From: Sphingomonas qomolangmaensis
Lineage (GTDB): Bacteria > Pseudomonadota > Alphaproteobacteria > Sphingomonadales > Sphingomonadaceae
Direction of reading: 5' to 3'
DNA length: 64,000 nt
NCBI RefSeq assembly: GCF_024496245.1
Contig: NZ_CP101740.1
Location: 1,549,501 to 1,613,500 of the forward strand
Part shown: in pieces, positions 1 to 64,000 of the stretch
Layout of the letters: each line of letters begins with the position of its first letter
Numbering within the stretch: the stretch's first letter is position 1
The notes under the pieces: model-generated
What the model was told of the DNA's origin: nothing
The model's input: the letters and a program-made list of their open reading frames with translations, nothing else
Database searches by the model: none
Translations under genes and position numbers: made by a program

Positions 1-12
1 TATAGCCTCCGT

Positions 13-753
13 ATGTATGGCGTAAATCAAACCTCGGAAGAGGTAAACAACCTGCTAACCAAATCGGCCTCGCGGCGCACGCTTTTACGCGGCAGCCTGG
101 TGGCAGGCGCAGTGTTGGCGGTACCGAGCTGCGTCCGCGCGCCGGTCGATCGCATGGCGGGGCGCGGGATCGAGCCGCTGGCGTCGAGGCCTCCCGCCCC
201 TGCTCCTTATGTCGCACCGAAGTTCGATCCGCGCCGGATCGCGGGGGTGCGGCGACCGCTGCTCGAACGCGCGCTGGCGGCGCGCGACACGCATCGCCGC
301 AGCATCACCAAGCGCGACCGGATCGCGGTCGTCGATTTCGGCGCGGGGTCGGCGGCGCCGCGGATGCACCTGGTCGATGTCGCCAATGGCCGCGTCACCG
401 ATCTGCTGGTCGCGCATGGCAGCGGCTCGGACCCCCGCCACACCGGCTTCCTGCAGCATTTCTCGAACGTCGATGGATCGAACGCATCGTGCGAAGGCGC
501 GTTTGCCACGAGCGACTATTATGTCGGCAAGCATGGCCGATCGCAGCGGTTGCTCGGGCTCGATCCGACCAACGACAATGCGCTGGCGCGCGCGATCGTC
601 GTCCACGGTGCCTGGTATGCCGAGGCCGAGATGCTGGCGATCCACGGCAAGCTGGGGCGCAGCCAGGGCTGCTTCGCGGTGGGCGATGCGCGGTTGCAGC
701 AGGTGTTCAACCATCTGGGCGAAGGCGCGCTGATCTACGCCGCGAAGGCTTGA
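13..753 (+). CDS. L,D-transpeptidase catalytic-domain (YkuD_2-like) lipoprotein
   Basis: This 246-residue protein resembles the murein L,D-transpeptidase catalytic family (YkuD_2). The C-terminal half carries the active-site pattern: His198 in IVVHGAWYA and SQGCFAV with Ser218 and the presumed nucleophile Cys220. Family members act on peptidoglycan stem peptides in the periplasm. The N-terminus has a twin-arginine-like RRTLLRG followed by a hydrophobic stretch and AVPSC (Cys40), so it is probably an exported lipoprotein. The first ATG in the window has no clear Shine-Dalgarno sequence and lies 13 bases from the edge, so the start is uncertain. It stands alone; the next gene is about 175 bases away, beyond a palindromic repeat. 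The family call is fairly sure; the in vivo substrate is unknown. Confidence 0.8.
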   Translation: MYGVNQTSEEVNNLLTKSASRRTLLRGSLVAGAVLAVPSCVRAPVDRMAGRGIEPLASRPPAPAPYVAPKFDPRRIAGVRRPLLERALAARDTHRRSITKRDRIAVVDFGAGSAAPRMHLVDVANGRVTDLLVAHGSGSDPRHTGFLQHFSNVDGSNASCEGAFATSDYYVGKHGRSQRLLGLDPTNDNALARAIVVHGAWYAEAEMLAIHGKLGRSQGCFAVGDARLQQVFNHLGEGALIYAAKA

Positions 754-761
754 GAGCACTT

Positions 762-882
762 CCGTTCGTCCTGAGTAGGGACTGAGCGAAGGCGAAGGCC
801 CGTATCGAAGGACCCTGCCACAAGCGGGCGGATGCTTCGATACGCCGCTTCGACGAGCTCAGCGGCTACTCAACACGAACGG
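762..882. repeat. 121-bp imperfect palindromic intergenic repeat (REP-like)
   Basis: The outer arms are CCGTTCGTCCTGAGTAG at 762-778 and, inverted, CTACTCAACACGAACGG at 866-882, agreeing at 15 of 17 positions. A second inner pair follows the pattern CTGAGC...GAAG...CGTATCGAAG. The whole stretch could fold as one long hairpin. It fills the gap between the L,D-transpeptidase gene and nadE. I infer that it belongs to an interspersed repeat family; only one copy is in this window. Confidence 0.7.
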
Positions 883-928
883 TGTGGTTTGTCTTGGCCT
901 GCGCCACGCCCGCGCCTAAACCCGCAGC

Positions 929-2974
929 ATGCGCCACCGTTTCTTCTCGCACCACACCCATGGCTTCGTCCGCGTCGCCGCCGCGACCCCTGCCGCGATG
1001 GTCGGCGATCCGATGGCCGCCGCCGCCTCGACGATCGCGCTGGCGCAGGAGGCGAACCGCGAGCGCGTCGATCTGGTGGTCTATCCCGAGCTCAACCTCA
1101 CCAGCTACGCGATCGACGACCTGCACCTGCAGGACGCGCTACTCGCGGCGAGCGAGGCGGCGGTGGCCGCGGTGGTCGCGGCGAGCGCCGAGCTTCACCC
1201 GGTGCTGCTGGTCGGCGCGGCGCTTCGGCGCAACGGGCGAGTCTACAACACCGCGGTCGCCATCGCGCGCGGGCGGATCCTCGGCGTGGTGCCCAAGAGC
1301 TTCCTGCCCAATTACCGCGAATATTATGAGAAGCGCTGGTTCGCCTCGGGACTTGGCCTCGGCGGCCTGACGATCGACGTCGCCGGCCAGACCGTGCCGT
1401 TCGGCACCGACCTGCTCTTCGCCGCGAGCGACCTGCCCGACTTCATCTTCCACGCCGAGATCTGCGAGGATTTCTGGGCCCCCGCCCCGCCCTCGACCAC
1501 GGGTGCGCTCGCGGGTGCACTGATCTGCTGCAACCTGTCGGCATCGAACATCGTCATCGGCAAGGGGCGCGAGCGCGACCTGCTGTGCGCGGCCCAAAGC
1601 GCGCGCGCGGTGTGCGCCTATGTCTATTCGGCGACCGGTCCGGGAGAGAGCACCACCGACCTTGCCTGGGACGGCCAGGGAATGGTCCACGAACTGGGCG
1701 AGCTGCTCGCGACCTCGGGCCGCTTCGACCTCGCGACCGAGCTGGTCGTCGCCGATGTCGATGCCGGGCGGGTGCGGCTCGAGCGGATGCGGATGGGCAC
1801 CTTCAACGATGCCGCCGCCGCCGCGGGCCATCCCGAAACGCGCTTCCGCCGGATCGCGTTCGAACACGCCCCCGATTTCGCCGATGTTGGGTTGCGCCGC
1901 GACATCCGCCGCTTTCCGTTCGTGCCCAATACCCCCGCGACGCTCGACGAGGATTGCTACGAAGCCTTCAACATCCAGGTCGAGGGGCTGCGCAAGCGAG
2001 TCGTCGCGAGCGGATCGAAGCGGCTGGTGATCGGCGTGTCGGGCGGACTCGATTCGACCCATGCGCTGCTCGTCGCCGCCAAGGCGTTCGATCGGCTGGG
2101 GCGGCCGCGCACCGAGATATTGGGCTTCACGATGCCTGGCTTCGCGACCGGCGAGGCGACCAAGGCGAGCGCCTGGGCGCTGATGCGCGCGCTGGGGATC
2201 ACCGGCGCCGAGATCGACATTACCCCCGCCGCGCGCCAGATGCTGGGCGATCTCGGCCATCCCTTCGCCGACGGCGAGCCGCATTATGACGTGACTTTCG
2301 AGAATGTGCAGGCGGGGCTCCGCACCGATTACCTCTTCCGCCTCGCCAACCAGCGCGAGGGGATCGTCGTCGGCACCGGCGACCTGTCCGAACTCGCGCT
2401 CGGCTGGTGCACCTATGGCGTCGGCGACCAGATGAGCCATTATGCGGTCAATGCCGGCGTGCCCAAGACGCTGATCCAGCATCTGATCCGCTGGACCGAG
2501 CGCACCGGCCAATATGACGACGCGACCAACCGCGTGCTCAACACCATCCTGGCGACCGAGATTTCGCCCGAGCTGGTGCCCGCCGGCGCCGATGGCGCGA
2601 TCCAGTCAACGCAGGACCGGATCGGGCCGTACGAGCTGCACGATTTCTTCCTCCACTATGTCGTCCGCCACGGGCTCGCGCCGTCGAAGATCGCGTTCAT
2701 GGCGCTACATGCCTGGCACGATGCCGATGCCGGCCGCTGGCCCGCGCATTTCCCGGCCGAATCGCGCAATGCGTACGACCTGCCGACAATCGCCAAATGG
2801 CTTGAGGCGTTTCTCGACCGCTTCTTTCGCACCAGCCAGTTCAAGCGATCGGCGATCCCCAACGGCCCCAAGGTCGCCGCCGCCGGTGCGCTGTCGCCGC
2901 GCGGTGACTGGCGTGCGCCTTCGGACGGTACCGCGACGGTGTGGCTGGACGAATTGCGCGCCGCGCTGCCATGA
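929..2974 (+). CDS. nadE: Glutamine-dependent NAD(+) synthetase
   Basis: NadE converts deamido-NAD to NAD using ammonia that its N-terminal domain releases from glutamine. The 681-residue length fits the two-domain form. The N-terminal nitrilase-like glutaminase shows Glu54 (VYPELNLTSY), Lys123 (VPKSFLPNYREYYEKRW) and Cys179 (AEICEDFW). The synthetase domain has the ATP-pyrophosphatase loop SGGLDST at residues 371-377 and later the segments GTGDLSELALGW and RRFFRTSQFKRSAIPNGPK-type C-terminal residues. The start at 929 fits the usual family opening (HGFVRVA near residue 11), although no strong ribosome site is visible. It is a cytoplasmic housekeeping enzyme and probably monocistronic. Confidence 0.96.
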   Translation: MRHRFFSHHTHGFVRVAAATPAAMVGDPMAAAASTIALAQEANRERVDLVVYPELNLTSYAIDDLHLQDALLAASEAAVAAVVAASAELHPVLLVGAALRRNGRVYNTAVAIARGRILGVVPKSFLPNYREYYEKRWFASGLGLGGLTIDVAGQTVPFGTDLLFAASDLPDFIFHAEICEDFWAPAPPSTTGALAGALICCNLSASNIVIGKGRERDLLCAAQSARAVCAYVYSATGPGESTTDLAWDGQGMVHELGELLATSGRFDLATELVVADVDAGRVRLERMRMGTFNDAAAAAGHPETRFRRIAFEHAPDFADVGLRRDIRRFPFVPNTPATLDEDCYEAFNIQVEGLRKRVVASGSKRLVIGVSGGLDSTHALLVAAKAFDRLGRPRTEILGFTMPGFATGEATKASAWALMRALGITGAEIDITPAARQMLGDLGHPFADGEPHYDVTFENVQAGLRTDYLFRLANQREGIVVGTGDLSELALGWCTYGVGDQMSHYAVNAGVPKTLIQHLIRWTERTGQYDDATNRVLNTILATEISPELVPAGADGAIQSTQDRIGPYELHDFFLHYVVRHGLAPSKIAFMALHAWHDADAGRWPAHFPAESRNAYDLPTIAKWLEAFLDRFFRTSQFKRSAIPNGPKVAAAGALSPRGDWRAPSDGTATVWLDELRAALP

Positions 2975-3040
2975 CCCGGCGAACCATCCGCGCAGCCGAT
3001 CGTTATGAGAACGCCGCATCATGCGGCACGGGAACCCCAA

Positions 3041-3328
3041 ATGTATAAATGGCCCTATGCAGCGTGGACGCAGGCAAGCATCGATGCCTGGACGCTGGGC
3101 GCCGAGGCATCGACCGTCATCGGGATGCGGATGGCCAAGATGGCGGTGGGCGGCGCCGCCGCCGACAAGGAAGCGCAGCTGATGGTGAGCGAAAAGATGC
3201 AGGCGATGGCCGAGCTGCAGATGCAGATGCTCACCGGCGGCCTTGGCACCACCGCGCTGTCGGGGACGCAGAAGACGCTGAAGCATTACAAGAAGAAGGT
3301 GGCGGCGAACCGCAAGCGGCTAGGGTAG
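3041..3328 (+). CDS. Small conserved-looking protein of unknown function
   Basis: A 95-residue product starts at ATG 3041 (MYKWPYAAWTQASIDAW), behind a purine-rich CGGGAA. An upstream in-frame ATG at 3005 is less likely. The protein is rich in Ala, Met and Gln with long predicted helices (KEAQLMVSEKMQAMAELQMQ) and a basic Lys/Arg tail (HYKKKVAANRKRLG). This composition resembles small phasin-like helical proteins, but I see no defining motif and make no functional call. It lies 66 bases after nadE on the same strand and could be co-transcribed with it. Confidence 0.65.
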   Translation: MYKWPYAAWTQASIDAWTLGAEASTVIGMRMAKMAVGGAAADKEAQLMVSEKMQAMAELQMQMLTGGLGTTALSGTQKTLKHYKKKVAANRKRLG

Positions 3329-3342
3329 GTCGCGCGCCCAGC

Positions 3343-3948
3343 TCAGTCGGGCGAGCGACCCGCCAGCGACGCCGCCAGCCTGACGTCGTGCTCGACCACC
3401 GAGCCGGTCCAATCGCGTATCGTGCGCCCCAGCCAGGTCCAGGGTGTCGATGCCCCCAGCGCGGGCGCTTCGTCGGCGACATAGGTCAGCATCCGGCTCC
3501 CCCATGAATCGGCGAAGGCGGCGGCGTGCCCGTGACCGGCGTCGATCGCCAGTCCGTCGACGATCAGCGAGGGAAAGCCGAGCTTTTCGCGCGGCGACAC
3601 GAACGCATCGCGAGCGGCGCGATCGCCGTCTTCGGGGGCGAGGAACAACGCTCCCACGATCCGGCTGGTATATTGCCGCGGCGAGAGGCGCGCCCACCAA
3701 GCAATCGCCGAGCAGGCGACCCCCGCCCCCATCAGCAACACCGATCGATCGGCCTCGCGCACCGCGGCGTCGAGCCGATAGGCGAAGCGGCTGCGCGCCG
3801 CCGCCGAGCCCGCGCCCAGCGCGATCTGACAATCGAAACGCGGCAGTCCGCTGAAGCTTCCCAGGCGTTCGGCGAGGCCGCCCAGATCGGGTCCGATACC
3901 GATGACAAAGGGTCGGGTCATGTCGGGTACCCACGCGGTGGCCGTCAT
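3343..3948 (-). CDS. RBBP9/YdeN-like alpha/beta-hydrolase fold protein, probably without catalytic serine
   Basis: The 201-residue protein starts at ATG 3948, preceded by AGGAGACGATCG. It has the layout of the small RBBP9/YdeN hydrolases: a nucleophile-elbow region (SVLLMGAGVACSAIAWWA), a strand-turn GALFLAPEDGD, the phrase FPSLIVDG, and a helix AAAFADSWGS near the end. In active relatives the elbow reads roughly HSLGC, whereas here it reads GAGVAC with no Ser in the usual place. The usual acid and His positions are also unclear. It may be an inactive or altered member. It converges with the small gene ending at 3328. The fold assignment is moderately confident; activity is doubtful. Confidence 0.6.
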   Translation of the reverse strand: MTATAWVPDMTRPFVIGIGPDLGGLAERLGSFSGLPRFDCQIALGAGSAAARSRFAYRLDAAVREADRSVLLMGAGVACSAIAWWARLSPRQYTSRIVGALFLAPEDGDRAARDAFVSPREKLGFPSLIVDGLAIDAGHGHAAAFADSWGSRMLTYVADEAPALGASTPWTWLGRTIRDWTGSVVEHDVRLAASLAGRSPD

Positions 3949-4134
3949 CGATCGTCTCCTGCAGTATCCGCAGAATATGCTTTTTGGAAACCGATGGGAA
4001 GCACCGCCGCCGCATGCGCCTCGAGCTTCCACCCTGTCGCGACCAGACTTGCATCGAGGTTCCGATTTGCCCTTTCTGCTTGTGTCCAGCCGCTCAGCTT
4101 TCGGATAGGCAGCGCGCGATCAGGATGGGAAAAG

Positions 4135-4500
4135 ATGATGGGCGACGCGTCGAAAGCTTGGAATGGTGAACTCGTTGGTCGATGGCTGGACAGCCGCCTC
4201 AAGGCTGCGCGGCTCGACCAAGCGGCGGCGGACCAGCGCGGATATGCGGCGCAGGACGACTTCGACAAAGCCGCTGCCGAAGAGTGGGTCTGCCGGACCC
4301 TGCAGGCCGCCGCGCTTGGCGATGACCAGGCAGCGTTCGCCGGACTGCTAAAGGCGCTGCTGGCTCGCGATGAATATCCGATCACGGGCATCTATGATGA
4401 CCGGCGCTTCGACCGCAGCGTCCGCGCCAACCTCCGAAAAATTGCCAAGATGACCAAGGCCAATGACGGCTTCGCCAACACGTTGCGCTATCAGGGCTGA
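4135..4500 (+). CDS. Hypothetical protein, acidic/alanine-rich
   Basis: This 121-residue product starts at tandem ATGs 4135/4138 behind a GGGAAAAG purine tract. I recognise no family. The protein is soluble, without signal peptide or membrane segment, and looks mostly helical (WLDSRLKAARLDQAAADQRG; FDKAAAEEWVCRTLQAAALG). It ends with a basic stretch (SVRANLRKIAKMTKANDG). The longer open frame reaching back to 3526 crosses the coding region of the minus-strand hydrolase-like gene and is not credible. It faces away from that gene across about 190 bases. Confidence 0.55.
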   Translation: MMGDASKAWNGELVGRWLDSRLKAARLDQAAADQRGYAAQDDFDKAAAEEWVCRTLQAAALGDDQAAFAGLLKALLARDEYPITGIYDDRRFDRSVRANLRKIAKMTKANDGFANTLRYQG

Positions 4501-4664
4501 CGCCGCGCCACGTCACGACTTGCCGGGTCGGGCCGACGCGGATCGCCAGCAGGCGGCGCGATGGGATGGATGCGCGGAGCTTGTCGGTCTAGCGTACCCT
4601 GTGCGACGTCGCGGATCGAGCGGCACATTCGCCGATAGCGTCGATAGCAACGAGGAGAGTGAAT

Positions 4665-5060
4665 TTGCTGTTTCACACGATGGTAGGGTCGAACGACATC
4701 GAGCGATCCAAACGTTTCTACAACGCGGTGCTCGGAATCCTCGGCCATGGCGAAGCGACGCTGAACATCGCGGGCAGCGGCCATACCCGCCTGTTCTACC
4801 GCAATGAGGGTGGGACGAACTTCGTCGTCACCCAACCGATCAACGATGAGCCTGCAACGGTCGCCAACGGCAGCACCGTGGCCTTTGCATGCAGCTCGCC
4901 CGAGCAGGTCGAACAATTTCACGCCACCGCGATCGCCAACGGCGGCACCTCGATCGAGGATCTGCCGGGTCCGCGCGAGACCCAGATGGGGACGATCCAC
5001 CTGGCCTATGTTCGCGATCCCGACGGCAACAAGCTTTGCGGGATCTACATCCCCGCATAA
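4665..5060 (+). CDS. VOC (glyoxalase/bleomycin-resistance fold) family protein
   Basis: A single-domain vicinal oxygen chelate protein of about 131 residues, with the typical opening LLFHTMVGSNDIERSKRFY, the middle FVVTQPIN and the closing strand AYVRDPDGNKLCGIY. Members bind a divalent metal and act as lyases, dioxygenases or resistance proteins; the substrate cannot be read from the sequence. The start is set by GAGGAG at 4652-4657: TTG 4665 lies 7 bases downstream, whereas the in-frame GTG 4659 is too close. The family's usual first residues also match TTG 4665. It is cytoplasmic and apparently monocistronic, with a hairpin after the stop. Confidence 0.82.
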   Translation: MLFHTMVGSNDIERSKRFYNAVLGILGHGEATLNIAGSGHTRLFYRNEGGTNFVVTQPINDEPATVANGSTVAFACSSPEQVEQFHATAIANGGTSIEDLPGPRETQMGTIHLAYVRDPDGNKLCGIYIPA

Positions 5061-5107
5061 GGCGCCCGGGCCATGTGCTGGCCCGATATGCCTGGCGTCT
5101 TTCCGGC

Positions 5108-5135
5108 CATGGGGCCGGTGATATCCGGCCCCATG
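5108..5135. terminator. Perfect hairpin between convergent genes
   Basis: The stem CATGGGGCCGG (5108-5118) pairs exactly with CCGGCCCCATG (5125-5135) around a TGATAT loop. It lies between the stop of the VOC gene (5060) and the stop of the convergent GH43 gene (5179). No T-run follows, so a bidirectional terminator or RNA-stabilising role is inferred from position. Confidence 0.55.
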
Positions 5136-5178
5136 CGTCGCTACGGGTTCCGGCCTTGGCGAGGGCCGATCGGCGGTC

Positions 5179-6150
5179 TTAGCGGGCGACCTTCAGCGTT
5201 GGCGCCGCGGCGCCGTCGGTCATGACGATCGGCAGAATGCGGCCGTCGCGGGCATAGCTGACGCGATCGATCGCGACCTGGCGCTCGCCCGAAAAGGGCG
5301 GCGGGCCGGCGGGGTTTTCCCAGCGATGGTAGACGATGAGGTCCTCGCCCGCGGGTGTCTTGACGAAGCTGTGGTGGCCCGGCCCCTTGTGCCGCGCATC
5401 GCTTCCCAGGATGCGCCCGCGATAACGCCAGGGTCCGGTCGGCGACGACGCGGTCGAATAATGCACCGAATAATCGTCGGCGTTGAAGCGGCCATGGCTG
5501 TACGACAGATAATAGGTGCCCCGGCGCTCGTGCATGAACGCGCCTTCGGTAAACATGCGCGGCTGCGCGACCTTCACTTCGCGCTTCAGGCTGATCATGT
5601 CGGCGCCCATCTCCCAGACGCGCAAGGTCGCCCCCGAGCTGCCCCCGGCATAGAGGTAGCTGATCCCCGACCGCGCGTCGGTGAAGACATGCGGATCGAT
5701 CGCTTCGAAGCCCTTGCCGCCCGTCACCAGCGGCCGGCCGCTATCGCGATACGGCCCCTGCGGCTGGTCGGCGACGGCGACGCCGATCCGGCTCGGCGTA
5801 GGGTTTTGCGGCCCGACCGAGAAATAGAGATACCATTTGCCGCCCTTGGTCGCGACGCCGGGTGCCCACAGGAAATGCTCGGGGGCGCCGTCGTCGCCGA
5901 TCCACTTGATCTGGTCGCGGCGGATCAGTTCGCCGCGCGGTTTCCAGGTTTTGAGATCGCGCGACGAAAAGGCGCCGAACCGGTCGGCGGCCCAGCTGCC
6001 GCCCGGCCCCCCGGTGGGGAAAATCCAAAGCTCGTCGCCGATCATCACCGCGTGCGGATCGGCACCCTGGAGCTGCGGATTGTCCGCCGATGCCGCAGTG
6101 GCAAGCGACAGGCCGCACAGCAGCGCAAGCGGCAGGAAGCGATGTTTCAT
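5179..6150 (-). CDS. Secreted glycoside hydrolase family 43 protein
   Basis: A five-bladed propeller GH43 enzyme, a family mostly of arabinofuranosidases, xylosidases and arabinanases. From the start at ATG 6150, residues 1-22 form a Sec signal peptide (MKHRFLPLALLCGLSLATAASA). The three GH43 acids are visible: Asp31 in GADPHAV (base), Asp152 in EAIDPHVF (pKa modulator) and Glu202 in FTEGAFM (acid). ATG 6150 has GAGG six bases upstream; an earlier ATG at 6162 overlaps the receptor stop as TGATG. It follows the TonB receptor on the same strand, which suggests joint expression and extracytoplasmic action on imported oligosaccharides. Arabinose-polymer specificity is inferred from the neighbours. 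Confidence 0.88.
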   Translation of the reverse strand: MKHRFLPLALLCGLSLATAASADNPQLQGADPHAVMIGDELWIFPTGGPGGSWAADRFGAFSSRDLKTWKPRGELIRRDQIKWIGDDGAPEHFLWAPGVATKGGKWYLYFSVGPQNPTPSRIGVAVADQPQGPYRDSGRPLVTGGKGFEAIDPHVFTDARSGISYLYAGGSSGATLRVWEMGADMISLKREVKVAQPRMFTEGAFMHERRGTYYLSYSHGRFNADDYSVHYSTASSPTGPWRYRGRILGSDARHKGPGHHSFVKTPAGEDLIVYHRWENPAGPPPFSGERQVAIDRVSYARDGRILPIVMTDGAAAPTLKVAR

Positions 6151-6161
6151 GACAGGCCTCA

Positions 6162-8993
6162 TCAGAAGCGGAACCGCACGCCGAGCGAGTAGGTTCGCTC
6201 GAGATACAGGATCTGGCGCGCGAATTGGTCGGCGCTATCGTTGAACTCGCGATATCGCCGCAACGGATTGCCGAGGACGTTCACGATATCGAACGCGATC
6301 GTCATGTTCGGCACCGGGGTAACGGTGGTCGAAAAGTCGAGCTGTCCACGCCCCTTTTCGACTACGCCGCGCGTGCGCGGCGAACCATCTGCGCCGACGT
6401 CGAGGGGTTCGATGCTGTAGAACTGCACGAAGTCCGAACGATAATTATACGCCGCGCGCGCCGAGAAGAACGGCCGCTCGTAAAGCGCGACGACGTTGCC
6501 CGACCATTCGGATACGCCGTTGAAGCGCACCTGCTGTCCGGCGACATTGGGTGATGCGGCTAGGCCTTGTGCCAAGTCACCCTGCGAATCGACGTAGGTC
6601 GCGTTCGCCTGGATGCCGAAGCCCTTGGCCCATTCGGGCAGGCCTTCGATATCGAGAAAGCTGGTGAAGGCCAATTCGGCGCCCTGGAAGCGGGTATTGC
6701 CGGTATTTTCGGGCAGATCGAGCCGTGATGGTCCAAAGCCAACATCGACGGGCGCGATCGCCACGCGCGAGACGAAGCCCTGCGCGTCGCGCCGGAACAC
6801 GGCTGCGGTTAGCGACCCCGAGCGCGAGAAATACCATTCGAGACTGATGTCGTAATTATCCGACGTCAGCGGATTGAGATCGGGGTTGCCGCCGGTGATG
6901 TTGCGCAGGTTGCTGTTCGGGTCGTTGGGATTGGGCGGATTGTTCGGATCGATCGTGGGCGGCGGCCCGACCGTCAGCGTCGGATTGAGGTCGAAGAAAT
7001 TGGGCCGCGTGCGCGTCTGCGTATAGTTCAGCCGCATCTGGAGTTCTTCGGTGAAGCCCAGCCGTGCGCTAACATTGGGCAAATAATCGACATAGTCGTT
7101 TTCGGCGGTCGTTGGCGTGAAGGTGAAGGTGCCGGGGGTCGGTTCCTCCTGGACGAAGCCGGTAATCGTCGTCTCGGTCTTGACCGCCCGCAGGCCGATC
7201 AACCCGTCAATCGTCATCGTGTCGCTGACGTCGAACCCATATTTCAGCTGCGCATAAGCAGCATAGGACTTCTCGTTCGCGGTGAAGTTCTCGGTGGGGT
7301 TGAACGCGGGCTGCCCCTCGGGCGCGCCATAGAACGCGCGCAGTTCGGGTAGGTTTTCGCGGATGCTGCTCGAAGGAATCGCAGCGAAGGTGCGGATCGG
7401 GAAGGCATCGTTATAGGCGAAGCCCGCGCGGGTAGACTCGGTGCTTACCGGCAGCGCGGTGATCGGGATGCCGGCGGGTAGGTTGAAGATATACGCGGTG
7501 CCGCGATCGCGCGCGGCATCGCGGTCGTTATAGCGCACACCTGCCTGGATGCGCTTCACGAACCCGCCATCGAAGTCATATTGCGCGTCGAAGCGAGTTT
7601 GTACGTCCTTGCCGCTGACTCGCAGATTTTCCTGGAAGAACCCGCGGCTTAGAAAGTTTGCCGGATCGGTGACGTCGAAATTCTGAAAGTTCAGGCTGGG
7701 ACCGCCATCGTTGCCATCGACCTCGAACACCACATCGCGCACCGGCGAACTGGCAAAGGCGTGGTCGACGTTGACCAGATCGAAGCTGTAGGTGCTGTCG
7801 GTATAAGCGATGTCGCCCGAAATCTGCAGCCCGCCCCGCTTCCAGATCGCGCCGCCGCCGAGTTGATAGGTATCGGTCCTGCCCTCAGCCGATCCATAAT
7901 AGCCGTCCGGAGCATTGGCGCCGGTGACGGTGGCGCTCTGCGCGATGTTGGTACCGTCGCGTAGCTGGATGTTGGTCAGCTGGAAATCGGGGCCACCAAA
8001 GATCGGGAAGAACAGGAACCGGTTCTCGTCCTTGCCGCGATAGCCCTGGAACAGACCATCGACATAGATTTCGAGTTCGGGGGTCGGCCGCCACTGGAAC
8101 GCGGCATTGGCCGACGGGCGAAAGCGATCGCCATAACCATAGAACAGGCCCTGCGCGTCGGGATAGCGAACGCCGCCAGTGGTGCCGGGCGCATTGTCCG
8201 GATTGGTGGTGCCGATCACCAGCGACTGTTCGCGGGTGGCGTCCATGAAGTTGATGCCGACATAGCTGGCGTTCACCAGCAGGCCCATTTCACCGATGCC
8301 GGTTTCCCAGCGATCGCTGATCAGCAGGTTGCCGTTCCACGACAACTCGCCCGATTGCTCCCAATTGACGCCGTTGAGCGATCCCGAGAGTTCGAAGCCG
8401 TTGAAGTCGAAGGGCCGCCTGCCGCGCACGTTCACCTGGCCGCCGATGCCGCCCTCGATCAGGTTCGCGGTCCCCGACTTGTAGACCTCGAGCGCAGCGA
8501 CGGTACCGGCGGGAAAGTCCTGAATCTGAACGAACCGGCCTTCAGCCGTAAATATCTCGCGACCGTTATAGGTGGTGCTGATGTCGGGAAGGCCCCGGAT
8601 CTGCACGCCAGCGGCCTCGCCGCCGCCGCGGGTCACCTGCACCCCGGTAACCCGTGCAAGCGCTGCCGATGCAAAGGTGTCGGGCAGCTTGCCGATATCC
8701 TCGGCTACGATGGCATCGACAATCCCGTCGGAATTGCGCTTCACCTGCTGCGCGGATTCCAGGCTGCGGCGGAGGCCAGTAACGACGATGTCGCCTTCGG
8801 TGGTTTCGCTGATTTGCTCTGACAGCGCGGGCGCCGAAGGATTGGCGGTTTGATCCGACGCGGTGACGGGTTTGGGCGTTTCTTGCGCGTTCTGCGGTTC
8901 AGGCTCGGACGTCAGCGGTCCGGCATACGCAACTGAGGGCGACATCGTCGCGATCAGCGACACCGACGCCCAAAAATGTGCCTTTCTTCCCAT
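6162..8993 (-). CDS. TonB-dependent receptor (carbohydrate type)
   Basis: This outer-membrane receptor imports a ligand using TonB energy. The start at ATG 8993 has GGGGAG eight bases upstream and gives a signal peptide ending MSPSVAYA. The longer open frame has a non-signal N-terminal tail and is rejected. After a Gln/Pro-rich linker the plug begins GDIVVTGLRRSL and continues AEDIGKLPDTFASAALARV and VQIRGLPDISTTYNGREIF. The barrel ends in YSLGVRFRF with the terminal Phe recognised by BAM. The pattern matches the large Xanthomonas/Caulobacter-type receptor subfamily linked to plant polysaccharides. It sits head-to-head with the epimerase/glycosidase genes and ahead of a GH43 gene, so an arabino-oligosaccharide ligand is likely but inferred. 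Confidence 0.93.
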   Translation of the reverse strand: MGRKAHFWASVSLIATMSPSVAYAGPLTSEPEPQNAQETPKPVTASDQTANPSAPALSEQISETTEGDIVVTGLRRSLESAQQVKRNSDGIVDAIVAEDIGKLPDTFASAALARVTGVQVTRGGGEAAGVQIRGLPDISTTYNGREIFTAEGRFVQIQDFPAGTVAALEVYKSGTANLIEGGIGGQVNVRGRRPFDFNGFELSGSLNGVNWEQSGELSWNGNLLISDRWETGIGEMGLLVNASYVGINFMDATREQSLVIGTTNPDNAPGTTGGVRYPDAQGLFYGYGDRFRPSANAAFQWRPTPELEIYVDGLFQGYRGKDENRFLFFPIFGGPDFQLTNIQLRDGTNIAQSATVTGANAPDGYYGSAEGRTDTYQLGGGAIWKRGGLQISGDIAYTDSTYSFDLVNVDHAFASSPVRDVVFEVDGNDGGPSLNFQNFDVTDPANFLSRGFFQENLRVSGKDVQTRFDAQYDFDGGFVKRIQAGVRYNDRDAARDRGTAYIFNLPAGIPITALPVSTESTRAGFAYNDAFPIRTFAAIPSSSIRENLPELRAFYGAPEGQPAFNPTENFTANEKSYAAYAQLKYGFDVSDTMTIDGLIGLRAVKTETTITGFVQEEPTPGTFTFTPTTAENDYVDYLPNVSARLGFTEELQMRLNYTQTRTRPNFFDLNPTLTVGPPPTIDPNNPPNPNDPNSNLRNITGGNPDLNPLTSDNYDISLEWYFSRSGSLTAAVFRRDAQGFVSRVAIAPVDVGFGPSRLDLPENTGNTRFQGAELAFTSFLDIEGLPEWAKGFGIQANATYVDSQGDLAQGLAASPNVAGQQVRFNGVSEWSGNVVALYERPFFSARAAYNYRSDFVQFYSIEPLDVGADGSPRTRGVVEKGRGQLDFSTTVTPVPNMTIAFDIVNVLGNPLRRYREFNDSADQFARQILYLERTYSLGVRFRF

Positions 8994-9212
8994 CAACCGT
9001 CTCCCCGTTTTACGCTCCGTCGGCCCTCCGCGTGCGCTATTGATCGATCGACTATCCCCGCGATCCGCAACAGGCAATATGCATTTATCATATTATTCCG
9101 AAGTGCGACTTGAATGACACGCCCCTCCCTCGCTAGGGTCGGTCGGGACAAGCGGCGAGGCCGCGGCGATCATCACCCGCGGCGGATAGCCGGGGACATG
9201 GGAGGAAAGAGG
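8994..9212. promoter_or_regulatory. Divergent promoter region of the arabinan-type locus
   Basis: These 219 bases separate the minus-strand receptor from the plus-strand epimerase operon. They hold an AT-rich core at about 9078-9112 (TATGCATTTATCATATTATT), unusual in this high-GC sequence. It probably contains both promoters and any operator. I could not assign -35/-10 boxes with confidence. Confidence 0.5.
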
Positions 9213-10346
9213 ATGCGGATTTCGGCAGTGGCGGCAACGGTCGCGAGTATCGCCCTGGCGAGCCCGGCGCTTGCCGCCGACGCGAAGCGATCGAGCTTCG
9301 GCAAGATGCCCGACGGGCGCGACGTTCCAGCGGTCACGTTGTCGAACGGACGCGGCGTATCGACGACGATCATCGCGCTCGGCGCGTCGATTCAGGCGCT
9401 GACGATGCCCGACAAGCAGGGCAAGCGCGAAGACGTGCAGATCGGCTACGACACGATCGACGGCTATCTGGCCAAGCCCGAATTCTTCGGCGCGACGGTC
9501 GGCCGCGTCGCCAATCGCATCGCCAAGGGGCGCTTCACGCTCGACGGCAAGGCCTATTCGACGCCGGTCAACAACGGCGTCAATTCGCTGCATGGCGGCA
9601 CCGCCGGCTTCGACAAGGTGTTGTGGGAAGTGACCGAGGTGAAGAGCGGCCCCACCGCGTCGGTGACGCTGCGCTATGTCAGCCCCGATGGCGACATGGG
9701 CTATCCCGGCAAGCTCACCACCTACGCCACCTATTCGCTCGACGAGGCCAACAAGCTGACGATCGAATATCGCGCGACCACCGACAAGCCGACCGTCGTC
9801 AACCTGTCGAACCATGCCTATTGGAACCTCGCCGGTGTCGGCAATCCGCGCGGCGCGATGGGGCATGTCGTGACCATTCCCGCCGAGCGCTACACTCCGA
9901 CCGACGCCACTTCGATCCCGTTGGGCAATCACGCCCCGGTCGCCGGCACGGTGTTCGATTTCCGCCAGCCGCGCGTGATCGGCGACCGGGTGCGCGACGC
10001 GCGCGATCCGCAGATCGAATATGGCCGCGGCTACGACCATAATTGGGTCATCGGTGCGCGGGTCACCCCCAGCGAGCATCTGATGGCGCGCGTCGTCGAT
10101 CCGGTATCGGGCCGCGGCTTCGAGCTTTGGTCGAACCAACCGGGGCTGCAATTCTATTCGGGCAATTTCTTCGACGGCACGATCAAGGGCAAGAACGGTC
10201 AGATCTATCGCATGGGCGACGCGATCGTCATGGAGCCGCAGCTGTTTCCCGACGCGCCGAACCAGCCCGGCTTCCCGTCGGTACGGCTCGCCCCCGGCCA
10301 GACCTATCGGAATGTCATGTCGTACCGTCTGTTCGTCGAACGCTGA
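9213..10346 (+). CDS. galM: Aldose 1-epimerase (mutarotase), periplasmic
   Basis: It interconverts alpha and beta anomers of aldoses such as galactose, glucose or arabinose. The start at ATG 9213 has an excellent GGAGGAAAGAGG upstream and gives the signal peptide MRISAVAATVASIALASPALA. Family blocks are visible: GRVANRIAKGRFTLDGK, NSLHGGTAGFDK, LTIEYRATTDKPT, NLSNHAYWNLAG (His) and NQPGLQFYSGNFFDG. Length fits the family. It leads an operon with a GH5-like enzyme and two GH43 enzymes, so it probably processes monosaccharides released in the periplasm. The anomer substrate is not decided by the sequence. Confidence 0.9.
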   Translation: MRISAVAATVASIALASPALAADAKRSSFGKMPDGRDVPAVTLSNGRGVSTTIIALGASIQALTMPDKQGKREDVQIGYDTIDGYLAKPEFFGATVGRVANRIAKGRFTLDGKAYSTPVNNGVNSLHGGTAGFDKVLWEVTEVKSGPTASVTLRYVSPDGDMGYPGKLTTYATYSLDEANKLTIEYRATTDKPTVVNLSNHAYWNLAGVGNPRGAMGHVVTIPAERYTPTDATSIPLGNHAPVAGTVFDFRQPRVIGDRVRDARDPQIEYGRGYDHNWVIGARVTPSEHLMARVVDPVSGRGFELWSNQPGLQFYSGNFFDGTIKGKNGQIYRMGDAIVMEPQLFPDAPNQPGFPSVRLAPGQTYRNVMSYRLFVER

Positions 10347-10371
10347 AGACCAAATTCAAGGGAAACGATCG

Positions 10372-11538
10372 ATGAAGAAGCTATTTGCGGGGCTGCTGGT
10401 CTCGACCCTGCTCGCCGCGGCGCCGGCGGCGGCGCGCGAGCGCTGGACTGAAGCGCAGGCCAATGGCTGGTACAAGCAGCAGCCCTGGCTGGTCGGCGCG
10501 AACTACACCCCCGCCAGCGCGATCAACCAGCTCGAGATGTGGCAGGCCGAGACCTGGGATCCCGAACGGATCGATCGCGAGCTCGCGCTGGCGCAAGGCA
10601 TCGGCATGAATACGATGCGCGTGTTCCTGCACGATCAGCTGTGGGAACAGGATTCCGAAGGCTTCAAGCGCCGTATCGACCAGTTCCTGACGATCGCGGC
10701 GCGGCGCGGCATAAAGCCGATGTTCGTGCTGTTCGATAGCTGCTGGGATCCTGATCCCAAGCTCGGACCGCAGCACCCGCCGATCCCCGGGGTGCATAAT
10801 TCGGGCTGGGTGCAGGGTCCGGGGATGGCGGGGCTGCGCGACAAGCGCCGCCATCCCGGCTACAAGGCCTATGTCCAGGGCGTCGTCTCGGCCTTCGCCC
10901 GCGATGAGCGCGTGCTGAGCTGGGACGTCTGGAACGAACCCGACAATGGCGCCGACCAATATAAGGGCCAGGAGGGCAAGGAGCCGCTGGTACGCGCGCT
11001 GCTGGCGCAGGTGTTCGAATGGGCGCGCGATGCCGACCCCAGCCAGCCGATCACCTCAGGCGTATGGTGGCACGACGATTGGACCCCGACCGGCGGCAAG
11101 CTGACCGCGATGGAAAAGCTCCAGCTCGGCCAGTCCGACGTGATCAGCTTCCACGATTATAGCTGGCCCGAGAACTTCGAGGCGCGCATCCGCCAGTTGC
11201 TACCCTACAACCGCCCGATCCTGTGCACCGAATATATGGCGCGCGGCAACGGATCGACCTTCGACGGCTCGCTGCCGATCGCCAAGCGCTACAATGTCGC
11301 GATGATGAACTGGGGCTTCGTCGACGGGAAGACACAGACGCGCTTCCCGTGGGACAGCTGGCAGAAACCCTATGTGCTCGCCGAGCCGACCATCTGGTTC
11401 CACGAAGTGTTCCGCGCCGACGGCACCCCCTATCGCACCGCCGAAACCGACCTGATCCGCCGTCTGGCCGCGGCGCCCAATGGTGTCGTGCCGGTAGCCG
11501 CGGCCGCTGCGCCGCCTCCGGCGCGGCGGCGTCGCTGA
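10372..11538 (+). CDS. Secreted cellulase/xylanase-type (GH5-like, clan A) glycosidase
   Basis: A (beta/alpha)8 retaining glycosidase of about 388 residues. The start at ATG 10372 follows AAGGGA; residues 1-21 are a signal peptide (MKKLFAGLLVSTLLAAAPAAA). The acid/base is Glu189 in SWDVWNEPDN and the nucleophile is probably Glu287 in ILCTEYMA. Related genes are often labelled 1,4-beta-xylanase or cellulase-family protein, but the true specificity is uncertain. A short Pro/Arg-rich tail (AAPPPARRRR) ends the protein. It lies 25 bases after the epimerase gene and just before an arabinanase gene, so arabinoxylan- or arabinogalactan-type substrates are plausible. Confidence 0.8.
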   Translation: MKKLFAGLLVSTLLAAAPAAARERWTEAQANGWYKQQPWLVGANYTPASAINQLEMWQAETWDPERIDRELALAQGIGMNTMRVFLHDQLWEQDSEGFKRRIDQFLTIAARRGIKPMFVLFDSCWDPDPKLGPQHPPIPGVHNSGWVQGPGMAGLRDKRRHPGYKAYVQGVVSAFARDERVLSWDVWNEPDNGADQYKGQEGKEPLVRALLAQVFEWARDADPSQPITSGVWWHDDWTPTGGKLTAMEKLQLGQSDVISFHDYSWPENFEARIRQLLPYNRPILCTEYMARGNGSTFDGSLPIAKRYNVAMMNWGFVDGKTQTRFPWDSWQKPYVLAEPTIWFHEVFRADGTPYRTAETDLIRRLAAAPNGVVPVAAAAAPPPARRRR

Positions 11539-11552
11539 ACCCGGCCGCCGCC

Positions 11553-12587
11553 TTGCGCCGCGCATTCCGGCCCACCCGCTCGGCATTGGTGCTGAGCGGG
11601 TTGCTGGGCCTGGTCACCGGGGCGTCGGCGCAGCAAGCGCCGCGCCCGCCCGCGCCCGACACAACCCCCGTCCACGACCCGGTGATCATCCGCGCCGGCG
11701 ATCGCTGGCATATATTCTCGACCGGCTTCGGCGAGGGACCGCACGGGCTGATTGCCGCTAGAAGCTCGCGCGACATGGTCGACTGGCAAAAGGCCAAGGC
11801 GCCCTTCGACCGGATCCCCGATTGGGCCGCCAAGGCGATCCCCGGTGCGCGCAACCTGTGGGCGCCCGACATCAGCCTCGTTGATGGCCGCTACCGGCTC
11901 TATTATTCGGTCTCCACCTTCGGCTCGAACCGGTCGGCGATCGGGCTGGCGACCAGCGCGTCGCTCGATCCCGCCGCGCCTGGCTATGGCTGGCGCGACG
12001 AGGGGTCGGTGGTCGAATCGCGCCCCGGCGACGATTTCAACGCGATCGACCCTGCGTTTATGGCAGATGCCGACGGTGGGCATTGGCTGGCGCTCGGCAG
12101 TTTCTGGAGCGGGCTCAAGCTGTTTCGGCTCGATCCGCGAAGCGGCAAGCTGCTCGATCCCACCGCCAAGCCGCTCGCGCTCGCGTCGCGGCCTGCCCCC
12201 GCGGGCGCGCCGGCGGCGATCGAAGCGCCCTTCCTGTTCGCGCGCGACGGCTGGTATTGGCTGATCGCGTCCTATGATTATTGCTGCAAGGGCGCGGCGA
12301 GCACCTATTACACCGTGATCGGGCGCTCGCGCAGCGTCCAGGGTCCGTATCGCGGCAAGGATGGCAGCTCGATGCTCGAAGGCGGCGGCACTATCCTGCT
12401 GCGCGCCGACCTGCCCGAACAGGATCGCTTTCGCGGACCGGGCCATGCCGGGCAGTTCCGCGACGGCGACGGTACCGACTGGCTGGTCTACCACGCCTAT
12501 GACCGCGAAGCGCGCGGCGCGGCGACGCTTCGCATTGCACGGTTGCGCTGGGGCGCCGATGGCTGGCCGATAGCCGAAGCCCGATAG
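11553..12587 (+). CDS. Arabinan endo-1,5-alpha-L-arabinosidase (GH43)
   Basis: It cleaves the alpha-1,5 backbone of arabinan. Counting from TTG 11553 (about 344 residues), the GH43 acids are Asp42 (VHDPVII), Asp166 (FNAIDPAF) and Glu224 (AAIEAPFLF). Arabinanase-specific blocks include NLWAPDI, YYSVSTFGSNRSAIG, LALGSFWSGLKLF and ASYDYCCKGAASTYY, which separate it from beta-xylosidases. No ATG or GTG precedes the signal peptide: TTG 11553 gives RRAFRPTRSALVLSGLLGL then ASAQ and is the best start, 15 bases after the previous stop. Translation therefore probably depends on re-initiation. It is the strongest single indicator that this locus targets arabinan. Confidence 0.87.
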   Translation: MRRAFRPTRSALVLSGLLGLVTGASAQQAPRPPAPDTTPVHDPVIIRAGDRWHIFSTGFGEGPHGLIAARSSRDMVDWQKAKAPFDRIPDWAAKAIPGARNLWAPDISLVDGRYRLYYSVSTFGSNRSAIGLATSASLDPAAPGYGWRDEGSVVESRPGDDFNAIDPAFMADADGGHWLALGSFWSGLKLFRLDPRSGKLLDPTAKPLALASRPAPAGAPAAIEAPFLFARDGWYWLIASYDYCCKGAASTYYTVIGRSRSVQGPYRGKDGSSMLEGGGTILLRADLPEQDRFRGPGHAGQFRDGDGTDWLVYHAYDREARGAATLRIARLRWGADGWPIAEAR

Positions 12588-12599
12588 GAGAATTGAACG

Positions 12600-13655
12600 A
12601 TGCTACCCTGGACCCGTCGTCATTTCGTCAGCGGCGCGCTTGCCGCAGCGGTCGCCCTCCCCGCGGCCGCGGCGCAGCGGCGACGCCCCGCCCCGGCGAT
12701 CACCAATCCGCTGGTGCGCCAGCGCGCCGACGCGCAGATCTTCCGGCACGACGACGGCCAATATTACATGACCGCATCGGTCCCCGAATATGACCGGGTC
12801 ATCCTGCGTCGCTCGCCGACCCTGGCGGGGCTGGCGACCGCGCGCGAAGTGGTGCTGTGGCGGCATCTGGCGAGCGGGCCGCTGTCGGGCTTCATCTGGG
12901 CGCCCGAACTCCACCTCATCGACGGACGCTGGATCGTCTATTTCGCCGCCGGTCCCAGCGGCGGCGGCGAGGACGTGTTCCGCATCCGCACCTATGCGCT
13001 AGTGTGCGACGGCGCCGATCCGCTTACGGGCAAGTGGCGCGTGCTCGGCCAGCTCAAGACGCCGTGGGACAGCTTCAACCTCGACGCCACCAGCTTCGTC
13101 CATCGCGGCACGCGCTATCTGGCGTGGGCGCAGCGCGAGCCGGGCATCGACACCAACAGCAACCTGTATCTGGCGCCGCTCGCCGATCCGCTGACGCTCG
13201 CCGCCAAACCCGCGCGGCTGACGGTGCCGACGCTGCCGTGGGAAATTCAGGGGTTCAAGGTCGCCGAAGCCCCCGCGCTGCTCGCGCGCAATGGGCAATT
13301 GTTCATGACCTATTCGGCCAGCGCCACCGACGCGCGCTATTGCCTGGGCATGCTGCGCGCGCGCGACGATGCCGATATCATGGACCCCGCAAGCTGGACC
13401 AAGTCGCCGACGCCGGTTTTCGCGACGTCGCGCGCCAATGGCGTGTTCGGCCCCGGCCACAACAGCTTCACCGTCGACGACCGCGGACGCGACGTGCTGG
13501 TCTATCACGCGCGCGACTATGAAGCGATCAAGGGCGATCCGCTGTTCGATCCCAATCGGCACACGCGGGCGCAGTATTTCGGGTATGATCCCGCGGGAAT
13601 CCCGATATTCGGCGAGCCTGCAAGGAACGGCGTCGTCGGGCGCGCGAACGGCTAG
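12600..13655 (+). CDS. Secreted GH43 family enzyme, arabinofuranosidase type
   Basis: A second propeller GH43 enzyme in the operon, 351 residues, with AGGAGA eight bases before ATG 12600. The leader MLPWTRRHFVSGALAAAVAL has a twin arginine and may be Tat-dependent. Catalytic acids by position are Asp44 (RADAQIF), Asp162 (FNLDATSF) and Glu223 (VAEAPALL). The blocks GFIWAPELHLIDG, HNSFTVDDRGRDVLVYHARDY and DPLFDPNRHTRAQ fit subfamilies often annotated as alpha-N-arabinofuranosidase. It starts 12 bases after the arabinanase gene. It probably trims side chains or oligomers made by the endo-enzyme; this specificity is inferred from context. Confidence 0.85.
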   Translation: MLPWTRRHFVSGALAAAVALPAAAAQRRRPAPAITNPLVRQRADAQIFRHDDGQYYMTASVPEYDRVILRRSPTLAGLATAREVVLWRHLASGPLSGFIWAPELHLIDGRWIVYFAAGPSGGGEDVFRIRTYALVCDGADPLTGKWRVLGQLKTPWDSFNLDATSFVHRGTRYLAWAQREPGIDTNSNLYLAPLADPLTLAAKPARLTVPTLPWEIQGFKVAEAPALLARNGQLFMTYSASATDARYCLGMLRARDDADIMDPASWTKSPTPVFATSRANGVFGPGHNSFTVDDRGRDVLVYHARDYEAIKGDPLFDPNRHTRAQYFGYDPAGIPIFGEPARNGVVGRANG

Positions 13656-13699
13656 CCCGAAGATCGCGGCACAAAAGGTGAAGCGGGTCGCGCCACGGC

Positions 13700-14167
13700 T
13701 CAACTATACGCGATCATCCGCCCCGCGACGACGATCGCCGTCCAAAGCGCCAACGAAACCAGCGCGAGCAGCCGTGTTGCGCCAAGCGCGTGCCCGCGCT
13801 GCGCCCGCCAACGGAACATCGCTGCGTTCGCTGCCGCCACCGCAATCAGCGCGAGCTTCACTTGGAAGGTCATCGATCGCGCGAGCGCCGGTCCGTCGGA
13901 CGCGAACAGCAGCAACCCGCTGGCCAACATCACCGCGAAGCCTCCGACGGCGACCGGCGTAAGCGCGCGCACCAGCGGTTCGGTGGGCAGGCTGCGCCAC
14001 AGGCCCGCCAGCCGCAGATCGACGACGCCGATCGTTCCAACCAAGGCGATCGCACCGAGGACATGCGCGACGTTCGCCCACGGATAGATGTTCGCAGAAC
14101 CCCGAACCCAAGGCCCGACCCCGATCGCGTCGAGCCAGAGCGCGGCGGATAGGATCGATGCCTCCAT
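13700..14167 (-). CDS. DUF6644-type integral membrane protein
   Basis: A 155-residue membrane protein with about four hydrophobic segments: HVLGAIALVGTIGVVDLRLAG, VAVGGFAVMLASGLLLFAS, FQVKLALIAVAAANAAMF and ALVSLALWTAIVVAGRMIAY. The start MEASILSAALWLDAIG at 14167 is chosen because upstream residues are hydrophilic and overlap the previous gene. It lies 8 bases downstream of the DUF6152 gene, a pairing I associate with this family. The function is unknown. Membrane topology is clear; the domain name is a recognition by pattern. Confidence 0.75.
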   Translation of the reverse strand: MEASILSAALWLDAIGVGPWVRGSANIYPWANVAHVLGAIALVGTIGVVDLRLAGLWRSLPTEPLVRALTPVAVGGFAVMLASGLLLFASDGPALARSMTFQVKLALIAVAAANAAMFRWRAQRGHALGATRLLALVSLALWTAIVVAGRMIAYS

Positions 14168-14174
14168 GCGCGCT

Positions 14175-14522
14175 CTAGCGCAGTTCGACGGTCGTATCGC
14201 CCACGGTGATCCGCTCGACCCGCATCTCCGCCGTGCCGTCGCGCCGTGCATAGCCGGTCAGCGTCACCCGCTGCCCCTTGTTGATCGAATTGGCATCCAA
14301 TCCGCGCGCGATCATTCGGCTGGTCGGTGCGAGCACGACGTCCCACGCCCTTTTTTGATACATCATCTTGGCGGTGCCGTGAGGATTGCCCCAGACGACG
14401 GTCTGCAACGGCCCCGAAACGGTGATCGGCTTGGTTTCGTCGTACGAACTCCAACCATGATGCGCGATCGCAGCGACAGGAATCGCGACGAGGGCGGTAG
14501 CGGCGGCAATGTATCGGAACAT
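14175..14522 (-). CDS. DUF6152 family periplasmic protein
   Basis: A 115-residue secreted protein with the signal peptide MFRYIAAATALVAIPVAAIA, then the hallmark HHGWSSYD opening and segments VVWGNPHG, DVVLAPTSRM and GQRVTLTGYARRDG. Members are small beta-rich proteins, often encoded next to DUF6644 membrane proteins as here. The paired histidines after the signal peptide could bind metal, which is inference. It is the first gene of a two-gene minus-strand operon, divergent from the M28 peptidase across 230 bases. Confidence 0.82.
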   Translation of the reverse strand: MFRYIAAATALVAIPVAAIAHHGWSSYDETKPITVSGPLQTVVWGNPHGTAKMMYQKRAWDVVLAPTSRMIARGLDANSINKGQRVTLTGYARRDGTAEMRVERITVGDTTVELR

Positions 14523-14752
14523 CGGCTATCTCCTGGTGCAATAGTCAGTGGAATACGCGCAAAGGGGAACTTCGCTCCGATCGCAGCTACCCCTGTCCGC
14601 CACCTGATCTTATCCCACCCCATCGTTCGAAAGGCCATGGCCCAAGCGCCGAGGGTAGGCATCGCCTGCTGCAGCGAGCGACCACCGAGTAACGACGGCA
14701 GCGTACCGCATGACGGCTGGCGTTCGGGCCGAGCCGGCGGTAGCGTCGGATC

Positions 14753-16375
14753 ATGCGCCACATCCTCACCGCCGCCATGCTGCTTTTGCCCAGCGCGATC
14801 TGCGCGCAGACCGCCACCGCCCCGATCCAGCCCGAGGCGATCAAGGAGGATGTCCGCGTCCTTTCCTCCGATGCGTTCCAGGGCCGCGGTCCGGGCGAGC
14901 GCGGCGAAACGATGACGCTCGCCTATCTGAAGGAGCAGTTCGAAGCCGCGGGGCTCCAGCCGGGGGGCCGCGACGGATCGTGGTTTCAGGAGGTCCCGCT
15001 CATTCGTCTCGACAAGGGCGCGGCCGCCTTCGACGTGACCGCCGCGGGAGAGCGGATCGCGACGGCGCGCGCGCGCGACTTTTCGATCGCGCCCTCGCAT
15101 GAAGGCACCGCGACGGTAACCGACGCCCCGGTGGTATTCGCAGGCTTCGGGATCCATGCACCCGCGCTTGGCTGGGACGATTACGCCGGCGCCGACGTGC
15201 GCGGCAAGATCGTGCTGATCCTGCCCAACGACCCCGATTTCGATCAGCCGAGCGGCAGCTTCGGCGGGCGGCAGCGCAGTCGCTACGCCGGCGGGAAGGC
15301 AAGCGCCGCGTTCGAACGCGGCGCGGTCGGCGTGATCCAGATCCACCGCCAGGCGCTCACCAGCTGGCCTTGGCAACAATTGTGGAACAGCGACCCCAAC
15401 CCGACCTTCCGGCTCGCCTCGGCGCCAACCCCCAGCGGTACCCCGCGCGTGACCGGCTATGTCTCGGGCGATCTCGCCGCGGCGATGCTGTCGCGCGCCG
15501 GCCTGAACCTCGAAACGCTCATCAAGCAGGCGCAGCAGCCGGGCTTCCGCGCGGTCGGGGTCCCCGGCGTCAGCGTCACCGCGTCGGCGACGGCCACCGC
15601 CTCGCCGATGACCACGCGCAACTTCGTCGCCAAGCTCGAAGGCACCACGCGCGCCGGCGAGACGGTCGTGTTCGGCGCGCACTGGGATGGCTATGGCGCA
15701 GGGCCCGCCGACTCGACGGGCGACACCATCCGCAACGGCGCGGTCGACAACGCCGTCGGAACCGCGACCATGCTCGATGTGGCACGTGCGTTTGCGCGAG
15801 GGCCGCGTCCGCAGCGCACGTTGCTCTTCATCGGTTATACCTCGGAAGAGGACGGGCTGCTCGGCGCCTATCATTATGTCGCCAATCCGATCCGCCCGCT
15901 CGAAACCACGGCGGCGGTGTTCAACCTCGATCCGCATCTGGCGCTCCCGGCGACGCGTTCGATCGAATTGATCGGCGCCGGCCGGGTCGATCTGGAGGAC
16001 GATCTCGCCCGGCTGGCGAAGGCGCAGGGCCGCCGCATCGAACCCGAAGTCGCGCCCGAGGCGGGCTGGTACCAGCGATCGGACCATTATGCCTTCGCGC
16101 AGGCCGGGGTGCCCAGCCTCTATTTCCGCGCAGGTCGCGACCTTGCCGGCGGCGGGCGCGCCGACGCGGTGGTCGAGCAGTATAATTCGCAATGCTACCA
16201 CCAGCGCTGCGACGAGTTCCAGGAAAGCTGGGACATGGCGGCGGCGGCACAAGACGGTGCGCTGGTCCACGGCCTCGCATCGGAAATCGCGAACAGCGCG
16301 CGTTGGCCCGCCTGGCGCGCCGACAGCGACTTCGCAGCGGCGCGTGCGAAGAGCGACCCCGATCGGCGTCGCTAA
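14753..16375 (+). CDS. Secreted M28 family metallopeptidase
   Basis: A zinc aminopeptidase-type enzyme of 540 residues with the signal peptide MRHILTAAMLLLPSAICAQ. A PA-like insert spans about residues 125-215 (VVFAGFGIHAPALGWDDYAG). Di-zinc ligands visible in order are His310 (FGAHWDGYG), Asp332 (GAVDNAVGTA), Glu365/366 (TSEEDGLLGA), Asp393 (FNLDPHL) and the His in RSDHYAFAQAG. It probably degrades peptides in the periplasm or outside the cell. The gene is monocistronic, divergent from the DUF6152 operon. The ribosome site is weak; the start is chosen from the signal peptide. Confidence 0.93.
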   Translation: MRHILTAAMLLLPSAICAQTATAPIQPEAIKEDVRVLSSDAFQGRGPGERGETMTLAYLKEQFEAAGLQPGGRDGSWFQEVPLIRLDKGAAAFDVTAAGERIATARARDFSIAPSHEGTATVTDAPVVFAGFGIHAPALGWDDYAGADVRGKIVLILPNDPDFDQPSGSFGGRQRSRYAGGKASAAFERGAVGVIQIHRQALTSWPWQQLWNSDPNPTFRLASAPTPSGTPRVTGYVSGDLAAAMLSRAGLNLETLIKQAQQPGFRAVGVPGVSVTASATATASPMTTRNFVAKLEGTTRAGETVVFGAHWDGYGAGPADSTGDTIRNGAVDNAVGTATMLDVARAFARGPRPQRTLLFIGYTSEEDGLLGAYHYVANPIRPLETTAAVFNLDPHLALPATRSIELIGAGRVDLEDDLARLAKAQGRRIEPEVAPEAGWYQRSDHYAFAQAGVPSLYFRAGRDLAGGGRADAVVEQYNSQCYHQRCDEFQESWDMAAAAQDGALVHGLASEIANSARWPAWRADSDFAAARAKSDPDRRR

Positions 16376-16776
16376 CGCCCGAATGGGCGACCCGAGATTT
16401 CGCAAAGACCGCCGGGAGGCGACGGCTTTGGACGACGGAACGCGACGAGGCCGAAGCGGCCATATTGCTGATCACGCGTGACCGGATCATCGTGATCGAC
16501 GAGCGACGGATCGTCGCCGACGCCGCACGGGCTGCGAGGCCGGGATCGGGCGATATCGATCGGCGATTTACCGATCTGGAAGCGAACGCCGGGCTCTAGC
16601 GATTTCGCTCATCTTGGTGAACACCATTTGTCGGTAGACCATTTCTATACGGAAGCTGGACTATCTTTCTGGCCACTTGATAATGACACAAATAGGTTTG
16701 TATTTACCGCTTAGATGGTTTTCATTCCCGCACTAGCACGAATCCTAGGCGAATATTTACCGGAGGCGGACGTCAC
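16376..16776. other. 401-bp gap upstream of the ArgRS paralogue
   Basis: No convincing gene. Bases 16376-16600 are GC-rich and carry only a short open frame ending at 16599 without a credible start. Bases 16620-16760 become AT-rich, contrasting with the rest of the window, and probably hold the promoter of the synthetase-like gene. The base-composition shift suggests that gene may have its own regulation. Confidence 0.5.
16677..16706 (+). promoter_or_regulatory. Candidate promoter of the ArgRS-paralogue operon
   Basis: TTGATA at 16677-16682 and TATTTA at 16701-16706 are separated by 18 bases within an AT-rich stretch, about 70 bases before the start codon. The match is by eye only. A GGAGG ribosome site follows at 16762-16766. 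Confidence 0.4.
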
Positions 16777-18480
16777 ATGCGGCGGGACCTTGCCGATATC
16801 ATTGCTGACCAGGTTGCGGAAACCTTCAGGCATGAAATCGTTGCGGTCGAATTTCGCAAGTCGCCCGCCGGGGTCCCCGACGCTGTCTTGACCCTGGTCA
16901 ACCCGCTGACGCGCGTCCCGGCCGCGCTAGCCTCGAGCGATGTCGTCGAGAGTGTGGTGCTCAAGTCGCACGAAGTTAAGATTCGTCTGCGCGACCGGTT
17001 TCTCGCCGAGCATGCCGCCCGTTTGGCAGAGCCCAATGGATTTGCGGTCGAAGCACAGACCAGCGCGCCGCAGCGTGTTCGCGTCGCGTTCTGCGATCCA
17101 AACCTGAACAAGGCGCTGCACGCAGGCCATTTGCGCAACATCGCGCTCGGCACCGCGATCGCCGGGCTGTGGCGCTGGACCGGCGCCGCGGTTTCCACGC
17201 AGAGCGTGGCATGCGACATCGGGCGAAACATGGCCGAAGCGCTCGCCGGGCTGAACCGCGCGGGTTGGAGCGACCCCGACGAGGTCGCGGGTCGACTCGA
17301 CCGCCAACTCGGCGAATTATACGCGCGCTACGTCACCGCCGCGGCGGTGGACGAGACCCGCGGCAATGCGGCCGATCGCATGATCGCCCGCGAACTGGAC
17401 CTCCACCGGGACGAAGCCGATCGGATACTCGACCGTTGGCGCGCGCAGGACCCTGTCGTTCGCTCGCAATGGACCAAGGTGGTCGATCGTGTCCTGCGCG
17501 AGCATGCAACGACGCTGGCGCGGCTGGGCGTCACGATCGATACCGTCGTCCTCGAGTCGATCGCGCTTCCCGGCCAGCCCGCGTTGGTGGAGGCACTGGT
17601 TCGCACCGGCCTCGCCCAGGTCGAGCCGTCGGGCGCAGTGGTGCTCGCAACCGGACGTCCGGAATATGCGCATTGCCCGCTGGTACGTGCGGACGGTTTC
17701 CCGACCGAACACCTACGCGCGCTTGTCCTCTGGCTCGCGCTTGCCGCGCGTCCGTTCGACGCGACGGTTCATATCATGGGGGACGAATGGCGCATCAGCA
17801 CCGAAGTGCGGATCGCGGTACTCGATCGGCTGCTCGATACCGACTTTAGCTCGCACTACACGACGGTTAATCACGCGTTGGTTCGGTTCGGATCCTCAAC
17901 GATGAAATCGAGCAGCGGCAATGTGCTGCTGATCGACGAAGCGTTGGACGCCGTGTTCGCGCGTGCGCGATCGATCGGCGCCGCAGGCGAAGCGGCCGAT
18001 GATCGCGGCGTGCGCGCGGCGCTGTTGCTGCCGATGCTTGCAGCAGCGCCCGACCAGATCGTCGATGTCACCGAGTGCACATTCTCCCGGCTGGAGGACA
18101 ATCTCGGATGGCAGCTTGCTGCGGTTGCACGACAAGCGCGAACCGGACCGCTCCCGCTCCCGAATCCCGGATCCCCAGTCGAACGGTTCCTTGTTCTGCA
18201 AGTCGAACGCTTCAACGCGATCGTGCGGCGCGCGGCGAATGCGAACGACCCCCGGTCTTTGGTGCGCTTTTGCCGCCACTTGCTCGCGCTGGAGCAACGA
18301 TCCTCGCTGACGCCAACCGCGCTGCTATGGCGCGCGCGGCTGATCGATCACGGCCTTGCCGCGCTCGGCGCGCTTGATTTCGATCGGCGCGGCTTACGCG
18401 AGCGGCTGACCATGGTGGAACGCGCGCCGGGCCGCCGTTTTGATCATGGACGCTTCGAAATCGTCGTCGAGGCGCGATGA
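16777..18480 (+). CDS. Arginyl-tRNA synthetase paralogue (class I, divergent)
   Basis: This 567-residue protein follows the ArgRS plan but is divergent. Visible features are a short N-terminal region; the HIGH-type motif HAGH at residues 115-118 in DPNLNKALHAGHLRN; a Rossmann fold; the ArgRS-like segment TVHIMGDEWRISTEVRIAVL; a KMSKS-like loop TMKSSSGNV (about 375-383); and a C-terminal helical DALR-like domain (about 470-540). Housekeeping ArgRS reads roughly HVGHLRS and MSSRKGN, so this copy probably has another job, such as modifying a non-tRNA substrate or charging an unusual tRNA. GGAGG lies 10 bases before ATG 16777. Its stop overlaps the next start as ATGA. The function is unknown. Confidence 0.75.
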   Translation: MRRDLADIIADQVAETFRHEIVAVEFRKSPAGVPDAVLTLVNPLTRVPAALASSDVVESVVLKSHEVKIRLRDRFLAEHAARLAEPNGFAVEAQTSAPQRVRVAFCDPNLNKALHAGHLRNIALGTAIAGLWRWTGAAVSTQSVACDIGRNMAEALAGLNRAGWSDPDEVAGRLDRQLGELYARYVTAAAVDETRGNAADRMIARELDLHRDEADRILDRWRAQDPVVRSQWTKVVDRVLREHATTLARLGVTIDTVVLESIALPGQPALVEALVRTGLAQVEPSGAVVLATGRPEYAHCPLVRADGFPTEHLRALVLWLALAARPFDATVHIMGDEWRISTEVRIAVLDRLLDTDFSSHYTTVNHALVRFGSSTMKSSSGNVLLIDEALDAVFARARSIGAAGEAADDRGVRAALLLPMLAAAPDQIVDVTECTFSRLEDNLGWQLAAVARQARTGPLPLPNPGSPVERFLVLQVERFNAIVRRAANANDPRSLVRFCRHLLALEQRSSLTPTALLWRARLIDHGLAALGALDFDRRGLRERLTMVERAPGRRFDHGRFEIVVEAR

Positions 18481-18743
18481 GCGGATCCGAACAGGCGCCC
18501 GCACCGAACGCGCTGACCGGGCGGGTCGCCGAGCAACTGCCGCTATGTCGAGGGTGCCGCCAGTTCACCCGTCCGGGCGAGCGGGAATGTCCCTTTTGCG
18601 GCGGCGATGTCGCTGCCTTGGCGTCGCGCCATGCCCACCATCTTTCGATCGCGCGAGCGGCCGCGCGCGACCTCTCCGCCCGCATCGCTGCGGGCGGGAA
18701 ACCGGTCGACGATCCTCGGCAGGTGGGGACGTCCGAGGAGTGA
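18477..18743 (+). CDS. Small zinc-ribbon protein coupled to the ArgRS paralogue
   Basis: An 88-residue soluble protein whose ATG overlaps the preceding stop (ATGA), so the two are translationally coupled. Four cysteines form a zinc-ribbon pattern CxxC-x10-CxxC: Cys24/27 in LCRGCRQ and Cys38/41 in ECPFCGGD. A helical segment (AHHLSIARAAARDLSARIAA) follows. There is no signal peptide. Tight coupling suggests a partner or substrate of the synthetase-like enzyme. A short cysteine-bearing product next to an aminoacyl-ligase paralogue could also be a peptide scaffold, which is speculation. I do not recognise the family. Confidence 0.72.
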   Translation: MSGSEQAPAPNALTGRVAEQLPLCRGCRQFTRPGERECPFCGGDVAALASRHAHHLSIARAAARDLSARIAAGGKPVDDPRQVGTSEE

Positions 18744-18843
18744 ACCTCGCTCGGGCGGGCTCGCATCACCGGGGCAGTCCGACCCCCTGCCCGCTCCCGA
18801 CTTCCCGCCGCGGCATCTCGTCTGGCGAAGGCGCGCGTGCGGC

Positions 18844-20136
18844 TTAGTCGTGACCGGCGGCCGCTGGGCGCGCGTCGAGGTACGGCACCAGCAAGTGCAC
18901 GAACACCAGCGCGACGAGATAGGCACTGCCCGCCCAGAGGAATACCGGCCAATAGCTGCCGACGGTCTCGAGCACCTGCCCGACATAGCGTGCCATGATC
19001 ATCCCGCCGACCGCGCCCGCGGCGCCGCCAATCCCCATTACCGACGCCACCGAGCTGCGCGGGAAGGTGTCGGACACCATCGTATACAGGTTCGACGACC
19101 AGCCCTGATGCGCCGCGGCCGCAACGCCGATGATGACGACGGCTGCCGTCAGGCTCGACACCGTGCTGGCAAAGAAGATCGGCGTGACGCAGATCGCGCA
19201 CGCCAGCAGCGCCAGCTTGCGCCCGGCGTTGACGCCGAAGCCGCGCTTGATCAGCGCCGACGACAACCAGCCGCCGCCGATACTTCCGACATCGGCCATC
19301 AGGTACACCGCGATCAGCGGCGGGCCGAAGCTGGTCAGGTCGAGCCCGTGCCGCCGGGCGAAGAAGTCGGGCAGCCAGAACAGGAACAGATACCACACCG
19401 GATCGGTCAGGAACTTGGCGACGACGAACGCCCAGGTCGCGCGGTACCGGAACAGCTTGCGCCATGGGATCGGCGGCGCGGAATCGTCGGCAACCGAGTC
19501 GACGTTGATGAACGCCAGCTCCTGCGGCGACAGACGGGGGTGCTTCGCGGGCGCGCGGTAGAAAGCGAGCCACGCAGCGAGCCAGATGAACCCCAGCGCG
19601 CCGGTGACGATGAACGCCATTCGCCAGCCATATTGAATCGTGATGAAGGGGACCAGGATCGGTGTGACGATCGCACCGACATTGGCGCCGGCGTTGAGGA
19701 TGCCCGCGGCGAGCGCGCGTTCCTGCTTGGGAAACCATTCGGCGACCGATTTGATCGCGGTCGGGAAGTTCGCTGCCTCACCCAGGCCCAGCGCGAAGCG
19801 CGCCATCGCGAACCCGCCGGGGCTGCGTACCAGTGCGTGCGCCATCGCCGCCAGGCTCCAGAGGCTGACCGCCGCGGCATAGCCGAGCTTTGATCCCACC
19901 CGGTCGATGATCGGTCCGCAGGCTAGCAGGCCGATCGCATAGGCGGCCTGGAACCAGAAGATGATCATGCCGTAATCGACCTCGGACCAGCCAAGCTCGG
20001 CCTGCAGCGTCGGCTTGAGGATACCGATGACCTGCCGGTCGATGTAGTTGATCGTCGTCGCGAAAAACAGCAGCGCGCAGATGATCCAGCGTACGTTGCC
20101 GCCGGCCCGGGGCGCAGCTTTCTTGGAATCGTCCAC
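18844..20136 (-). CDS. exuT: MFS hexuronate transporter, ExuT-like
   Basis: An inner-membrane major-facilitator protein of the anion:cation symporter group with about 12 membrane helices. Signature stretches are NYIDRQVIGILKPTLQAELG, GLGEAANFPTAIKSVAEWFP and FPRSSVASVMGIGGAAGAVGG, as in glucuronate/galacturonate carriers. GTG 20136 is chosen because GGGGAG lies 7 bases upstream. It follows uxuA by 82 bases on the same strand, which supports uptake of hexuronates for the mannonate branch. The exact substrate (glucuronate, galacturonate or other sugar acids) is not fixed by sequence. Confidence 0.85.
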   Translation of the reverse strand: MDDSKKAAPRAGGNVRWIICALLFFATTINYIDRQVIGILKPTLQAELGWSEVDYGMIIFWFQAAYAIGLLACGPIIDRVGSKLGYAAAVSLWSLAAMAHALVRSPGGFAMARFALGLGEAANFPTAIKSVAEWFPKQERALAAGILNAGANVGAIVTPILVPFITIQYGWRMAFIVTGALGFIWLAAWLAFYRAPAKHPRLSPQELAFINVDSVADDSAPPIPWRKLFRYRATWAFVVAKFLTDPVWYLFLFWLPDFFARRHGLDLTSFGPPLIAVYLMADVGSIGGGWLSSALIKRGFGVNAGRKLALLACAICVTPIFFASTVSSLTAAVVIIGVAAAAHQGWSSNLYTMVSDTFPRSSVASVMGIGGAAGAVGGMIMARYVGQVLETVGSYWPVFLWAGSAYLVALVFVHLLVPYLDARPAAAGHD

Positions 20137-20218
20137 GCTCACACTCCCCGCAGATTGTCGTTGTCGGCCGGACCGCCCCGCGCGTCGCCGCTGGACCGGC
20201 AAGGCCGGCACAGCCCGG

Positions 20219-21388
20219 TCAAAGCGGCACGCCCGCGGCGTACGCGATGCCGCGCTCGAGGCCGCGCAACTCGGCCAAACCGCGCATCCGACCGATCAGC
20301 GAATAGCCAGGCAGGGTCCGCTTCGAAAGATCGTCCATCATCTGATGACCATGGTCGGGACGCATCGGGATCGAGCGGCCCTCGCGCTGTTGCAGGCGGT
20401 GGATCGCAGCGACCAACGACGCCATGTCGGCGCTCCCTTCCAGATGGGCGGCCTCGTGGAAGATGCCATCGGCCTCGTGCTCGACCGAGCGGAGGTGGAG
20501 GAAGCCGATGCGGTCGCCGAGCCGATCGATCATCCCGGGCAGATCGTTGTCCGACCGCGCGCCGAACGACCCGGCGCAAAAGCACAGGCCGTTCGACCGG
20601 TTGGGAACGCGCGCGAACAGCGCGGCGACATCCTGCTCGGTGCTGACGATCCTCGGCAGGCCGAACAGCGCGAACGGCGGATCGTCGGGATGGACGACCA
20701 GCTGGACGCCAAGGTCGTCCGCCGCGGGGCACACCGCTTCGAGAAAGGCGATGTGGTTGGCGCGCAGCGTGTCGGCATCGACGTCGTCATATTGCGCCAG
20801 CACCTCGCGGAAGCGATCGGTGGTGAACGTCTCTTCGCTGCCCGGCAGGCCGGCGATGATCGTGTGTTCGAGCTGCTGTCGCGCCTGTGCCGACATCGCA
20901 TCAAAGCGGCGGGCGGCGCTCTCGATCATGGCCGGCGCATAGTCGCGCTCGGCACCCGCCCGGCGCAGGATATGCAGATCATAGACCGCGACGGCATCGA
21001 GCTCGAACCGCAGCGCGAGCGCGCCGTCGGGCATCGCCCATTTGAGGTCGGTGCGCGTCCAGTCGAGCACCGGCATGAAATTATAGGTGACGGTACGGAT
21101 CCCGCACGCCGCCAGGTTGGCGAGACTTTCGACGTAACGCTCGATCAGCATCTGCCAATCGGCGCCGCGGGTCTTGATCGCTTCGTGGACCGGCAGGCTT
21201 TCGACCACGGTCCAGCCGAGGCCGGCGCTTTCGATGCCCGCCTTGTGCGCGGCAATCGCCTCGCGCGTCCAGGCTTTGCCGTTGGCGACGTCGTGCAGCG
21301 CGGTGACGACCTCGCTGGCGCCGGCTTGTCGGATGTCGCGCAACGATACCGGATCGCTCGGACCGAACCAGCGCATCGTCTGAGTCAT
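20219..21388 (-). CDS. uxuA: Mannonate dehydratase
   Basis: UxuA dehydrates D-mannonate to 2-keto-3-deoxygluconate in glucuronate breakdown. The 389-residue protein shows the typical opening MTQTMRWFGPSDPVSLRDIRQAG, with VVESLPVHEAIK, LVVHPDDPPFALFGLPRIVS, FCAGSFGARSDND, and PMRPDHGHQMMDD near the end carrying metal-binding residues. ATG 21388 matches the E. coli start; a GTG at 21394 is possible, with AAGGG 10 bases upstream. It lies in an operon with the ExuT-like carrier. UxaC and UxuB are not in the window, so the rest of the pathway is encoded elsewhere. Confidence 0.95.
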   Translation of the reverse strand: MTQTMRWFGPSDPVSLRDIRQAGASEVVTALHDVANGKAWTREAIAAHKAGIESAGLGWTVVESLPVHEAIKTRGADWQMLIERYVESLANLAACGIRTVTYNFMPVLDWTRTDLKWAMPDGALALRFELDAVAVYDLHILRRAGAERDYAPAMIESAARRFDAMSAQARQQLEHTIIAGLPGSEETFTTDRFREVLAQYDDVDADTLRANHIAFLEAVCPAADDLGVQLVVHPDDPPFALFGLPRIVSTEQDVAALFARVPNRSNGLCFCAGSFGARSDNDLPGMIDRLGDRIGFLHLRSVEHEADGIFHEAAHLEGSADMASLVAAIHRLQQREGRSIPMRPDHGHQMMDDLSKRTLPGYSLIGRMRGLAELRGLERGIAYAAGVPL

Positions 21389-21428
21389 CAACACCGGTAG
21401 CTTACCCTTTATCGAACAGTTTATCGGG

Positions 21429-21467
21429 CCCTGCGCGTCGATCGTGCGAAGCGATCGACGCGCAGGG
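21429..21467. terminator. Perfect 16-bp hairpin after the hexuronate TonB receptor
   Basis: CCCTGCGCGTCGATCG (21429-21444) pairs perfectly with its inverse at 21452-21467 around a 7-base loop. It lies 12 bases beyond the receptor stop and upstream of uxuA. It probably ends or attenuates receptor transcription, so that uxuA/exuT are made separately or at a lower level. There is no T-run. Confidence 0.6.
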
Positions 21468-21478
21468 CAAGGACTGGT

Positions 21479-24400
21479 TTAGAACTGGAAATTGACCGCC
21501 AATGCGTAGGTACGGCCGAAATACGACGTGTAAAGCGGGTCCTGCCGCGTGGTATCGGTGTACAGCCGGTTGGTTTCATTGGTGATGTTCGACACCTCGG
21601 CGATCAGCTTGATATTCTGGCTGAGGTTGTACGATGCCGACGCGTCGACGAAGATCGAGCTGGCGTTGCCATTGGCGTCGCTGTCGGTCGGACCGGGCAG
21701 GCTGGTGAGGAAGCCGGCGCGATAGTTGACGGTCGAGCGGATGCTGAAGCGCTCGTCCTCATAATAGAGCGTGCCGCTCGCCGTTTCGGGGGACAGGCCG
21801 ACGAGCGGTGCGGTGCGGGTCAGCGTCGGTGCGCCGGTGGCGGGGTCGGTCTGCAGGATGTAATCGATGTCCGACCGCACCCGCGTGAAGCTGCCGAGCG
21901 CGCCGAGGTTGCTGAGGAACCCTGGCAGGAAGGTGAACGGCAACTGCACGTTCACCTCGAACCCCCGCAAAGGCCCCCCCGGTGTGTTGTTGCTACGCGT
22001 GACGTTGAACAGTTCCTCGGGGGTCGCGTTGCTGTTGAGCAGGAGCGTATCCGGCAGGCCCAGCTCTCTGAACGGCACCAGCTGGGTGGTGTTCTGGATA
22101 TAGGTCTCGATATCCTTGTGGAAATACGCGATCGAAATCAACGAACCCGGCGCGAAATACCATTCGAGCGCCGCATCGAAGGTGTTGGCGCGGATCGGAT
22201 CGAGGAACGGGTTGCTGAACGACCCGGTGCGGATCGCGACGTTGACGCTGCCGCTGGGGATCAGCTGGCCGTACGACGGACGCGACATCACGCGCGCCGC
22301 GGCCAGGCGGGCGATCAGATTCGACGTCAGGTCGAACGCGATGTTGGCCGATGGCAACCAGTCCTCATACGACCGCTCGACCGCCGAGATGACGCCAACC
22401 GTCGGAAATCGCGATCCGGCGGGGGCGGCGGTGGGGATCGTCCCCTCGGTTTTGAGGTCGGTGTGAACGTAACGGACACCGGCATCGCCGCGAACCGAGA
22501 TCGGCAGCATGTTTTCGGTATCGAACTTCACCATCAAGAAGCCCGACGTATAGGTTTCGTCGACCAGGCCATAGCCGCTGCCGCATTCGATGCCGCAATA
22601 TTCATAATTGGCATCGAAGCCTACCGCGTCGCGGAACTTGTCGGGATCGATCGCCGCGAAGTCCTGCATGACACCGCCGAGGTTGTCGGCGACGCCGGTG
22701 GTGGTGAAGGTCAGGTCGCTGAGCGAGACGCCCGCGGGCAGCGCGAGCGGCAGGCGTTGGGTGGGGATCAGATCGAAGGTGCGCTGGGTGTATTTTCCGG
22801 TGCGGTACTGAGCCCCGGTGGCCACGACGAAACCCGGCGCTGCTTCCCATTCGGTATTGAGTTCGAACGTCTGGCTGATGATCGAATTGCGGCGGTCGAA
22901 GCTTGATATCTGGCCGCGCTGGTCGCCGTTGGGCAGCGGTGGCCCATAGGCAAAGAGCGCGGCGTTGGTAGGATCGATACCATAGCTGAGCGTGGGCACG
23001 TTCGGATTGTCGCGGAAATCGATCGAAAAATTGTCGGTGTCGTTGGAGTCCATCGCCACTTGCAGGCGATTGACCTGCAAAATCGAATCCGAAAGGCCCG
23101 CCATGCCGTAAACCCGGAACGTATCGCTGAAGCGGTGATCGAAATTGAGGTTCACCTGCCGGAAGGTCGACGAGAACTGCTCGTCCTGCATTTCCGACCG
23201 CAGATCGACGCCGTCCCACAAGGCATAGATCAGCGAACCCTGATCATCGACCTCAATGTCGCGAATCGACATCATTGGCTGCCCATTGTTCGACGCCGTA
23301 CGACCCAGGGAGCGCGCGTCGAGATAGGTGTCCAGGCGGTCAACGTTGAACCGCGCATACAAGCCGTCGATCGAAATGTCCGTACGGTCGGTTGGCTTCC
23401 ATTGCAGTGTCAACGTGCCGGCGAGACGCTCCTGCTCCTGACTTGACTTGGCTGGCCTCGGCAGGCGCGGCAGGAACACGCCGCCGCCGGGCCGCCCCGA
23501 TACCCCGGTACGGCTCATGACATAGTCATAGGCGGCTTGCGTGCTGGTGCGGGGATTGCCGGTGCTGCAATTATTCGCATCGGCGCCGACCGAATTGCCG
23601 CTGTTGGCGAAGCCGGGCGCAGGGCTGGTCACCGCCACGCCCTGATAGGTGTAACCGACCGGGGTGCAAAAGGGGAAGATGATGTTGGTGGGCGTGGTCT
23701 GCCCCGGCTGCGTCACCGGTCGCGACTGGCCGGCGACGTAGGTCGGCAGGATGTCGACCGCGGAATAGGCATATTCCTCGATACGCCGCTTCGTATAGGC
23801 GACGCTGCCGAGCACGCCGAACGTGTCGCCGAACTTCTTCGACACCAGCGCGGACACCCGCGGGTCCACCTTCTGGCTGACGTCGTTGTAGATTCCGCGC
23901 GCGGTCGCCGAAAACGAAAAGTCCTTGGTCGAGTCGAACGGCTTGGGCGCGCGCAGATCGACCGTCGCGCCGAGCGAGCCTTCCTCCACGTCGGCGGACG
24001 TGGTCTTACGCACCGACAGCGCGGAAAAGATCTCGCTCGGGAACGTCACGAAGTCGAACGAGCGGCCCGAGACGACGCCGCCGCGAATGTCAGTGCCACT
24101 GACCTGCGACACGCCCTCCATCCCGTTGATGCGTACGCGCGTGAACTGCGCGCCCAGACCACGAACCGAGATATTGCGCCCCTCGCCGCCATCGCCGCGG
24201 GACAGCGCGACGCCGGGGATGCGCTGCATCGATTCGGCAAGGTTCGAGTCGGGAAACTTGCCGATATCCTCGGCGACGATGCTGTCGACCGCGGCGGTTT
24301 CGTTGCGCTTCTGGTTCAGCGCGCTGCTCAGCGAGGCGCGGAAGCCGGTGACGATGATATCGCTTTCTTGGGTGCCGGTATCGCCCGCGGGCGAGGCGGC

Positions 24401-24559
24401 AGACGGTTGCTCGGCGGACGGTTGCTCGGCAGTCTGGGCGGTTGTCGGCGAAGGCGCCGCTATGGTCGTCTGCGCGGCGGCGGGGGACGCAATCAATAGT
24501 CCCGTGACGCTGGTCGTGAGAAGCAATCGGCGCTTGGTCCCGCTGATCGGTGTCATCAT
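21479..24559 (-). CDS. TonB-dependent receptor in the hexuronate locus
   Basis: A 1026-residue outer-membrane receptor of the large carbohydrate type. It has the signal peptide MMTPISGTKRRLLLTTSVTGLLIASPAAAQ and a Ser/Pro/Gln-rich linker with a short duplication (AEQPSAEQPSA). The plug is IIVTGFRASLSSAL, AEDIGKFPDSNLAESMQRIPG and ISVRGLGAQFTRVRINGME, and the barrel ends in YALAVNFQF. An extra cysteine-containing loop is seen near residues 660-670 (EYCGIECGSG). It lies between a GntR-type regulator and uxuA/exuT, so it probably imports oligouronides such as alginate-, pectin- or glucuronoxylan-derived fragments. The ligand is inferred from neighbours. Confidence 0.92.
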   Translation of the reverse strand: MMTPISGTKRRLLLTTSVTGLLIASPAAAQTTIAAPSPTTAQTAEQPSAEQPSAASPAGDTGTQESDIIVTGFRASLSSALNQKRNETAAVDSIVAEDIGKFPDSNLAESMQRIPGVALSRGDGGEGRNISVRGLGAQFTRVRINGMEGVSQVSGTDIRGGVVSGRSFDFVTFPSEIFSALSVRKTTSADVEEGSLGATVDLRAPKPFDSTKDFSFSATARGIYNDVSQKVDPRVSALVSKKFGDTFGVLGSVAYTKRRIEEYAYSAVDILPTYVAGQSRPVTQPGQTTPTNIIFPFCTPVGYTYQGVAVTSPAPGFANSGNSVGADANNCSTGNPRTSTQAAYDYVMSRTGVSGRPGGGVFLPRLPRPAKSSQEQERLAGTLTLQWKPTDRTDISIDGLYARFNVDRLDTYLDARSLGRTASNNGQPMMSIRDIEVDDQGSLIYALWDGVDLRSEMQDEQFSSTFRQVNLNFDHRFSDTFRVYGMAGLSDSILQVNRLQVAMDSNDTDNFSIDFRDNPNVPTLSYGIDPTNAALFAYGPPLPNGDQRGQISSFDRRNSIISQTFELNTEWEAAPGFVVATGAQYRTGKYTQRTFDLIPTQRLPLALPAGVSLSDLTFTTTGVADNLGGVMQDFAAIDPDKFRDAVGFDANYEYCGIECGSGYGLVDETYTSGFLMVKFDTENMLPISVRGDAGVRYVHTDLKTEGTIPTAAPAGSRFPTVGVISAVERSYEDWLPSANIAFDLTSNLIARLAAARVMSRPSYGQLIPSGSVNVAIRTGSFSNPFLDPIRANTFDAALEWYFAPGSLISIAYFHKDIETYIQNTTQLVPFRELGLPDTLLLNSNATPEELFNVTRSNNTPGGPLRGFEVNVQLPFTFLPGFLSNLGALGSFTRVRSDIDYILQTDPATGAPTLTRTAPLVGLSPETASGTLYYEDERFSIRSTVNYRAGFLTSLPGPTDSDANGNASSIFVDASASYNLSQNIKLIAEVSNITNETNRLYTDTTRQDPLYTSYFGRTYALAVNFQF

Positions 24560-24663
24560 GCCCTCTCCCCTTTATGGCCGGTTGCGCAGAATGCGGTGCC
24601 CAGCTCGCTGGCAGACGGCTTGATGCCGCGCCTTGCCGATTTGCTACCCCAGCCCCGACTGCA

Positions 24664-24683
24664 TGACAATAGTGTCTTACAAG
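24664..24683 (-). promoter_or_regulatory. Candidate regulator site upstream of the receptor
   Basis: On the minus strand this reads CTTGTAAGACACTATTGTCA: two TTGT half-motifs 13 bases apart. TTGTAAGAC resembles TTGTCAGAC in the dyad at 25679-25702, near the regulator's own promoter. A shared operator for the GntR/FCD protein is inferred. Confidence 0.35.
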
Positions 24684-24814
24684 ATGGTCGTGAGGGTATG
24701 ACCAAGCGGCAGCTGGAGGCGATTCGATCTGGCTAGGTGGCGCGCGGACCCGTCAGACTGGAATGACAGAGCAGCCTGGCGAACATGCTCGCGTGACGAC
24801 AGCGATGGGAAGGT

Positions 24815-25561
24815 TCAGACCGATCGGCGGGCAACCGCGCGCCGACGCTTGTTGGTTTCGGCGCGCGCACGTTCGACCGCCTCGGTCTCGGTGACGTCGA
24901 GCAGATGATCGATCAGCCGCGCGAGGTGGTCCCGCATGGCATTGCGCGCATCGATCGGCGACCGGGCCTCCAGCGCTCGCAGGATGCGGCCATGCTCGGC
25001 CATCCGGCTTTCGGTGCCCAAGCTGCCGGCCTTCAGCAGCACCTCGCGTGCCAGCGGCGAGCGGAAGCGCATGTCCCAGAAATCCGTGACGGCGGCGATG
25101 ATGACGGCGTTGCCCGTCGCCTCTGCGATGGCGATGTGAAAGCGCCGATCGGCCTCCTCCGCAGCGGCGTTGTCTTCTTGGCTCATTTGCGCGAGCAAGG
25201 CCCGTAGTTCGACCAATTGGGGCTCGTCGATCTCGGTCGCGGCGACCGCCGCTACCTCGCCTTCCAGCAGTCGCCGCGCTTCGGTGATCTCGAACGCGCC
25301 GATATCGAGCTCGCGATCTACGCCGCTGGCCGATGAAGCGAGCACGAACATGCCCGATCCCTTGCGCGCCTCGACCATGCCTTGCATTTCCAGCGCGATC
25401 ATCGCCTCGCGGATCGTTGGACGGCTCACCTTGAACCGCTCGGTCAGGTCGCGCTCGGCGGGCAGTCGCGTGCCGACCGGGAACATTCCGCTCTTGATAT
25501 CGGCGACGATCGCCTGCACGATCTTGCGATAGAGTTTACCGCCGCGCTCCACTGCTTGCAT
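24815..25561 (-). CDS. GntR-family regulator with FCD domain (UxuR/ExuR-like)
   Basis: A cytoplasmic transcription factor of about 248 residues. The winged helix spans roughly residues 8-75 (KLYRKIVQAIVADIKSGMF, GTRLPAERDLTERF, SRPTIREAMIALE, EARKGSGMFV). The FCD ligand domain spans about 95-240 with metal-type residues (DRRFHIAIAEATGN, MAEHGRILRALEA). ATG 25561 is chosen because GAGG precedes it by 7 bases and the upstream extension is not HTH-like. It faces the DUF1080 operon across a region with operator-like dyads and lies upstream of the uronate receptor. It probably senses a hexuronate or its breakdown product; the effector is inferred. Confidence 0.88.
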   Translation of the reverse strand: MQAVERGGKLYRKIVQAIVADIKSGMFPVGTRLPAERDLTERFKVSRPTIREAMIALEMQGMVEARKGSGMFVLASSASGVDRELDIGAFEITEARRLLEGEVAAVAATEIDEPQLVELRALLAQMSQEDNAAAEEADRRFHIAIAEATGNAVIIAAVTDFWDMRFRSPLAREVLLKAGSLGTESRMAEHGRILRALEARSPIDARNAMRDHLARLIDHLLDVTETEAVERARAETNKRRRAVARRSV

Positions 25562-25678
25562 TCCAGTCCTCGTTCGATCGCCGGCTTGGCATATCGATCC
25601 CGACATGTCGTGCCACGGCCCGCTTACTTCGCCCTGCGGCAACCGCAGTCAAGCCTTGAGTCGACAGTTGCAGCCAAC

Positions 25679-25702
25679 TTGTCGGATAAAAACGTCTGAC
25701 AA
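25679..25702. promoter_or_regulatory. Operator-like dyad TTGTCGGA-N8-TCTGACAA
   Basis: The arms TTGTCGGA (25679-25686) and TCTGACAA (25695-25702) are inverted copies, 7 of 8 bases matching, around an AT-rich spacer. It is in the divergent region between the GntR gene and the DUF1080 operon and is a candidate autoregulatory operator. Confidence 0.5.
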
Positions 25703-25714
25703 TGCTATTGCATG

Positions 25715-25725
25715 TGGTCCGACCA
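25715..25725. promoter_or_regulatory. FadR-type GntR operator TGGTCCGACCA
   Basis: A perfect palindrome TGGT-N3-ACCA, matching the general consensus for FCD-type GntR proteins. It lies 154 bases upstream of the regulator's start and 136 bases before the DUF1080 start. It probably controls one or both divergent units. Confidence 0.55.
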
Positions 25726-25860
25726 GAACTTAGGGATAGGTTGGGAGAGGCCGTATCGGTGGAAACATGCCGGCGGTGATACAGCGAGAGCACCATGACG
25801 TATCCGTCACGTCGATCAGGCGCCCACTCTCCTCGCAAGGATGCAAGAGAGGGAGTCTGA

Positions 25861-27264
25861 ATGGTTCGCAAATTTGCTTTTCTCGCCGCGGTCGCCGCGC
25901 CGCTGATGCTGGTGCTGCCGGCACCCGCCCTCACCCAGGCGCAGACCCCCGCCCCATGGCGTGACATCACGCCGCGCCCCGGGCTGGCGGGCTGGCGGAC
26001 GACGGGCGGCAACGCGACCTATGGTTTCGAGAACGGCGAACTGGTCGGCCGAGCCGCTCCCGGCAAGACCAACAGCTGGCTCGTGTCGGACGCGCAATAT
26101 GCCGACTATATCATGGAGTTCGAGGCCAAGACCGATCCGGCACTCAATTCGGGCGTGATGGTGCGCGGGCAGAGCCGGCCCGATTATCGCGGCGGCGTGG
26201 TCCATGGCTATCAGGCCGAGATCGATCCTTCGAAACGGGGGTGGAGCGGCGGCCTTTACGACGAGCAGCGCCGCCAGTGGCTGTATACGCTCGGTCGCAA
26301 CGACGCCGCGCGCGCCACGTTCCGTTCGGGGGATTGGAATCATTACCGGATCGAGGCGATCGGCAATCGTCTGCGCACCTGGGTGAACGGCGTGCCGGCG
26401 GCCGATGTCGTGGACGATGTCGACGCGCGCGGCTTCATCGCGTTCCAGGTCCACGCCATCCCGGATGCCGAGGCGGCGCGGCGTCCCGAAGCGCGCTTCC
26501 GCAACGTTCGGATCATCACCGATTCACCCGCCCGCCACGCCTTGCCCGCGACAGGGCTCGAGCAGCAAGGGTGGCTGACCAATCGGCTGTCGCAAGGCGA
26601 GCGAGACGCAGGATGGAAGCTGTTGTGGGACGGCAGCAGCAGCAATGGCTGGCGCAGTGCCAAGGCAGCGAGCTTCCCGAAAAAGGGGTGGTCGGTCGCC
26701 GGCGGCTTGCTCACGGTCGAGAGTGCCAGCGGTCTCGAATCCACCAACGGCGGCGACATCGTCACCACGCGCGATTACCGCGATTTCGAACTGTCGATCG
26801 ATTTCCGGCTGACCCCGGGTGCCAACAGCGGCATCAAATATTTCGTCGATCCGACCCTGTTGAAGGGCGACGGTTCGGCGATCGGGCTCGAATACCAGCT
26901 GCTCGACGATGCGCGGCATCCCGATGCCAAGATGGGCCGCGATGGCAACCGCACGGTCGGCTCGCTCTATGACCTGATCACCGCGCGCAACCTGAACGAC
27001 CCCGATAGTCCCGGGAAGCGCGTCAATCCGCCGGGCGAATGGAACCGGGCCGTCATCGTCGTCCGCGGTAGCCATGTCGAGCATTGGCTGAACGGGTTCA
27101 AGGTGGTCGAATATGAACGCGGGTCGCCCGAGTTCCGGGCGCTGGTCGCGCAAAGCAAATATGCGAAATGGCCCGGGTTCGGTGAATGGGAACAGGGCCC
27201 GATCCTGTTGCAGGATCACGGCAACCGGGTCGATTTCCGCTCGATCAAACTGCGCGAACTATGA
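25861..27264 (+). CDS. Secreted two-domain DUF1080 (3-keto-disaccharide hydrolase-like) protein
   Basis: A 467-residue protein with the signal peptide MVRKFAFLAAVAAPLMLVLPAPALTQAQ and two concanavalin-like DUF1080 domains, about residues 33-220 and 255-467. Each has the family theme of an NSGVMVRGQ- or NSGIKYFVD-type strand followed by a YQAE- or EYQLLDD-type block, WNHYRIEAIGN or WNRAVIVVRG, and a closing FRNVRI or FRSIKLREL. DUF1080 proteins are linked to hydrolysis of 3-keto-glycosides made by sugar oxidoreductases, matching the Gfo/Idh/MocA genes that follow. GAGGGAG precedes ATG 25861. It is the first gene of the operon. Confidence 0.88.
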   Translation: MVRKFAFLAAVAAPLMLVLPAPALTQAQTPAPWRDITPRPGLAGWRTTGGNATYGFENGELVGRAAPGKTNSWLVSDAQYADYIMEFEAKTDPALNSGVMVRGQSRPDYRGGVVHGYQAEIDPSKRGWSGGLYDEQRRQWLYTLGRNDAARATFRSGDWNHYRIEAIGNRLRTWVNGVPAADVVDDVDARGFIAFQVHAIPDAEAARRPEARFRNVRIITDSPARHALPATGLEQQGWLTNRLSQGERDAGWKLLWDGSSSNGWRSAKAASFPKKGWSVAGGLLTVESASGLESTNGGDIVTTRDYRDFELSIDFRLTPGANSGIKYFVDPTLLKGDGSAIGLEYQLLDDARHPDAKMGRDGNRTVGSLYDLITARNLNDPDSPGKRVNPPGEWNRAVIVVRGSHVEHWLNGFKVVEYERGSPEFRALVAQSKYAKWPGFGEWEQGPILLQDHGNRVDFRSIKLREL

Positions 27265-27281
27265 ACAAGGGGGCAGGACCT

Positions 27282-28592
27282 ATGGACCGTCGAACGATGA
27301 TAAAGGGCGCGGGGGCAACGCTGGGCGTGGCGATGAGCGCGCGTAGCTATGCGCAGATCAAGGGTGCGAACGATCGCCTGCGGGTAGCGGTGATCGGCTT
27401 GAACGGCCGCGGCCAGGCGCATTTGAGCGCCTTTACCAAGTTGCCGAACGTCGCGGTCACGCATCTGGTCGACGTCGATTCGCTGGTGCTGGCGAAACGC
27501 GCCGCCGAGTTCACGGGCAAGGGGAATCCCGCCCCCAAGACCGTTGCCGATTATCGCCGCCTGCTCGACGGCAAGGACGTCGACATCGTGACCGTCGCCA
27601 CCCCCGACCATTCGCATGCCAAGCTCGGCATCGATGCGATGAACGCCGGGCGCCACGTGTATCTCGAAAAGCCGATCGGTATCGCGCCCGCCGAGGGCGA
27701 AGCGCTGATCGCGGCGCAGCGGCGGACCGGACGCCAGCTGCAGGTCGGCAACCAGCAACGCTCGAGCCCCGAAACGCGGCAGCTCGGCCAAATGATCGCG
27801 GCAGGCGAGCTTGGCGATATCTTCGAGGCGCAGACATGGTACGCCAACAGCCGCAAGTCGATCGGCAAGGGACAGGAGGTAGCGCCCCCCGCCAACCTCG
27901 ACTGGGATCTTTGGCAAGCGCCGCGCCCGCGCGGGCCATATCGCTCCAATGTGGTGCACTATAACTGGCACTGGTTCTGGAAATACGGCACCGGCGAAAT
28001 CTGCAACAATGCGATGCACGAAATCGATGTGGCGCGGTGGCTGATGGGGCTCACATACCCCAAATCGGTGTCGGCGCGCGGGTCGCGGCAATTCTATCGC
28101 GACGACGACTGGGAGATGTACGACACGCTCGCGCTCGACCTGGCCTATGACGATGGCCGCACCATCCGCTGGGACGGCAACAGCTGCAACGGCATGGAGC
28201 GCTATGGCCGCGGCCGCGGCGTATTGCTGCTCGGGACCAAAGGGTCGGCGGTCGTCGATCGCAACGGCTTCGAGCTGTACGACCTGGGCGGCAAGAAGCT
28301 GCGCGAGGTCAAGGCGGCCGCCAGTTCGGAGACTACCGGAACCGTCGGCGAGGGCGCCCTCGACGTCTATCACGCCGGCAATTTCGTCGACGTCATCCGC
28401 GGCAAGGCCAGCGCGCTCGCATCACCGATCAGCGAGGGGCACATCAGCACGACCCTCTGTCACCTCGGCAACATCGCCTATCGGACCGACGCGACGCTCA
28501 CCGTCGATCCCGCGACGGGCAAGCCGGCCGGCGCTGAGGCGATGAAGCTGTGGTCGGTCGACTATGAACCCGGCTGGGAGATCAGGGCCTGA
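27282..28592 (+). CDS. Tat-exported Gfo/Idh/MocA family oxidoreductase (first of three)
   Basis: A NAD(P)-dependent sugar oxidoreductase of 436 residues. The leader MDRRTMIKGAGATLGVAM is Tat-like, implying export with its cofactor. The Rossmann motif is VIGLNGRGQAHL, the substrate-domain lysine block is YLEKPIGI, and a His-rich block reads NAMHEIDVARWLMG. ATG 27282 has AAGGGGG at good spacing. An in-frame ATG at 27261 overlaps the DUF1080 stop but has no ribosome site. It may oxidise a sugar at C3, giving the keto form for the DUF1080 protein; substrate and direction are inferred. Confidence 0.9.
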   Translation: MDRRTMIKGAGATLGVAMSARSYAQIKGANDRLRVAVIGLNGRGQAHLSAFTKLPNVAVTHLVDVDSLVLAKRAAEFTGKGNPAPKTVADYRRLLDGKDVDIVTVATPDHSHAKLGIDAMNAGRHVYLEKPIGIAPAEGEALIAAQRRTGRQLQVGNQQRSSPETRQLGQMIAAGELGDIFEAQTWYANSRKSIGKGQEVAPPANLDWDLWQAPRPRGPYRSNVVHYNWHWFWKYGTGEICNNAMHEIDVARWLMGLTYPKSVSARGSRQFYRDDDWEMYDTLALDLAYDDGRTIRWDGNSCNGMERYGRGRGVLLLGTKGSAVVDRNGFELYDLGGKKLREVKAAASSETTGTVGEGALDVYHAGNFVDVIRGKASALASPISEGHISTTLCHLGNIAYRTDATLTVDPATGKPAGAEAMKLWSVDYEPGWEIRA

Positions 28593-28633
28593 CCGTCGCC
28601 GCGATCGAGACCCATGTCGAGCGGTTCGTCGCG

Positions 28634-29461
28634 ATGGGCACGCGGATCGAAATCCACGCGTTCGGCGCGGCGGACGACGATGCGTTGTTCGCGGCGCGCC
28701 GGGCGATCGAGGCGGTCGACGACGCGCTCACGATCCACCGGCCGTCGCCGACGACGGCGCTGAATGCGGGTTTGATGGCGGGCGAAATCGCGGTCGTCAC
28801 CGATCGCGTGCTGCTGGACGCGTTGGTCGAGATCGAAACCGCTTATGCGCTGACCCATGGCCTGTTCGATCCCGCCGCCGACGCTTCGAAACGATCGGCG
28901 GGGTGGGACGCGATCTCGTTCGACCCCGCCACCGCGCGCGTTTCGGCATCGCGCCCCGTGGCGCTCGATTTCGGCGGGTTCGGCAAGGGGTTCGCGCTCG
29001 ATCGCGCTGGTGCGGTGTTGCGCGAAGCGGGAATTGTATCTGCCCTGCTATCGGCGGGCGAAAGTTCGATCGCGGTGATCGGCGAGCATCCGCTCGGCGG
29101 GGCGTGGCCGATCACGGTACCCCATCCGACGAAACCGGGCGACATGCTCGTCGAGCTGGAACTCACCAACGAGGCGCTTTCGATCTCCTCGACGATCGGC
29201 GCTGGCGTCGCGGCACCCGAGCGTGCAGCGATGATCCGTCCCATCGACGGCGCCATTATCACCAACGACCGCACCACGGTTGCAATCGAACCGACCGGCG
29301 CGCGTGCCGAGATGATGAGTACTGCCTTGCTCGTCGCCGATGGCGACCATGCCACCCGGCTGCTGACCGACCCGTTCGCGCGCCGCTTCCTATTCGATTT
29401 CGCCCATGAAGCGGCGATGCCCGCTTACCCAGCCAGGATGCCTTTCGATGAACGATTATGA
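28634..29461 (+). CDS. ApbE-like FAD:protein FMN transferase, possibly divergent
   Basis: A 275-residue ApbE-fold protein with the opening MGTRIEIHAFG, the block LDFGGFGKGFALDRAGAVL, the Gly/Ser block LLSAGESSIAVIGEHP and the C-terminal NEALSISSTIGAG and GARAEMMSTALLVA. ApbE attaches FMN to Thr/Ser of target proteins. It has no lipoprotein leader, unlike most ApbE. The N-terminus is odd: the conserved strand just before MGT is encoded (ETHVERFVAMGT), but no ATG, GTG or TTG lies before 28634 in this frame. Only CTG 28574 or 28589, or ATG 28634, are available. The flavinylation target is not obvious in the operon. Confidence 0.72.
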   Translation: MGTRIEIHAFGAADDDALFAARRAIEAVDDALTIHRPSPTTALNAGLMAGEIAVVTDRVLLDALVEIETAYALTHGLFDPAADASKRSAGWDAISFDPATARVSASRPVALDFGGFGKGFALDRAGAVLREAGIVSALLSAGESSIAVIGEHPLGGAWPITVPHPTKPGDMLVELELTNEALSISSTIGAGVAAPERAAMIRPIDGAIITNDRTTVAIEPTGARAEMMSTALLVADGDHATRLLTDPFARRFLFDFAHEAAMPAYPARMPFDERL

Positions 29462-30713
29462 TTTCGACCAGACGCGGCGATCCTTCATCGATCGCGTGCT
29501 CAAGGCCACGGCGTTTGCCGGCGTCGCCAGCGCGGCGCCCTGGGCGGCGGCGGCAGCGGGCACCGAGCAGGTTGCGGTCGGTGATCGCGTGCGCCTGGGC
29601 GTCATCGGCACCGGCGATCGCGGCCGCGCGCTGATCCAGAATATCGCCAAGACGCGCAACTGTACCGTCGCGGCGATCTGCGACAATTATGCCCCCAATC
29701 TTGCGAAGGGCCGGGCGTTGGTCGGCTCGGGCGTACGCGCCTTTTCCGATTATCGCGCGATGCTCGATGCCCGCGGTCTGGACGCGCTGGTGATCGCGAC
29801 GCCGCTTCACCTGCATGCGCGCCCCGCCGCCGACGGCTTTGCCGCCGGGCTGCACGTCTGGTGCGAAAAGGCGATGGCCCGCACGATCGAGGATTGCGGC
29901 GCGATGGTGAAGCAGGCGCAAGGCAGCGGAAAGATCCTGCAGATCGGCCATCAGCGCATGTTCCATCCAACCTATCTGAACGCGCTGAAGCGGGTGAAGG
30001 CGGGAGAGATCGGCACGGTTACCCAGATCCGCGCGAGCTGGCATCGCAACAATAGCTGGCGCCGCGCGGTCCCGGCCGGCGCCAGCGATCGCCAGATCAA
30101 CTGGCGTCTGTATCGCGACAGTTCGGCTGGACTGATGACCGAGCTCGCCACGCACCAGATACAGGTCGGCAACTGGTTCCTAGATGGCGTACCGACCCGC
30201 GTGATCGGATCGGGCAGCATCTGCTTTTGGAAAGATGGCCGCGAGGTTTATGACCATGTCGCGCTCATCTACGAATATGCCGGCGGTCGAAAACTGATCT
30301 ACACGTCGTTGCTCAACAACGCCCGCTATGGCTGCGAGGAGCAGATCCAGGGCAGCACGGGTACGATCGAGCCCGAACTCGGCCGCATCTTCAGGGAAGT
30401 ACCGCCCAAGACGTTGGCGCTGCAACGCATGCAGGCCGATGTGAAGCGCGGCCAAAAGCGCGCAATCCCGATCGGCGGCGCCACATGGTTCCCCGAATTG
30501 CCGGTAACGACGCCCGGCGAGTCGCTCGGTTGGGGCGAATATAGCGAAACGATGCTGCAATTCGAAGGCTTTGGCGAAGCAGTGCGCTCGGGCAAGCCGC
30601 TACCCGGGCTGTTGTCGCAGGCATATCATGCCAGCGTCGCCTCGCTGATCGGCGAACAGGCGATGGATAGCGGCGAAGCGGTGAAGTGGCCGACGTCGCT
30701 CGTTGCCGTCTGA
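29448..30713 (+). CDS. Tat-exported Gfo/Idh/MocA family oxidoreductase (second of three)
   Basis: A 421-residue protein starting at ATG 29448 and overlapping the ApbE-like gene by 14 bases. The leader has QTRRSFIDRVLKATAF, a good Tat motif. The nucleotide fold is LGVIGTGDRGRALI, the lysine block reads WCEKAMARTIEDC, and GLMTELATHQIQVGNWFL carries the usual catalytic His region. The substrate may be a keto or cyclic sugar derivative. It differs clearly from the first paralogue in loops and C-terminus, so this is not a recent duplication. Co-transcription with both neighbours is strongly supported by spacing. Confidence 0.9.
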   Translation: MNDYDFDQTRRSFIDRVLKATAFAGVASAAPWAAAAAGTEQVAVGDRVRLGVIGTGDRGRALIQNIAKTRNCTVAAICDNYAPNLAKGRALVGSGVRAFSDYRAMLDARGLDALVIATPLHLHARPAADGFAAGLHVWCEKAMARTIEDCGAMVKQAQGSGKILQIGHQRMFHPTYLNALKRVKAGEIGTVTQIRASWHRNNSWRRAVPAGASDRQINWRLYRDSSAGLMTELATHQIQVGNWFLDGVPTRVIGSGSICFWKDGREVYDHVALIYEYAGGRKLIYTSLLNNARYGCEEQIQGSTGTIEPELGRIFREVPPKTLALQRMQADVKRGQKRAIPIGGATWFPELPVTTPGESLGWGEYSETMLQFEGFGEAVRSGKPLPGLLSQAYHASVASLIGEQAMDSGEAVKWPTSLVAV

Positions 30714-30725
30714 GGAGAAAGAACC

Positions 30726-31904
30726 GTGACCGACACGAACCGCCGCGCGCTTCTGGGCATCGGATTGACTGCGGGGCTTGCGGGTTTCGCCGCCGATGCG
30801 CTGGCGCAATCGACCACGCGGGGCGATGTCCCGACCGAAGGCGCAAAGGCACAACCGGCGCCCGAAGCCCGGTATCGCGTGCCCTTCGCGGTGATCGGGC
30901 TCGACCATAACCACATCTATGGCATCACCGACGCGGTCATCCGCGGCGGCGGTGTGCTCACTGCGTTCCACGCCACCGATCCCCGGCAAATCGCGATGTT
31001 TCAAAAGCGCTTCCCCGGCGTAGCGCTGGCGCGTGCGGAGGACGAGATACTCGCCAACAAGGCGATCAAGCTGGTGTGCAGCGCGGCCATCCCGGTGCTG
31101 CGCGCACCGCTCGGCATCCGCGTGATGCGGGCGGGAAAGGACTATCTCAGCGACAAGGCGGCCGTCGTAACGCTGCAACAACTCGCCGATGTGCGCCGCA
31201 CGATCGAGGAGACCGGCCGCAAATACGCGATCATGTATTCCGAACGGCTCGAAGTGCCGGCGGCGGTGATGGCCGGCCAGCTGGTGCATGACGGTGCGAT
31301 CGGCAAGGTGATCCAGACCATCAATCTCGCGCCGCACCGCTTGGCCGCGGCATCGCGCCCCGACTGGTTCTGGGACCCGGCGCGCAACGGCGGCATCCTG
31401 ACCGACGTCGGCAGCCACCAAGCCGACCAGTTCGTGTATCTGACGGGGAGCAAAAAGGCGCAGGTGCTCGCGTCGCAGACCGGCAATTTCGCCAATCCGC
31501 AGCACCCGGGGTTCGACGATTTCGGCGATATGATGATCACCGGCGACGGCGGCACCGGCTATGTGCGGGTGGACTGGTTCACACCCGACGGGCTGTCGAC
31601 GTGGGGTGACGGCCGGCTCTTCATCCTGGGCACCGAAGGCTATATCGAACTGCGCAAATATGTCGATATCGCGGGGCGTCCGGGCGGCAACCACCTGTTC
31701 ATCGCCGACAGGAAGGGGACGCGCTATATCGACTGCTCGAACGTACCCCTCCCCTTCGGTCCGCAGTTCGTCAACGACCTGGTCGAGCGAACCTCGGTCG
31801 CACAGGATCAGGAGGGTGCGCTACTCGCCGCCGAACTGGTGCTGACGGCGACGGCGCACGCGACGCAGGCCCGGCCGCCGGCGCCTTCCCAAGCGATAGA
31901 ATGA
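30726..31904 (+). CDS. Exported Gfo/Idh/MocA family oxidoreductase (third of three)
   Basis: A 392-residue protein starting at GTG 30726 with GAGGAGAAAG upstream. The leader TDTNRRALLGIGLTAGLAGF has RR and a hydrophobic core (Tat-like). The cofactor region is atypical: FAVIGLDHNHIYGITDAV has histidines where the Gly-rich loop usually lies. The lysine block is DYLSDKAAVVTL, and GGILTDVGSHQADQFVYL holds the catalytic-type His. This HNH variant occurs in a distinct branch of the family. It ends the operon; an unknown lipoprotein follows 86 bases later. The substrate is unknown. Confidence 0.86.
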   Translation: MTDTNRRALLGIGLTAGLAGFAADALAQSTTRGDVPTEGAKAQPAPEARYRVPFAVIGLDHNHIYGITDAVIRGGGVLTAFHATDPRQIAMFQKRFPGVALARAEDEILANKAIKLVCSAAIPVLRAPLGIRVMRAGKDYLSDKAAVVTLQQLADVRRTIEETGRKYAIMYSERLEVPAAVMAGQLVHDGAIGKVIQTINLAPHRLAAASRPDWFWDPARNGGILTDVGSHQADQFVYLTGSKKAQVLASQTGNFANPQHPGFDDFGDMMITGDGGTGYVRVDWFTPDGLSTWGDGRLFILGTEGYIELRKYVDIAGRPGGNHLFIADRKGTRYIDCSNVPLPFGPQFVNDLVERTSVAQDQEGALLAAELVLTATAHATQARPPAPSQAIE

Positions 31905-31990
31905 CGGCCAGCAAATCTGCGGACGGCTCTCACATGCGGTAGATGTCGCCAGACCGCGATGGACCAGCGTTGATGGATAGGAGATCTCGC

Positions 31991-32638
31991 GTGACGATAT
32001 CGAAGCTTGCGCGCCGGATCGCGCCGATCCTCCTCGGCATCACCTGTCTCGGGGGATGTTCCGCCGAGCCAGATACCGAGCGCGGGATTCCCGGTCCCAA
32101 GTCGGTGGAAGGCGCTGGCCAGGCTCAGCCCCCGCTCGGCAATCGAGCCGCACCCGCTGCGGTAGCGACCCCCGCGCCCGCCGCCCAAGCGCGCCTCGCG
32201 GTGGAGGCCGAGGGTTTACGATGGTTCCTGCAACCCAGCGGTAGCGCGCGCCCCCTCCCCTTCGGGCGTCGGGAAGACGAGGTACTCGCTTCCTTGGAGC
32301 GGGTACGCGGCCCCGCCGTCAAAGGCACCAACGCCGATTGCGGCGCCGGCCCGGTACAGGTCGCAAGCTGGCCCGACGGGCTCAGCCTCCTCTTCCAGGA
32401 TGGCCGCTTCGCCGGATGGAGCCTGGGAACACGCGGCGTTGGCGGCATCGCGACCGCCGCTGGTATCGGCCCCGGCAGCACCCGTGCCGAGCTAGACGCG
32501 GCCTATAGCGCGACCGTCAGCCAAACCTCGCTCGGAAGCGAGTTCAGCGCTGGCGAGCTGCACGGCGTTCTCGACGGCAATTCAGCCGGAGCGCGCATAA
32601 CCGACATGTGGGCAGGGGTAAGCTGCGTCGCGCGTTAG
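31991..32638 (+). CDS. Hypothetical lipoprotein
   Basis: A 215-residue protein starting at GTG 31991, chosen because AGGAG lies 7 bases upstream and because it gives a clean lipoprotein leader (VTISKLARRIAPILLGITC then LGGC lipobox). The mature part starts with a Pro/Ala-rich linker (about residues 25-70). A globular region follows with ADCGAGPVQVASWPDGLSLLF and DMWAGVSCVAR, whose two cysteines may form a disulphide. I recognise no family. It lies between the Gfo/Idh/MocA operon and a TonB receptor, on the same strand as both. Confidence 0.7.
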   Translation: MTISKLARRIAPILLGITCLGGCSAEPDTERGIPGPKSVEGAGQAQPPLGNRAAPAAVATPAPAAQARLAVEAEGLRWFLQPSGSARPLPFGRREDEVLASLERVRGPAVKGTNADCGAGPVQVASWPDGLSLLFQDGRFAGWSLGTRGVGGIATAAGIGPGSTRAELDAAYSATVSQTSLGSEFSAGELHGVLDGNSAGARITDMWAGVSCVAR

Positions 32639-32751
32639 GCGATGCATCTGGTGCCTCATTTGCCGGCGTAACCAAAATGCCTTCGGCGTTTCATCAATAG
32701 GTCGTGAACCACCCCTAGTGGCGCCAGCTCACAGTCAGGGGGAAATTGGTG

Positions 32752-35301
32752 ATGGGCGTCTCGGCGATAAAGATTTGCATGCAGCTGGCCGTGTCTGGGT
32801 TGGCGCTGAATGCCGCATGGCTGCACGGTGCGCAGGCGCAGACGATGGAGGCGCAGCCCGTAGCGAATGCTCCTGTCGAAGCAGCGCAGACCGCCGAAGA
32901 AGAAGACGCGGTCGAATCCGACATCATCGTGACCGGTGCGGCGCGTGCGCAGCGCCGCTTCGACGTCTCCTACGCCGTCAATTCGCTGTCACAGGACGAA
33001 ATCCAACGGATAGCGCCGAAAAACTTCGCCGAGCTGCTCGGCACCGTGCCGGGTATCCAGGTCGAGGCGACCGGCGGCGAGGTGCAGAACATCACGCGCG
33101 TGCGCGGCATCCCCACCGATCGCGGCTACCTCATCTTCCAGCAGGACGGCCTTCCGCTGTACCATGAAATCGACGGTGTCTTCTTCAACTCGGGCGAAGG
33201 CATGCATCGGTTCGATCTGATGACCGAACGCGTCGAAGTCGTTCGTGGCGGTCCGGCGCCTATTTACGCCAGCAGCGCGGCCGCGATCGCCAACAACATC
33301 ACCGTCACCGGCTCCGACGTCCCCCGCGGCAAGGCGCAGGTTACGCTCGGCGATACCGGGCTGTACCGGCTCGACCTGATGCAATCGGGGCCGATCGGCG
33401 AGAATACCTATTTCGCGATCGGCGGGTTCCTGCGCCAGCACGACGGCTACCGCGATTCGGGCTTTCCCAGCGACAAGGGCGGCCAGATCCGCGCCAATCT
33501 GAAGCACGACCTTGCCAATGGCTCGATCAAGGTTTCGGCCATGTACGTGAACGACCACAACATCTTCTATCTGCCGATTCCCGTCGCCGATCCGCGCGAC
33601 CCTTCGGCTTCGCTCGATAGCTTCCTCGACTATCATCGCGGGACGTTGAACTCGCCCGCGCTGCGCGACGTGAACATCAAATATCGCGATGGCGCCGGCG
33701 TGCTGCAGTCGCAGAGCCGCGATCTTGCCGATGGTCGGCATATGCGCTTCTTCAATGCCGGGCTGGATTGGGACGGCGATTTCGGCGGCTGGCTCGTCGC
33801 CGCCAAACTGGGTGTCACCAAGGGCAAGAGCAGCTTCGACGCATTCTATTCGACCACCAATCCGGTCGACGCCAACACCTTTGCCGCACGCTATACCAGC
33901 GCCGCGGGTACGGCCTTCGGCACCGCAGCCAATCCCGTCGCCCGGCTCGGCTATGCGATCGCGGGGACGAATGGCGCAACGGCCTATGATCCCTATGCCG
34001 ATTCGGGTCTGATCCTTTCGGGCCAGTATCGCGCGGTCGAGGCCGACTTCTATTCGAGCCAGGCTGACCTCAGCGTCACCAGGAAGTTCGAAACCGGGTT
34101 CGGCACGCATGATGTGCGCGTTGGTGCCTATGGCTCGGCCTATGGCAACACCAGCTTCATCGCCTATCAGGACATGCTCATCGAATTGCGCGGCCAGCCG
34201 CGCACGATCGACCTGGTGGCCTATTCGGCAACCGGCACGGTGCTCGGATCGGTCACGCAAAATGGCGTGCTGCGCTACACCACCACGCTCAACCAGGGTG
34301 AAGCCGACGGCAAGGTACTGGCGCTGTACGCCAACGACACCTGGGATGTCTTCGACGGCCTGCGCCTCGACGCAGGGATTCGCCAGGAATGGTATGATTA
34401 TCAGGGCTTTGCGCTGCTGTCGGGCAATGCCAATCTGGCCGATCCGACGACGCTGGCCGATGATGCCACGCGCGCCTTTACCGGCGCGAGCGTCGCATCC
34501 GAGCTAAAGCCCAGCGCGACCAACTGGACGGTCGGTATCAATTACGACTTCGGCGCCAATTTCGGCACCTATGGTCGCATTTCGAACCTGGAAGTGCCGC
34601 CGCAGCTCGGCGTGGTGTCGAGCATCAATCCGGCGATCCTCAAGACCCGCGCGCGCCAATATGAAGTCGGCTTGAAGGCAAGCTTCGACATGGCTTCGCT
34701 CTATGTCACGGGCTTCTACACCAAGTTCGATCCGTTCAACGCCTCGTTCGTCGCCTTCAACCCCGAAACGGGCCGCAACGATCAGGTCGTTCCGTTCATC
34801 GGCGAAGCCGTCGCGAAGGGTATCGAGATCGACGGTCGGCTGAAACCCGCGCGCTGGTTCGAGCTGGCAGGCGCGGTGACGGTGGCCGATCCGCAATATC
34901 GCAACCTGGCGAACAATTCGGGTGCCGACCCCAGCGCGGTCAACGGCAACCAGATCATCCGCGAGCCGAAATTCTTCGGCAACATCCGCCCCACCTTCCG
35001 TGTTCCCGTCGGCACCGGGACGCTCGATATCGCGGGTCGGTTCGATTGGCAGGGACGACGCTATGTCGATCTTTTCAACCTTACCGCGCTGCCCGCGTTC
35101 CAAACGCTGGGCGCCAGCGCGTCGCTGACCCTCGATCAATGGCGCTTCCAGGTGGTCGGGGACAATTTGACCAACGCGCGCGGGCTTACCGAGGGCAATC
35201 CGCGTACCGATCAGCTGGGTGGCCAAGGGGCAAGCGACGCCATCTACGGGCGCCCCTTGTTCGGTCGCAACTTCCGCCTCGTCGTCAGCCGGGAATGGTA
35301 G
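32752..35301 (+). CDS. TonB-dependent receptor linked to a GH92 locus
   Basis: A receptor of 849 residues. The start at ATG 32752 has AGGGGGA eight bases upstream; upstream in-frame GTG and TTG codons are less suitable. The signal peptide runs to about LNAAWLHGAQAQ. The plug begins DIIVTGAARAQRRFDVSY, continues INSLSQDEIQ-type residues and TRVRGIPTDRGYLIFQQDG, and reaches ERVEVVRGGPAPIYASSAAAI. The barrel ends NFRLVVSREW, so the last residue is Trp, not Phe, which is acceptable for BAM. It differs in subfamily from the two larger receptors. The next two genes overlap it, so it probably imports the glycans handled by the GH92 enzyme. Confidence 0.9.
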   Translation: MGVSAIKICMQLAVSGLALNAAWLHGAQAQTMEAQPVANAPVEAAQTAEEEDAVESDIIVTGAARAQRRFDVSYAVNSLSQDEIQRIAPKNFAELLGTVPGIQVEATGGEVQNITRVRGIPTDRGYLIFQQDGLPLYHEIDGVFFNSGEGMHRFDLMTERVEVVRGGPAPIYASSAAAIANNITVTGSDVPRGKAQVTLGDTGLYRLDLMQSGPIGENTYFAIGGFLRQHDGYRDSGFPSDKGGQIRANLKHDLANGSIKVSAMYVNDHNIFYLPIPVADPRDPSASLDSFLDYHRGTLNSPALRDVNIKYRDGAGVLQSQSRDLADGRHMRFFNAGLDWDGDFGGWLVAAKLGVTKGKSSFDAFYSTTNPVDANTFAARYTSAAGTAFGTAANPVARLGYAIAGTNGATAYDPYADSGLILSGQYRAVEADFYSSQADLSVTRKFETGFGTHDVRVGAYGSAYGNTSFIAYQDMLIELRGQPRTIDLVAYSATGTVLGSVTQNGVLRYTTTLNQGEADGKVLALYANDTWDVFDGLRLDAGIRQEWYDYQGFALLSGNANLADPTTLADDATRAFTGASVASELKPSATNWTVGINYDFGANFGTYGRISNLEVPPQLGVVSSINPAILKTRARQYEVGLKASFDMASLYVTGFYTKFDPFNASFVAFNPETGRNDQVVPFIGEAVAKGIEIDGRLKPARWFELAGAVTVADPQYRNLANNSGADPSAVNGNQIIREPKFFGNIRPTFRVPVGTGTLDIAGRFDWQGRRYVDLFNLTALPAFQTLGASASLTLDQWRFQVVGDNLTNARGLTEGNPRTDQLGGQGASDAIYGRPLFGRNFRLVVSREW

Positions 35302-36554
35302 TGCGCCGCGCGATCATCGCCGCCAGCCTCGGCATCGTTGCGGTCCTCGCCCCGACTTCGGTCGGGGCGCAGGATTTGCCGGGGTATAGCGCGCCCTTCG
35401 GCGACACGCTCCCAACCCGCATCTTCCCGCTGTTCGCGATGATGCGGCAGTCGCCCGATTGGGCCGTCGCGCTACGCCGGGACCGGGACCTGCAAAAGCT
35501 CGCTGCCGAGCGCGCGGCGCGGGTTGGGGCCTCGGGCTGTGCCCCATCCCCCAAATGCCTTGCCGATGCCTGGACGTGGACCGATGCCGACATCGCCACC
35601 GTCGAAGCACGACTGCGCGTCCTGGCGCGTAACGCTGCGCTATCGCGCGCGCTCGTGGCCGATCAGATGCGCGCATCGGGACGCTTCGGGCGGCACGCGG
35701 CGTTGCGCGACACCGATCTGCTTGCAGCCGCATGGCGCAATGCCGCCGCCGCGATCAATCGGGTCATCGCGGTCTATGCCCAGGGCGTGGCACCGCGCTA
35801 TCCGGCGATCGATGCGACGATCTTCGACGTTGCGGCGCCAGAGTTTGCGGCATTGTTGGACGTTCATGGCGTCGCAACCGCCGCATTGGGCGGCAGCGAC
35901 GATCTGTTTTTCGATCCCTCGCTTCGCTACGCCACCGGGCTGTTGCAGTTGAACGAACGCACCAACGCGGGCGAATATCGTCCGTTGCTCGACGGTCCCA
36001 ACGCCGCTGCGGCGCAAGCAGTCGCGCGGACCGATTGGGAGAAGACCCCCTATTCGGCATTGCTCGTGTTCGGACATGGCGCAGAAGATGCGCAGTCGCG
36101 GACGGGTCCGTTGACGCATGTCCGCCTTCGTATCGCAGCCGACCGGTTCGCGCGCGGCGTTGCGCCGTTCGTCATCGTGTCGGGGGGCAACGTGCATCCC
36201 AACCGTACCCCGTTCAACGAAGCCGCCGAGATGAAGCGGCTGCTCGTTACGCAGCACGGCGTGCCCGCCGATCGCATCCTGATAGAGCCGCATGCCCGCC
36301 ATACCACGACCAATTTGCGGAACGTCGCGCGGCTGATGCTCGCCGCCGGACTGCCCGCCGATCGCGAGGCGCTGATCGTTTCCGATCACCGGACCATCCA
36401 ATATATCACCGGGCCGCAACTGGCGCAGCGCAATCTCGACGAGATGGGCGTACAGCCGGGGCGTATCGCGCCGGGGCCGGATCGCTTCACCGCACGCTTC
36501 ACCCCCTCCCCGCTCGCCTTCCATGTTGAGGCGATGGACCCGCTCGATCCATGA
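35295..36554 (+). CDS. Exported YdcF-like (DUF218) protein
   Basis: A 419-residue protein with the signal peptide MVVRRAIIAASLGIVAVLAPTSVGAQ; ATG 35295 overlaps the receptor stop by 7 bases. The first 200 residues are helical and unrecognised (about 30-230, with a Cys pair GCAPSPKCLAD). A DUF218/YdcF domain follows at about 250-400: SALLVFGHGAEDAQS, FVIVSGGNVHPNRTPFNEAAEMKRLL, DRILIEPHARHTTTNLRNVARLM and EALIVSDHRTIQYI. Members are linked to envelope glycan or lipid-carrier metabolism. Placement between a receptor and a mannosidase suggests a role in glycan handling, which is inference. Confidence 0.82.
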   Translation: MVVRRAIIAASLGIVAVLAPTSVGAQDLPGYSAPFGDTLPTRIFPLFAMMRQSPDWAVALRRDRDLQKLAAERAARVGASGCAPSPKCLADAWTWTDADIATVEARLRVLARNAALSRALVADQMRASGRFGRHAALRDTDLLAAAWRNAAAAINRVIAVYAQGVAPRYPAIDATIFDVAAPEFAALLDVHGVATAALGGSDDLFFDPSLRYATGLLQLNERTNAGEYRPLLDGPNAAAAQAVARTDWEKTPYSALLVFGHGAEDAQSRTGPLTHVRLRIAADRFARGVAPFVIVSGGNVHPNRTPFNEAAEMKRLLVTQHGVPADRILIEPHARHTTTNLRNVARLMLAAGLPADREALIVSDHRTIQYITGPQLAQRNLDEMGVQPGRIAPGPDRFTARFTPSPLAFHVEAMDPLDP

Positions 36555-38551
36555 TCCGCCTCGGCACGTGGCTGGCGGCGTTCGCGGCCGCACTGCTGCT
36601 CGCGCTCTCCGACGCCGAGGCGCAGGCGCCGGGGCGTATCGTCGATCCGTTCGTCGGAACGCTTGCCGATTTCGGTCAACTCAGCCCCGCTGCGGTCGCG
36701 CCGCACGGCATGGTCCAGCTCGGCCCCGACACGCGCCCCGCCAATTTCGCCGGCTATGATTTCGCCGCGACGCATCTGGTGGGGTTTTCGCACACCCGTG
36801 CCGTCGGGGTGGGCTGCAGCGGGGCCGGCGGAGACGTCCGCGTCAGCCTGGATTATAGCGGCGCCCCCGCGCCCGCCGTGATCGACAAGCGGCGCGAGGC
36901 GGCGCATGCCGGCTATTATCGTGTCGCGTATGCCAGCGGCATCCTGGCCGAAATGACCGCCACGCGCGGCGCCGGCGTCATCCGCTTTACCCTGCCGCGC
37001 GGGGGCGATGTCGATTTGGTGGTCGCTTTCGATCAGGGATATTCGAAGCGCCTTGCCGCGCTATGGCGCGAGAGCGGCGATGCCGATGTCCGCGCCAGCT
37101 TTTCCGCGGGTACGGTGTGCGATGCCGGTGCCTATCATCTCCATTCGGCAACGCGGGTGCTGCACGCCGGCAAGCCGGTGCGCGCGCAGTGGCGCGGCGG
37201 CGCGGGCGATGCGCGCACGACGCTGCGGGTGCGTGCCGGCGACGTGATCGAACTGCGAACCGGTTTATCGACGATCGACCCGGCCGCCGCGGCGCGGGTG
37301 CGCGATCGGGAGCTGAACGGGCGAAAATTCGCCGCGATCGCCAAAGCCGGCTTGGCCGAATGGAACCGGCAATTGTCGCGCCTGACGATCCAGGGCAGTT
37401 CCGAGCAGCGGGCGTTGTTCCAGACCGCGCTGTTCCGGGTGATGCAGACGCCCGTCGCCATCACCGACCCCGATGGCCGTTTCCGCGGCAGCGACGGGGT
37501 GATCGCGACGGTTCCGCCGGGCGAGCAACATTACACCGGCTGGGCATTATGGGACAATTACAGGACCCAGATGCCGTTGCTGGCGCTGATAGATCCCGCG
37601 CGCGCCGCACAGATCGCGCGGTCGCTGGTCCGGCTCTATGCCACCGGTAAGCAGCGCTGGTCGACCAAGCACGAGCCGTTCATCACCGTTCGGACCGAGC
37701 ATGCCGGGATCGTGCTCCTGGACTTTCGGCGCAAGGGAATCGTCGATTTCGATGCGCATGCCGCGCTGGCGGGCATGATCGCCGAAAGCGCGACGCTGGC
37801 ACGCGCGACCCCCGACGAACAGATCGAAGCCGCCTATGACGATTGGGCGATCGCCGAGCTTGCCGGCGATTTGGGCGAGACGGCGATCGCCGAGCGGTTC
37901 CGCGCCAAGGCATTGGCGTACCGCCCGATGTGGCTGGCGACGTTTCGCGATCTGGGTGCCGATGCCGATATCGTGAAGGCGCGCGGGCTGTATCAGGGAA
38001 CGCTGGCGCAGTATCGCTGGGCACCGGTATTCGACCTGCCATGGCTGGCCGAGGCGCTGGGGCCGCGCATGCGTCCGGAGCTCGACCGGTTCTTCGCCGA
38101 AAACCTGTTCAACATGACCAATCAACCCGACATCCACGTGCCCTATCTTTTCGCCTGGCTGGGCGATCCCGCCGCCACCGCGCGGCTGGTCTCGCGCTAT
38201 GCCAGCGAGCCGGTGCCGCACCGCTACGTCAACAGCGGGGTTCGTCCCGAACCCTGGATCGGACGCAGCTTCCGGCTGGCTCCCCAGGGCTTTGCCGATG
38301 GCATGGACGATGACCAGGGCACGATGTCGGCCTGGTACATTTGGGCGACCATCGGGTTATACCCCTTGATACCAGGCCAGCCCCAATATGTCGCGACCCC
38401 GCCGATGGCCTCGGCCATGCTACGCAATCGGGCACCGAACCCAGTTGGGCGCGCGGGGACGACGATCACGCGCGGCGGCAAAGGTGAAATGCGACTCAAC
38501 GCGCGGCCGCTTCAGGGACGGTTCCTGTCGCATCGAGCCATTGCGCCGTAG
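36551..38551 (+). CDS. Secreted GH92 alpha-mannosidase
   Basis: GH92 enzymes are calcium-dependent exo-alpha-mannosidases. The 666-residue protein has the signal peptide MIRLGTWLAAFAAALLLALSDAEAQA and the N-terminal VDPFVGTLADFGQLSPAAVAPHG opening. The later blocks are HLVGFSHTRAVGVG, GWALWDNYRTQMPLL, NQPDIHVPYLFAWLG and GMDDDQGTMSAWYIWATIGL, where the acidic residues are catalytic or calcium-binding in the family. ATG 36551 overlaps the previous stop as ATGA. It is short for GH92 (usually over 700): the final HADI...GG strand region seems missing after LNARPLQGRFLSHRA, so the C-terminus may be trimmed or frameshifted. Confidence 0.88.
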   Translation: MIRLGTWLAAFAAALLLALSDAEAQAPGRIVDPFVGTLADFGQLSPAAVAPHGMVQLGPDTRPANFAGYDFAATHLVGFSHTRAVGVGCSGAGGDVRVSLDYSGAPAPAVIDKRREAAHAGYYRVAYASGILAEMTATRGAGVIRFTLPRGGDVDLVVAFDQGYSKRLAALWRESGDADVRASFSAGTVCDAGAYHLHSATRVLHAGKPVRAQWRGGAGDARTTLRVRAGDVIELRTGLSTIDPAAAARVRDRELNGRKFAAIAKAGLAEWNRQLSRLTIQGSSEQRALFQTALFRVMQTPVAITDPDGRFRGSDGVIATVPPGEQHYTGWALWDNYRTQMPLLALIDPARAAQIARSLVRLYATGKQRWSTKHEPFITVRTEHAGIVLLDFRRKGIVDFDAHAALAGMIAESATLARATPDEQIEAAYDDWAIAELAGDLGETAIAERFRAKALAYRPMWLATFRDLGADADIVKARGLYQGTLAQYRWAPVFDLPWLAEALGPRMRPELDRFFAENLFNMTNQPDIHVPYLFAWLGDPAATARLVSRYASEPVPHRYVNSGVRPEPWIGRSFRLAPQGFADGMDDDQGTMSAWYIWATIGLYPLIPGQPQYVATPPMASAMLRNRAPNPVGRAGTTITRGGKGEMRLNARPLQGRFLSHRAIAP

Positions 38552-38715
38552 AACCGCGACGTGCACGACGGTGCCAGGGCCGACCGCGGGCGCTTCGCGG
38601 CGACGCTCCGGATGGGCGCCGCCGGGATCGGCGCCGGCGACGCCGCCACCGTGGTGCTGGACGCGATCCAGAAGCGCGTGAGCCAGCCAGCAGCGCGCAG
38701 GCAGTCACCTTCCGC

Positions 38716-39795
38716 TCAACTCGGGTCAGGGACAAAGGGCCCGATCCTCTGCGACCGCCGCAAATCCACCTTCTGCGGCATCGTGATGTCGCCGAGCCCC
38801 GACGGAAGCGGCTGGGCGCGGACATCCATATACCAGTTTCCCGCGGCGGTCGCCGTGCCGACCTGCTTGGCGCCCTGAAAGCGCAACCGCTCGACCAGTA
38901 TTAGGCAAGAACTAAAGCATGCGCCGTCGGTCAGCACGCGAATGCGATCGCTTATCGGCGCTCGGGGTAATGGCGACTTGTGGCGGTTGAGGCAGCGGGC
39001 GGGCAGGGCCATGGCAAATGCTTGCCCGCGGGCGTGCGCGCGCCGCAGCAGTCGCGCTTCCATCACGAGCATTTCGGCGCGCATGTCGCTTGTCTCGGCG
39101 AGCTTGTGGGCAAGTACTTCTATGGCGGCGGCGTTGCCGGGCGACGCTCGCCACGCGATCGGACAGTTGGGTTCGGCAACGGCGACCAGCGCCGCGGGGT
39201 CGGTCGCCGGAAACAATAGTCGCACCAATCGATCACCGATCGCCGAGTCGCCGCCACGGTTTCCGCGAAGGTCGATCAAGATCTGCCCTGCCCCCGCGAG
39301 CCGCTGCACCCGACGTCCGGCGTCGTCCACCACCCTCGCGCCGTCGCCATTTAGGGCCGGCAGCCTGATCACCACCCTATCCCCGTCGTTCGTCAGCGCT
39401 GCCCCCCGCGACGAGGTTTCGGGCGACCGCGAAACCGGCGGCCAGCGCCGAAAGCCGATATGCGGGTCGCCGAACCGGGCTACAAATCGTGAAAGTAGCC
39501 GTCGATAGGCGGTTTCGTCTACGACGGACGCTGCTTGGGCTAAGCCCTCTTGTCGCGCCGATCGCAATGTATGCCGAAACTCGAGGTCACCCAGCAAAAC
39601 CACCGCGGCTGGATGGTTGTCGCGGAGAAGACGGTAGGCAGCGTTGAGATCATCCCGGGCGACTTTGGGCCAATCAAACCGTGTTCGATCCGACGCATCC
39701 GCATCCGGTGGGAAAGCACAAATAAGAGCCAAGCCCAGGCCGCACGCCGCGCTGAAGCCGCGCTTAACGATGTGGCCGGCCCCGGATTCGCGCAA
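38716..39795 (-). CDS. Exported S41-family (C-terminal processing type) peptidase
   Basis: A 359-residue protein with an N-terminal hydrophobic leader (VKRGFSAACGLGLALICAF). The S41 tail-specific protease fold shows FGDPHIGFRRWPP, QILIDLRGNRGGDSAIGDRLV and the nucleophile region VLTDGACFSSCLILVERL, in which one of the two Ser is the likely nucleophile. No PDZ domain is visible. The longest frame starts at TTG 39795, overlapping the upstream membrane-protein gene by 32 bases; no ATG is available before the signal peptide. It is the last gene of a four-gene coupled operon. The target may be one of the co-encoded Ig-like proteins, which is inference. Confidence 0.78.
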   Translation of the reverse strand: MRESGAGHIVKRGFSAACGLGLALICAFPPDADASDRTRFDWPKVARDDLNAAYRLLRDNHPAAVVLLGDLEFRHTLRSARQEGLAQAASVVDETAYRRLLSRFVARFGDPHIGFRRWPPVSRSPETSSRGAALTNDGDRVVIRLPALNGDGARVVDDAGRRVQRLAGAGQILIDLRGNRGGDSAIGDRLVRLLFPATDPAALVAVAEPNCPIAWRASPGNAAAIEVLAHKLAETSDMRAEMLVMEARLLRRAHARGQAFAMALPARCLNRHKSPLPRAPISDRIRVLTDGACFSSCLILVERLRFQGAKQVGTATAAGNWYMDVRAQPLPSGLGDITMPQKVDLRRSQRIGPFVPDPS

Positions 39796-40066
39796 TCGTG
39801 AAGATCGTTACCAGCGTCGCCGCGAGCGATAGAAGGCCGATCACCAATAACAACACCGAGTCGCTACCGAGCAGCGATCGCATGCCAAGAAGAAAGAGCA
39901 AGTTGATCGCGGGCAGGCCCAATAGCACTAGCCACCCCTCGATGCTGGCCGGCGCGGCGGAGAACCGGCCCGGGATAACGCTATAGATAAACCAGGCCCT
40001 GCGGCCCGATCCCGGCGTGTCGGGCGCCGGGTCCTCGCCCGAGCGCTCGATGTTCTCGTCGTTCAT
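39764..40066 (-). CDS. Small two-helix membrane protein
   Basis: A 100-residue protein with a hydrophilic N-terminus (MNDENIERSGEDPAPDTPGSG) and two hydrophobic helices: IEGWLVLLGLPAINLLFLLG and SVLLLVIGLLSLAATLVTIF. It ends with a basic ARIRGRPHR tail, so N-in/C-in topology is likely. ATG 40066 overlaps the preceding stop as ATGA. The family is not recognised. The position between the Ig-like genes and the S41 peptidase suggests a membrane anchor or partner for them. Confidence 0.72.
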   Translation of the reverse strand: MNDENIERSGEDPAPDTPGSGRRAWFIYSVIPGRFSAAPASIEGWLVLLGLPAINLLFLLGMRSLLGSDSVLLLVIGLLSLAATLVTIFTIARIRGRPHR

Positions 40067-40485
40067 TGTCGGGTCACGAATACGACGCGGTGCGGCGCGA
40101 CCGAGGATCCGTCCAGACCTCGAAAGTTCTGGTACCGCGGGTTGTTGACGGAGAAGCCGTAGCGCCTGCCAGGCGCGACACGCACGCGCAGTTCGAACAC
40201 CCGTCCGTCGCGCGACAGGCGCGGCGGCGCCGTGACCTCGAGCGGAGTGGTGGCGGAGACGTCGGTGATGGAATAGCTTCCATGCCGCACCGGCCGATCG
40301 AACACGACGCGCACGAGCAAATCGCCCGGCCGCACTGCGACGGCGCCGTCGCGAGGCGTCGTTTCGACGACGCGAGGGGGCGTTCCGACGGTCCCCTGCA
40401 ACGCGGCGAATGGCGGCAAACCGTTCACGACGACCGGCGCCATCCCGAGCGCGACGCAGGCAAGAACGCTCGCCGGCAGTATCAT
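40063..40485 (-). CDS. Exported Ig-like (Big_5-type) domain protein
   Basis: A 140-residue protein with the signal peptide MILPASVLACVALGMAPVVVNG, then one beta-rich domain: VVETTPRDGAVAVRPGDLLVRVVFDRPV, then ELRVRVAPGRRYGFSVNNP and the ending NFRGLDGSSVAPHRVVFVTRQ. These match the bacterial Ig-like Big_5 theme (an N-terminal contrast strand and a closing GxxxxPxxxxF strand). It overlaps both neighbours by 4 bases (ATGA), so translation is coupled. It resembles the upstream gene's product in its C-terminal half, suggesting an old duplication with a different cellular location. The function is unknown. Confidence 0.74.
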   Translation of the reverse strand: MILPASVLACVALGMAPVVVNGLPPFAALQGTVGTPPRVVETTPRDGAVAVRPGDLLVRVVFDRPVRHGSYSITDVSATTPLEVTAPPRLSRDGRVFELRVRVAPGRRYGFSVNNPRYQNFRGLDGSSVAPHRVVFVTRQ

Positions 40486-40883
40486 GGCGCGGTGTGGAAC
40501 CCGACGAGATACGGCACCAGCGGCGTACCGCTGCGATCTTTGAAATTGAAATGGGCGTTGTTGTTCAGCCAGAACGCGTAGATGCGACCGGGTTCCAGCA
40601 CCAACGACAGGCTAAGTTCGGTGTCTTCGGCGCTCAATTGCGGCAATCCGTCGATCTTCGGAATCGAGTCGCGCCCATATTCGATCACGCTCCAGGACTG
40701 ATCGGCCATCGGCTCGCTAAACGTGATCCGCAACTCGCACGGCCCCGGGGGGACGTTGCGGGTGCCGGTAGGGATGCTCACGGCGGTCACCACCGGGGGG
40801 AGCCTGTTGCTTAGATCATTGTCGCCACGCACAATCCAGTCGCTGACGTACGAGTCTAGGCCCGCCTGAAGAGAGTCAGTCAT
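40482..40883 (-). CDS. Ig-like (Big_5-type) domain protein without signal peptide
   Basis: A 133-residue first gene of the operon, with GGGAGAAGG before ATG 40883. The domain matches the next gene: VVTAVSIPTGTRNVPPGPCELRITFSEPM, then LSLVLEPGRIYAFWLNNNAHFNF and a closing GTPLVPYLVGFHTAP. No signal peptide is present: the N-terminus MTDSLQAGLDSYVSDWIVRG is amphipathic and acidic, so this copy is probably cytoplasmic or exported by another route. That makes the pair unusual, one Ig-like copy on each side of the membrane. The function is unknown. Confidence 0.7.
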   Translation of the reverse strand: MTDSLQAGLDSYVSDWIVRGDNDLSNRLPPVVTAVSIPTGTRNVPPGPCELRITFSEPMADQSWSVIEYGRDSIPKIDGLPQLSAEDTELSLSLVLEPGRIYAFWLNNNAHFNFKDRSGTPLVPYLVGFHTAP

Positions 40884-40916
40884 TTTTCGCCTTCTCCCTA
40901 ATCTTTACAACTAGCA

Positions 40917-40945
40917 GTTGACACGACCCCGTGACCGCTGTCAAC
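40917..40945. promoter_or_regulatory. Dyad GTTGACA-N15-TGTCAAC in the divergent promoter region
   Basis: Exact inverted repeats GTTGACA (40917-40923) and TGTCAAC (40939-40945) lie just upstream of the Ig-like operon, in the AT-rich gap facing the RiPP precursor gene. Both arms contain a TTGACA -35-like hexamer, one per strand. It is a candidate operator or promoter element for either unit. Confidence 0.5.
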
Positions 40946-41126
40946 CTTGCGATCTATTGGTACTGAATTGATTGCGCGGCCTCTCGTATTTACTGGCTCT
41001 TATGCGCAGCGATCTTCTAAGTGAACTATTTAATCCAATGTAAGTAGCGTTTTCCTGGAAAGCGAGAGGAATCCCTTCCACTCGTCGCGATGATATTGTC
41101 AAATTCATGTCATTTAGGGGAAAGTT

Positions 41127-42041
41127 ATGCGAATGATCGATGCTCCTCGCAAAGTCGCCGCGCAGATTCGCGATCCTCGAGCCGCCTATGCCGGAGGAGA
41201 CCTGCAGACTGACAACATCAATGCTCTGGAACGGTTCGATGCTTCCTTCCGCTTCGATTGCGATTCGTTGGATCGGGCCCGGCTTCGCTACGAAGCTGAC
41301 ACTGGTCGCGCCTCGGTGCATGTGTCCGAAGCTACCCCGTTCGTGTTCCGCTATCTGCTCGAAGAGGCGTTTGTCGGCAACTTGCAGGGCCGCGAACGCA
41401 TCCAGTTCCACATCGTCGGTTCGGGCGAATATACCGTCAGCTTCGACAGCGAGGAAGTCGAGGTCGAAGCTGGCTGGACCGGCGAGCCCACCGCGCGGTT
41501 AGTAACAAGTCGCGAGACTTTTGGCGGCATGACGTTGTTCAAGGTGATGGCCGCGTCGAGCGCCGCACAGCAGCGACAGCAGACATTAGGAGCCGAAGTC
41601 GGGCGCGAATTGTCCGATCACCAACTCGCCAGCGTCGCTGGCGGCAAGGGAAGGTCTGGAGACGGATGTTGGAGCGATACCGGGTGCGGCGGCGATATTC
41701 TCGTGGTGGGCTGCCGCAGCAACTATGACGGCTGCGCGGGCGATTATTGCGCCAGCGCAGGTTGCGGCATCGACGGCTGCGCCGGCGCGGCCTGCGGGGC
41801 CGATTACGGCGGCGGCGGCGGGTGTGCCGCCGATGGGTGCATTGGCGCGGCTTGCGGTGCCGACGCCTGCGGTACCGCGGGATGTGGCGCGGCAGGGTGC
41901 GCCGCGGACGCTTGCTACCAGGATCTATGCGGCGCCGCGGCTTGCGGCGCGGATGCGTGCGGCGCAGCGATCTGTGGCGCGGATGCCTGCGCGGTCGATG
42001 CCTGCCTGATCGATTTCATCCCTGGCGTGCCGTTCGTCTGA
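41127..42041 (+). CDS. RiPP precursor with long leader and cysteine-pentad core
   Basis: A 304-residue precursor; ATG 41127 follows AGGGGAAAGTT. Residues 1-173 form an unusually long leader with a beta-rich, folded-looking section (about 35-120: FDASFRFDCDSLDRARLRYE, RIQFHIVGSGEYTVSFDSEE), then a helix and the classic double-glycine signal ELSDHQLASVAGG (172-173). The core, 174-304, has 21 cysteines. From residue 203 to 297 it is built from 19 five-residue units C-x-x-D/A-x, with Cys at every fifth position except one (Gly228). The chain ends in a hydrophobic DFIPGVPFV. A radical SAM maturase and a C39 exporter follow, so the core is probably cross-linked and exported. The product is unknown. 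Confidence 0.88.
   Translation: MRMIDAPRKVAAQIRDPRAAYAGGDLQTDNINALERFDASFRFDCDSLDRARLRYEADTGRASVHVSEATPFVFRYLLEEAFVGNLQGRERIQFHIVGSGEYTVSFDSEEVEVEAGWTGEPTARLVTSRETFGGMTLFKVMAASSAAQQRQQTLGAEVGRELSDHQLASVAGGKGRSGDGCWSDTGCGGDILVVGCRSNYDGCAGDYCASAGCGIDGCAGAACGADYGGGGGCAADGCIGAACGADACGTAGCGAAGCAADACYQDLCGAAACGADACGAAICGADACAVDACLIDFIPGVPFV
41733..42017 (+). repeat. 19-unit, 15-bp coding repeat (Cys pentads)
   Basis: This encodes residues 203-297 of the precursor. Cys falls at 203, 208, 213, 218, 223, 233 and every fifth residue to 293; unit six is GGGGG. Aspartate is the fourth residue in 11 units (CGADA, CAADA, CAVDA and similar). The codon-level repeat is degenerate, so selection on the protein pattern is more likely than recent slippage. 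Confidence 0.9.
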
Positions 42042-42113
42042 GGCTGGCCGCCAGGAATACCGGAATGCGCCGCTTCGGCTAATGCACGAGATCGGCAAGG
42101 GGGAATTGCGATC

Positions 42114-43574
42114 ATGCGAGCAGCACCATCACGCTACACGCTCACCATTCCGCTCCGCGGCGATCGGATGCTTGCCTATAACAGCGCCTCACAGCATTTC
42201 GCGCTCTGGGATGCCGATGACGTCGCCGCCTGGAAAATGATCGATCGCGGCGAATTGGCGGTGACCGACGCGGCGGCCAGCGAGTTCCTCCAGTCCCGCT
42301 TCGCGGTGTTCGACGGACAGGACGAACTTGCCGGAATCGAACGCGAATACATGGCCTCGCGTCTGTCGGAACAATCGTTGCAGATTACGGTGTGCACCAC
42401 ACTCTATTGCAATCTTGCATGCTCTTATTGTTTCCAGGGCATGGTGAAGCCATCCACCAAGATGAAGGCGCCGGTACGCGAGGCAATTGTCGAATATGCC
42501 CGTCAAACGGTGCTACCCGGTGGCCACTTGTCGGTCGGTTGGTACGGTGGCGAGCCGCTTATGGGCCAGGAGGCGCTGTTCGATTTGGCCGCGCGCTTCG
42601 ACGATCTCTGCGAGGAAAAGCGCGCCAGCCGCTCGAGCTTCATCATCACCAATGGATATCTGCTGACGAGCAAGCTTGCCCGCAAGCTGACCGAAACCGG
42701 GGTGAGCATCGCCCAGGTCACGCTGGATGGCCCGGCGGCGATGCATGACGAACGCCGGCCATTGCTGTCGGGCAGGGGAAGCTACGAACGCATTCTCGAC
42801 AATCTGTGCGACGTCGCCGATAATTCCACCCTGCCCGTCTCGATCCGCGTCAATGTCGACATGACGAATTGCGACGCGGTGTATGAGATGCTCGCCGACC
42901 TGAGTCGACGCGGCCTTGGGCTCGGCAAGCGGTTGTCGGTATATTTCGCGCCGGTCGAGGCTACCACGATCGACTGCGCGAGCTGTCACAGCTCGACGTT
43001 GCAAAAGGAGGCGTACGCCGCGTTCGAGATCGACGTCGCGCGCGAAGCGGCCCGCCTGGGCCTGGCGCTCGCGCCGCCGGGCGGCAAATTCATGGGGCTA
43101 TGCCAGGCGGTGCGGCCACGCAGCATCGTGGTGACACCGACCGGCGACGTCCACAAATGCTGGGAAACCGTCAATCAGCCCGAGCTTAGGCATGGCAACA
43201 TCTTCGACATGGCAGCCGCAAACAAAAGCGCGGTCGCGACGCGCTGGGCGGCGTGGACACCGTTCGACAATGATGTCTGCCGAGAGTGCCGCATCTTGCC
43301 GATGTGCGCGGGGGCTTGCGCGTTCAAGACGGTGCATAGCGATCAGCAGTCGGGTGAATCGTCGCTGCCCTGCCCCAGCTGGAAGTTCAACGTCGCCGAG
43401 CGGATGTTCCTCCGCGCCGAGCAGAAAGGCTTGGTCACACGCGGCGACTGGATTGATGGCATCTCGGGCACGAACCGCCCCACCGGCCGCATAACCGGCG
43501 AGCGTCAAAGTACCGCATCGGTTGGCAATGCAGCGATGCGGCTCGACGGAATCGCTGCGTTCGAAATGGCCTGA
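42114..43574 (+). CDS. Radical SAM/SPASM peptide maturase
   Basis: A 486-residue RiPP maturase, with GGGGGAAT before ATG 42114. The N-terminal 90 residues (TIPLRGDRMLAYNSASQHFALWD) resemble the leader-proximal region of SPASM maturases. The radical SAM cluster ligands are Cys99, Cys103 and Cys106 (CNLACSYCF), followed by GGE at 145-147 (WYGGEPLM). Auxiliary cluster ligands are visible at Cys330, 349, 389, 392, 398, 402 and 420, the CxxCx5CxxxC spacing typical of SPASM; Cys288/291 are extra. Such enzymes form thioether or carbon-carbon cross-links. With a Cys- and Asp-rich core, thioether (sacti- or ranthi-type) bonds are the best guess. Confidence 0.92.
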   Translation: MRAAPSRYTLTIPLRGDRMLAYNSASQHFALWDADDVAAWKMIDRGELAVTDAAASEFLQSRFAVFDGQDELAGIEREYMASRLSEQSLQITVCTTLYCNLACSYCFQGMVKPSTKMKAPVREAIVEYARQTVLPGGHLSVGWYGGEPLMGQEALFDLAARFDDLCEEKRASRSSFIITNGYLLTSKLARKLTETGVSIAQVTLDGPAAMHDERRPLLSGRGSYERILDNLCDVADNSTLPVSIRVNVDMTNCDAVYEMLADLSRRGLGLGKRLSVYFAPVEATTIDCASCHSSTLQKEAYAAFEIDVAREAARLGLALAPPGGKFMGLCQAVRPRSIVVTPTGDVHKCWETVNQPELRHGNIFDMAAANKSAVATRWAAWTPFDNDVCRECRILPMCAGACAFKTVHSDQQSGESSLPCPSWKFNVAERMFLRAEQKGLVTRGDWIDGISGTNRPTGRITGERQSTASVGNAAMRLDGIAAFEMA

Positions 43575-43580
43575 CGGGCA

Positions 43581-44456
43581 GTGGTGCGCTACTGCCATCT
43601 ATCAGCCGCTCAACGCCCCGACTTCGCGACGCTGACATATCCCAGTTTCGTCGGTCGGCTTTGCAACGGCCGTCGCGATGTCATCGCGATCGGAGCAGTG
43701 GATCGCGCCGACGCGCCGATAGGGCTGGCGCTGGGCTACATCGCGGGCAGCGGCGCGCACTTGCTGTCGCTCACAGTCGCAGCGCCCGCGCGGCGTGCGG
43801 GGCATGGCAGACGCTTGCTGGATTGCTTCGTGGCAGCCGTGCACGATGCGGGAGCCCAGCGGATCGAGGTGATCGCGCCACTCTCTTCTGAAAATACCCC
43901 GATAGGCCTGCTTACCGGCGGAGGGGGGCGCGACTGGACTCGCGCTGGCCTGGCGACGGTGACGATCAAGGCCGAGCCCGAGCGTGTCGCTGCGGCGCTC
44001 GCCGCGCGCCGCATCCGGACCGTGCCGCACTGGACGCTCATGCCGTGGTCGTACCGGCCCGACCCCTGGTGGGCGCCGTCCGACCTCGCACCGTCGAAAT
44101 TCATCCCGCTGGCGACCGATGGCCGCCCGTGTTGCGCGTCAGCGACCGTCGAAATCCGCCATGGCGGCGCACTGGCGGGCTGGATAGTTGCGCACGACAT
44201 GGGCCAAGGCTGGCTACGGGTCTCCAGCAGCTTCCTCAAACAAGGTGGCGGTGCCCGGCGAGCGGTGTTCGACTTGTGGCGGCGCTATTTCGCGATGGTC
44301 GCCGAGCAGGGTTGGGCAACGGTAACGTTCGCGACGACCGAGGATCACGGCCCCTTTTTCGCGTTCCTGAACCGCTGGGCGCCCGAATTTGCGCAATGGT
44401 GGGGGTGTTCGGCGCCTTTCTCCCTCACCATGCCGAAATCCGCCCATGCCGGTTGA
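43581..44456 (+). CDS. Tandem GNAT-fold acetyltransferase-like protein
   Basis: A 291-residue protein starting at GTG 43581, 6 bases after the maturase stop. The N-terminal half has a GNAT core with LLSLTVAAPARRAGHGRRLLDCFV (RRAGHGR acetyl-CoA loop) and ENTPIGLLTGGGGRDWTRAGL. The second half (about 150-290) looks like another GNAT fold (GWIVAHDMGQGWLRVSSSFL, VTFATTEDHGPFFAFLNRWA) without a clear Q/RxxGxG/A loop, so it may bind substrate only. It may acetylate the leader, the core or the final peptide, or serve as a recognition unit. It ends overlapping the HlyD start by 11 bases. Confidence 0.75.
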   Translation: MVRYCHLSAAQRPDFATLTYPSFVGRLCNGRRDVIAIGAVDRADAPIGLALGYIAGSGAHLLSLTVAAPARRAGHGRRLLDCFVAAVHDAGAQRIEVIAPLSSENTPIGLLTGGGGRDWTRAGLATVTIKAEPERVAAALAARRIRTVPHWTLMPWSYRPDPWWAPSDLAPSKFIPLATDGRPCCASATVEIRHGGALAGWIVAHDMGQGWLRVSSSFLKQGGGARRAVFDLWRRYFAMVAEQGWATVTFATTEDHGPFFAFLNRWAPEFAQWWGCSAPFSLTMPKSAHAG

Positions 44457-45774
44457 ACCAGGGGGCCAGAGCGGTAACACGGTGGTGGCGCGACGGCGTA
44501 TCCCCCGGCGCGCGCCCGAAGCGAACGAGGTCGGGCTGTTCCGCGCGGAGGCGCTGCGCCGGCGCCATGAAATAAGCCAACCGCGTCCGTTGGCGATCGC
44601 GCCGCCGGCGTGGTCGGCGGTTTCTCTGCTGCTGCTCACCGGCTTCGCGGTGGTGGCGTTGTTCCTGTTTTTCGGCAGTTTTGCGCGAAAAGAGACGGTT
44701 GCCGGGGCGCTTCGGCCGGTGGAAGGCGCGGTCTTGTCCACCACCGACCGATCGGGAATCATTGCCAAGATCCACGTGCGCGAAAACCAGCTCGTCCGTG
44801 CCGGGGATCCTCTCTACGACGTCCGTACCGAGTCGACCTTGCTGGACGGCCGCACGCTCGCGAATGAATCGATGGCGGTGCTGGAAGCGCAAGACGGCAT
44901 CGCTCGCCTCGAGGCCGGCGCGCGGGTTGCCCAGACGATGGCCGAATTAGCCAGCGTCCAGCAACGTGCGAAGGCGGGTGAAGCCTCGATTCAGGGGCTG
45001 CGGGTGCGCCATGCCTTGGCCGCTCGACGCCGCATCAACGCGGAGAAGCAGGTAGAGGCTGCGCGGCCGTTGGTCGAAAAGGGCTTCCTTAGCCGGCAGG
45101 AGCTCTACCGGCGAGAAGACGCGGCGCTGTTCGCGGGGCTGGAAGAGGCGCAACTCGCGAGCGAGCTCGTGCAGACCGAGGAGGCGCGCGCCGGCTATCA
45201 GCTCGACGCACAAAGACTGCGTGCCAGAGCGTCGGGCGAGGAGGCGCAGTCGGAGATGGCCGCCACGCAATTGCGTGAACGGCAGTTGTCAGCGGCGCAG
45301 GACCGTGGTTTCAGGGTGCGTGCCGCGGTAAGCGGGCGCGTCAGCGGCCTACGCTTGACCGTCGGTATGCGGGCCGATCCGGGCCAACCCGTCCTCACCT
45401 TATTGCCCGAGAATGTGCCGCTAGTGGCTGACCTGTACATTCCGTCTAGGGCCGTCGGCTTTGTCCTCGCCGGGCAGCCGGCGCGGTTGATGTACGAGGC
45501 GTATCCTTTTCAGAAATTCGGTGTCGGCCAAGGCACGGTGGTCAGCGTTTCCCGAGGTCCCGTCACACCGGCCGATCCGGTGTTCGCGGAATCGGAAAAG
45601 GAGCCGGTCTATCTCGTGCGGGTAGCGCTTGCGCAGCAGACGATCGACGCCTTTGGCGAGCGGCACCCGCTACGGCCCGGAATGATGCTGAAGGCGGATC
45701 TTATCTTGGAGAAGCGCAGCATTTTCGAATGGATGATCGACCCCGTCCTTTCCAGTTCACGACGGCTGCAATGA
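44446..45774 (+). CDS. HlyD-family membrane fusion protein (type I secretion adaptor)
   Basis: The periplasmic adaptor of a bacteriocin-type exporter, 442 residues. After a cytoplasmic basic N-terminus there is one membrane helix (AVSLLLLTGFAVVALFLFFG). Lipoyl half-domains are VLSTTDRSGIIAKIHVRENQLVRAGDPLYDV and FRVRAAVSGRVSGLRLTVGMRADPGQPVLTLL, with a long alpha-helical hairpin between them (about 125-290) and a C-terminal beta-barrel (RPGMMLKADLILEKRSIFEW). ATG 44446 overlaps the GNAT stop; its own stop overlaps the ABC start (ATGA). It works with the C39-ABC protein; an outer-membrane TolC partner is not in the window. Confidence 0.92.
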   Translation: MPVEPGGQSGNTVVARRRIPRRAPEANEVGLFRAEALRRRHEISQPRPLAIAPPAWSAVSLLLLTGFAVVALFLFFGSFARKETVAGALRPVEGAVLSTTDRSGIIAKIHVRENQLVRAGDPLYDVRTESTLLDGRTLANESMAVLEAQDGIARLEAGARVAQTMAELASVQQRAKAGEASIQGLRVRHALAARRRINAEKQVEAARPLVEKGFLSRQELYRREDAALFAGLEEAQLASELVQTEEARAGYQLDAQRLRARASGEEAQSEMAATQLRERQLSAAQDRGFRVRAAVSGRVSGLRLTVGMRADPGQPVLTLLPENVPLVADLYIPSRAVGFVLAGQPARLMYEAYPFQKFGVGQGTVVSVSRGPVTPADPVFAESEKEPVYLVRVALAQQTIDAFGERHPLRPGMMLKADLILEKRSIFEWMIDPVLSSSRRLQ

Positions 45775-47882
45775 AGATCGAGCCGTCGCCGTGGTTGGAC
45801 TTCGGCCTGTTCAACTCCTTTCGGCTGATTCGGCAGGCGGAGACCTCCGAATGTGGGCTCGCCTGCATCGCCATGATCGCGAACCACCATGGCCTGCGTG
45901 TCGAGGTCAGCGAGCTGCGTCGGACCCACGAGATGTCGGTACGAGGGTCTACCGCGCGCGACCTTGCACTTACCGCCGACCGGCTGGGGATGAGCACCCG
46001 CACCGTGCGATGCGAGTTGGAGGACCTTGCTAAGCTTCGGTTGCCGGCGATCGTCCACTGGGATCTCGGGCATTTCGTGGTCCTTCACCGGGTCCGCGGA
46101 CGCAAGCTGTTCATCGCCGATCCGTCGTCGGGTTTACGGTCCTACGATATGCTGGAGGCATCCCCCCATTTTTCGGGCGTGGCGATCGAGATGGCCCCCG
46201 CACCGCACTTTCAGCGCCAGCAATCCGAGCCAGCGCTGAGCCTGCGCAAACTGCTGCGGATAAGCCCGACGCTGGCCTTTTCTTTCGCGCAGGCGCTGCT
46301 GTTGTCGCTGCTGATGCAGGCGGCGCTCCTCGCGGTTCCGGTCTACATGCAGCTCGTCATCGACGAGGGGCTGCAGCGGGGCGACCGCGATATCTTGGTG
46401 CTGCTGCTTCTGGCGGTCATCGCAGTCACTTGCTTCGTCGCAATCGCCTCGTTCATCCGTGGCCTGACGGTGCAGTTCATCACCCAGTTGCTTGCGTTCG
46501 ACATGAATTCCGCGGTCTTTCACCATCTTGTCCGGTTGCCACTCAGCTATTTTCAGAAGCGGCAGGTGGGCGATCTACAGCAACGATTTCGCTCGCTGCT
46601 GCCGATACAACAGGCGTTGGGGTCCGGCGCGGTGACAGGTATAATCGACGGCGTTCTGTCGTTGGCAACAGCGGCGCTGATGATGGTTTACAGCTTGCCC
46701 TTGGCGCTATGCGTCCTGATGTTCGTGACGCTACCCGTATTGATCCGGCTATTGTCGCTCAGTGCCAGCCGGAACGCTGCGGGTATGGCGCTCGCCGCAG
46801 AGGCGCGCGAGCAGACCCGGTTTTTGGAAACGCTGCGAGCGATCGCCACGATCAAGGTGAACGCCGCCGAAACTCCGCGGGAGGATTTCTGGCGGTCGAG
46901 CGCGGCGTCCAACATCAACGCGCAGGTCAAGCGCGGAAACATCCTTCAGGTGACCGGCGCGATCAACCAGCTCATCGCCGGCCTTGGCGATGCGATCATC
47001 ATCTTCCTGGGCGCGCGTATGGTGCTGGCTGGAGAGCTAACTATCGGCGTCCTCACTGCTTTCATCGCCTATAAGCAACTATTTGCTTCGCGCGTCACCG
47101 CGTTCACCGAGCAGGTAATCACCTTCACGCTGCTGGACGTACAGCTCGAGCGCGTCGCGGATATCGTGACTTCGCCGCGCGAAGCGAAAATCGACGAACA
47201 CGCGCTGGAAGGCGAAGTTATCCGCGGCGACGTCGAGCTGCGCGACGTAAGCTTCCGCTATTCCGGGTTCGACCCGCTGATCCTAGACAATGTTAATCTC
47301 AGCGTCGCGGCGGGCGAGTTCGTCGCGATCACCGGGCCATCGGGTGGAGGCAAATCCACCTTGCTGCGCCTGTTGATCGGGCTATCGCAGCCGACATCCG
47401 GAATGGTTCTGATCGATGGGAAACCGCTGGCGACCTGGGGTCCGCGACCGATCCGGGCGCAAGTGAGTTTCGTGATGCAGGACGACCAGCTCTTCGCCGG
47501 TACGTTGCTCGACAATATCACCTTGTTTGCCAGCGACCCCGATATGGAACGCGTGCGAGCCGCCGTGTGCGCCGCGGCAATCGAGGAAGAGGTCGCCGCG
47601 ATGCCGATGGGGTTAGGCAGCCTGATCGGCGATATGGGCTCTTTGCTTTCCGGCGGCCAGAAGCAGCGAATATTGATCGCTCGCGCGCTGTATCGACAAC
47701 CACGCATACTCATCATGGACGAGGGGACCTCGCATCTCGATATTGCGCGCGAAGCCGCCATCAACGCCGCCATCCGCAAGCTCGACGTTACGCGGATCGT
47801 CGTTGCTCACAGACCCGAGACTATCCGCGCCGCCGATCGCGTTTTGGAGTTGACCGGACGATGCCTGCGCCTCGCCGCATAA
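45771..47882 (+). CDS. Peptidase-domain (C39) ABC exporter
   Basis: An inner-membrane processing exporter of 703 residues. The N-terminal C39 cysteine protease has Cys28 (RQAETSECGLACIAMIA), His101 (DLGHFVVLHRV) and Asp117 (FIADPSSG); this class cuts leaders after double glycine, matching VAGG in the precursor. A transmembrane domain spans about residues 165-440. The ATPase has Walker A GPSGGGKST (522-530), signature LSGGQ (626-630) and Walker B LIMDE (about 647-651). ATG 45771 overlaps the HlyD stop. Together with HlyD it should cleave and export the modified core peptide. Confidence 0.95.
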   Translation: MKIEPSPWLDFGLFNSFRLIRQAETSECGLACIAMIANHHGLRVEVSELRRTHEMSVRGSTARDLALTADRLGMSTRTVRCELEDLAKLRLPAIVHWDLGHFVVLHRVRGRKLFIADPSSGLRSYDMLEASPHFSGVAIEMAPAPHFQRQQSEPALSLRKLLRISPTLAFSFAQALLLSLLMQAALLAVPVYMQLVIDEGLQRGDRDILVLLLLAVIAVTCFVAIASFIRGLTVQFITQLLAFDMNSAVFHHLVRLPLSYFQKRQVGDLQQRFRSLLPIQQALGSGAVTGIIDGVLSLATAALMMVYSLPLALCVLMFVTLPVLIRLLSLSASRNAAGMALAAEAREQTRFLETLRAIATIKVNAAETPREDFWRSSAASNINAQVKRGNILQVTGAINQLIAGLGDAIIIFLGARMVLAGELTIGVLTAFIAYKQLFASRVTAFTEQVITFTLLDVQLERVADIVTSPREAKIDEHALEGEVIRGDVELRDVSFRYSGFDPLILDNVNLSVAAGEFVAITGPSGGGKSTLLRLLIGLSQPTSGMVLIDGKPLATWGPRPIRAQVSFVMQDDQLFAGTLLDNITLFASDPDMERVRAAVCAAAIEEEVAAMPMGLGSLIGDMGSLLSGGQKQRILIARALYRQPRILIMDEGTSHLDIAREAAINAAIRKLDVTRIVVAHRPETIRAADRVLELTGRCLRLAA

Positions 47883-48370
47883 GTGCCCGGGCGCCCGCCC
47901 GAGTCGCTCCCGATCTGCACTTCGTCGAGGGGAGGGTGATCGGTGTTCAGAGCCATACCGGCCGCCACAAGATGCTTTTGGCGCCGTACCCGTTGACACT
48001 GTCCGGGATCCGGGAGCGCTTCACCTTTTCCGCCCGACGATGCGAACTCTTCGACAATTTGCAGCGCTACATCACTGCCGCGCGCGCGCTTTCGCATCCG
48101 CCGCTATTGCAGATCATATCCGGCAGCTTCGTCGACGACACGGAGGAACCCGGCGATATCGATCTCGCCAACATCGTCGATTCCATCGATGAAGAAGCCA
48201 TGCCTCTGCTGTTCGATCCCGATTTCACGAAAGCGACCTATGAAATCGACGCCATCACCGTGTGTCTATCGGATGACGCGCTCGGCAACGCGCTAGCACT
48301 GCTGAGGATCGGTAACTATTTTTCAAGCCGTCGCGATGGCCTGCACCGGGCCTACATCTGGGTGATATAG
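47861..48370 (+). CDS. DUF6932-like (nucleotidyltransferase-fold) protein ending the RiPP operon
   Basis: A 169-residue protein whose ATG lies 22 bases inside the exporter gene, so it is surely co-transcribed. The central block IISGSFVDDTEEPGDIDLANIVD has the GSF...D.D signature of the minimal nucleotidyltransferase superfamily (the DUF6932 type), with a further acidic segment YEIDAITVC. The N-terminus is basic. It could be an immunity/self-protection protein, a core-modifying enzyme, or a nucleotidyltransferase toxin-like unit; nothing in the sequence decides. It ends the RiPP block, 79 bases before a broken ArsR gene. Confidence 0.65.
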   Translation: MPAPRRISARAPARVAPDLHFVEGRVIGVQSHTGRHKMLLAPYPLTLSGIRERFTFSARRCELFDNLQRYITAARALSHPPLLQIISGSFVDDTEEPGDIDLANIVDSIDEEAMPLLFDPDFTKATYEIDAITVCLSDDALGNALALLRIGNYFSSRRDGLHRAYIWVI

Positions 48371-48449
48371 CCGCCAAGCCACTCTACTGAAGCGCCAATT
48401 ATTGCCGGTGTGCTTGGGCTTCGTACGAGCGGCATAGATATCGAACCAT

Positions 48450-48705
48450 ATGGCTCAGTATGCAAATTCTCGCTTCGCCCTCTCCTTTGCCGCGCTGTCC
48501 GATGCGACCCGCCGCGGGATCATCGATGAGCTCGGGCCGGGCTCGTCGTCACGCAAAAGTTCGGACGCGAGCGTATCTGCAAGCTCGGCGATCGCGGCCT
48601 CGCTGCGGAGGCGGCATGAATCGAGACGCACGCACCGCAAGCTGTCTGAGGCTCGCTTCGATGCATCGGATGAAATCACCAGCGAAATGAAACAGGAGCA
48701 AGGCG
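48450..48705 (+). pseudogene. Decayed ArsR-type regulator
   Basis: The reading frame from ATG 48450 begins like an ArsR-family repressor that partners SRPBCC proteins (RFALSFAALSDATRRGIIDEL), then loses similarity where the DNA-binding helix should be. From about 48548, in another frame, the typical C-terminal block resumes (VTQKFGRERICKLGD...GLAAEAA). It is interrupted by TGA at 48617-48619 and at 48647-48649, both where conserved Trp would be expected. An internal deletion plus frameshift plus two nonsense codons is the simplest reading. The following SRPBCC gene is intact. Confidence 0.75.
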
Positions 48706-49218
48706 ATGGACAGCCAAGTTAGCCGTGCAGGCGAGGCGCCGGGCGCCACGTCGATCGAGCGCATAGGAGATCGCGAACTCGTCATAACGCGAACGTTCGA
48801 TGCGCTACCCGGCATCGTCTACAGAGCATGGAGTCAGCCCGAGCTGTTCCGGCGTTGGTGGATGCCGAAATCGGTTACCGGCGTCGCGCTCACAGCGTGT
48901 GATATGGACGTCCGTGCCGGCGGCAAATATCGGCTCGAATTCGGCGCTGGGGGTTCGGACAGCATCGCCTTCTACGGCAAGTATCTCGAGGTGGTGCCGG
49001 GGGAGCGCATCGCCTGGACCAACGACGAGGGCGACGAAGGCGCGATCACGACCGTGACCTTCGAGGACCAGGGCGAGAAGACGCTGATGACGTTCCACGA
49101 AATCTATCCCTCCCAGCAGGGGCTCGAGGAAGCATTACAGGGCTCGGCGGCAGCATTGCCGGAACAGCTGGAGCAGCTCGACGAATTGCTTTCCAGCATG
49201 CGCGAGTGGCGCGGGTAG
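48706..49218 (+). CDS. SRPBCC (AHSA1-like) family protein
   Basis: A 170-residue START/SRPBCC-fold protein with the hallmark ITRTFDALPGIVYRAWSQPELFRRWWMP, the middle MDVRAGGKYRLEF and the strand GERIAWTNDEGDEGAITTVTF. The closing helix contains a small repetitive LEQLDELLSS. AGGAG precedes ATG 48706. Members bind hydrophobic ligands or act as Aha1-like cofactors; no ligand is indicated. It would normally be controlled by the ArsR regulator directly upstream, which is broken here, so it may now be constitutive or read from another promoter. Confidence 0.88.
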   Translation: MDSQVSRAGEAPGATSIERIGDRELVITRTFDALPGIVYRAWSQPELFRRWWMPKSVTGVALTACDMDVRAGGKYRLEFGAGGSDSIAFYGKYLEVVPGERIAWTNDEGDEGAITTVTFEDQGEKTLMTFHEIYPSQQGLEEALQGSAAALPEQLEQLDELLSSMREWRG

Positions 49219-49320
49219 AGAGGCTCGCCGGGGGCGTCTGCGTTTGGAGAATTAGGCGCGTCTCGCCGACGTCCGCGCATCTCTCGACCCATCAGTTCGC
49301 AGCCAGCATCGCGCGCTCCC

Positions 49321-49349
49321 TTGTAATGGTTGCACGATTTCGTTTTGAT
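49321..49349 (+). promoter_or_regulatory. Candidate promoter of the chaperone pair
   Basis: TTGTAA at 49321-49326 and TTTGAT at 49344-49349 are separated by 17 bases, upstream of the Hsp70-like gene. This is a by-eye match to a sigma-70-type element. A heat-shock-type box was looked for, but the spacing does not fit. Confidence 0.35.
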
Positions 49350-49375
49350 ACCCCCCGCATAGCGGAGGAATATTC

Positions 49376-49417
49376 TTGGCATACATCCCTGAGCCACGGT
49401 TGGGTCGGTGCCGGTGA
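49376..49417 (+). other. Possible 13-codon leader ORF overlapping the hscC-like start
   Basis: GGAGG (49364-49368) stands 7 bases before TTG 49376, an ideal ribosome site. That frame encodes LAYIPEPRLGRCR and stops at 49417, 10 bases inside the chaperone gene, whose own GTG 49408 lacks a good ribosome site. This suggests translational coupling through a short leader peptide. No experiment supports it yet. Confidence 0.4.
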
Positions 49418-51117
49418 TCGTCGGTATTGATCTTGGAACTACCAACAGCGCTGCCGCGATCTGGAAGGATGGCGCCGCGGTCCTCGTTCCAAACAGCTTG
49501 GGAGACTTTCTCACGCCTTCCGCCGTCGCGTTGGCGGAGGACGGCAGCATTGTCACGGGTCTGGCGGCGCGTGAGCGCCAGGTGAACGAGCCGTCCACCG
49601 CGCGAACCCTGTTCAAGCGGGCGATAGGAACGGCGGCGCCACTCAGCCTTGGTTCGATAGAATTCAGAGCCGAAGAGCTATCCGCCATCATCTTGCGTAG
49701 CCTGAAGGCAGACGTGGAGAATTTCACGGGCGAGAAGGCCGACAAGGCAGTTATTACCGTTCCTGCATATTTCAACGACAAGCAGCGCAAGGCGACGCGG
49801 CGCGCGGGTGAGTTGGCCGGATTCTCGGTGGAACGCCTGATCAACGAGCCGACTGCTGCGGCGTTGGCCTATGGCATACATGAGCTTGGAGTCGAGGAAC
49901 CCTTCCTAGTCTTTGACCTTGGGGGCGGCACTTTCGACGTATCGCTGGTCGAAATATTCGAGGGGGTGATTGAGGTCCGATCATCGGCTGGAGACAACCG
50001 GCTAGGGGGTGAAGATTTCAACGCCGTACTGATGGTCATGGCGGCAGAACGGATTCGCGAGCTCGACTGGGAAGCAAGCGGGAACATGGTGCTTCAGGCT
50101 GTGTTGAGGGACGCTGCCGAGCGCGCACGCCGCAAGCTCAGCGAGAGTGACGTCGCGACCATTTCGTTGGTCTGGGAGGGCGCGAGCCACCATGTGAAGA
50201 TCACAGCTGCCGACTTCGAGCAACGCTGCGAGCCGTTGCTGGCTCGCCTGCGCGAACCGGTCATTCGGTCGCTGCGGGACGGCCGGACCAAGGTGGAGGA
50301 ACTCAGTGAAATCGTGATGGTGGGCGGTGCGACGCGCATGCCGGTCGTCAGAAAGGCGGCAACGCGCATGTTCGGGCGCTTCCCAGCGAGTCGCGTGCAC
50401 CCCGACCACGCCGTGGCACTCGGCGCTGCCATCCAAGGTGCCCTCAGGGGCAAGATGGCCGAACTCGAAGAGATCCGCCTCACCGATGTTTGCCCGTTCA
50501 CGCTCGGCGTAGCTACTTCGGAACGGCTTCCAAACGGGACCCTCAGGTCAGGTATCTTTGCACCCATTATCGAGCGAAACACCGTCGTTCCCGCGAGCCG
50601 CGTCGAAACTTTTTCGACCTTGCAGAACGGACAACGTCGTGTCGAACTCGAAATCTATCAGGGCGAGGCTCGCGCCGTGGAGGAGAACATCCTTCTCGGC
50701 AAACTGGATGTGCCAGTTCCGCAGCATCGCGCGGGGGAAGTCAGCGTGGAGTGCCGCTTCAGCTACGATGCGAGCGGTCTTTTGGAAGTCGACGTCACGG
50801 TTCCCAAGACCGGTGCTACCCGGCAGATCGTTATCCTGGGGGACGACCAGAATGAAGATGAAGAGGCCTTCGCCAAGCGCCGCCAGAGGCTTGCCGCGCT
50901 CAAGGTACATCCGCGCGAGAACGGCCAGAATGCGGTTTTGCTGGCGCGTGCGCGACGCTCCTACGAAAGCTTCCTGGGCGAGCAGCGGGCTTATGTAGGT
51001 TCATTGCTGCTCCGCTTCGAAGCCGCATTGCACGGCCAGGACGCGCATACCATCGCCACCGTGAGGGAAGACATCGGCCGTGCACTGGACGAGCTCGAGG
51101 GTGAGCAGTTCCTGTGA
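49408..51117 (+). CDS. hscC: HscC-like Hsp70 chaperone
   Basis: A 569-residue Hsp70 of the HscC type, which lacks the long lid of DnaK. Phosphate loops are GIDLGTTNSAAAIWK (about 6-20) and FDLGGGTFDVSLVEIFEG. Other marks are VPAYFNDKQRKATRRAGELAG, NEPTAAALAYG and VGGATRMPVVRKAA. The substrate domain is LTDVCPFTLGVATSERL with a beta-rich end. GTG 49408 is forced by a TGA 18 bases upstream. It overlaps the next start as GTGA, forming a chaperone/J-protein pair like HscC-DjlC in E. coli. Clients and stress are unknown. Confidence 0.92.
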   Translation: MPVIVGIDLGTTNSAAAIWKDGAAVLVPNSLGDFLTPSAVALAEDGSIVTGLAARERQVNEPSTARTLFKRAIGTAAPLSLGSIEFRAEELSAIILRSLKADVENFTGEKADKAVITVPAYFNDKQRKATRRAGELAGFSVERLINEPTAAALAYGIHELGVEEPFLVFDLGGGTFDVSLVEIFEGVIEVRSSAGDNRLGGEDFNAVLMVMAAERIRELDWEASGNMVLQAVLRDAAERARRKLSESDVATISLVWEGASHHVKITAADFEQRCEPLLARLREPVIRSLRDGRTKVEELSEIVMVGGATRMPVVRKAATRMFGRFPASRVHPDHAVALGAAIQGALRGKMAELEEIRLTDVCPFTLGVATSERLPNGTLRSGIFAPIIERNTVVPASRVETFSTLQNGQRRVELEIYQGEARAVEENILLGKLDVPVPQHRAGEVSVECRFSYDASGLLEVDVTVPKTGATRQIVILGDDQNEDEEAFAKRRQRLAALKVHPRENGQNAVLLARARRSYESFLGEQRAYVGSLLLRFEAALHGQDAHTIATVREDIGRALDELEGEQFL

Positions 51118-52847
51118 GTGTTGCCGACGATTGGCAATTGCTTGGCATTGCCGCGACCGACGACCGGCGCGAGATCAAGCGAGCCTATGGCCACGTCCTC
51201 AAGGGGATCGATGTAGATGCTGACCCTGCGGCATTCATCCGCCTTCGTGAGGCGCTCGACAATGCGCTCGAATGGGGCGTGGAGGTGCCCTGGTGGGAAG
51301 ATAACGATGATGATGCGACCACGCCGCTGACCGGCGATGGGCGCGAACAGGAGGATGCAGCGGAGCCTACGGATTGGGTTGTGCAGGAGCAGTGGGAAGA
51401 GCCATATGACTTTGGGCGCATGCCGCCACCGATCATCGAGGGCTCGCTAGGAACCGCAATGCTGCAGCTTGACCTGCTGCTGTTCGAGGAAGGCGCGGAT
51501 CCCGCTAAGGTCGCACGGCTGGGATGTGAAATTCTGGGTGCCCGCGAGCTGGAGCACATCGATACGGCGTCGGCGACCGAGCAATGGTTGGCCGACACGA
51601 TCATTGCTTCGATCCCTGCTTCGGACCCGTTGCTCGCGCCCGCCATCAAGCACTTCGGCTGGGACTGCAAACAAAGCGCAACGCAAAGCTATGCCGTGCA
51701 GTCGGTGTTCGATCGGGCCGCGGACCGAGAAAAGTTGGCTGCCATGGGCGACCCATCGCATGCACATCATCGGGCGTTGCGCGAGCTTCGCGGCCCAGCC
51801 CGCACGCGCGTTGGTCCGTTTCAACAACAGCTCGTGAAGGACGTCTCCGACCTGCTATCCTTTATCGAGACTTGGCATCCTACCATCGAGAAGGATCTGG
51901 AGGGGCCTCATCTGGACTGGTGGCAGAATTACATCTCGTCCCGACTGCTACCCCCGCACTTTTGGAAATTGCTGCTGGTAGGATCCTTGCTGTTCACGAC
52001 AATTGCCGTCGCCCTGCTGCCCCCTGGCACAAGCGACGCGTTGGGTATCGTGGCCCTGCTCGGCTCGATAGCGCTTAGTTACACTCTCCTCCGGGCCGCT
52101 GTGGTGCTTCAGCGGACCGCGCATCGCTTGCACGAACAGGACGCGCCCCTGGGCGTCTATGTGCACCTGCCGCTGCTCAGCGCTGCCATATTCGGTTCTC
52201 CGCTGCTATTCGCTGCTGTCGGTCCGGGCAGGGTTCACGCGGTCGCTTCCGTGCTACTCTCGGCCACGCTGGCAATCACAGCCTATCTGCGTTGCGCACC
52301 GCCGCAATGGGAGGACGAAGTAAGCCGATGGGACCGAAGGTCTTTTCCAATCGGCGCGGCAATCGTTTCTGCCTGCATCCTCGTCGAGGTGCCCTGGGCC
52401 ATTGCGCTCCAGCTGACTGCTCCGCTGGTACTATGCTGCTGGTTCGGTAGCCGCGGTTGGCACTCATGGGCGCTCTACCTGGGAGACACCCCCGAGCGGC
52501 AGCGCCTGACGCTATACGGGGTGTCTATCGGGTTGATGATCGGCGGCACCACCGCCGCTATCCTGGGCCTATTCGCCGATCCACGACCTGTGCTGCTCGT
52601 CAGCGTACCACTCGCGGTTCTTTCCCAACATCTTGTCCTCGCTTCCACCCCAATCTACCTCGCTTGGCTCGAGTGGCCATTGCGTTCGGCAGCAACATTC
52701 TTCTTCATCTGCTTGCCGGCGTTTCGCGCTCACGCCGGCGAAGGGCTCGGCAGGCTTACATTGTCGGCGATGTTGTATCTCCTGGCTTTCAGCTTTGTGA
52801 AGATCGGCGCGATCTTACTGCGCAGAATACGGCTGACGGGGGTTTGA
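51114..52847 (+). CDS. DjlC/DjlB-like membrane J-protein partner of HscC
   Basis: A 577-residue protein beginning with a J-like helix pair (DDWQLLGIAATDDRREIKRAYGHVLK, then ADPAAFIRLREALDNALEW). The HPD tripeptide that activates Hsp70 is replaced by GIDVDADP. An acidic linker follows (about 60-100), then helices, then about eight hydrophobic segments in residues 280-577, starting with FWKLLLVGSLLFTTIAVALL. This resembles DjlB/DjlC, the dedicated HscC partners, which also diverge at HPD. GTG 51114 overlaps the HscC stop by 4 bases. The protein is integral to the inner membrane with the J domain in the cytoplasm. Confidence 0.8.
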   Translation: MSVADDWQLLGIAATDDRREIKRAYGHVLKGIDVDADPAAFIRLREALDNALEWGVEVPWWEDNDDDATTPLTGDGREQEDAAEPTDWVVQEQWEEPYDFGRMPPPIIEGSLGTAMLQLDLLLFEEGADPAKVARLGCEILGARELEHIDTASATEQWLADTIIASIPASDPLLAPAIKHFGWDCKQSATQSYAVQSVFDRAADREKLAAMGDPSHAHHRALRELRGPARTRVGPFQQQLVKDVSDLLSFIETWHPTIEKDLEGPHLDWWQNYISSRLLPPHFWKLLLVGSLLFTTIAVALLPPGTSDALGIVALLGSIALSYTLLRAAVVLQRTAHRLHEQDAPLGVYVHLPLLSAAIFGSPLLFAAVGPGRVHAVASVLLSATLAITAYLRCAPPQWEDEVSRWDRRSFPIGAAIVSACILVEVPWAIALQLTAPLVLCCWFGSRGWHSWALYLGDTPERQRLTLYGVSIGLMIGGTTAAILGLFADPRPVLLVSVPLAVLSQHLVLASTPIYLAWLEWPLRSAATFFFICLPAFRAHAGEGLGRLTLSAMLYLLAFSFVKIGAILLRRIRLTGV

Positions 52848-53294
52848 AAGTCACCGCTGTCCTCAAGCTCGGCCTTCAGTCCGTTGGAAGGCGAGTGGAA
52901 AGTTTGGCTATGGGCGTTCCCTACCTTTCCATGTTCCGGTAGAATCGCCGGTGCGACAGCGTTTTCACCATCCTAAATATTGCCACCCGTTCCATCCCGG
53001 CGGCCAATTCTCGCGTTCAATTCGAGCGGTTGAACGAGACGAGTCGGATTGAACGACAAGCGCGTTTTTAGTTGAGGAGGGTCGGCTGTCGGCGTGGTAA
53101 TTTGGGGTGGCACTGATTGGCCCGATTGTCGCGCACATCGGCAGCCTTGTTCCCCATGTGCCCGTCTGACGGGGAATCCTAAGCCCCCTGCCCGCCCCTT
53201 ATTGCCAGCCGGCGTGTTTGCTCGGGCAGAACCGTCACACGCTGTGTCCATGGCTGCCCAACGCCGCAACCGAACGACTCCAAATCCGCCGAAG
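52848..53294. other. 447-bp intergenic region between convergent units
   Basis: I see no credible gene. Open frames here lack ribosome sites and family likeness. At 53012-53057 there are three related heptamers: GTTCAAT, then TTGAACG twice as GGTTGAACGAG and GATTGAACGAC. A short T-run lies nearby (CGCGTTTTTAG). It lies between the J-protein stop and the DUF4139 stop, so terminators are expected, but no strong hairpin was found. Confidence 0.4.
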
Positions 53295-54812
53295 CTAGTA
53301 GCGGATGCGCAATTCAGCGCGAGAATTTGGCTCGATCAGGATCGACCAGGTCGCGATGCCGTCGATGATTTCGAGCGTCGGATCGTCGCTTTCGATCTTC
53401 TGTCCCGCCTGACCAATCGGCACCTCCAGCCTGGCAGGTAGCCTCGACGCATTGCTGGCAGTGATCAGCGTCTCGTGCTGGCTGATCTGGGTCTGGCCAA
53501 CCAGTATCTGCGTGCTGGTGCCCGCCGAAAGGCGGAAGGTCTCGCCCTCGGCGCGGTCATCGAGCGCGCCAAGGCCCAGCAGCAGGCGCTCGTCGCCGCG
53601 GCGGGCATAGGTGGCGGTGCTGCCCGAGGGCAGTGCGAGCCCGAGCCCGGCCTCGGCACGGTTGCGCAGCACTAGCACCGCGACGGTCGGCGACGGCGGC
53701 ATCGTCTGGCCCGGATAGAGCTGGCGGCGATAGCGGCGCTCGAACGGCACCGCGCTGCGCGCCAGCAGCGCGACCTGCTTCTGGCCGCGCGCGGCGACGG
53801 TCACGCGTTCGGGGACGCGATAGAGCTTCAGGTCGCCGAGATCCTCGGGCGGCGGCGGAGGCGGCGGCGCCGGGGGTGGCGGCGGTGGCGGGCCGAAGGC
53901 GGGTGCCGCCATCACACGGCCCCCGGTGACGATGATTTCCTCGGCAGGCTCGAACTCGCGCTTGCGCAGATTTGAGGTCGTCGTGCCGAGTGGGTAGCAG
54001 GTCAGCGACAGCGCCCCCACCGCGGCGCGCAGCGACGGGGTGTAGATCCGGTTGAGCCGGCCCGCGACCGCGGCGACCTCGGCATTCGGGAATATCCCGG
54101 CGTTGCCGTTCGCCAGCGTCAGCCAGGCGAACAGGTCGAGCGAGCGCTGGTCGGCGGCGAGCGTGGCGACATAGCTTGCGCGCCAGTCGAAGCCCGAGGC
54201 GAGATAGCTCAGGCGCACGGTGACCGTGCGCGCGACCGGGCTGACCGTGGCGATGCTCAGCACCGGCTTGCTCGACAGCCCGGCGGGCACGCCGCCGTAC
54301 GACAGCCCCTCGGGCAGTCCCGAGCAGCGCAACGTCTCGATACCCGTCGCGGTGCGCAGCACCACGCCGGGGGTAGGCCCGGCAACGATCGTCGCTTCCT
54401 CGCTGGTCTTGCGTCCGGTGGCGCGGTTGGTGCGCGTGAGCGTCACCTGCCGGCCGAGGCTGCCGTCGACGAGCGACGCCGGCGAGAGCAAGCGCGCGTC
54501 GCGGTTCTTTTCGACCACCCCGCCGGGCAGACCGTCGACCACCGCGCTGACGGGGACGATCCCTTCGGCGACACCTTCGAAGCGCAGCACCGCCGCCCCG
54601 CGCGGCAGCGCGACGCGGCGGGTCTCGGTAACCAACGCGAAGCCGCCGAGGAAGCGCAGGTCGATCGCGCCGTTGCCGCCGGGCGCGCGGTACACCGTCA
54701 GCGCGATGCGTTGCGGCGCCGCCGAGGTGACCACCGGCTGCGCGGCGGCTGGGCTGGCAGCAGTCGCCGCCAGCACGAGCGACGCCGCGCGGAACAGGGC
54801 GGCAGCGCGCAT
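53295..54812 (-). CDS. DUF4139 protein with polyproline segment and an IVTG motif
   Basis: A 505-residue exported protein; ATG 54812 overlaps the upstream stop as TGATG and gives the signal peptide MRAAALFRAASLVLAATAASPAAAQ. DUF4139 features are LRFEGVAEGIVPVSAVVDGLPG, the paired strands VTVRLSYLASGFDWRASYVATL, and the C-terminal TWSILIEPNSRAELRIRY. Near residues 310-350 an insert reads EPAEEIIVTGGRV followed by FGPPPPPPPAPPPPPPPEDL. EEIIVTG is otherwise typical of TonB-receptor plugs, which is odd here. The function is unknown; DUF4139 proteins are thought to be periplasmic or surface. It forms an operon with the paralogue upstream. Confidence 0.82.
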   Translation of the reverse strand: MRAAALFRAASLVLAATAASPAAAQPVVTSAAPQRIALTVYRAPGGNGAIDLRFLGGFALVTETRRVALPRGAAVLRFEGVAEGIVPVSAVVDGLPGGVVEKNRDARLLSPASLVDGSLGRQVTLTRTNRATGRKTSEEATIVAGPTPGVVLRTATGIETLRCSGLPEGLSYGGVPAGLSSKPVLSIATVSPVARTVTVRLSYLASGFDWRASYVATLAADQRSLDLFAWLTLANGNAGIFPNAEVAAVAGRLNRIYTPSLRAAVGALSLTCYPLGTTTSNLRKREFEPAEEIIVTGGRVMAAPAFGPPPPPPPAPPPPPPPEDLGDLKLYRVPERVTVAARGQKQVALLARSAVPFERRYRRQLYPGQTMPPSPTVAVLVLRNRAEAGLGLALPSGSTATYARRGDERLLLGLGALDDRAEGETFRLSAGTSTQILVGQTQISQHETLITASNASRLPARLEVPIGQAGQKIESDDPTLEIIDGIATWSILIEPNSRAELRIRY

Positions 54813-56236
54813 CAGTAGCGGGTGTCGAAAGTGGCGGTGACCACGCTCTCCCCATTGGCGGGCACCGGCACCTGCCATACCGCGCTGGCGACGTTGCGGC
54901 GTTCGCTCTCGCGGCTCTGCGCGATGATCCGCGTGTCGCCCGAGCCGAGCCCCGATTGCACCAGTTCCACCGTCACGGCGCGCGCACGCGCGTTGGTGAG
55001 GCGGTAGCGCACTTCGGTGCGCCAGCGGTCGCCGCCCAGCCGCGTCCGCGACAGGGTGGTCGGCTGGACCTTCACGTCGAAGGCGTCGCCGGTGGGCAGC
55101 GCGATCGTCGATCCCTGCGGGGTGTGGCCGATCTGGTTTTCGCCGGTGAATTGCGGCTGGCCGCGCGCATCGCGGATATAGACGCGCACCACCCCCGCGG
55201 GCAGCGCATCGCCCAGCCCCGCATCGCCCGCATTGGCGAAGCGCAGGATGGTCTGCGCGCTTCGCGGTTCGTCGGCGGTGCCGAGCCAGCCATTCTCGAA
55301 GCGATAGCCCGAGCTCGCGGTGACGCCCTTGGCGTCGAGGAAGCTGACCTGCTTGGTCTGCTTGTCGGCGATCGTCGTGCGTTCGGCGAGCGGATAAAGG
55401 TAGAAATCGCCGAGCTGTTCGCGGTCGGCGCTTTCGGTGCCGGGTTGCATCTGCACCTGGTACGAGCCGCGCGAGCTCGGGGAATAGTTCTGCCCGCCAT
55501 CGCTGCCGCCGACATCGCCCGCGACCAGGAGCGTGCGCGCGTTGTTGAAGGTCGTGCCGCTGGTGTTGCGCAGCGTCACCCAGCCCTGGACGTCGACGGT
55601 GCCGCTCTTCTCGTCGAACAGCGCGACATAATCGGCGCTCCAGCCGAGCCCGCGGCTGAGATAGGAAAGCCGCGCCGGCCGGGTGCCGCTGCGCGTGCTG
55701 GCGAGCGTCACCGACAGCGTCGGGCGCGCGCGCAGCGAATCGGGAACGCGATCGAACACGGCGCGCACCGGCAGCCCGTCGTCGCGCAGCACCTCGATCC
55801 GCCCGCCGATATCGAGCACCACCCCGCCATTGACCGCGAGCACCTTGGCGCGCTCGCGCGTCTCGGTGCCGGTCGCGGGATTGGTGCGCACCAAAGTGAT
55901 CGTCTCGCCCACCGCCTTTTCCATCAGGCTCGACGGGCTGAGCAGGTCATAGTCGAAATTCTGTTCGACAATCGCGGCATCGGGCACCGCGAGCGACACC
56001 GTTTCGGGGCGGATCTGCGCGCTGACATCGGGGAAGCTCTGCCGCACCCGCCCGCTCGCCAGCTCGAGCGATCGTACGTCCTGCACCAGCGCGACGTCGT
56101 TGTTGTAGATCGTCACCGATACGTCGCCCTGCGTGCTGCCCGCGCCGGGCGAAGCCGCAGAGGGCGGCGGCGCCTGCTGCGCTGTTGCCGCGACCGGCAC
56201 GGTCAACGCCGCCGCCAAAGCCCAAGTTGCTTGCAT
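54812..56236 (-). CDS. DUF4139 domain protein (first of tandem pair)
   Basis: A 474-residue exported protein with the signal peptide MQATWALAAALTVPVAATAQQ. The opening VSVTIYNNDVALVQDVRSLEL and the paired-strand block PARLSYLSRGLGWSADYVALFDE are the DUF4139 core, followed by TLRNTSGTTFNNARTLLVAGD and the closing WQVPVPANGESVVTATFDTRY. It lacks the polyproline/IVTG insert of the second copy. Stop and start overlap by one base (TGATG), so translation is coupled. Tandem DUF4139 genes suggest two subunits of one complex or two specificities; the role is unknown. Confidence 0.86.
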   Translation of the reverse strand: MQATWALAAALTVPVAATAQQAPPPSAASPGAGSTQGDVSVTIYNNDVALVQDVRSLELASGRVRQSFPDVSAQIRPETVSLAVPDAAIVEQNFDYDLLSPSSLMEKAVGETITLVRTNPATGTETRERAKVLAVNGGVVLDIGGRIEVLRDDGLPVRAVFDRVPDSLRARPTLSVTLASTRSGTRPARLSYLSRGLGWSADYVALFDEKSGTVDVQGWVTLRNTSGTTFNNARTLLVAGDVGGSDGGQNYSPSSRGSYQVQMQPGTESADREQLGDFYLYPLAERTTIADKQTKQVSFLDAKGVTASSGYRFENGWLGTADEPRSAQTILRFANAGDAGLGDALPAGVVRVYIRDARGQPQFTGENQIGHTPQGSTIALPTGDAFDVKVQPTTLSRTRLGGDRWRTEVRYRLTNARARAVTVELVQSGLGSGDTRIIAQSRESERRNVASAVWQVPVPANGESVVTATFDTRY

Positions 56237-56435
56237 GCTGCATCCCCTGTCGTTCTGCTGGCACCATGCGCAGCAACACGGTGCCGCGCAATCGGCGTCG
56301 CTTGCGTACGGGGTGGAAAGTATTGAGATTGGCGAAATTAGGCCGACGGTTGCTTACCCCACGTGCCAATCGCGGCGCTGGCGATCGGCTGCCAATTGGC
56401 TAGGCTTCGCAGCGCTAGTTTCAGGAGAGTCGCGC

Positions 56436-56882
56436 ATGATCGCATATCCGGTTCTGCTGTTCCTTGTCGCGGCGCAGCAGGCGGCGACCGCTCCCGCCGC
56501 GCAGGCCGAGCATGTCGCGATCCAAGCGGCGGACATCGATCGTAGCGCCACCTTTTACCATGAGGCGTTCGGGTTGCGGATGATCCCGACGCCGCTCAAG
56601 AACCGCCGCTGGCTCGACCTCGGCAATGGGCTGGCGCTGCACATCCTCGACGGACGCACCGCGCCGAAGCCGTCGAACCGGAACGAGCACCTGGCGCTTC
56701 ACGTCGCTGATCTCGCCACGGTCACAGCTTGGCTGGACCGGCACCGTCTTGTCTGGACCGACCTCGCCGGCAAACCGCGCACGATGCAAACGCGGTTCGA
56801 CGGCGTCCGCCAAATCTACGTCCAGGATCCCGACGGTTATTGGCTGGAGATCAGCGATTCACTCGGCACTCCCGCGGGGTGA
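56436..56882 (+). CDS. Exported VOC family protein
   Basis: A 148-residue vicinal oxygen chelate protein. ATG 56436 follows AGGAGAGTCGCGC and gives a short N-terminal leader (MIAYPVLLFLVAAQQAATAP), so it appears exported, unusual for VOC proteins. The fold is HVAIQAADIDRSATFYHEAFGLRM, then WLDLGNGLALHILDG, HLALHVADLATVTAWLDR and YVQDPDGYWLEISD. Candidate metal ligands are His in AEHVA, His in EHLALH and Glu in YWLEIS. The substrate is unknown. It is transcribed away from the DUF4139 pair across about 200 bases. Confidence 0.82.
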   Translation: MIAYPVLLFLVAAQQAATAPAAQAEHVAIQAADIDRSATFYHEAFGLRMIPTPLKNRRWLDLGNGLALHILDGRTAPKPSNRNEHLALHVADLATVTAWLDRHRLVWTDLAGKPRTMQTRFDGVRQIYVQDPDGYWLEISDSLGTPAG

Positions 56883-57237
56883 GGCAAGCCGCCACATCGC
56901 CCTGGATGCCAGATCGCCCTGACCGACTCGGGTATCTTCACCGAATTCGGCTTTTACACCGTCCGCAGCGCGCACGATTGCGATGGAATGGTCGATCGAA
57001 CAGCCAGGTCTCGAGCACGCCGGACGCTGTCGTGCTGGCGCAGAAGCTGCCGGACGCAGCTATCGCAGGTCAGGTCGAGGTGCTCGAATAGAGAGACGCT
57101 CGCAACTCCCGCTCCGACGAAGCGGATCCTGCGTTCGCTTCACTGTCGGAGCTTCCGGAAACACGACGTTCGGTCAGTGCTTCGCTTCGGTGGTCAGGAG
57201 CAATCCCGCGGTACGCTCGCTACGATCACCTTTCGGA
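56883..57237. other. 355-bp gap between convergent VOC and GH16 genes
   Basis: No gene is supported. A frame ending at 57091 (SSTPDAVVLAQKLPDAAIAGQ) looks protein-like at its end but lacks a start and any partner sequence upstream; it could be a remnant. No hairpin terminator was recognised. Confidence 0.35.
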
Positions 57238-58056
57238 TCAGCCGGTCTTCCAATAGCGCACGTGATCGATCGCCAGTTGCATCGGCAACGCCGAGTCGTC
57301 GACCCCGTGCTTGCCGCCCCAATCCCCCCCGACCGCCAGGTTGAGAATTAGGTGGTAGGGCCGATCGAAGGGCCACGCGCCGGGGTCACCCGGCGTGTCG
57401 TTGGTCACGCGCATATAGGATCGCCCATCGACACCGATGGTGATCGAATCGGGCTTCCAGTCGAGTTGATAGTCGTGAAACGTAGTGCAGGCATTCTCGA
57501 TGCGCTTCTGTGCGCCGCGTTGCGTGCCTTTCGCGTGATTGAAGCTGCCCGAATGCAGCGTGGCATGAACGACCTTTGCGTCCCAGCCCACCATTTCCAT
57601 GATGTCGATCTCGCCCATGTCGGGCCAGGTCCCGCCTTCGGGCAGCATCCAGATGGCTGGCCATCCGCCGCGTTCGCAAGGCAGCTTTGCGCGGATCTGA
57701 TAGAAGCCGTATCCCAGTGGCGCGTTTGTCACCAGCTTGGCCGAACTATAGTGCTGTCCTCCCCAATCCGCGAACATCGCCTTGGACATTGGTTCGCGCC
57801 GCGCCTCGATAATCAGCACGCCATTTTCGACGCGCGCATTTTCGCGACGACCCGCGGAATAATATTGCAGCTCGTTATTATGCCACCCCTCGGCGTTGCG
57901 ATGGGTGTCGTAGCGCCAGACACTCGGGTCGATTGTCGTCACCGCGAACTCATCGGCCAGGGTCGGCGGGGTCTTCGGCGCCGCCATCGGCGCGTCTGCG
58001 GCGTAATTGGTAGCGCCGAGCGTTGCCGCCTGCAGCGCAATCGCGAACCAGAACAT
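57238..58056 (-). CDS. Secreted GH16 endo-beta-glucanase (laminarinase-type)
   Basis: A 272-residue single-domain GH16 protein with the short leader MFWFAIALQAATLGA. The active site is EIDIMEMVG at residues 149-157: Glu149 nucleophile, Asp151, Glu154 acid/base. Sandwich strands include HRNAEGWHNNELQYYS, GYGFYQIRAKLPCERGGWPAIWMLP and FDRPYHLILNLAVGGDWGG. The EIDIMExxG form is typical of beta-1,3- and 1,3-1,4-glucanases. It is monocistronic and not next to a receptor. Laminarin or mixed-linkage glucan is the probable substrate, inferred from the motif. Confidence 0.9.
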   Translation of the reverse strand: MFWFAIALQAATLGATNYAADAPMAAPKTPPTLADEFAVTTIDPSVWRYDTHRNAEGWHNNELQYYSAGRRENARVENGVLIIEARREPMSKAMFADWGGQHYSSAKLVTNAPLGYGFYQIRAKLPCERGGWPAIWMLPEGGTWPDMGEIDIMEMVGWDAKVVHATLHSGSFNHAKGTQRGAQKRIENACTTFHDYQLDWKPDSITIGVDGRSYMRVTNDTPGDPGAWPFDRPYHLILNLAVGGDWGGKHGVDDSALPMQLAIDHVRYWKTG

Positions 58057-58266
58057 GATGCTTCTCGCAATGCGGTTACCGTGGTGTGATCATAGTTATA
58101 GCAACGCAGATTGCCACCGCCTTGCGAGCCGCGACGTGGTCCAAGCCACACCCTGGCTGTGCGGCGCACTACGCTGATCGGGTTGGCTCCAAGCTCGCTC
58201 CCATGAACCGAGGTCCACACCGTCGCGTTCATTGCGTCGACAGGTTGAGCCAGCTACCGGTTCATC

Positions 58267-58848
58267 ATGCTGCACCGACGGACAAGACCCGCATTCTTGG
58301 CTTTTCTTCTGCTGCAATCTGGAGCGCTTGCCGCCGCCGGTGTCGATCCCGCACAGATACGAACGGTCGAAATCCCCCCATCACAGCCAGAACCAATTAC
58401 TCCGGGGCCCGAACCGGCCGCTGCTGTGATCCCCGAGATCGAGCCATCCGATAGGCTGCAGCTGGAGCTGCCAACGATCGAAGAAGCACGCGCGCGCGAC
58501 GCCGCCCAAGCGCGTCGGCCCGAACCGATCGAGAGCGCTGCCAAAGTGGATGCCGAAGCGGTGGCGGGTGCGATAGCCGCAGCCGAGTCTGCCCGGCTGC
58601 GTACCGCCAATGCCGAACAACTTGCCGCCGCTCGGCGCCAGCTCGACCGGATCGCCACCGACAAGCGAGCCGAGCGCGACCGACTAGCTAGATATCGTGA
58701 AGCGGAGGCTGCTCATGCAGCCACGATGGCTGACTACAACGCTCAGGTCGAAGCGGCGCGCGTGGCGCGCCAGCGTTGGGAACGCGACGTTGCCGCTTGC
58801 GCGGCGGGTAACCGGAACCGTTGCGGGCCGGCTTTCACGCCCGACTGA
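58267..58848 (+). CDS. Exported coiled-coil protein of unknown function
   Basis: A 193-residue protein with the signal peptide MLHRRTRPAFLAFLLLQSGALAAA. A Pro/Glu-rich linker follows (EIPPSQPEPITPGPEPAAAV), then a long Ala/Arg/Glu-rich helix (about 75-175) with heptad-like spacing (AAARRQLDRIATDKRAERDR). The C-terminus has two Cys in VAACAAGNRNRC. There are no known domains. It resembles small periplasmic envelope-stabilising proteins only in general shape. It is separated from the YfiR operon by about 300 bases with no evident gene. Confidence 0.68.
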   Translation: MLHRRTRPAFLAFLLLQSGALAAAGVDPAQIRTVEIPPSQPEPITPGPEPAAAVIPEIEPSDRLQLELPTIEEARARDAAQARRPEPIESAAKVDAEAVAGAIAAAESARLRTANAEQLAAARRQLDRIATDKRAERDRLARYREAEAAHAATMADYNAQVEAARVARQRWERDVAACAAGNRNRCGPAFTPD

Positions 58849-59146
58849 TGTCGCGCGATTTGGCGCCTTGGTGCCGCGCTTGGTCCAAACGCCAACGGCA
58901 TCAGCCGCCAAGAGATCCGAGCTATCGAGTACTGCAACGCCGGACACGGCTCGACGCAGGCGCGAACTGCCCTTTAAGCCGGAATGTGTCGAAGACGGTC
59001 GGCCTTTGCGGACAAGGCATCCTGGCCCTTACCCGCGCCTGATTACCAGCGCCTGCATTTGTTCTGACAGAGCCCGCTGGAGTACTTTCTTAATCCGACG
59101 AGCGTATTCGATATCGACGGCGATCGGCAACCGTTCCGGAGTGATA

Positions 59147-59680
59147 ATGACGCCCGCCCGTCTTCCCGTAGCGCTGCTGTTCGCTTCGACCGTGGCGTGC
59201 GCGGTGCCGACGACCGCGTTTGCACAAATGACCGACAGCTCGGTTCTTGTCGCCGGACGGGTGGCCACTTTCCTGCAGCCGACGCTGTCCGGCGAGGTGA
59301 TCGCCGCGATTATCTATTTGCCCGGCGCAGCCGCGTCCGAAAGTCAGGCGCGCGCGATCGAGCGGGCGCTCCGCGGCGGTCTTGTCGTCGGCGCGCTCAC
59401 GTTGCGGCCGCGGCGGGTACCCAGCACCTCACTTGCGGGGCTCGCCGGAGCGAGGGTTGCCTTCGTCACCACCGGGGTCAACTATCAGGCCGTTGCGCGG
59501 GCGACGGCATCGCGATCCATCCTGACCATCAGCTCCGATGCGGGGTGCACCCAAGCCGGGCATTGCGTGGTGACGATCATTTCGAAACCGAAGGTGCGGA
59601 TCGTCGTCAGCAAGGCGGCCAGTCGGGCGGCGCAGTTGCGATTCAATTCGGGCTTTCTCATGCTCGTTAAGGAAATATGA
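59147..59680 (+). CDS. YfiR-like periplasmic protein
   Basis: A 177-residue YfiR/DUF4154-type protein. ATG 59147 has GGAG six bases upstream and gives the signal peptide MTPARLPVALLFASTVACAVPTTAFA. Body marks are ALTLRPRRVPSTSLAGLAGARVAFVTTGVNY, the cysteine pair DAGCTQAGHCVVTII and the ending SRAAQLRFNSGFLMLVKEI, where the last strand is characteristic. YfiR proteins act in periplasmic signalling to membrane enzymes. Its stop overlaps the TonB receptor start (ATGA), and a hybrid histidine kinase follows, giving a receptor-sensor module. Confidence 0.85.
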   Translation: MTPARLPVALLFASTVACAVPTTAFAQMTDSSVLVAGRVATFLQPTLSGEVIAAIIYLPGAAASESQARAIERALRGGLVVGALTLRPRRVPSTSLAGLAGARVAFVTTGVNYQAVARATASRSILTISSDAGCTQAGHCVVTIISKPKVRIVVSKAASRAAQLRFNSGFLMLVKEI

Positions 59681-61788
59681 TGTCGGGTTCGGGCGTCTTT
59701 CGGCGCAAACCCATTGCCCGCCCCGCAGTGCGGGCGGCGGCGTCCGCAGCGCTCCTGTGCTGGTCGCCCACGGTGTATGCGCAGAGCATCAACTATGGCG
59801 AGCTCGAGGAGCTATTCGGCGAGCCGGTCACGACCAGCGTCACGGGCAAGCCGCAGCGCGTCTCGGATGCGCCCGCGGCAATCACCATCATCACGCGCGA
59901 CGATATCCGCCGGTCGCCGGCGCACGACATCCCGGGCGTGCTCAAGGCCTATGCCGGCATCGATGTCGCACGCTGGACCGCAGGCCAGGCCGACGTCGTG
60001 ATCCGCGGCGGGGTCCGCCCCTTCGATTCGCGTCTGCTGGTGATGGTCAACGGGCGGCAGGTCTATCTCGACCATTATGGCATGACCAACTGGGCCGGGA
60101 TCGGCGTCCAGCTCTCCGAAATCCAGCAGATCGAAGTCGTTCCGGGACCGAACAGCGCGCTGTTCGGGATCAACGCCGTATCGGGCGTGATCAACATCAT
60201 CACCGTCAATCCGCTGCACAGGCAGCAGTTGGCGACGGCAGTCGAAGTCGGCACGCGCGGCTATCTGCGCCTGTCGCAAAGCGCCGCGCTCAAACTGGCC
60301 GACTGGGTCGGACTGCGCGTTTCGGGCGGCTACGAACGGTCGAACGAGCTGGCGGGGCTGGCATCCTCGCAGCTGGCATTCCCGGGGGGCGTGGTGTTCG
60401 ATCCCGATCACCAGGAGGTTTCCGGCGAAGTCTATCTCAATCCCAGCGACCAGAGCCAGGCCAGTCTCAGCGCGACCCATACCGAAAGCCACCATATCGA
60501 GATCGCGGAAATGCCCAGCGCGATCGATACGCGCTATCGATTCACCGCGCTCTCGGCGCGCGCCTCGCACGATACCGGCTGGGGCCTCTTGTCGCTTCGC
60601 ATGTTCCGCAACGATTCGGAAATCGAGGTCGCCACGCCATTCGCAAATCTCAACTTCGACAACCGCGTATTCTCGGGCTCATTCGAGGCGCTGGTACGCG
60701 CCGGAAGCGTCGACACCCTGCGCGCCGGACTCGAATATCGGCGCAACGTGCTGCGGCAGACGACGTTCGGCAATTCGGCAACGCGCTATGACCTCTACGC
60801 CGGCAGTGGCATGTGGGAGCACCAGTTCGGCGACGCGGCCACCTTCACCGCTGCGATCCGGGTCGATTCGATGCGGCTTTCGCACGAGACATCGGATCCG
60901 CCCGGGGGTGCCGGCCCGCCGGGGGGCGGTCCACCGGGGGGCGGTCCGCCGGGAGTCGGTCCGCCTGGGGTCGGTCCACCAGGAGGCCCTGCTCCACCGG
61001 GAGGCGCTGGCCCGCCGCCAGGTTTGGGACCACCCGGGGGTGCTGACTACGACGCGTCGATCACCGAATGGGGCGCAAACGCGGCTTTGTTGTTGAAGCT
61101 GGGCCCGGCGGACACGCTGCGGATCGCGGCGAGCCGTGGAGTCCAGGCGCCTTCCTTATTCTCCTTCGGCGTCGCGTTCCCCGGCCAGACGGGGGGCGGG
61201 ATCAGGCCTGCCATCATCCAGAGCGCCGAAGCCGGGCTGACGCACGAGATCGAACCGATCGAAGGAAAGGCGGAGCTGACCGCCTTTTTCAACCGCACTA
61301 CCGACGTGATCAGCAGCACCAGCAACGTCGGCATCTTCAACGCCTTCGGCGTGACCGCCTCGCTTGCTGGTCGTGCCGCACCGTCCTGGACGTGGATGCT
61401 CAATTACAGCTGGACCCGCACCGACGAGAATATTCCCGCCAATAGCGGCGGCGTGTTCGTCCATGCGCTCGCGCTGGAACGGACGACGCCCGCGCACAAG
61501 CTCAAGGCCCAGCTGAGCTACGAGGCCGGACCGTGGCTCGCGACCGGCGCCGCGCGCTACACGTCGGCCACCCGCCAGCTGGTTTCCGCCGGCGGGGTCC
61601 TGAATGGGGCGCTGTCGCTGGTGCCCATCGACCCTACGCTGGCGCTCGACGCCAAGCTCGCCTTCCGGATCAACCGCCACCTGACGGCGACCGTGGCGGG
61701 CGAGAATTTGACCGGGGCCGGCGGTGTCGATCTTTCTCCCGCGGCGGCCGAACGGCGGCTGCGCGCCGGCCTGCAGTTGCAGTTCTGA
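59677..61788 (+). CDS. TonB-dependent receptor with Pro/Gly repeat insert
   Basis: A 703-residue receptor of the smaller vitamin/siderophore-like size. The leader runs through AALLCWSPTVYAQ, then LEELFGEPVTTSVTGKPQRVSDAPAAITIITRDDIRRSP and the plug VVIRGGVRPFDSRLLVMVNGRQVYLD, ending VVPGPNSALFGINAVSGVINIITV. The barrel ends RRLRAGLQLQF. Around residues 408-455 a Pro/Gly insert lies in what should be a surface loop. It overlaps YfiR (ATGA), and the kinase starts 2 bases after its stop. Such linkage suggests signalling as well as, or instead of, transport. The ligand is unknown. Confidence 0.9.
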   Translation: MMSGSGVFRRKPIARPAVRAAASAALLCWSPTVYAQSINYGELEELFGEPVTTSVTGKPQRVSDAPAAITIITRDDIRRSPAHDIPGVLKAYAGIDVARWTAGQADVVIRGGVRPFDSRLLVMVNGRQVYLDHYGMTNWAGIGVQLSEIQQIEVVPGPNSALFGINAVSGVINIITVNPLHRQQLATAVEVGTRGYLRLSQSAALKLADWVGLRVSGGYERSNELAGLASSQLAFPGGVVFDPDHQEVSGEVYLNPSDQSQASLSATHTESHHIEIAEMPSAIDTRYRFTALSARASHDTGWGLLSLRMFRNDSEIEVATPFANLNFDNRVFSGSFEALVRAGSVDTLRAGLEYRRNVLRQTTFGNSATRYDLYAGSGMWEHQFGDAATFTAAIRVDSMRLSHETSDPPGGAGPPGGGPPGGGPPGVGPPGVGPPGGPAPPGGAGPPPGLGPPGGADYDASITEWGANAALLLKLGPADTLRIAASRGVQAPSLFSFGVAFPGQTGGGIRPAIIQSAEAGLTHEIEPIEGKAELTAFFNRTTDVISSTSNVGIFNAFGVTASLAGRAAPSWTWMLNYSWTRTDENIPANSGGVFVHALALERTTPAHKLKAQLSYEAGPWLATGAARYTSATRQLVSAGGVLNGALSLVPIDPTLALDAKLAFRINRHLTATVAGENLTGAGGVDLSPAAAERRLRAGLQLQF
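60898..61042 (+). repeat. Pro/Gly coding tandem repeat (15-bp period)
   Basis: About nine units of a PPGGx or GPPGG type (PPGGG, PPGVG, PPGGA), roughly 48 residues, inside the TonB receptor gene. Codon-level similarity between units is high, which suggests expansion by slippage or recombination. A collagen-like or polyproline stretch exposed at the surface is inferred. Confidence 0.85.
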
Positions 61789-61790
61789 CC

Positions 61791-64000
61791 ATGGCGCGCG
61801 CGCTTCCCTTGCGGACGTGGATCGACCGTTTCATGCGCCTCTCCGACTGGCCGCTGATCGCCAAGTTCGGCCTTGCTCCGGTGCTGGCGCTGGTGCTCGT
61901 GCTGGCAATGGGGGTGATCGAAGTGGCGGCGCTGAACAGCGTGCGCGACGACACCCAGCGCATCGTCGCGGTCGACATGCGCAATTCGGCGCAGCTGGCG
62001 GACATCGCGGCGCGTTTCGAACGCGCGGACGCCAACCTCTACCGGCTGCTCAACATGGAGGCCACCAACCCCGGCGAGAATTCCATCGAAGCCCGAGCCG
62101 ACGAGATCAGAGCCGCGGTCGCGGGCGTCCGGCGCGATCTCGAGGCCTTCCGCAAGACCGAGGCGGGCGTGGAACATCGCGCCCGCATCGCCACCGCGCT
62201 GCGCGAGGTCGATGAATATGCCCAGGCGGTGGATGTCGTCACGTCGATGCTCGGCGTCGACTTCGCCAGCGCCGCCGCGATGCTCGAGCCGTTTCGCGAA
62301 CATGCCGACAAGGTCACGTCCAACATCAACCTCGTCGCGAGCAGCGTAATCGCGGCTTCGAACCGGCGCGCCGAGGCGGTCGGCGCCCATGTCGCCACGA
62401 CGACGATGATCTTCTCGGTACTGGCGCTGCTAGTGGTGCCCGCGATCGCTCTCGTTACCTGGATCGTCGGCCGCGCAACGGTGCGCTCGATCCGCCAGAT
62501 CGCCAACGCAACGACCCGCCTCGCCGCCGCCGATTACGATCTCGATATCGCTGCGCTGGGGCGCAAAGACGAGCTGGGCGCGGTCGTGGTCGCGCTCGAA
62601 ACCTTCCGCCGGCAGGCAATCGAAACCAAACGCCTCGCGGAAATCGAGGAAAACAGCCGCTGGCTGCAGCTGGCCAAGACCGCGGCGGAAAGCGCCAGCG
62701 CGGCGAAGAGCGCTTTTCTCGCCAATATGAGCCACGAGCTGCGCACCCCGCTCAACGCCGTACTGGGCTATGCCCAGCTCCTTCGCCGCGATTCCAGCCT
62801 GAACGAGCGGCAGGGCAGCGCCGTCCGTACCATCCATCAGAGCGGCATGCATTTGCTGACGCTGATCACCGATATCCTCGACCTGTCGAAAATCGAGGCG
62901 GGCAAGTTCGATCTCGACCCCGTCGCGTTCAATCTCCCGACCGCCTTGCGCGACGTCGGCGACATCATCCGGGTGCGCAGCGAGGAGAAAGCGCTCGCGT
63001 TCGTCTCGGAAATCCCCTCGGCCTTGCCGGCTTATGTCCTCGCCGACCAGAAACGGCTGCGCCAGGTGCTGCTCAATCTGATCGGCAATGCGGTCAAGTT
63101 CACCGACAGCGGCCAGGTCGGCCTGCACGTCATCGTCGAGGAGCAGACCGAAACCGAGGCCCGGATCCGGTTCGAGGTCCGCGACAGCGGCGTGGGCATT
63201 GCCCCCCAGCAGCTGGATGCGATCTTCCACCCATTCGAGCAGGTGGGCGAAATCGAACGCCGCGGCGGCGGAACCGGGCTGGGCCTGAGCATCAGCCGCA
63301 AGCTCGTCGAACTGATGGGCGGCACGATCCAGGTGCAAAGCGCGCTCGGCGTCGGCAGTTGCTTCTCGTTCGCCCTGACGATGCCGCTCGCCCGCGGCCA
63401 GGCCGCCGAAACCGCGCCGCGGATCGCGGTGAAGGGCTTTCGCGGCCCGCCGCGCAGCGTGCTCGTCGTCGACGATATTCCCGAAAACCGCGCGATGCTG
63501 AGCGACGGCTTGCGCGGACTGGGGTTCGAGGTTCGCGAAGCGGCCAACGGACAGGAGGCACTCGATCGGGTCTCCGCCGCGGTTCCCGACCTGGTCCTGA
63601 TGGATGTGCGCATGCCGGTGATGGACGGCCTGGAAGCGACCAGGCGCCTCCGCGTCATCGCCGGGCTCGCCGCCTTGCCGGTCATCGCGGTATCGGCCGG
63701 CGTGTCTGTGGAAGAACGGACGCGCAGCCTCGACGCCGGGGCGAATGCCTTTCTGACCAAACCGGTCGATTTCGACGAGCTCGTCTCGACGATCACGTTG
63801 CATCTGCCGATCGACTGGGTGATCGAGGAAAGGGACCAGCCCGGCGATGCCGATGCCGAAGGCGGCGACGGCATGACCCTGGAGGCGATACCGCCCCAGG
63901 CGGAGATGGAAGCCCTGCACCGCCTGGCGCTGGCCGGCGACATGCGCGGGCTTCGCGCGCAGGCCGAACGACTGGGCGACGATTACCGCGCCTTTGCCGA
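61791..64000 (+). CDS. Hybrid sensor histidine kinase (3' end beyond window)
   Basis: At least 736 residues; the gene has no stop before 64000. ATG 61791 is 2 bases after the receptor stop. Membrane helices lie at about 23-46 and 202-226, bracketing a periplasmic sensor of mostly helices. A HAMP-like segment (about 227-280) follows. The dimerisation domain has His315 (MSHELRTPLNAVLGYAQLL). The ATPase has NAVKF (about 432), GVGIAP and GGGTGLGLSIS. A receiver domain has VLVVDDIPEN and the phospho-acceptor Asp605 (LVLMDVRMPVMDG), with Lys in FLTKPVD. A helical tail begins at about 700. Input may come from the YfiR/TonB pair; output is unknown. Confidence 0.94.
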   Translation, partial: MARALPLRTWIDRFMRLSDWPLIAKFGLAPVLALVLVLAMGVIEVAALNSVRDDTQRIVAVDMRNSAQLADIAARFERADANLYRLLNMEATNPGENSIEARADEIRAAVAGVRRDLEAFRKTEAGVEHRARIATALREVDEYAQAVDVVTSMLGVDFASAAAMLEPFREHADKVTSNINLVASSVIAASNRRAEAVGAHVATTTMIFSVLALLVVPAIALVTWIVGRATVRSIRQIANATTRLAAADYDLDIAALGRKDELGAVVVALETFRRQAIETKRLAEIEENSRWLQLAKTAAESASAAKSAFLANMSHELRTPLNAVLGYAQLLRRDSSLNERQGSAVRTIHQSGMHLLTLITDILDLSKIEAGKFDLDPVAFNLPTALRDVGDIIRVRSEEKALAFVSEIPSALPAYVLADQKRLRQVLLNLIGNAVKFTDSGQVGLHVIVEEQTETEARIRFEVRDSGVGIAPQQLDAIFHPFEQVGEIERRGGGTGLGLSISRKLVELMGGTIQVQSALGVGSCFSFALTMPLARGQAAETAPRIAVKGFRGPPRSVLVVDDIPENRAMLSDGLRGLGFEVREAANGQEALDRVSAAVPDLVLMDVRMPVMDGLEATRRLRVIAGLAALPVIAVSAGVSVEERTRSLDAGANAFLTKPVDFDELVSTITLHLPIDWVIEERDQPGDADAEGGDGMTLEAIPPQAEMEALHRLALAGDMRGLRAQAERLGDDYRAFA

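What the first reader, a model, noticed from the sequence alone, without database searches (positions are those of the whole stretch)
41127..48370. A complete RiPP operon with an unfamiliar precursor
The six genes in order are: double-glycine precursor, radical SAM/SPASM enzyme, tandem GNAT protein, HlyD adaptor, C39-ABC exporter, DUF6932-like protein. The five after the precursor overlap or lie within 6 bases of each other. Maturation, leader cleavage and export are all accounted for. The precursor architecture does not match the classes I know (lanthipeptide, classic sactipeptide, SCIFF, freyrasin-type). This is the strongest candidate in the window for an undescribed natural-product system.
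Basis: partly seen in the sequence, partly recalled or inferred. Interest (0 to 1): 0.92.

Follow-up and report, generated by a model that had tools for sequence, protein, structure and literature searches.

The report
Cys-repeat RiPP operon with SCP2-like leader
This is a real gene set that probably makes, staples with sulfur links and exports a cysteine-ladder protein; it belongs to a loose family whose chemistry seems unstudied and whose members attach a similar stapled tail to very different carrier proteins.

Summary
In detail: six co-directional genes, 41127-48370. The first encodes a 304-aa precursor: a 173-aa leader ending in GG and a 131-aa core with 21 Cys. The 'unfamiliar class' is only partly right. 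The core passes NCBIfam NF038108 (Cys-every-fifth CefA); the maturase is TIGR04463-like over its full length but below the cut-off (444 vs 525 bits). RefSeq already pairs these names on a Methylomagnum plasmid. What seems new is anatomical. (1) The leader is a weakly SCP2-like domain shared by many relatives; in Bradyrhizobium/Methylorubrum-type loci a related domain is a separate protein. (2) Five-residue spacing is packing of a basic unit, Cys-X-X-[D/N/E/A]: where the next Cys is not at +5, +3 is still polar in 129 of 212 cases, against 0-2% at +1, +2 and +4. (3) Similar Cys modules sit on lectin, LysM, PPC or collagen-like carriers. Best reading: iterative thioether cross-linking, then C39 cleavage and export. 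Chemistry and function are untested. GNAT and DUF6932 have unknown roles.

The parts
41127..41645 (+). Precursor leader, residues 1-173: weakly SCP2-like domain, then ELSDHQLASVAGG double-glycine site
   Evidence: PF02036 18.3 bits over residues 91-143, below the 21.3 cut-off; 8 of 35 aligned family members hit PF02036 at E<=0.01, best 8.6e-5; G173 invariant in 35
41646..42041 (+). Precursor core, residues 174-304: 21 Cys in C-X-X-[D/A/N] units, mostly every fifth residue, tail CLIDFIPGVPFV; includes the stop codon
   Evidence: NF038108 43.9 bits vs cut-off 30; unit list
42114..43574 (+). Radical SAM/SPASM maturase, 486 aa, TIGR04463-like
   Evidence: TIGR04463 444 bits full length, cut-off 525; C99/C103/C106 and C330, C349, C389, C392, C398, C402, C420 invariant in 25
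43581..44456 (+). GNAT-fold protein, 291 aa, role unknown
   Evidence: PF00583 23.7 bits vs 20.7; no homologue but itself among the 8000 candidates that were scored
44446..45774 (+). HlyD-type periplasmic adaptor, 442 aa
   Evidence: HlyD_3 PF13437 56.1 bits, scanned from the upstream TTG of the same frame; ATG start checked
45771..47882 (+). Peptidase-C39 ABC exporter, 703 aa
   Evidence: PF03412 115, PF00664 112.8, PF00005 106.8 bits; ECGLAC, GHFVV, ADPSSG and Walker motifs present (motif meanings recalled)
47861..48370 (+). DUF6932 protein, 169 aa; holds GSF-x8-GDIDL, which resembles a nucleotidyltransferase motif (recalled, not tested)
   Evidence: PF22014 63.3 bits

Best explanation
A RiPP-type secretion operon. 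(1) The SCP2-like leader domain presents the precursor to the radical SAM/SPASM enzyme (inferred from conservation and from the occurrence of a related separate protein beside other maturases). (2) The enzyme works along the core and acts on repeated C-X-X-Psi units (Psi = D/N/E/A), most likely making thioether links from Cys sulfur to the residue at +3 (inferred). In the window 14 of 21 units have D/N and 7 have A at +3. (3) The C39 domain cuts after GG173, and the ABC/HlyD pair with a TolC-type channel from elsewhere in the genome exports a rigid, multiply stapled 131-residue product (domains shown; act inferred). The product is probably a stable extracellular module; whether it attaches, builds, binds or kills is open. 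GNAT and DUF6932 are accessory: tailoring or self-protection (guess).
For: Domain set and tight spacing. 10 of 10 loci read have a Cys-repeat ORF beside the maturase. +3 is D/A/N/E in 621 of 636 Cys of 31 SCP2-leader precursors; where the next Cys is not at +5 it is still D/A/N/E in 202 of 212, while -2 (where the previous Cys is not at -5) is mixed. Polar residues (D/N/E/K/Q): 129 of 212 at +3, against 2 of 212, 4 of 212 and 1 of 210 at +1, +2, +4, and 6-17% at -1 to -4. The rule, with K added, holds in 238 of 247 Cys of nine other precursors, several with 7/9/10 spacing. The best-scoring solved maturase is 5wgg (98.7 bits; that this is the SCIFF maturase CteB is recalled). PapB accepts Cys-Xn-Asp with n=0-6, so a CX2D link has precedent (PMC9413430, abstract and passages). 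Six open frames with OEP/TolC-type domains lie elsewhere in the genome.
Against: Ala at +3 in 7 of the window's 21 units and 256 of 636 in the SCP2-leader set does not suit a PapB-like Asp/Glu chemistry; either those units stay open or the link is at another carbon. The maturase is below the TIGR04463 cut-off and Pfam SPASM is below its own (13.9 vs 21.5 bits). No characterised member was found. No structure was obtained. The SCP2 match is sub-threshold, and the precursor profile found no solved structure better than E 0.32. No promoter or terminator stood out over shuffles.
Confidence: 0.6

Rival explanations
1. The product is a bacteriocin-like natural product (microcin type) and DUF6932 and/or the GNAT give self-protection.
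For: GG leader, C39-ABC and HlyD, as in NHLP-type export models; 7 of 35 aligned precursors also hit the CTB bacteriocin model at E<=0.01 and one hits Bacteriocin_IIc; compact operon with orphan accessory genes; 1 of 151 genus genomes, a patchiness often seen for weapon genes (recalled).
Against: No recognised immunity gene. In relatives similar Cys modules are attached to carriers of 534-1191 aa with lectin, LysM, PPC or collagen-like parts, which is unusual for an antibiotic.
Confidence: 0.3
2. A secreted structural or attachment module: a stapled solenoid that anchors or stiffens extracellular proteins.
For: Carriers are extracellular binding or fibrous domains: RicinB lectin + crystallin (L004, L083), LysM (L006), PPC (L007), collagen-like (L002); C-terminal [ND]-[VILF]-[ILVN]-P motif in 38 of 40 sequences tested across carriers.
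Against: In the window the core has no carrier after cleavage; the L002 precursor does not end in the motif (not among the 40); no fold could be computed; no surface-anchoring gene in the operon.
Confidence: 0.35
3. Chemistry is alpha-carbon (sactionine) linkage or another radical SAM reaction (epimerisation, C-C link), with the +3 residue conserved for folding only.
For: Ala at +3 is common and would suit Calpha linkage; the enzyme also scores to other kinds such as DynA (92.9 of 450 bits).
Against: Polar residues restricted to +3 even outside the five-residue lattice point to side-chain involvement; scores to Clo7bot (230) and PapB (101.5) are higher than to DynA, although Clo7bot chemistry is not known to me.
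Confidence: 0.3
4. Metal-binding Cys protein (metallothionein-like) with radical SAM used for something else.
For: 21 Cys in 131 residues.
Against: Adjacent dedicated maturase in 10 of 10 loci read; strict +3 rule unlike known metallothionein CxC/CC patterns (recalled).
Confidence: 0.07

Closest known systems
NCBIfam CefA/CefB (NF038108/NF038107) and TIGR04463 rSAM_vs_C_rich
   Same: Core passes NF038108; maturase is full-length TIGR04463-like; RefSeq pairs CefA with TIGR04463 on a Methylomagnum plasmid.
   Different: Maturase below the TIGR04463 cut-off (444/525) and far below CefB (188/600); NF038108 matched residues 256-298 only, so the leader is outside the match. Among nine relatives with other or long carriers NF038108 passes in five, not in L002 (16.3 bits), L006, L007 or L008.
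Freyrasin PapA/PapB (ranthipeptide)
   Same: Repeated Cys...Asp units and a radical SAM/SPASM enzyme; PapB accepts Cys-Xn-Asp with n=0-6 in vitro (PMC9413430, passages).
   Different: Natural PapA units are CX3D; here CX2[D/N/A]; PapB model 101.5 of 340 bits; long domain leader.
NxxcA (ranthipeptide)
   Same: Link between Asn20 and Cys23, two residues between (PMC8326336, passages).
   Different: Acceptor is before the Cys; here it would be after; one link against up to 21.
SCIFF maturase CteB
   Same: Best-scoring solved structure, 5wgg (98.7 bits; identity as CteB recalled).
   Different: SCIFF means six Cys in 45 residues; TIGR03974 scores 73.9 of 425.
NHLP and Nif11 leader RiPPs (proteusins)
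   Same: Long leader derived from a protein domain (recalled) and GG site; NHLM_micro_ABC1 is the best exporter model though below cut-off (473.6 of 853.3); one core (P0040) carries an NHLP-like leader (32.6 of 50.9 bits, below cut-off).
   Different: This leader is SCP2-like, with no NHLP or Nif11 model hit at E<=1.

Membership tests
CefA (NF038108) | Score above curated cut-off | tested here: met
   43.9 vs 30 bits; 24 of 35 aligned family members match at E<=0.01
TIGR04463 maturase | Score above curated cut-off | tested here: not met
   444 vs 525 bits, full length 1-438; in the phylum sample 3 of 398 genomes matched at 1e-90 and 0 of 398 passed the cut-off
TIGR04463 maturase | Cys-rich target encoded alongside | tested here: met
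   The window and 10 of 10 loci read
CefB (NF038107) | Score above curated cut-off | tested here: not met
   187.8 vs 600 bits
Ranthipeptide | Thioether to a non-alpha carbon | not testable with these tools
   Needs MS/MS and NMR
Ranthipeptide, PapB type | CX3D/E units and a PapB-family enzyme | tested here: not met
   Units are CX2[D/N/A]; NF047865 101.5 of 340 bits
Radical SAM/SPASM enzyme | CX3CX2C and SPASM cysteines | tested here: met
   C99-x3-C103-x2-C106 and seven further invariant Cys in 25 rows; TIGR04085 SPASM 54.7 vs 27 bits, but Pfam SPASM 13.9 vs 21.5
SCP2 domain (leader) | PF02036 gathering score | tested here: not met
   18.3 vs 21.3 bits; 8 of 35 relatives at E<=0.01
SCP2 domain (leader) | SCP2 fold | not testable with these tools
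RRE-dependent RiPP | RRE domain in the maturase N-terminus | not tested
   About 90 residues precede the radical SAM domain (95-231); no RRE model was run

The most novel reading that the evidence does not exclude
The family is a protein-stapling system and not mainly a natural-product pathway: an SCP2-like handle, fused to the substrate or supplied as a separate protein, guides a radical SAM enzyme to cross-link C-X-X-Psi tail modules carried by otherwise ordinary secreted proteins (lectins, LysM, PPC, collagen-like fibres). The window shows the minimal form, in which the stapled module itself is the exported product.
Probability: 0.35. Interest if true: 0.8.

Novelty: new variant of a known kind. 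Interest (0 to 1): 0.52.

Why it matters
NCBI models already name the core and the enzyme type, but ten searches of the held paper library showed me no characterised member. The C-X-X-Psi rule gives an exact, testable prediction of where the enzyme acts. The leader domain, fused in most precursors seen and detached in one clade of three loci, is a natural test of leader recognition in trans and could be a general handle for cross-linking chosen proteins.

Tried and rejected
Close kin in genus, family and class: none beyond the genome itself at the limits used, so synteny and co-conservation of GNAT/DUF6932 could not be tested there. GNAT and DUF6932 had no tblastn match in loci L002-L081 (L083, L092 and L093 came later and were not searched this way, and many loci are cut by contig ends); the closest relatives P0002-P0008 and P0048-P0052 came without DNA. 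Viral contigs: no relative. Flanking HSP70 as a synteny anchor: matched in 4 of 31 genomes, own included; not followed. GC content gave no sharp island edge. Pentapeptide-repeat fold for the core: no Pfam pentapeptide hit at E<=1; not pursued. A strict C-x4-C scan of L002-L011 found a true repeat only in L004, plus off-frame or opposite-strand hits in L004 and L007; the other Cys ORFs have wider or fewer spacings.

Literature: ten searches of the held library. TIGR04463, Cys-every-fifth and SCP2 with RiPP terms gave 0 papers; 'ranthipeptide' gave 129, of which 40 were listed and few looked at. Most subscription papers are not held, so this is weak evidence that nothing is in print. Papers seen: PMC9413430 (abstract and passages), PMC8326336 (passages), PMC7470986 (passages); the rest only as listings.

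Linkage by identical longest-contig length (120 of 317 maturases were listed) pairs 8 of 45 precursor hits with a listed maturase. This is a proxy; P0032/P0078 may be a coincidence, since P0078 groups with L003 in the tree. Rows left out before counts: P0036, P0037, P0039, P0044 (no GG motif) and P0001 (own), leaving 41; the SCP2-leader set is the window plus 30 of P0002-P0035 (P0022, P0025, P0029, P0033 left out, P0029 being counted in the other set), and P0037-P0039, P0041-P0046, L002, L003, L005 and L092 were not used. first gave HlyD one base off and was corrected.
Full report
What is there. Six genes run in one direction from 41127 to 48370: precursor (304 aa), radical SAM/SPASM enzyme (486 aa), GNAT-fold protein (291 aa), HlyD adaptor (442 aa), C39-ABC exporter (703 aa), DUF6932 protein (169 aa). 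There is a 72-base gap behind the precursor; the rest are spaced by a 6-base gap and overlaps of 11, 4 and 22 bases.

The precursor. Residues 1-173 form a leader ending ELSDHQLASVAGG; residues 174-304 hold 21 Cys. Seventeen of 20 Cys-Cys gaps are multiples of five, against at most 11 in 20,000 shuffles. The protein search gave 46 hits at E<=1e-3 (one is the window's own), the seven best others at 43-59% identity over 96-100% of the length. In a 35-row alignment G173 and several Cys are invariant. Six of the seven closest relatives begin M-x-x-I-D-[SN]-x-R in register with 41127; the database's own gene call starts 47 residues later.

The enzyme and the names it already has. The core passes NF038108 (Cys-every-fifth CefA; 43.9 vs 30 bits). 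The maturase covers all 438 positions of TIGR04463 (rSAM_vs_C_rich) at 444 bits but misses its cut-off of 525; CefB gets 188 of 600, Clo7bot 230 of 600, PapB 101.5 of 340. The best-scoring solved structure is 5wgg. On a Methylomagnum ishizawai plasmid RefSeq has annotated a CefA peptide directly before a TIGR04463 maturase, followed by a RiPP radical SAM C-methyltransferase. So the kind is on record as models and annotation; the window is a divergent member.

Distribution. The maturase at E<=1e-60 is in 1 of 151 genus genomes and 1 of 397 family genomes, its own included; with profile A1 at 1e-100, 1 of 385 in the class, own included; with TIGR04463 at 1e-90, 3 of 398 in the phylum, own included. 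It is sporadic. In every related locus that I read a Cys-repeat ORF lies beside the maturase (10 of 10: L002-L008, L083, L092, L093; L003 fragments only, L005 cut). The other 73 scan loci (22-34% identity) were not read for context.

The unit is C-X-X-Psi. In 31 SCP2-leader precursors, 621 of 636 Cys have D, A, N or E at +3. Within a five-residue lattice +3 of one Cys equals -2 of the next, so I looked only at Cys whose neighbour is not five away: +3 is D/A/N/E in 202 of 212, while -2 is mixed (G, T, S, D, V, P lead). Polar residues stand at +3 in 129 of 212, at +1, +2 and +4 in 2 of 212, 4 of 212 and 1 of 210, and at -1 to -4 in 6-17%. In nine precursors with other leaders or carriers, where gaps of 7, 9 and 10 are common, +3 is D, N, K, A or E in 238 of 247. 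The acceptor, if there is one, is therefore most likely the residue at +3. PapB makes CX3D links in nature and accepts Cys-Xn-Asp with n=0-6 in vitro (PMC9413430); NxxcA links Asn20 to Cys23, the other direction (PMC8326336). Against a simple Asp chemistry, Ala fills 256 of 636 +3 positions in the SCP2-leader set and 7 of 21 in the window.

The leader is a domain and it moves. Pfam SCP2 hits it weakly (18.3 vs 21.3 bits), and 8 of 35 relatives hit at E<=0.01; the profile found no solved structure better than E 0.32, with a match of the SCP2-like region to 3cnu at E 0.53. Profile comparison (E-values for single comparisons) ties the family leader to the leaders of the Desulfogranum and Parvularcula precursors (5.6e-22) and of a Rhodobacteraceae precursor (1.2e-11), and ties those of Desulfogranum/Parvularcula to a separate 165-168 aa protein between core and maturase in Methylorubrum, Bradyrhizobium and a third genome (2.1e-21). 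The direct comparison of that separate protein with the window family is weaker (1.3e-5, probability 81%). On a 22-row maturase tree the three separate-protein loci form one clade (100/100) beside two fused ones, and the two lectin carriers form one clade (100/99). The labels of eight unnamed rows rest on equal contig lengths, five forks are open, and the root is not resolved.

Carriers. Similar Cys modules follow a ricin-lectin and crystallin protein (L004, L083), a LysM protein (L006; its near copy in L093 was not scanned), two PPC stretches (L007), an about 900-residue collagen-like, E/D-rich stretch (L002) or an NHLP-like leader (P0040). The C-terminal [ND]-[VILF]-[ILVN]-P motif is in 38 of 40 sequences tested, missing in P0040 and P0029, and L002, not among the 40, does not end in it. 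NF038108 passes in five of the nine carriers scanned, not in L002, L006, L007, L008, so the wider family is held together by the maturase, the +3 rule, the leader and the tail more than by five-residue spacing. The carriers speak for a secreted structural or binding module in at least part of the family.

How it probably works. Shown: gene order, domains, motif rule, shared leader. Inferred: leader docking to the maturase, iterative cross-linking at C-X-X-Psi, cleavage at GG173 by C39, export through HlyD and a TolC-type channel (six open frames with such domains elsewhere in the genome). Unknown: bond type, number of links, function, roles of GNAT and DUF6932. DUF6932 contains GSF-x8-GDIDL, which looks like a nucleotidyltransferase motif (recalled). 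No fold was obtained.

Verdict. Real and well observed; a new variant of a kind that is named in NCBIfam but, as far as my searches reach, not characterised.

Noticed in passing
L002:10443-14015: Rhodobacteraceae Alg231_30 precursor, open frame of 1191 residues: SCP2-like leader, about 900 residues of acidic collagen-like triplets, then a short Cys module (CGADACAVDAGG).
   Followed up: partly
L006:8323-8820, L093:10892-11386, L005:560-1066: A relative of the leader domain as a separate 165-168 aa protein between the Cys-repeat ORF and the maturase. In L005 and L006 no C39 domain was matched; L093 was not searched for it.
   Followed up: partly
L007:6909-7856, L008:12224-13066, L093:8254-9159: Proteins of 281-316 aa with a shared ending like 'DW[IV]FWP' and no Pfam hit at E<=0.1, beside TIGR04463-like maturases: possible further tailoring or export gene.
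   Followed up: partly
L083:13440-16823: Methylomagnum plasmid cluster adds a radical SAM C-methyltransferase and a 2OG-Fe(II) oxygenase to the CefA/TIGR04463 pair.
   Followed up: no
L003:10500-11300: In a Rhodobacteraceae MAG the precursor region is spread over several frames and looks broken or mis-assembled.
   Followed up: no
window 40063-40883, - strand: Two adjacent small genes overlapping by 4 bases, divergent from the operon, with Ig-like Big_5 hits (26.3 vs 23.6 bits; the second 18.2, below cut-off).
   Followed up: no
Named control genomes: Thermus composti and Deinobacterium chartae ring with TIGR04463, not over the cut-off; a Thermus thermophilus plasmid carries a 34% relative.
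   Followed up: no
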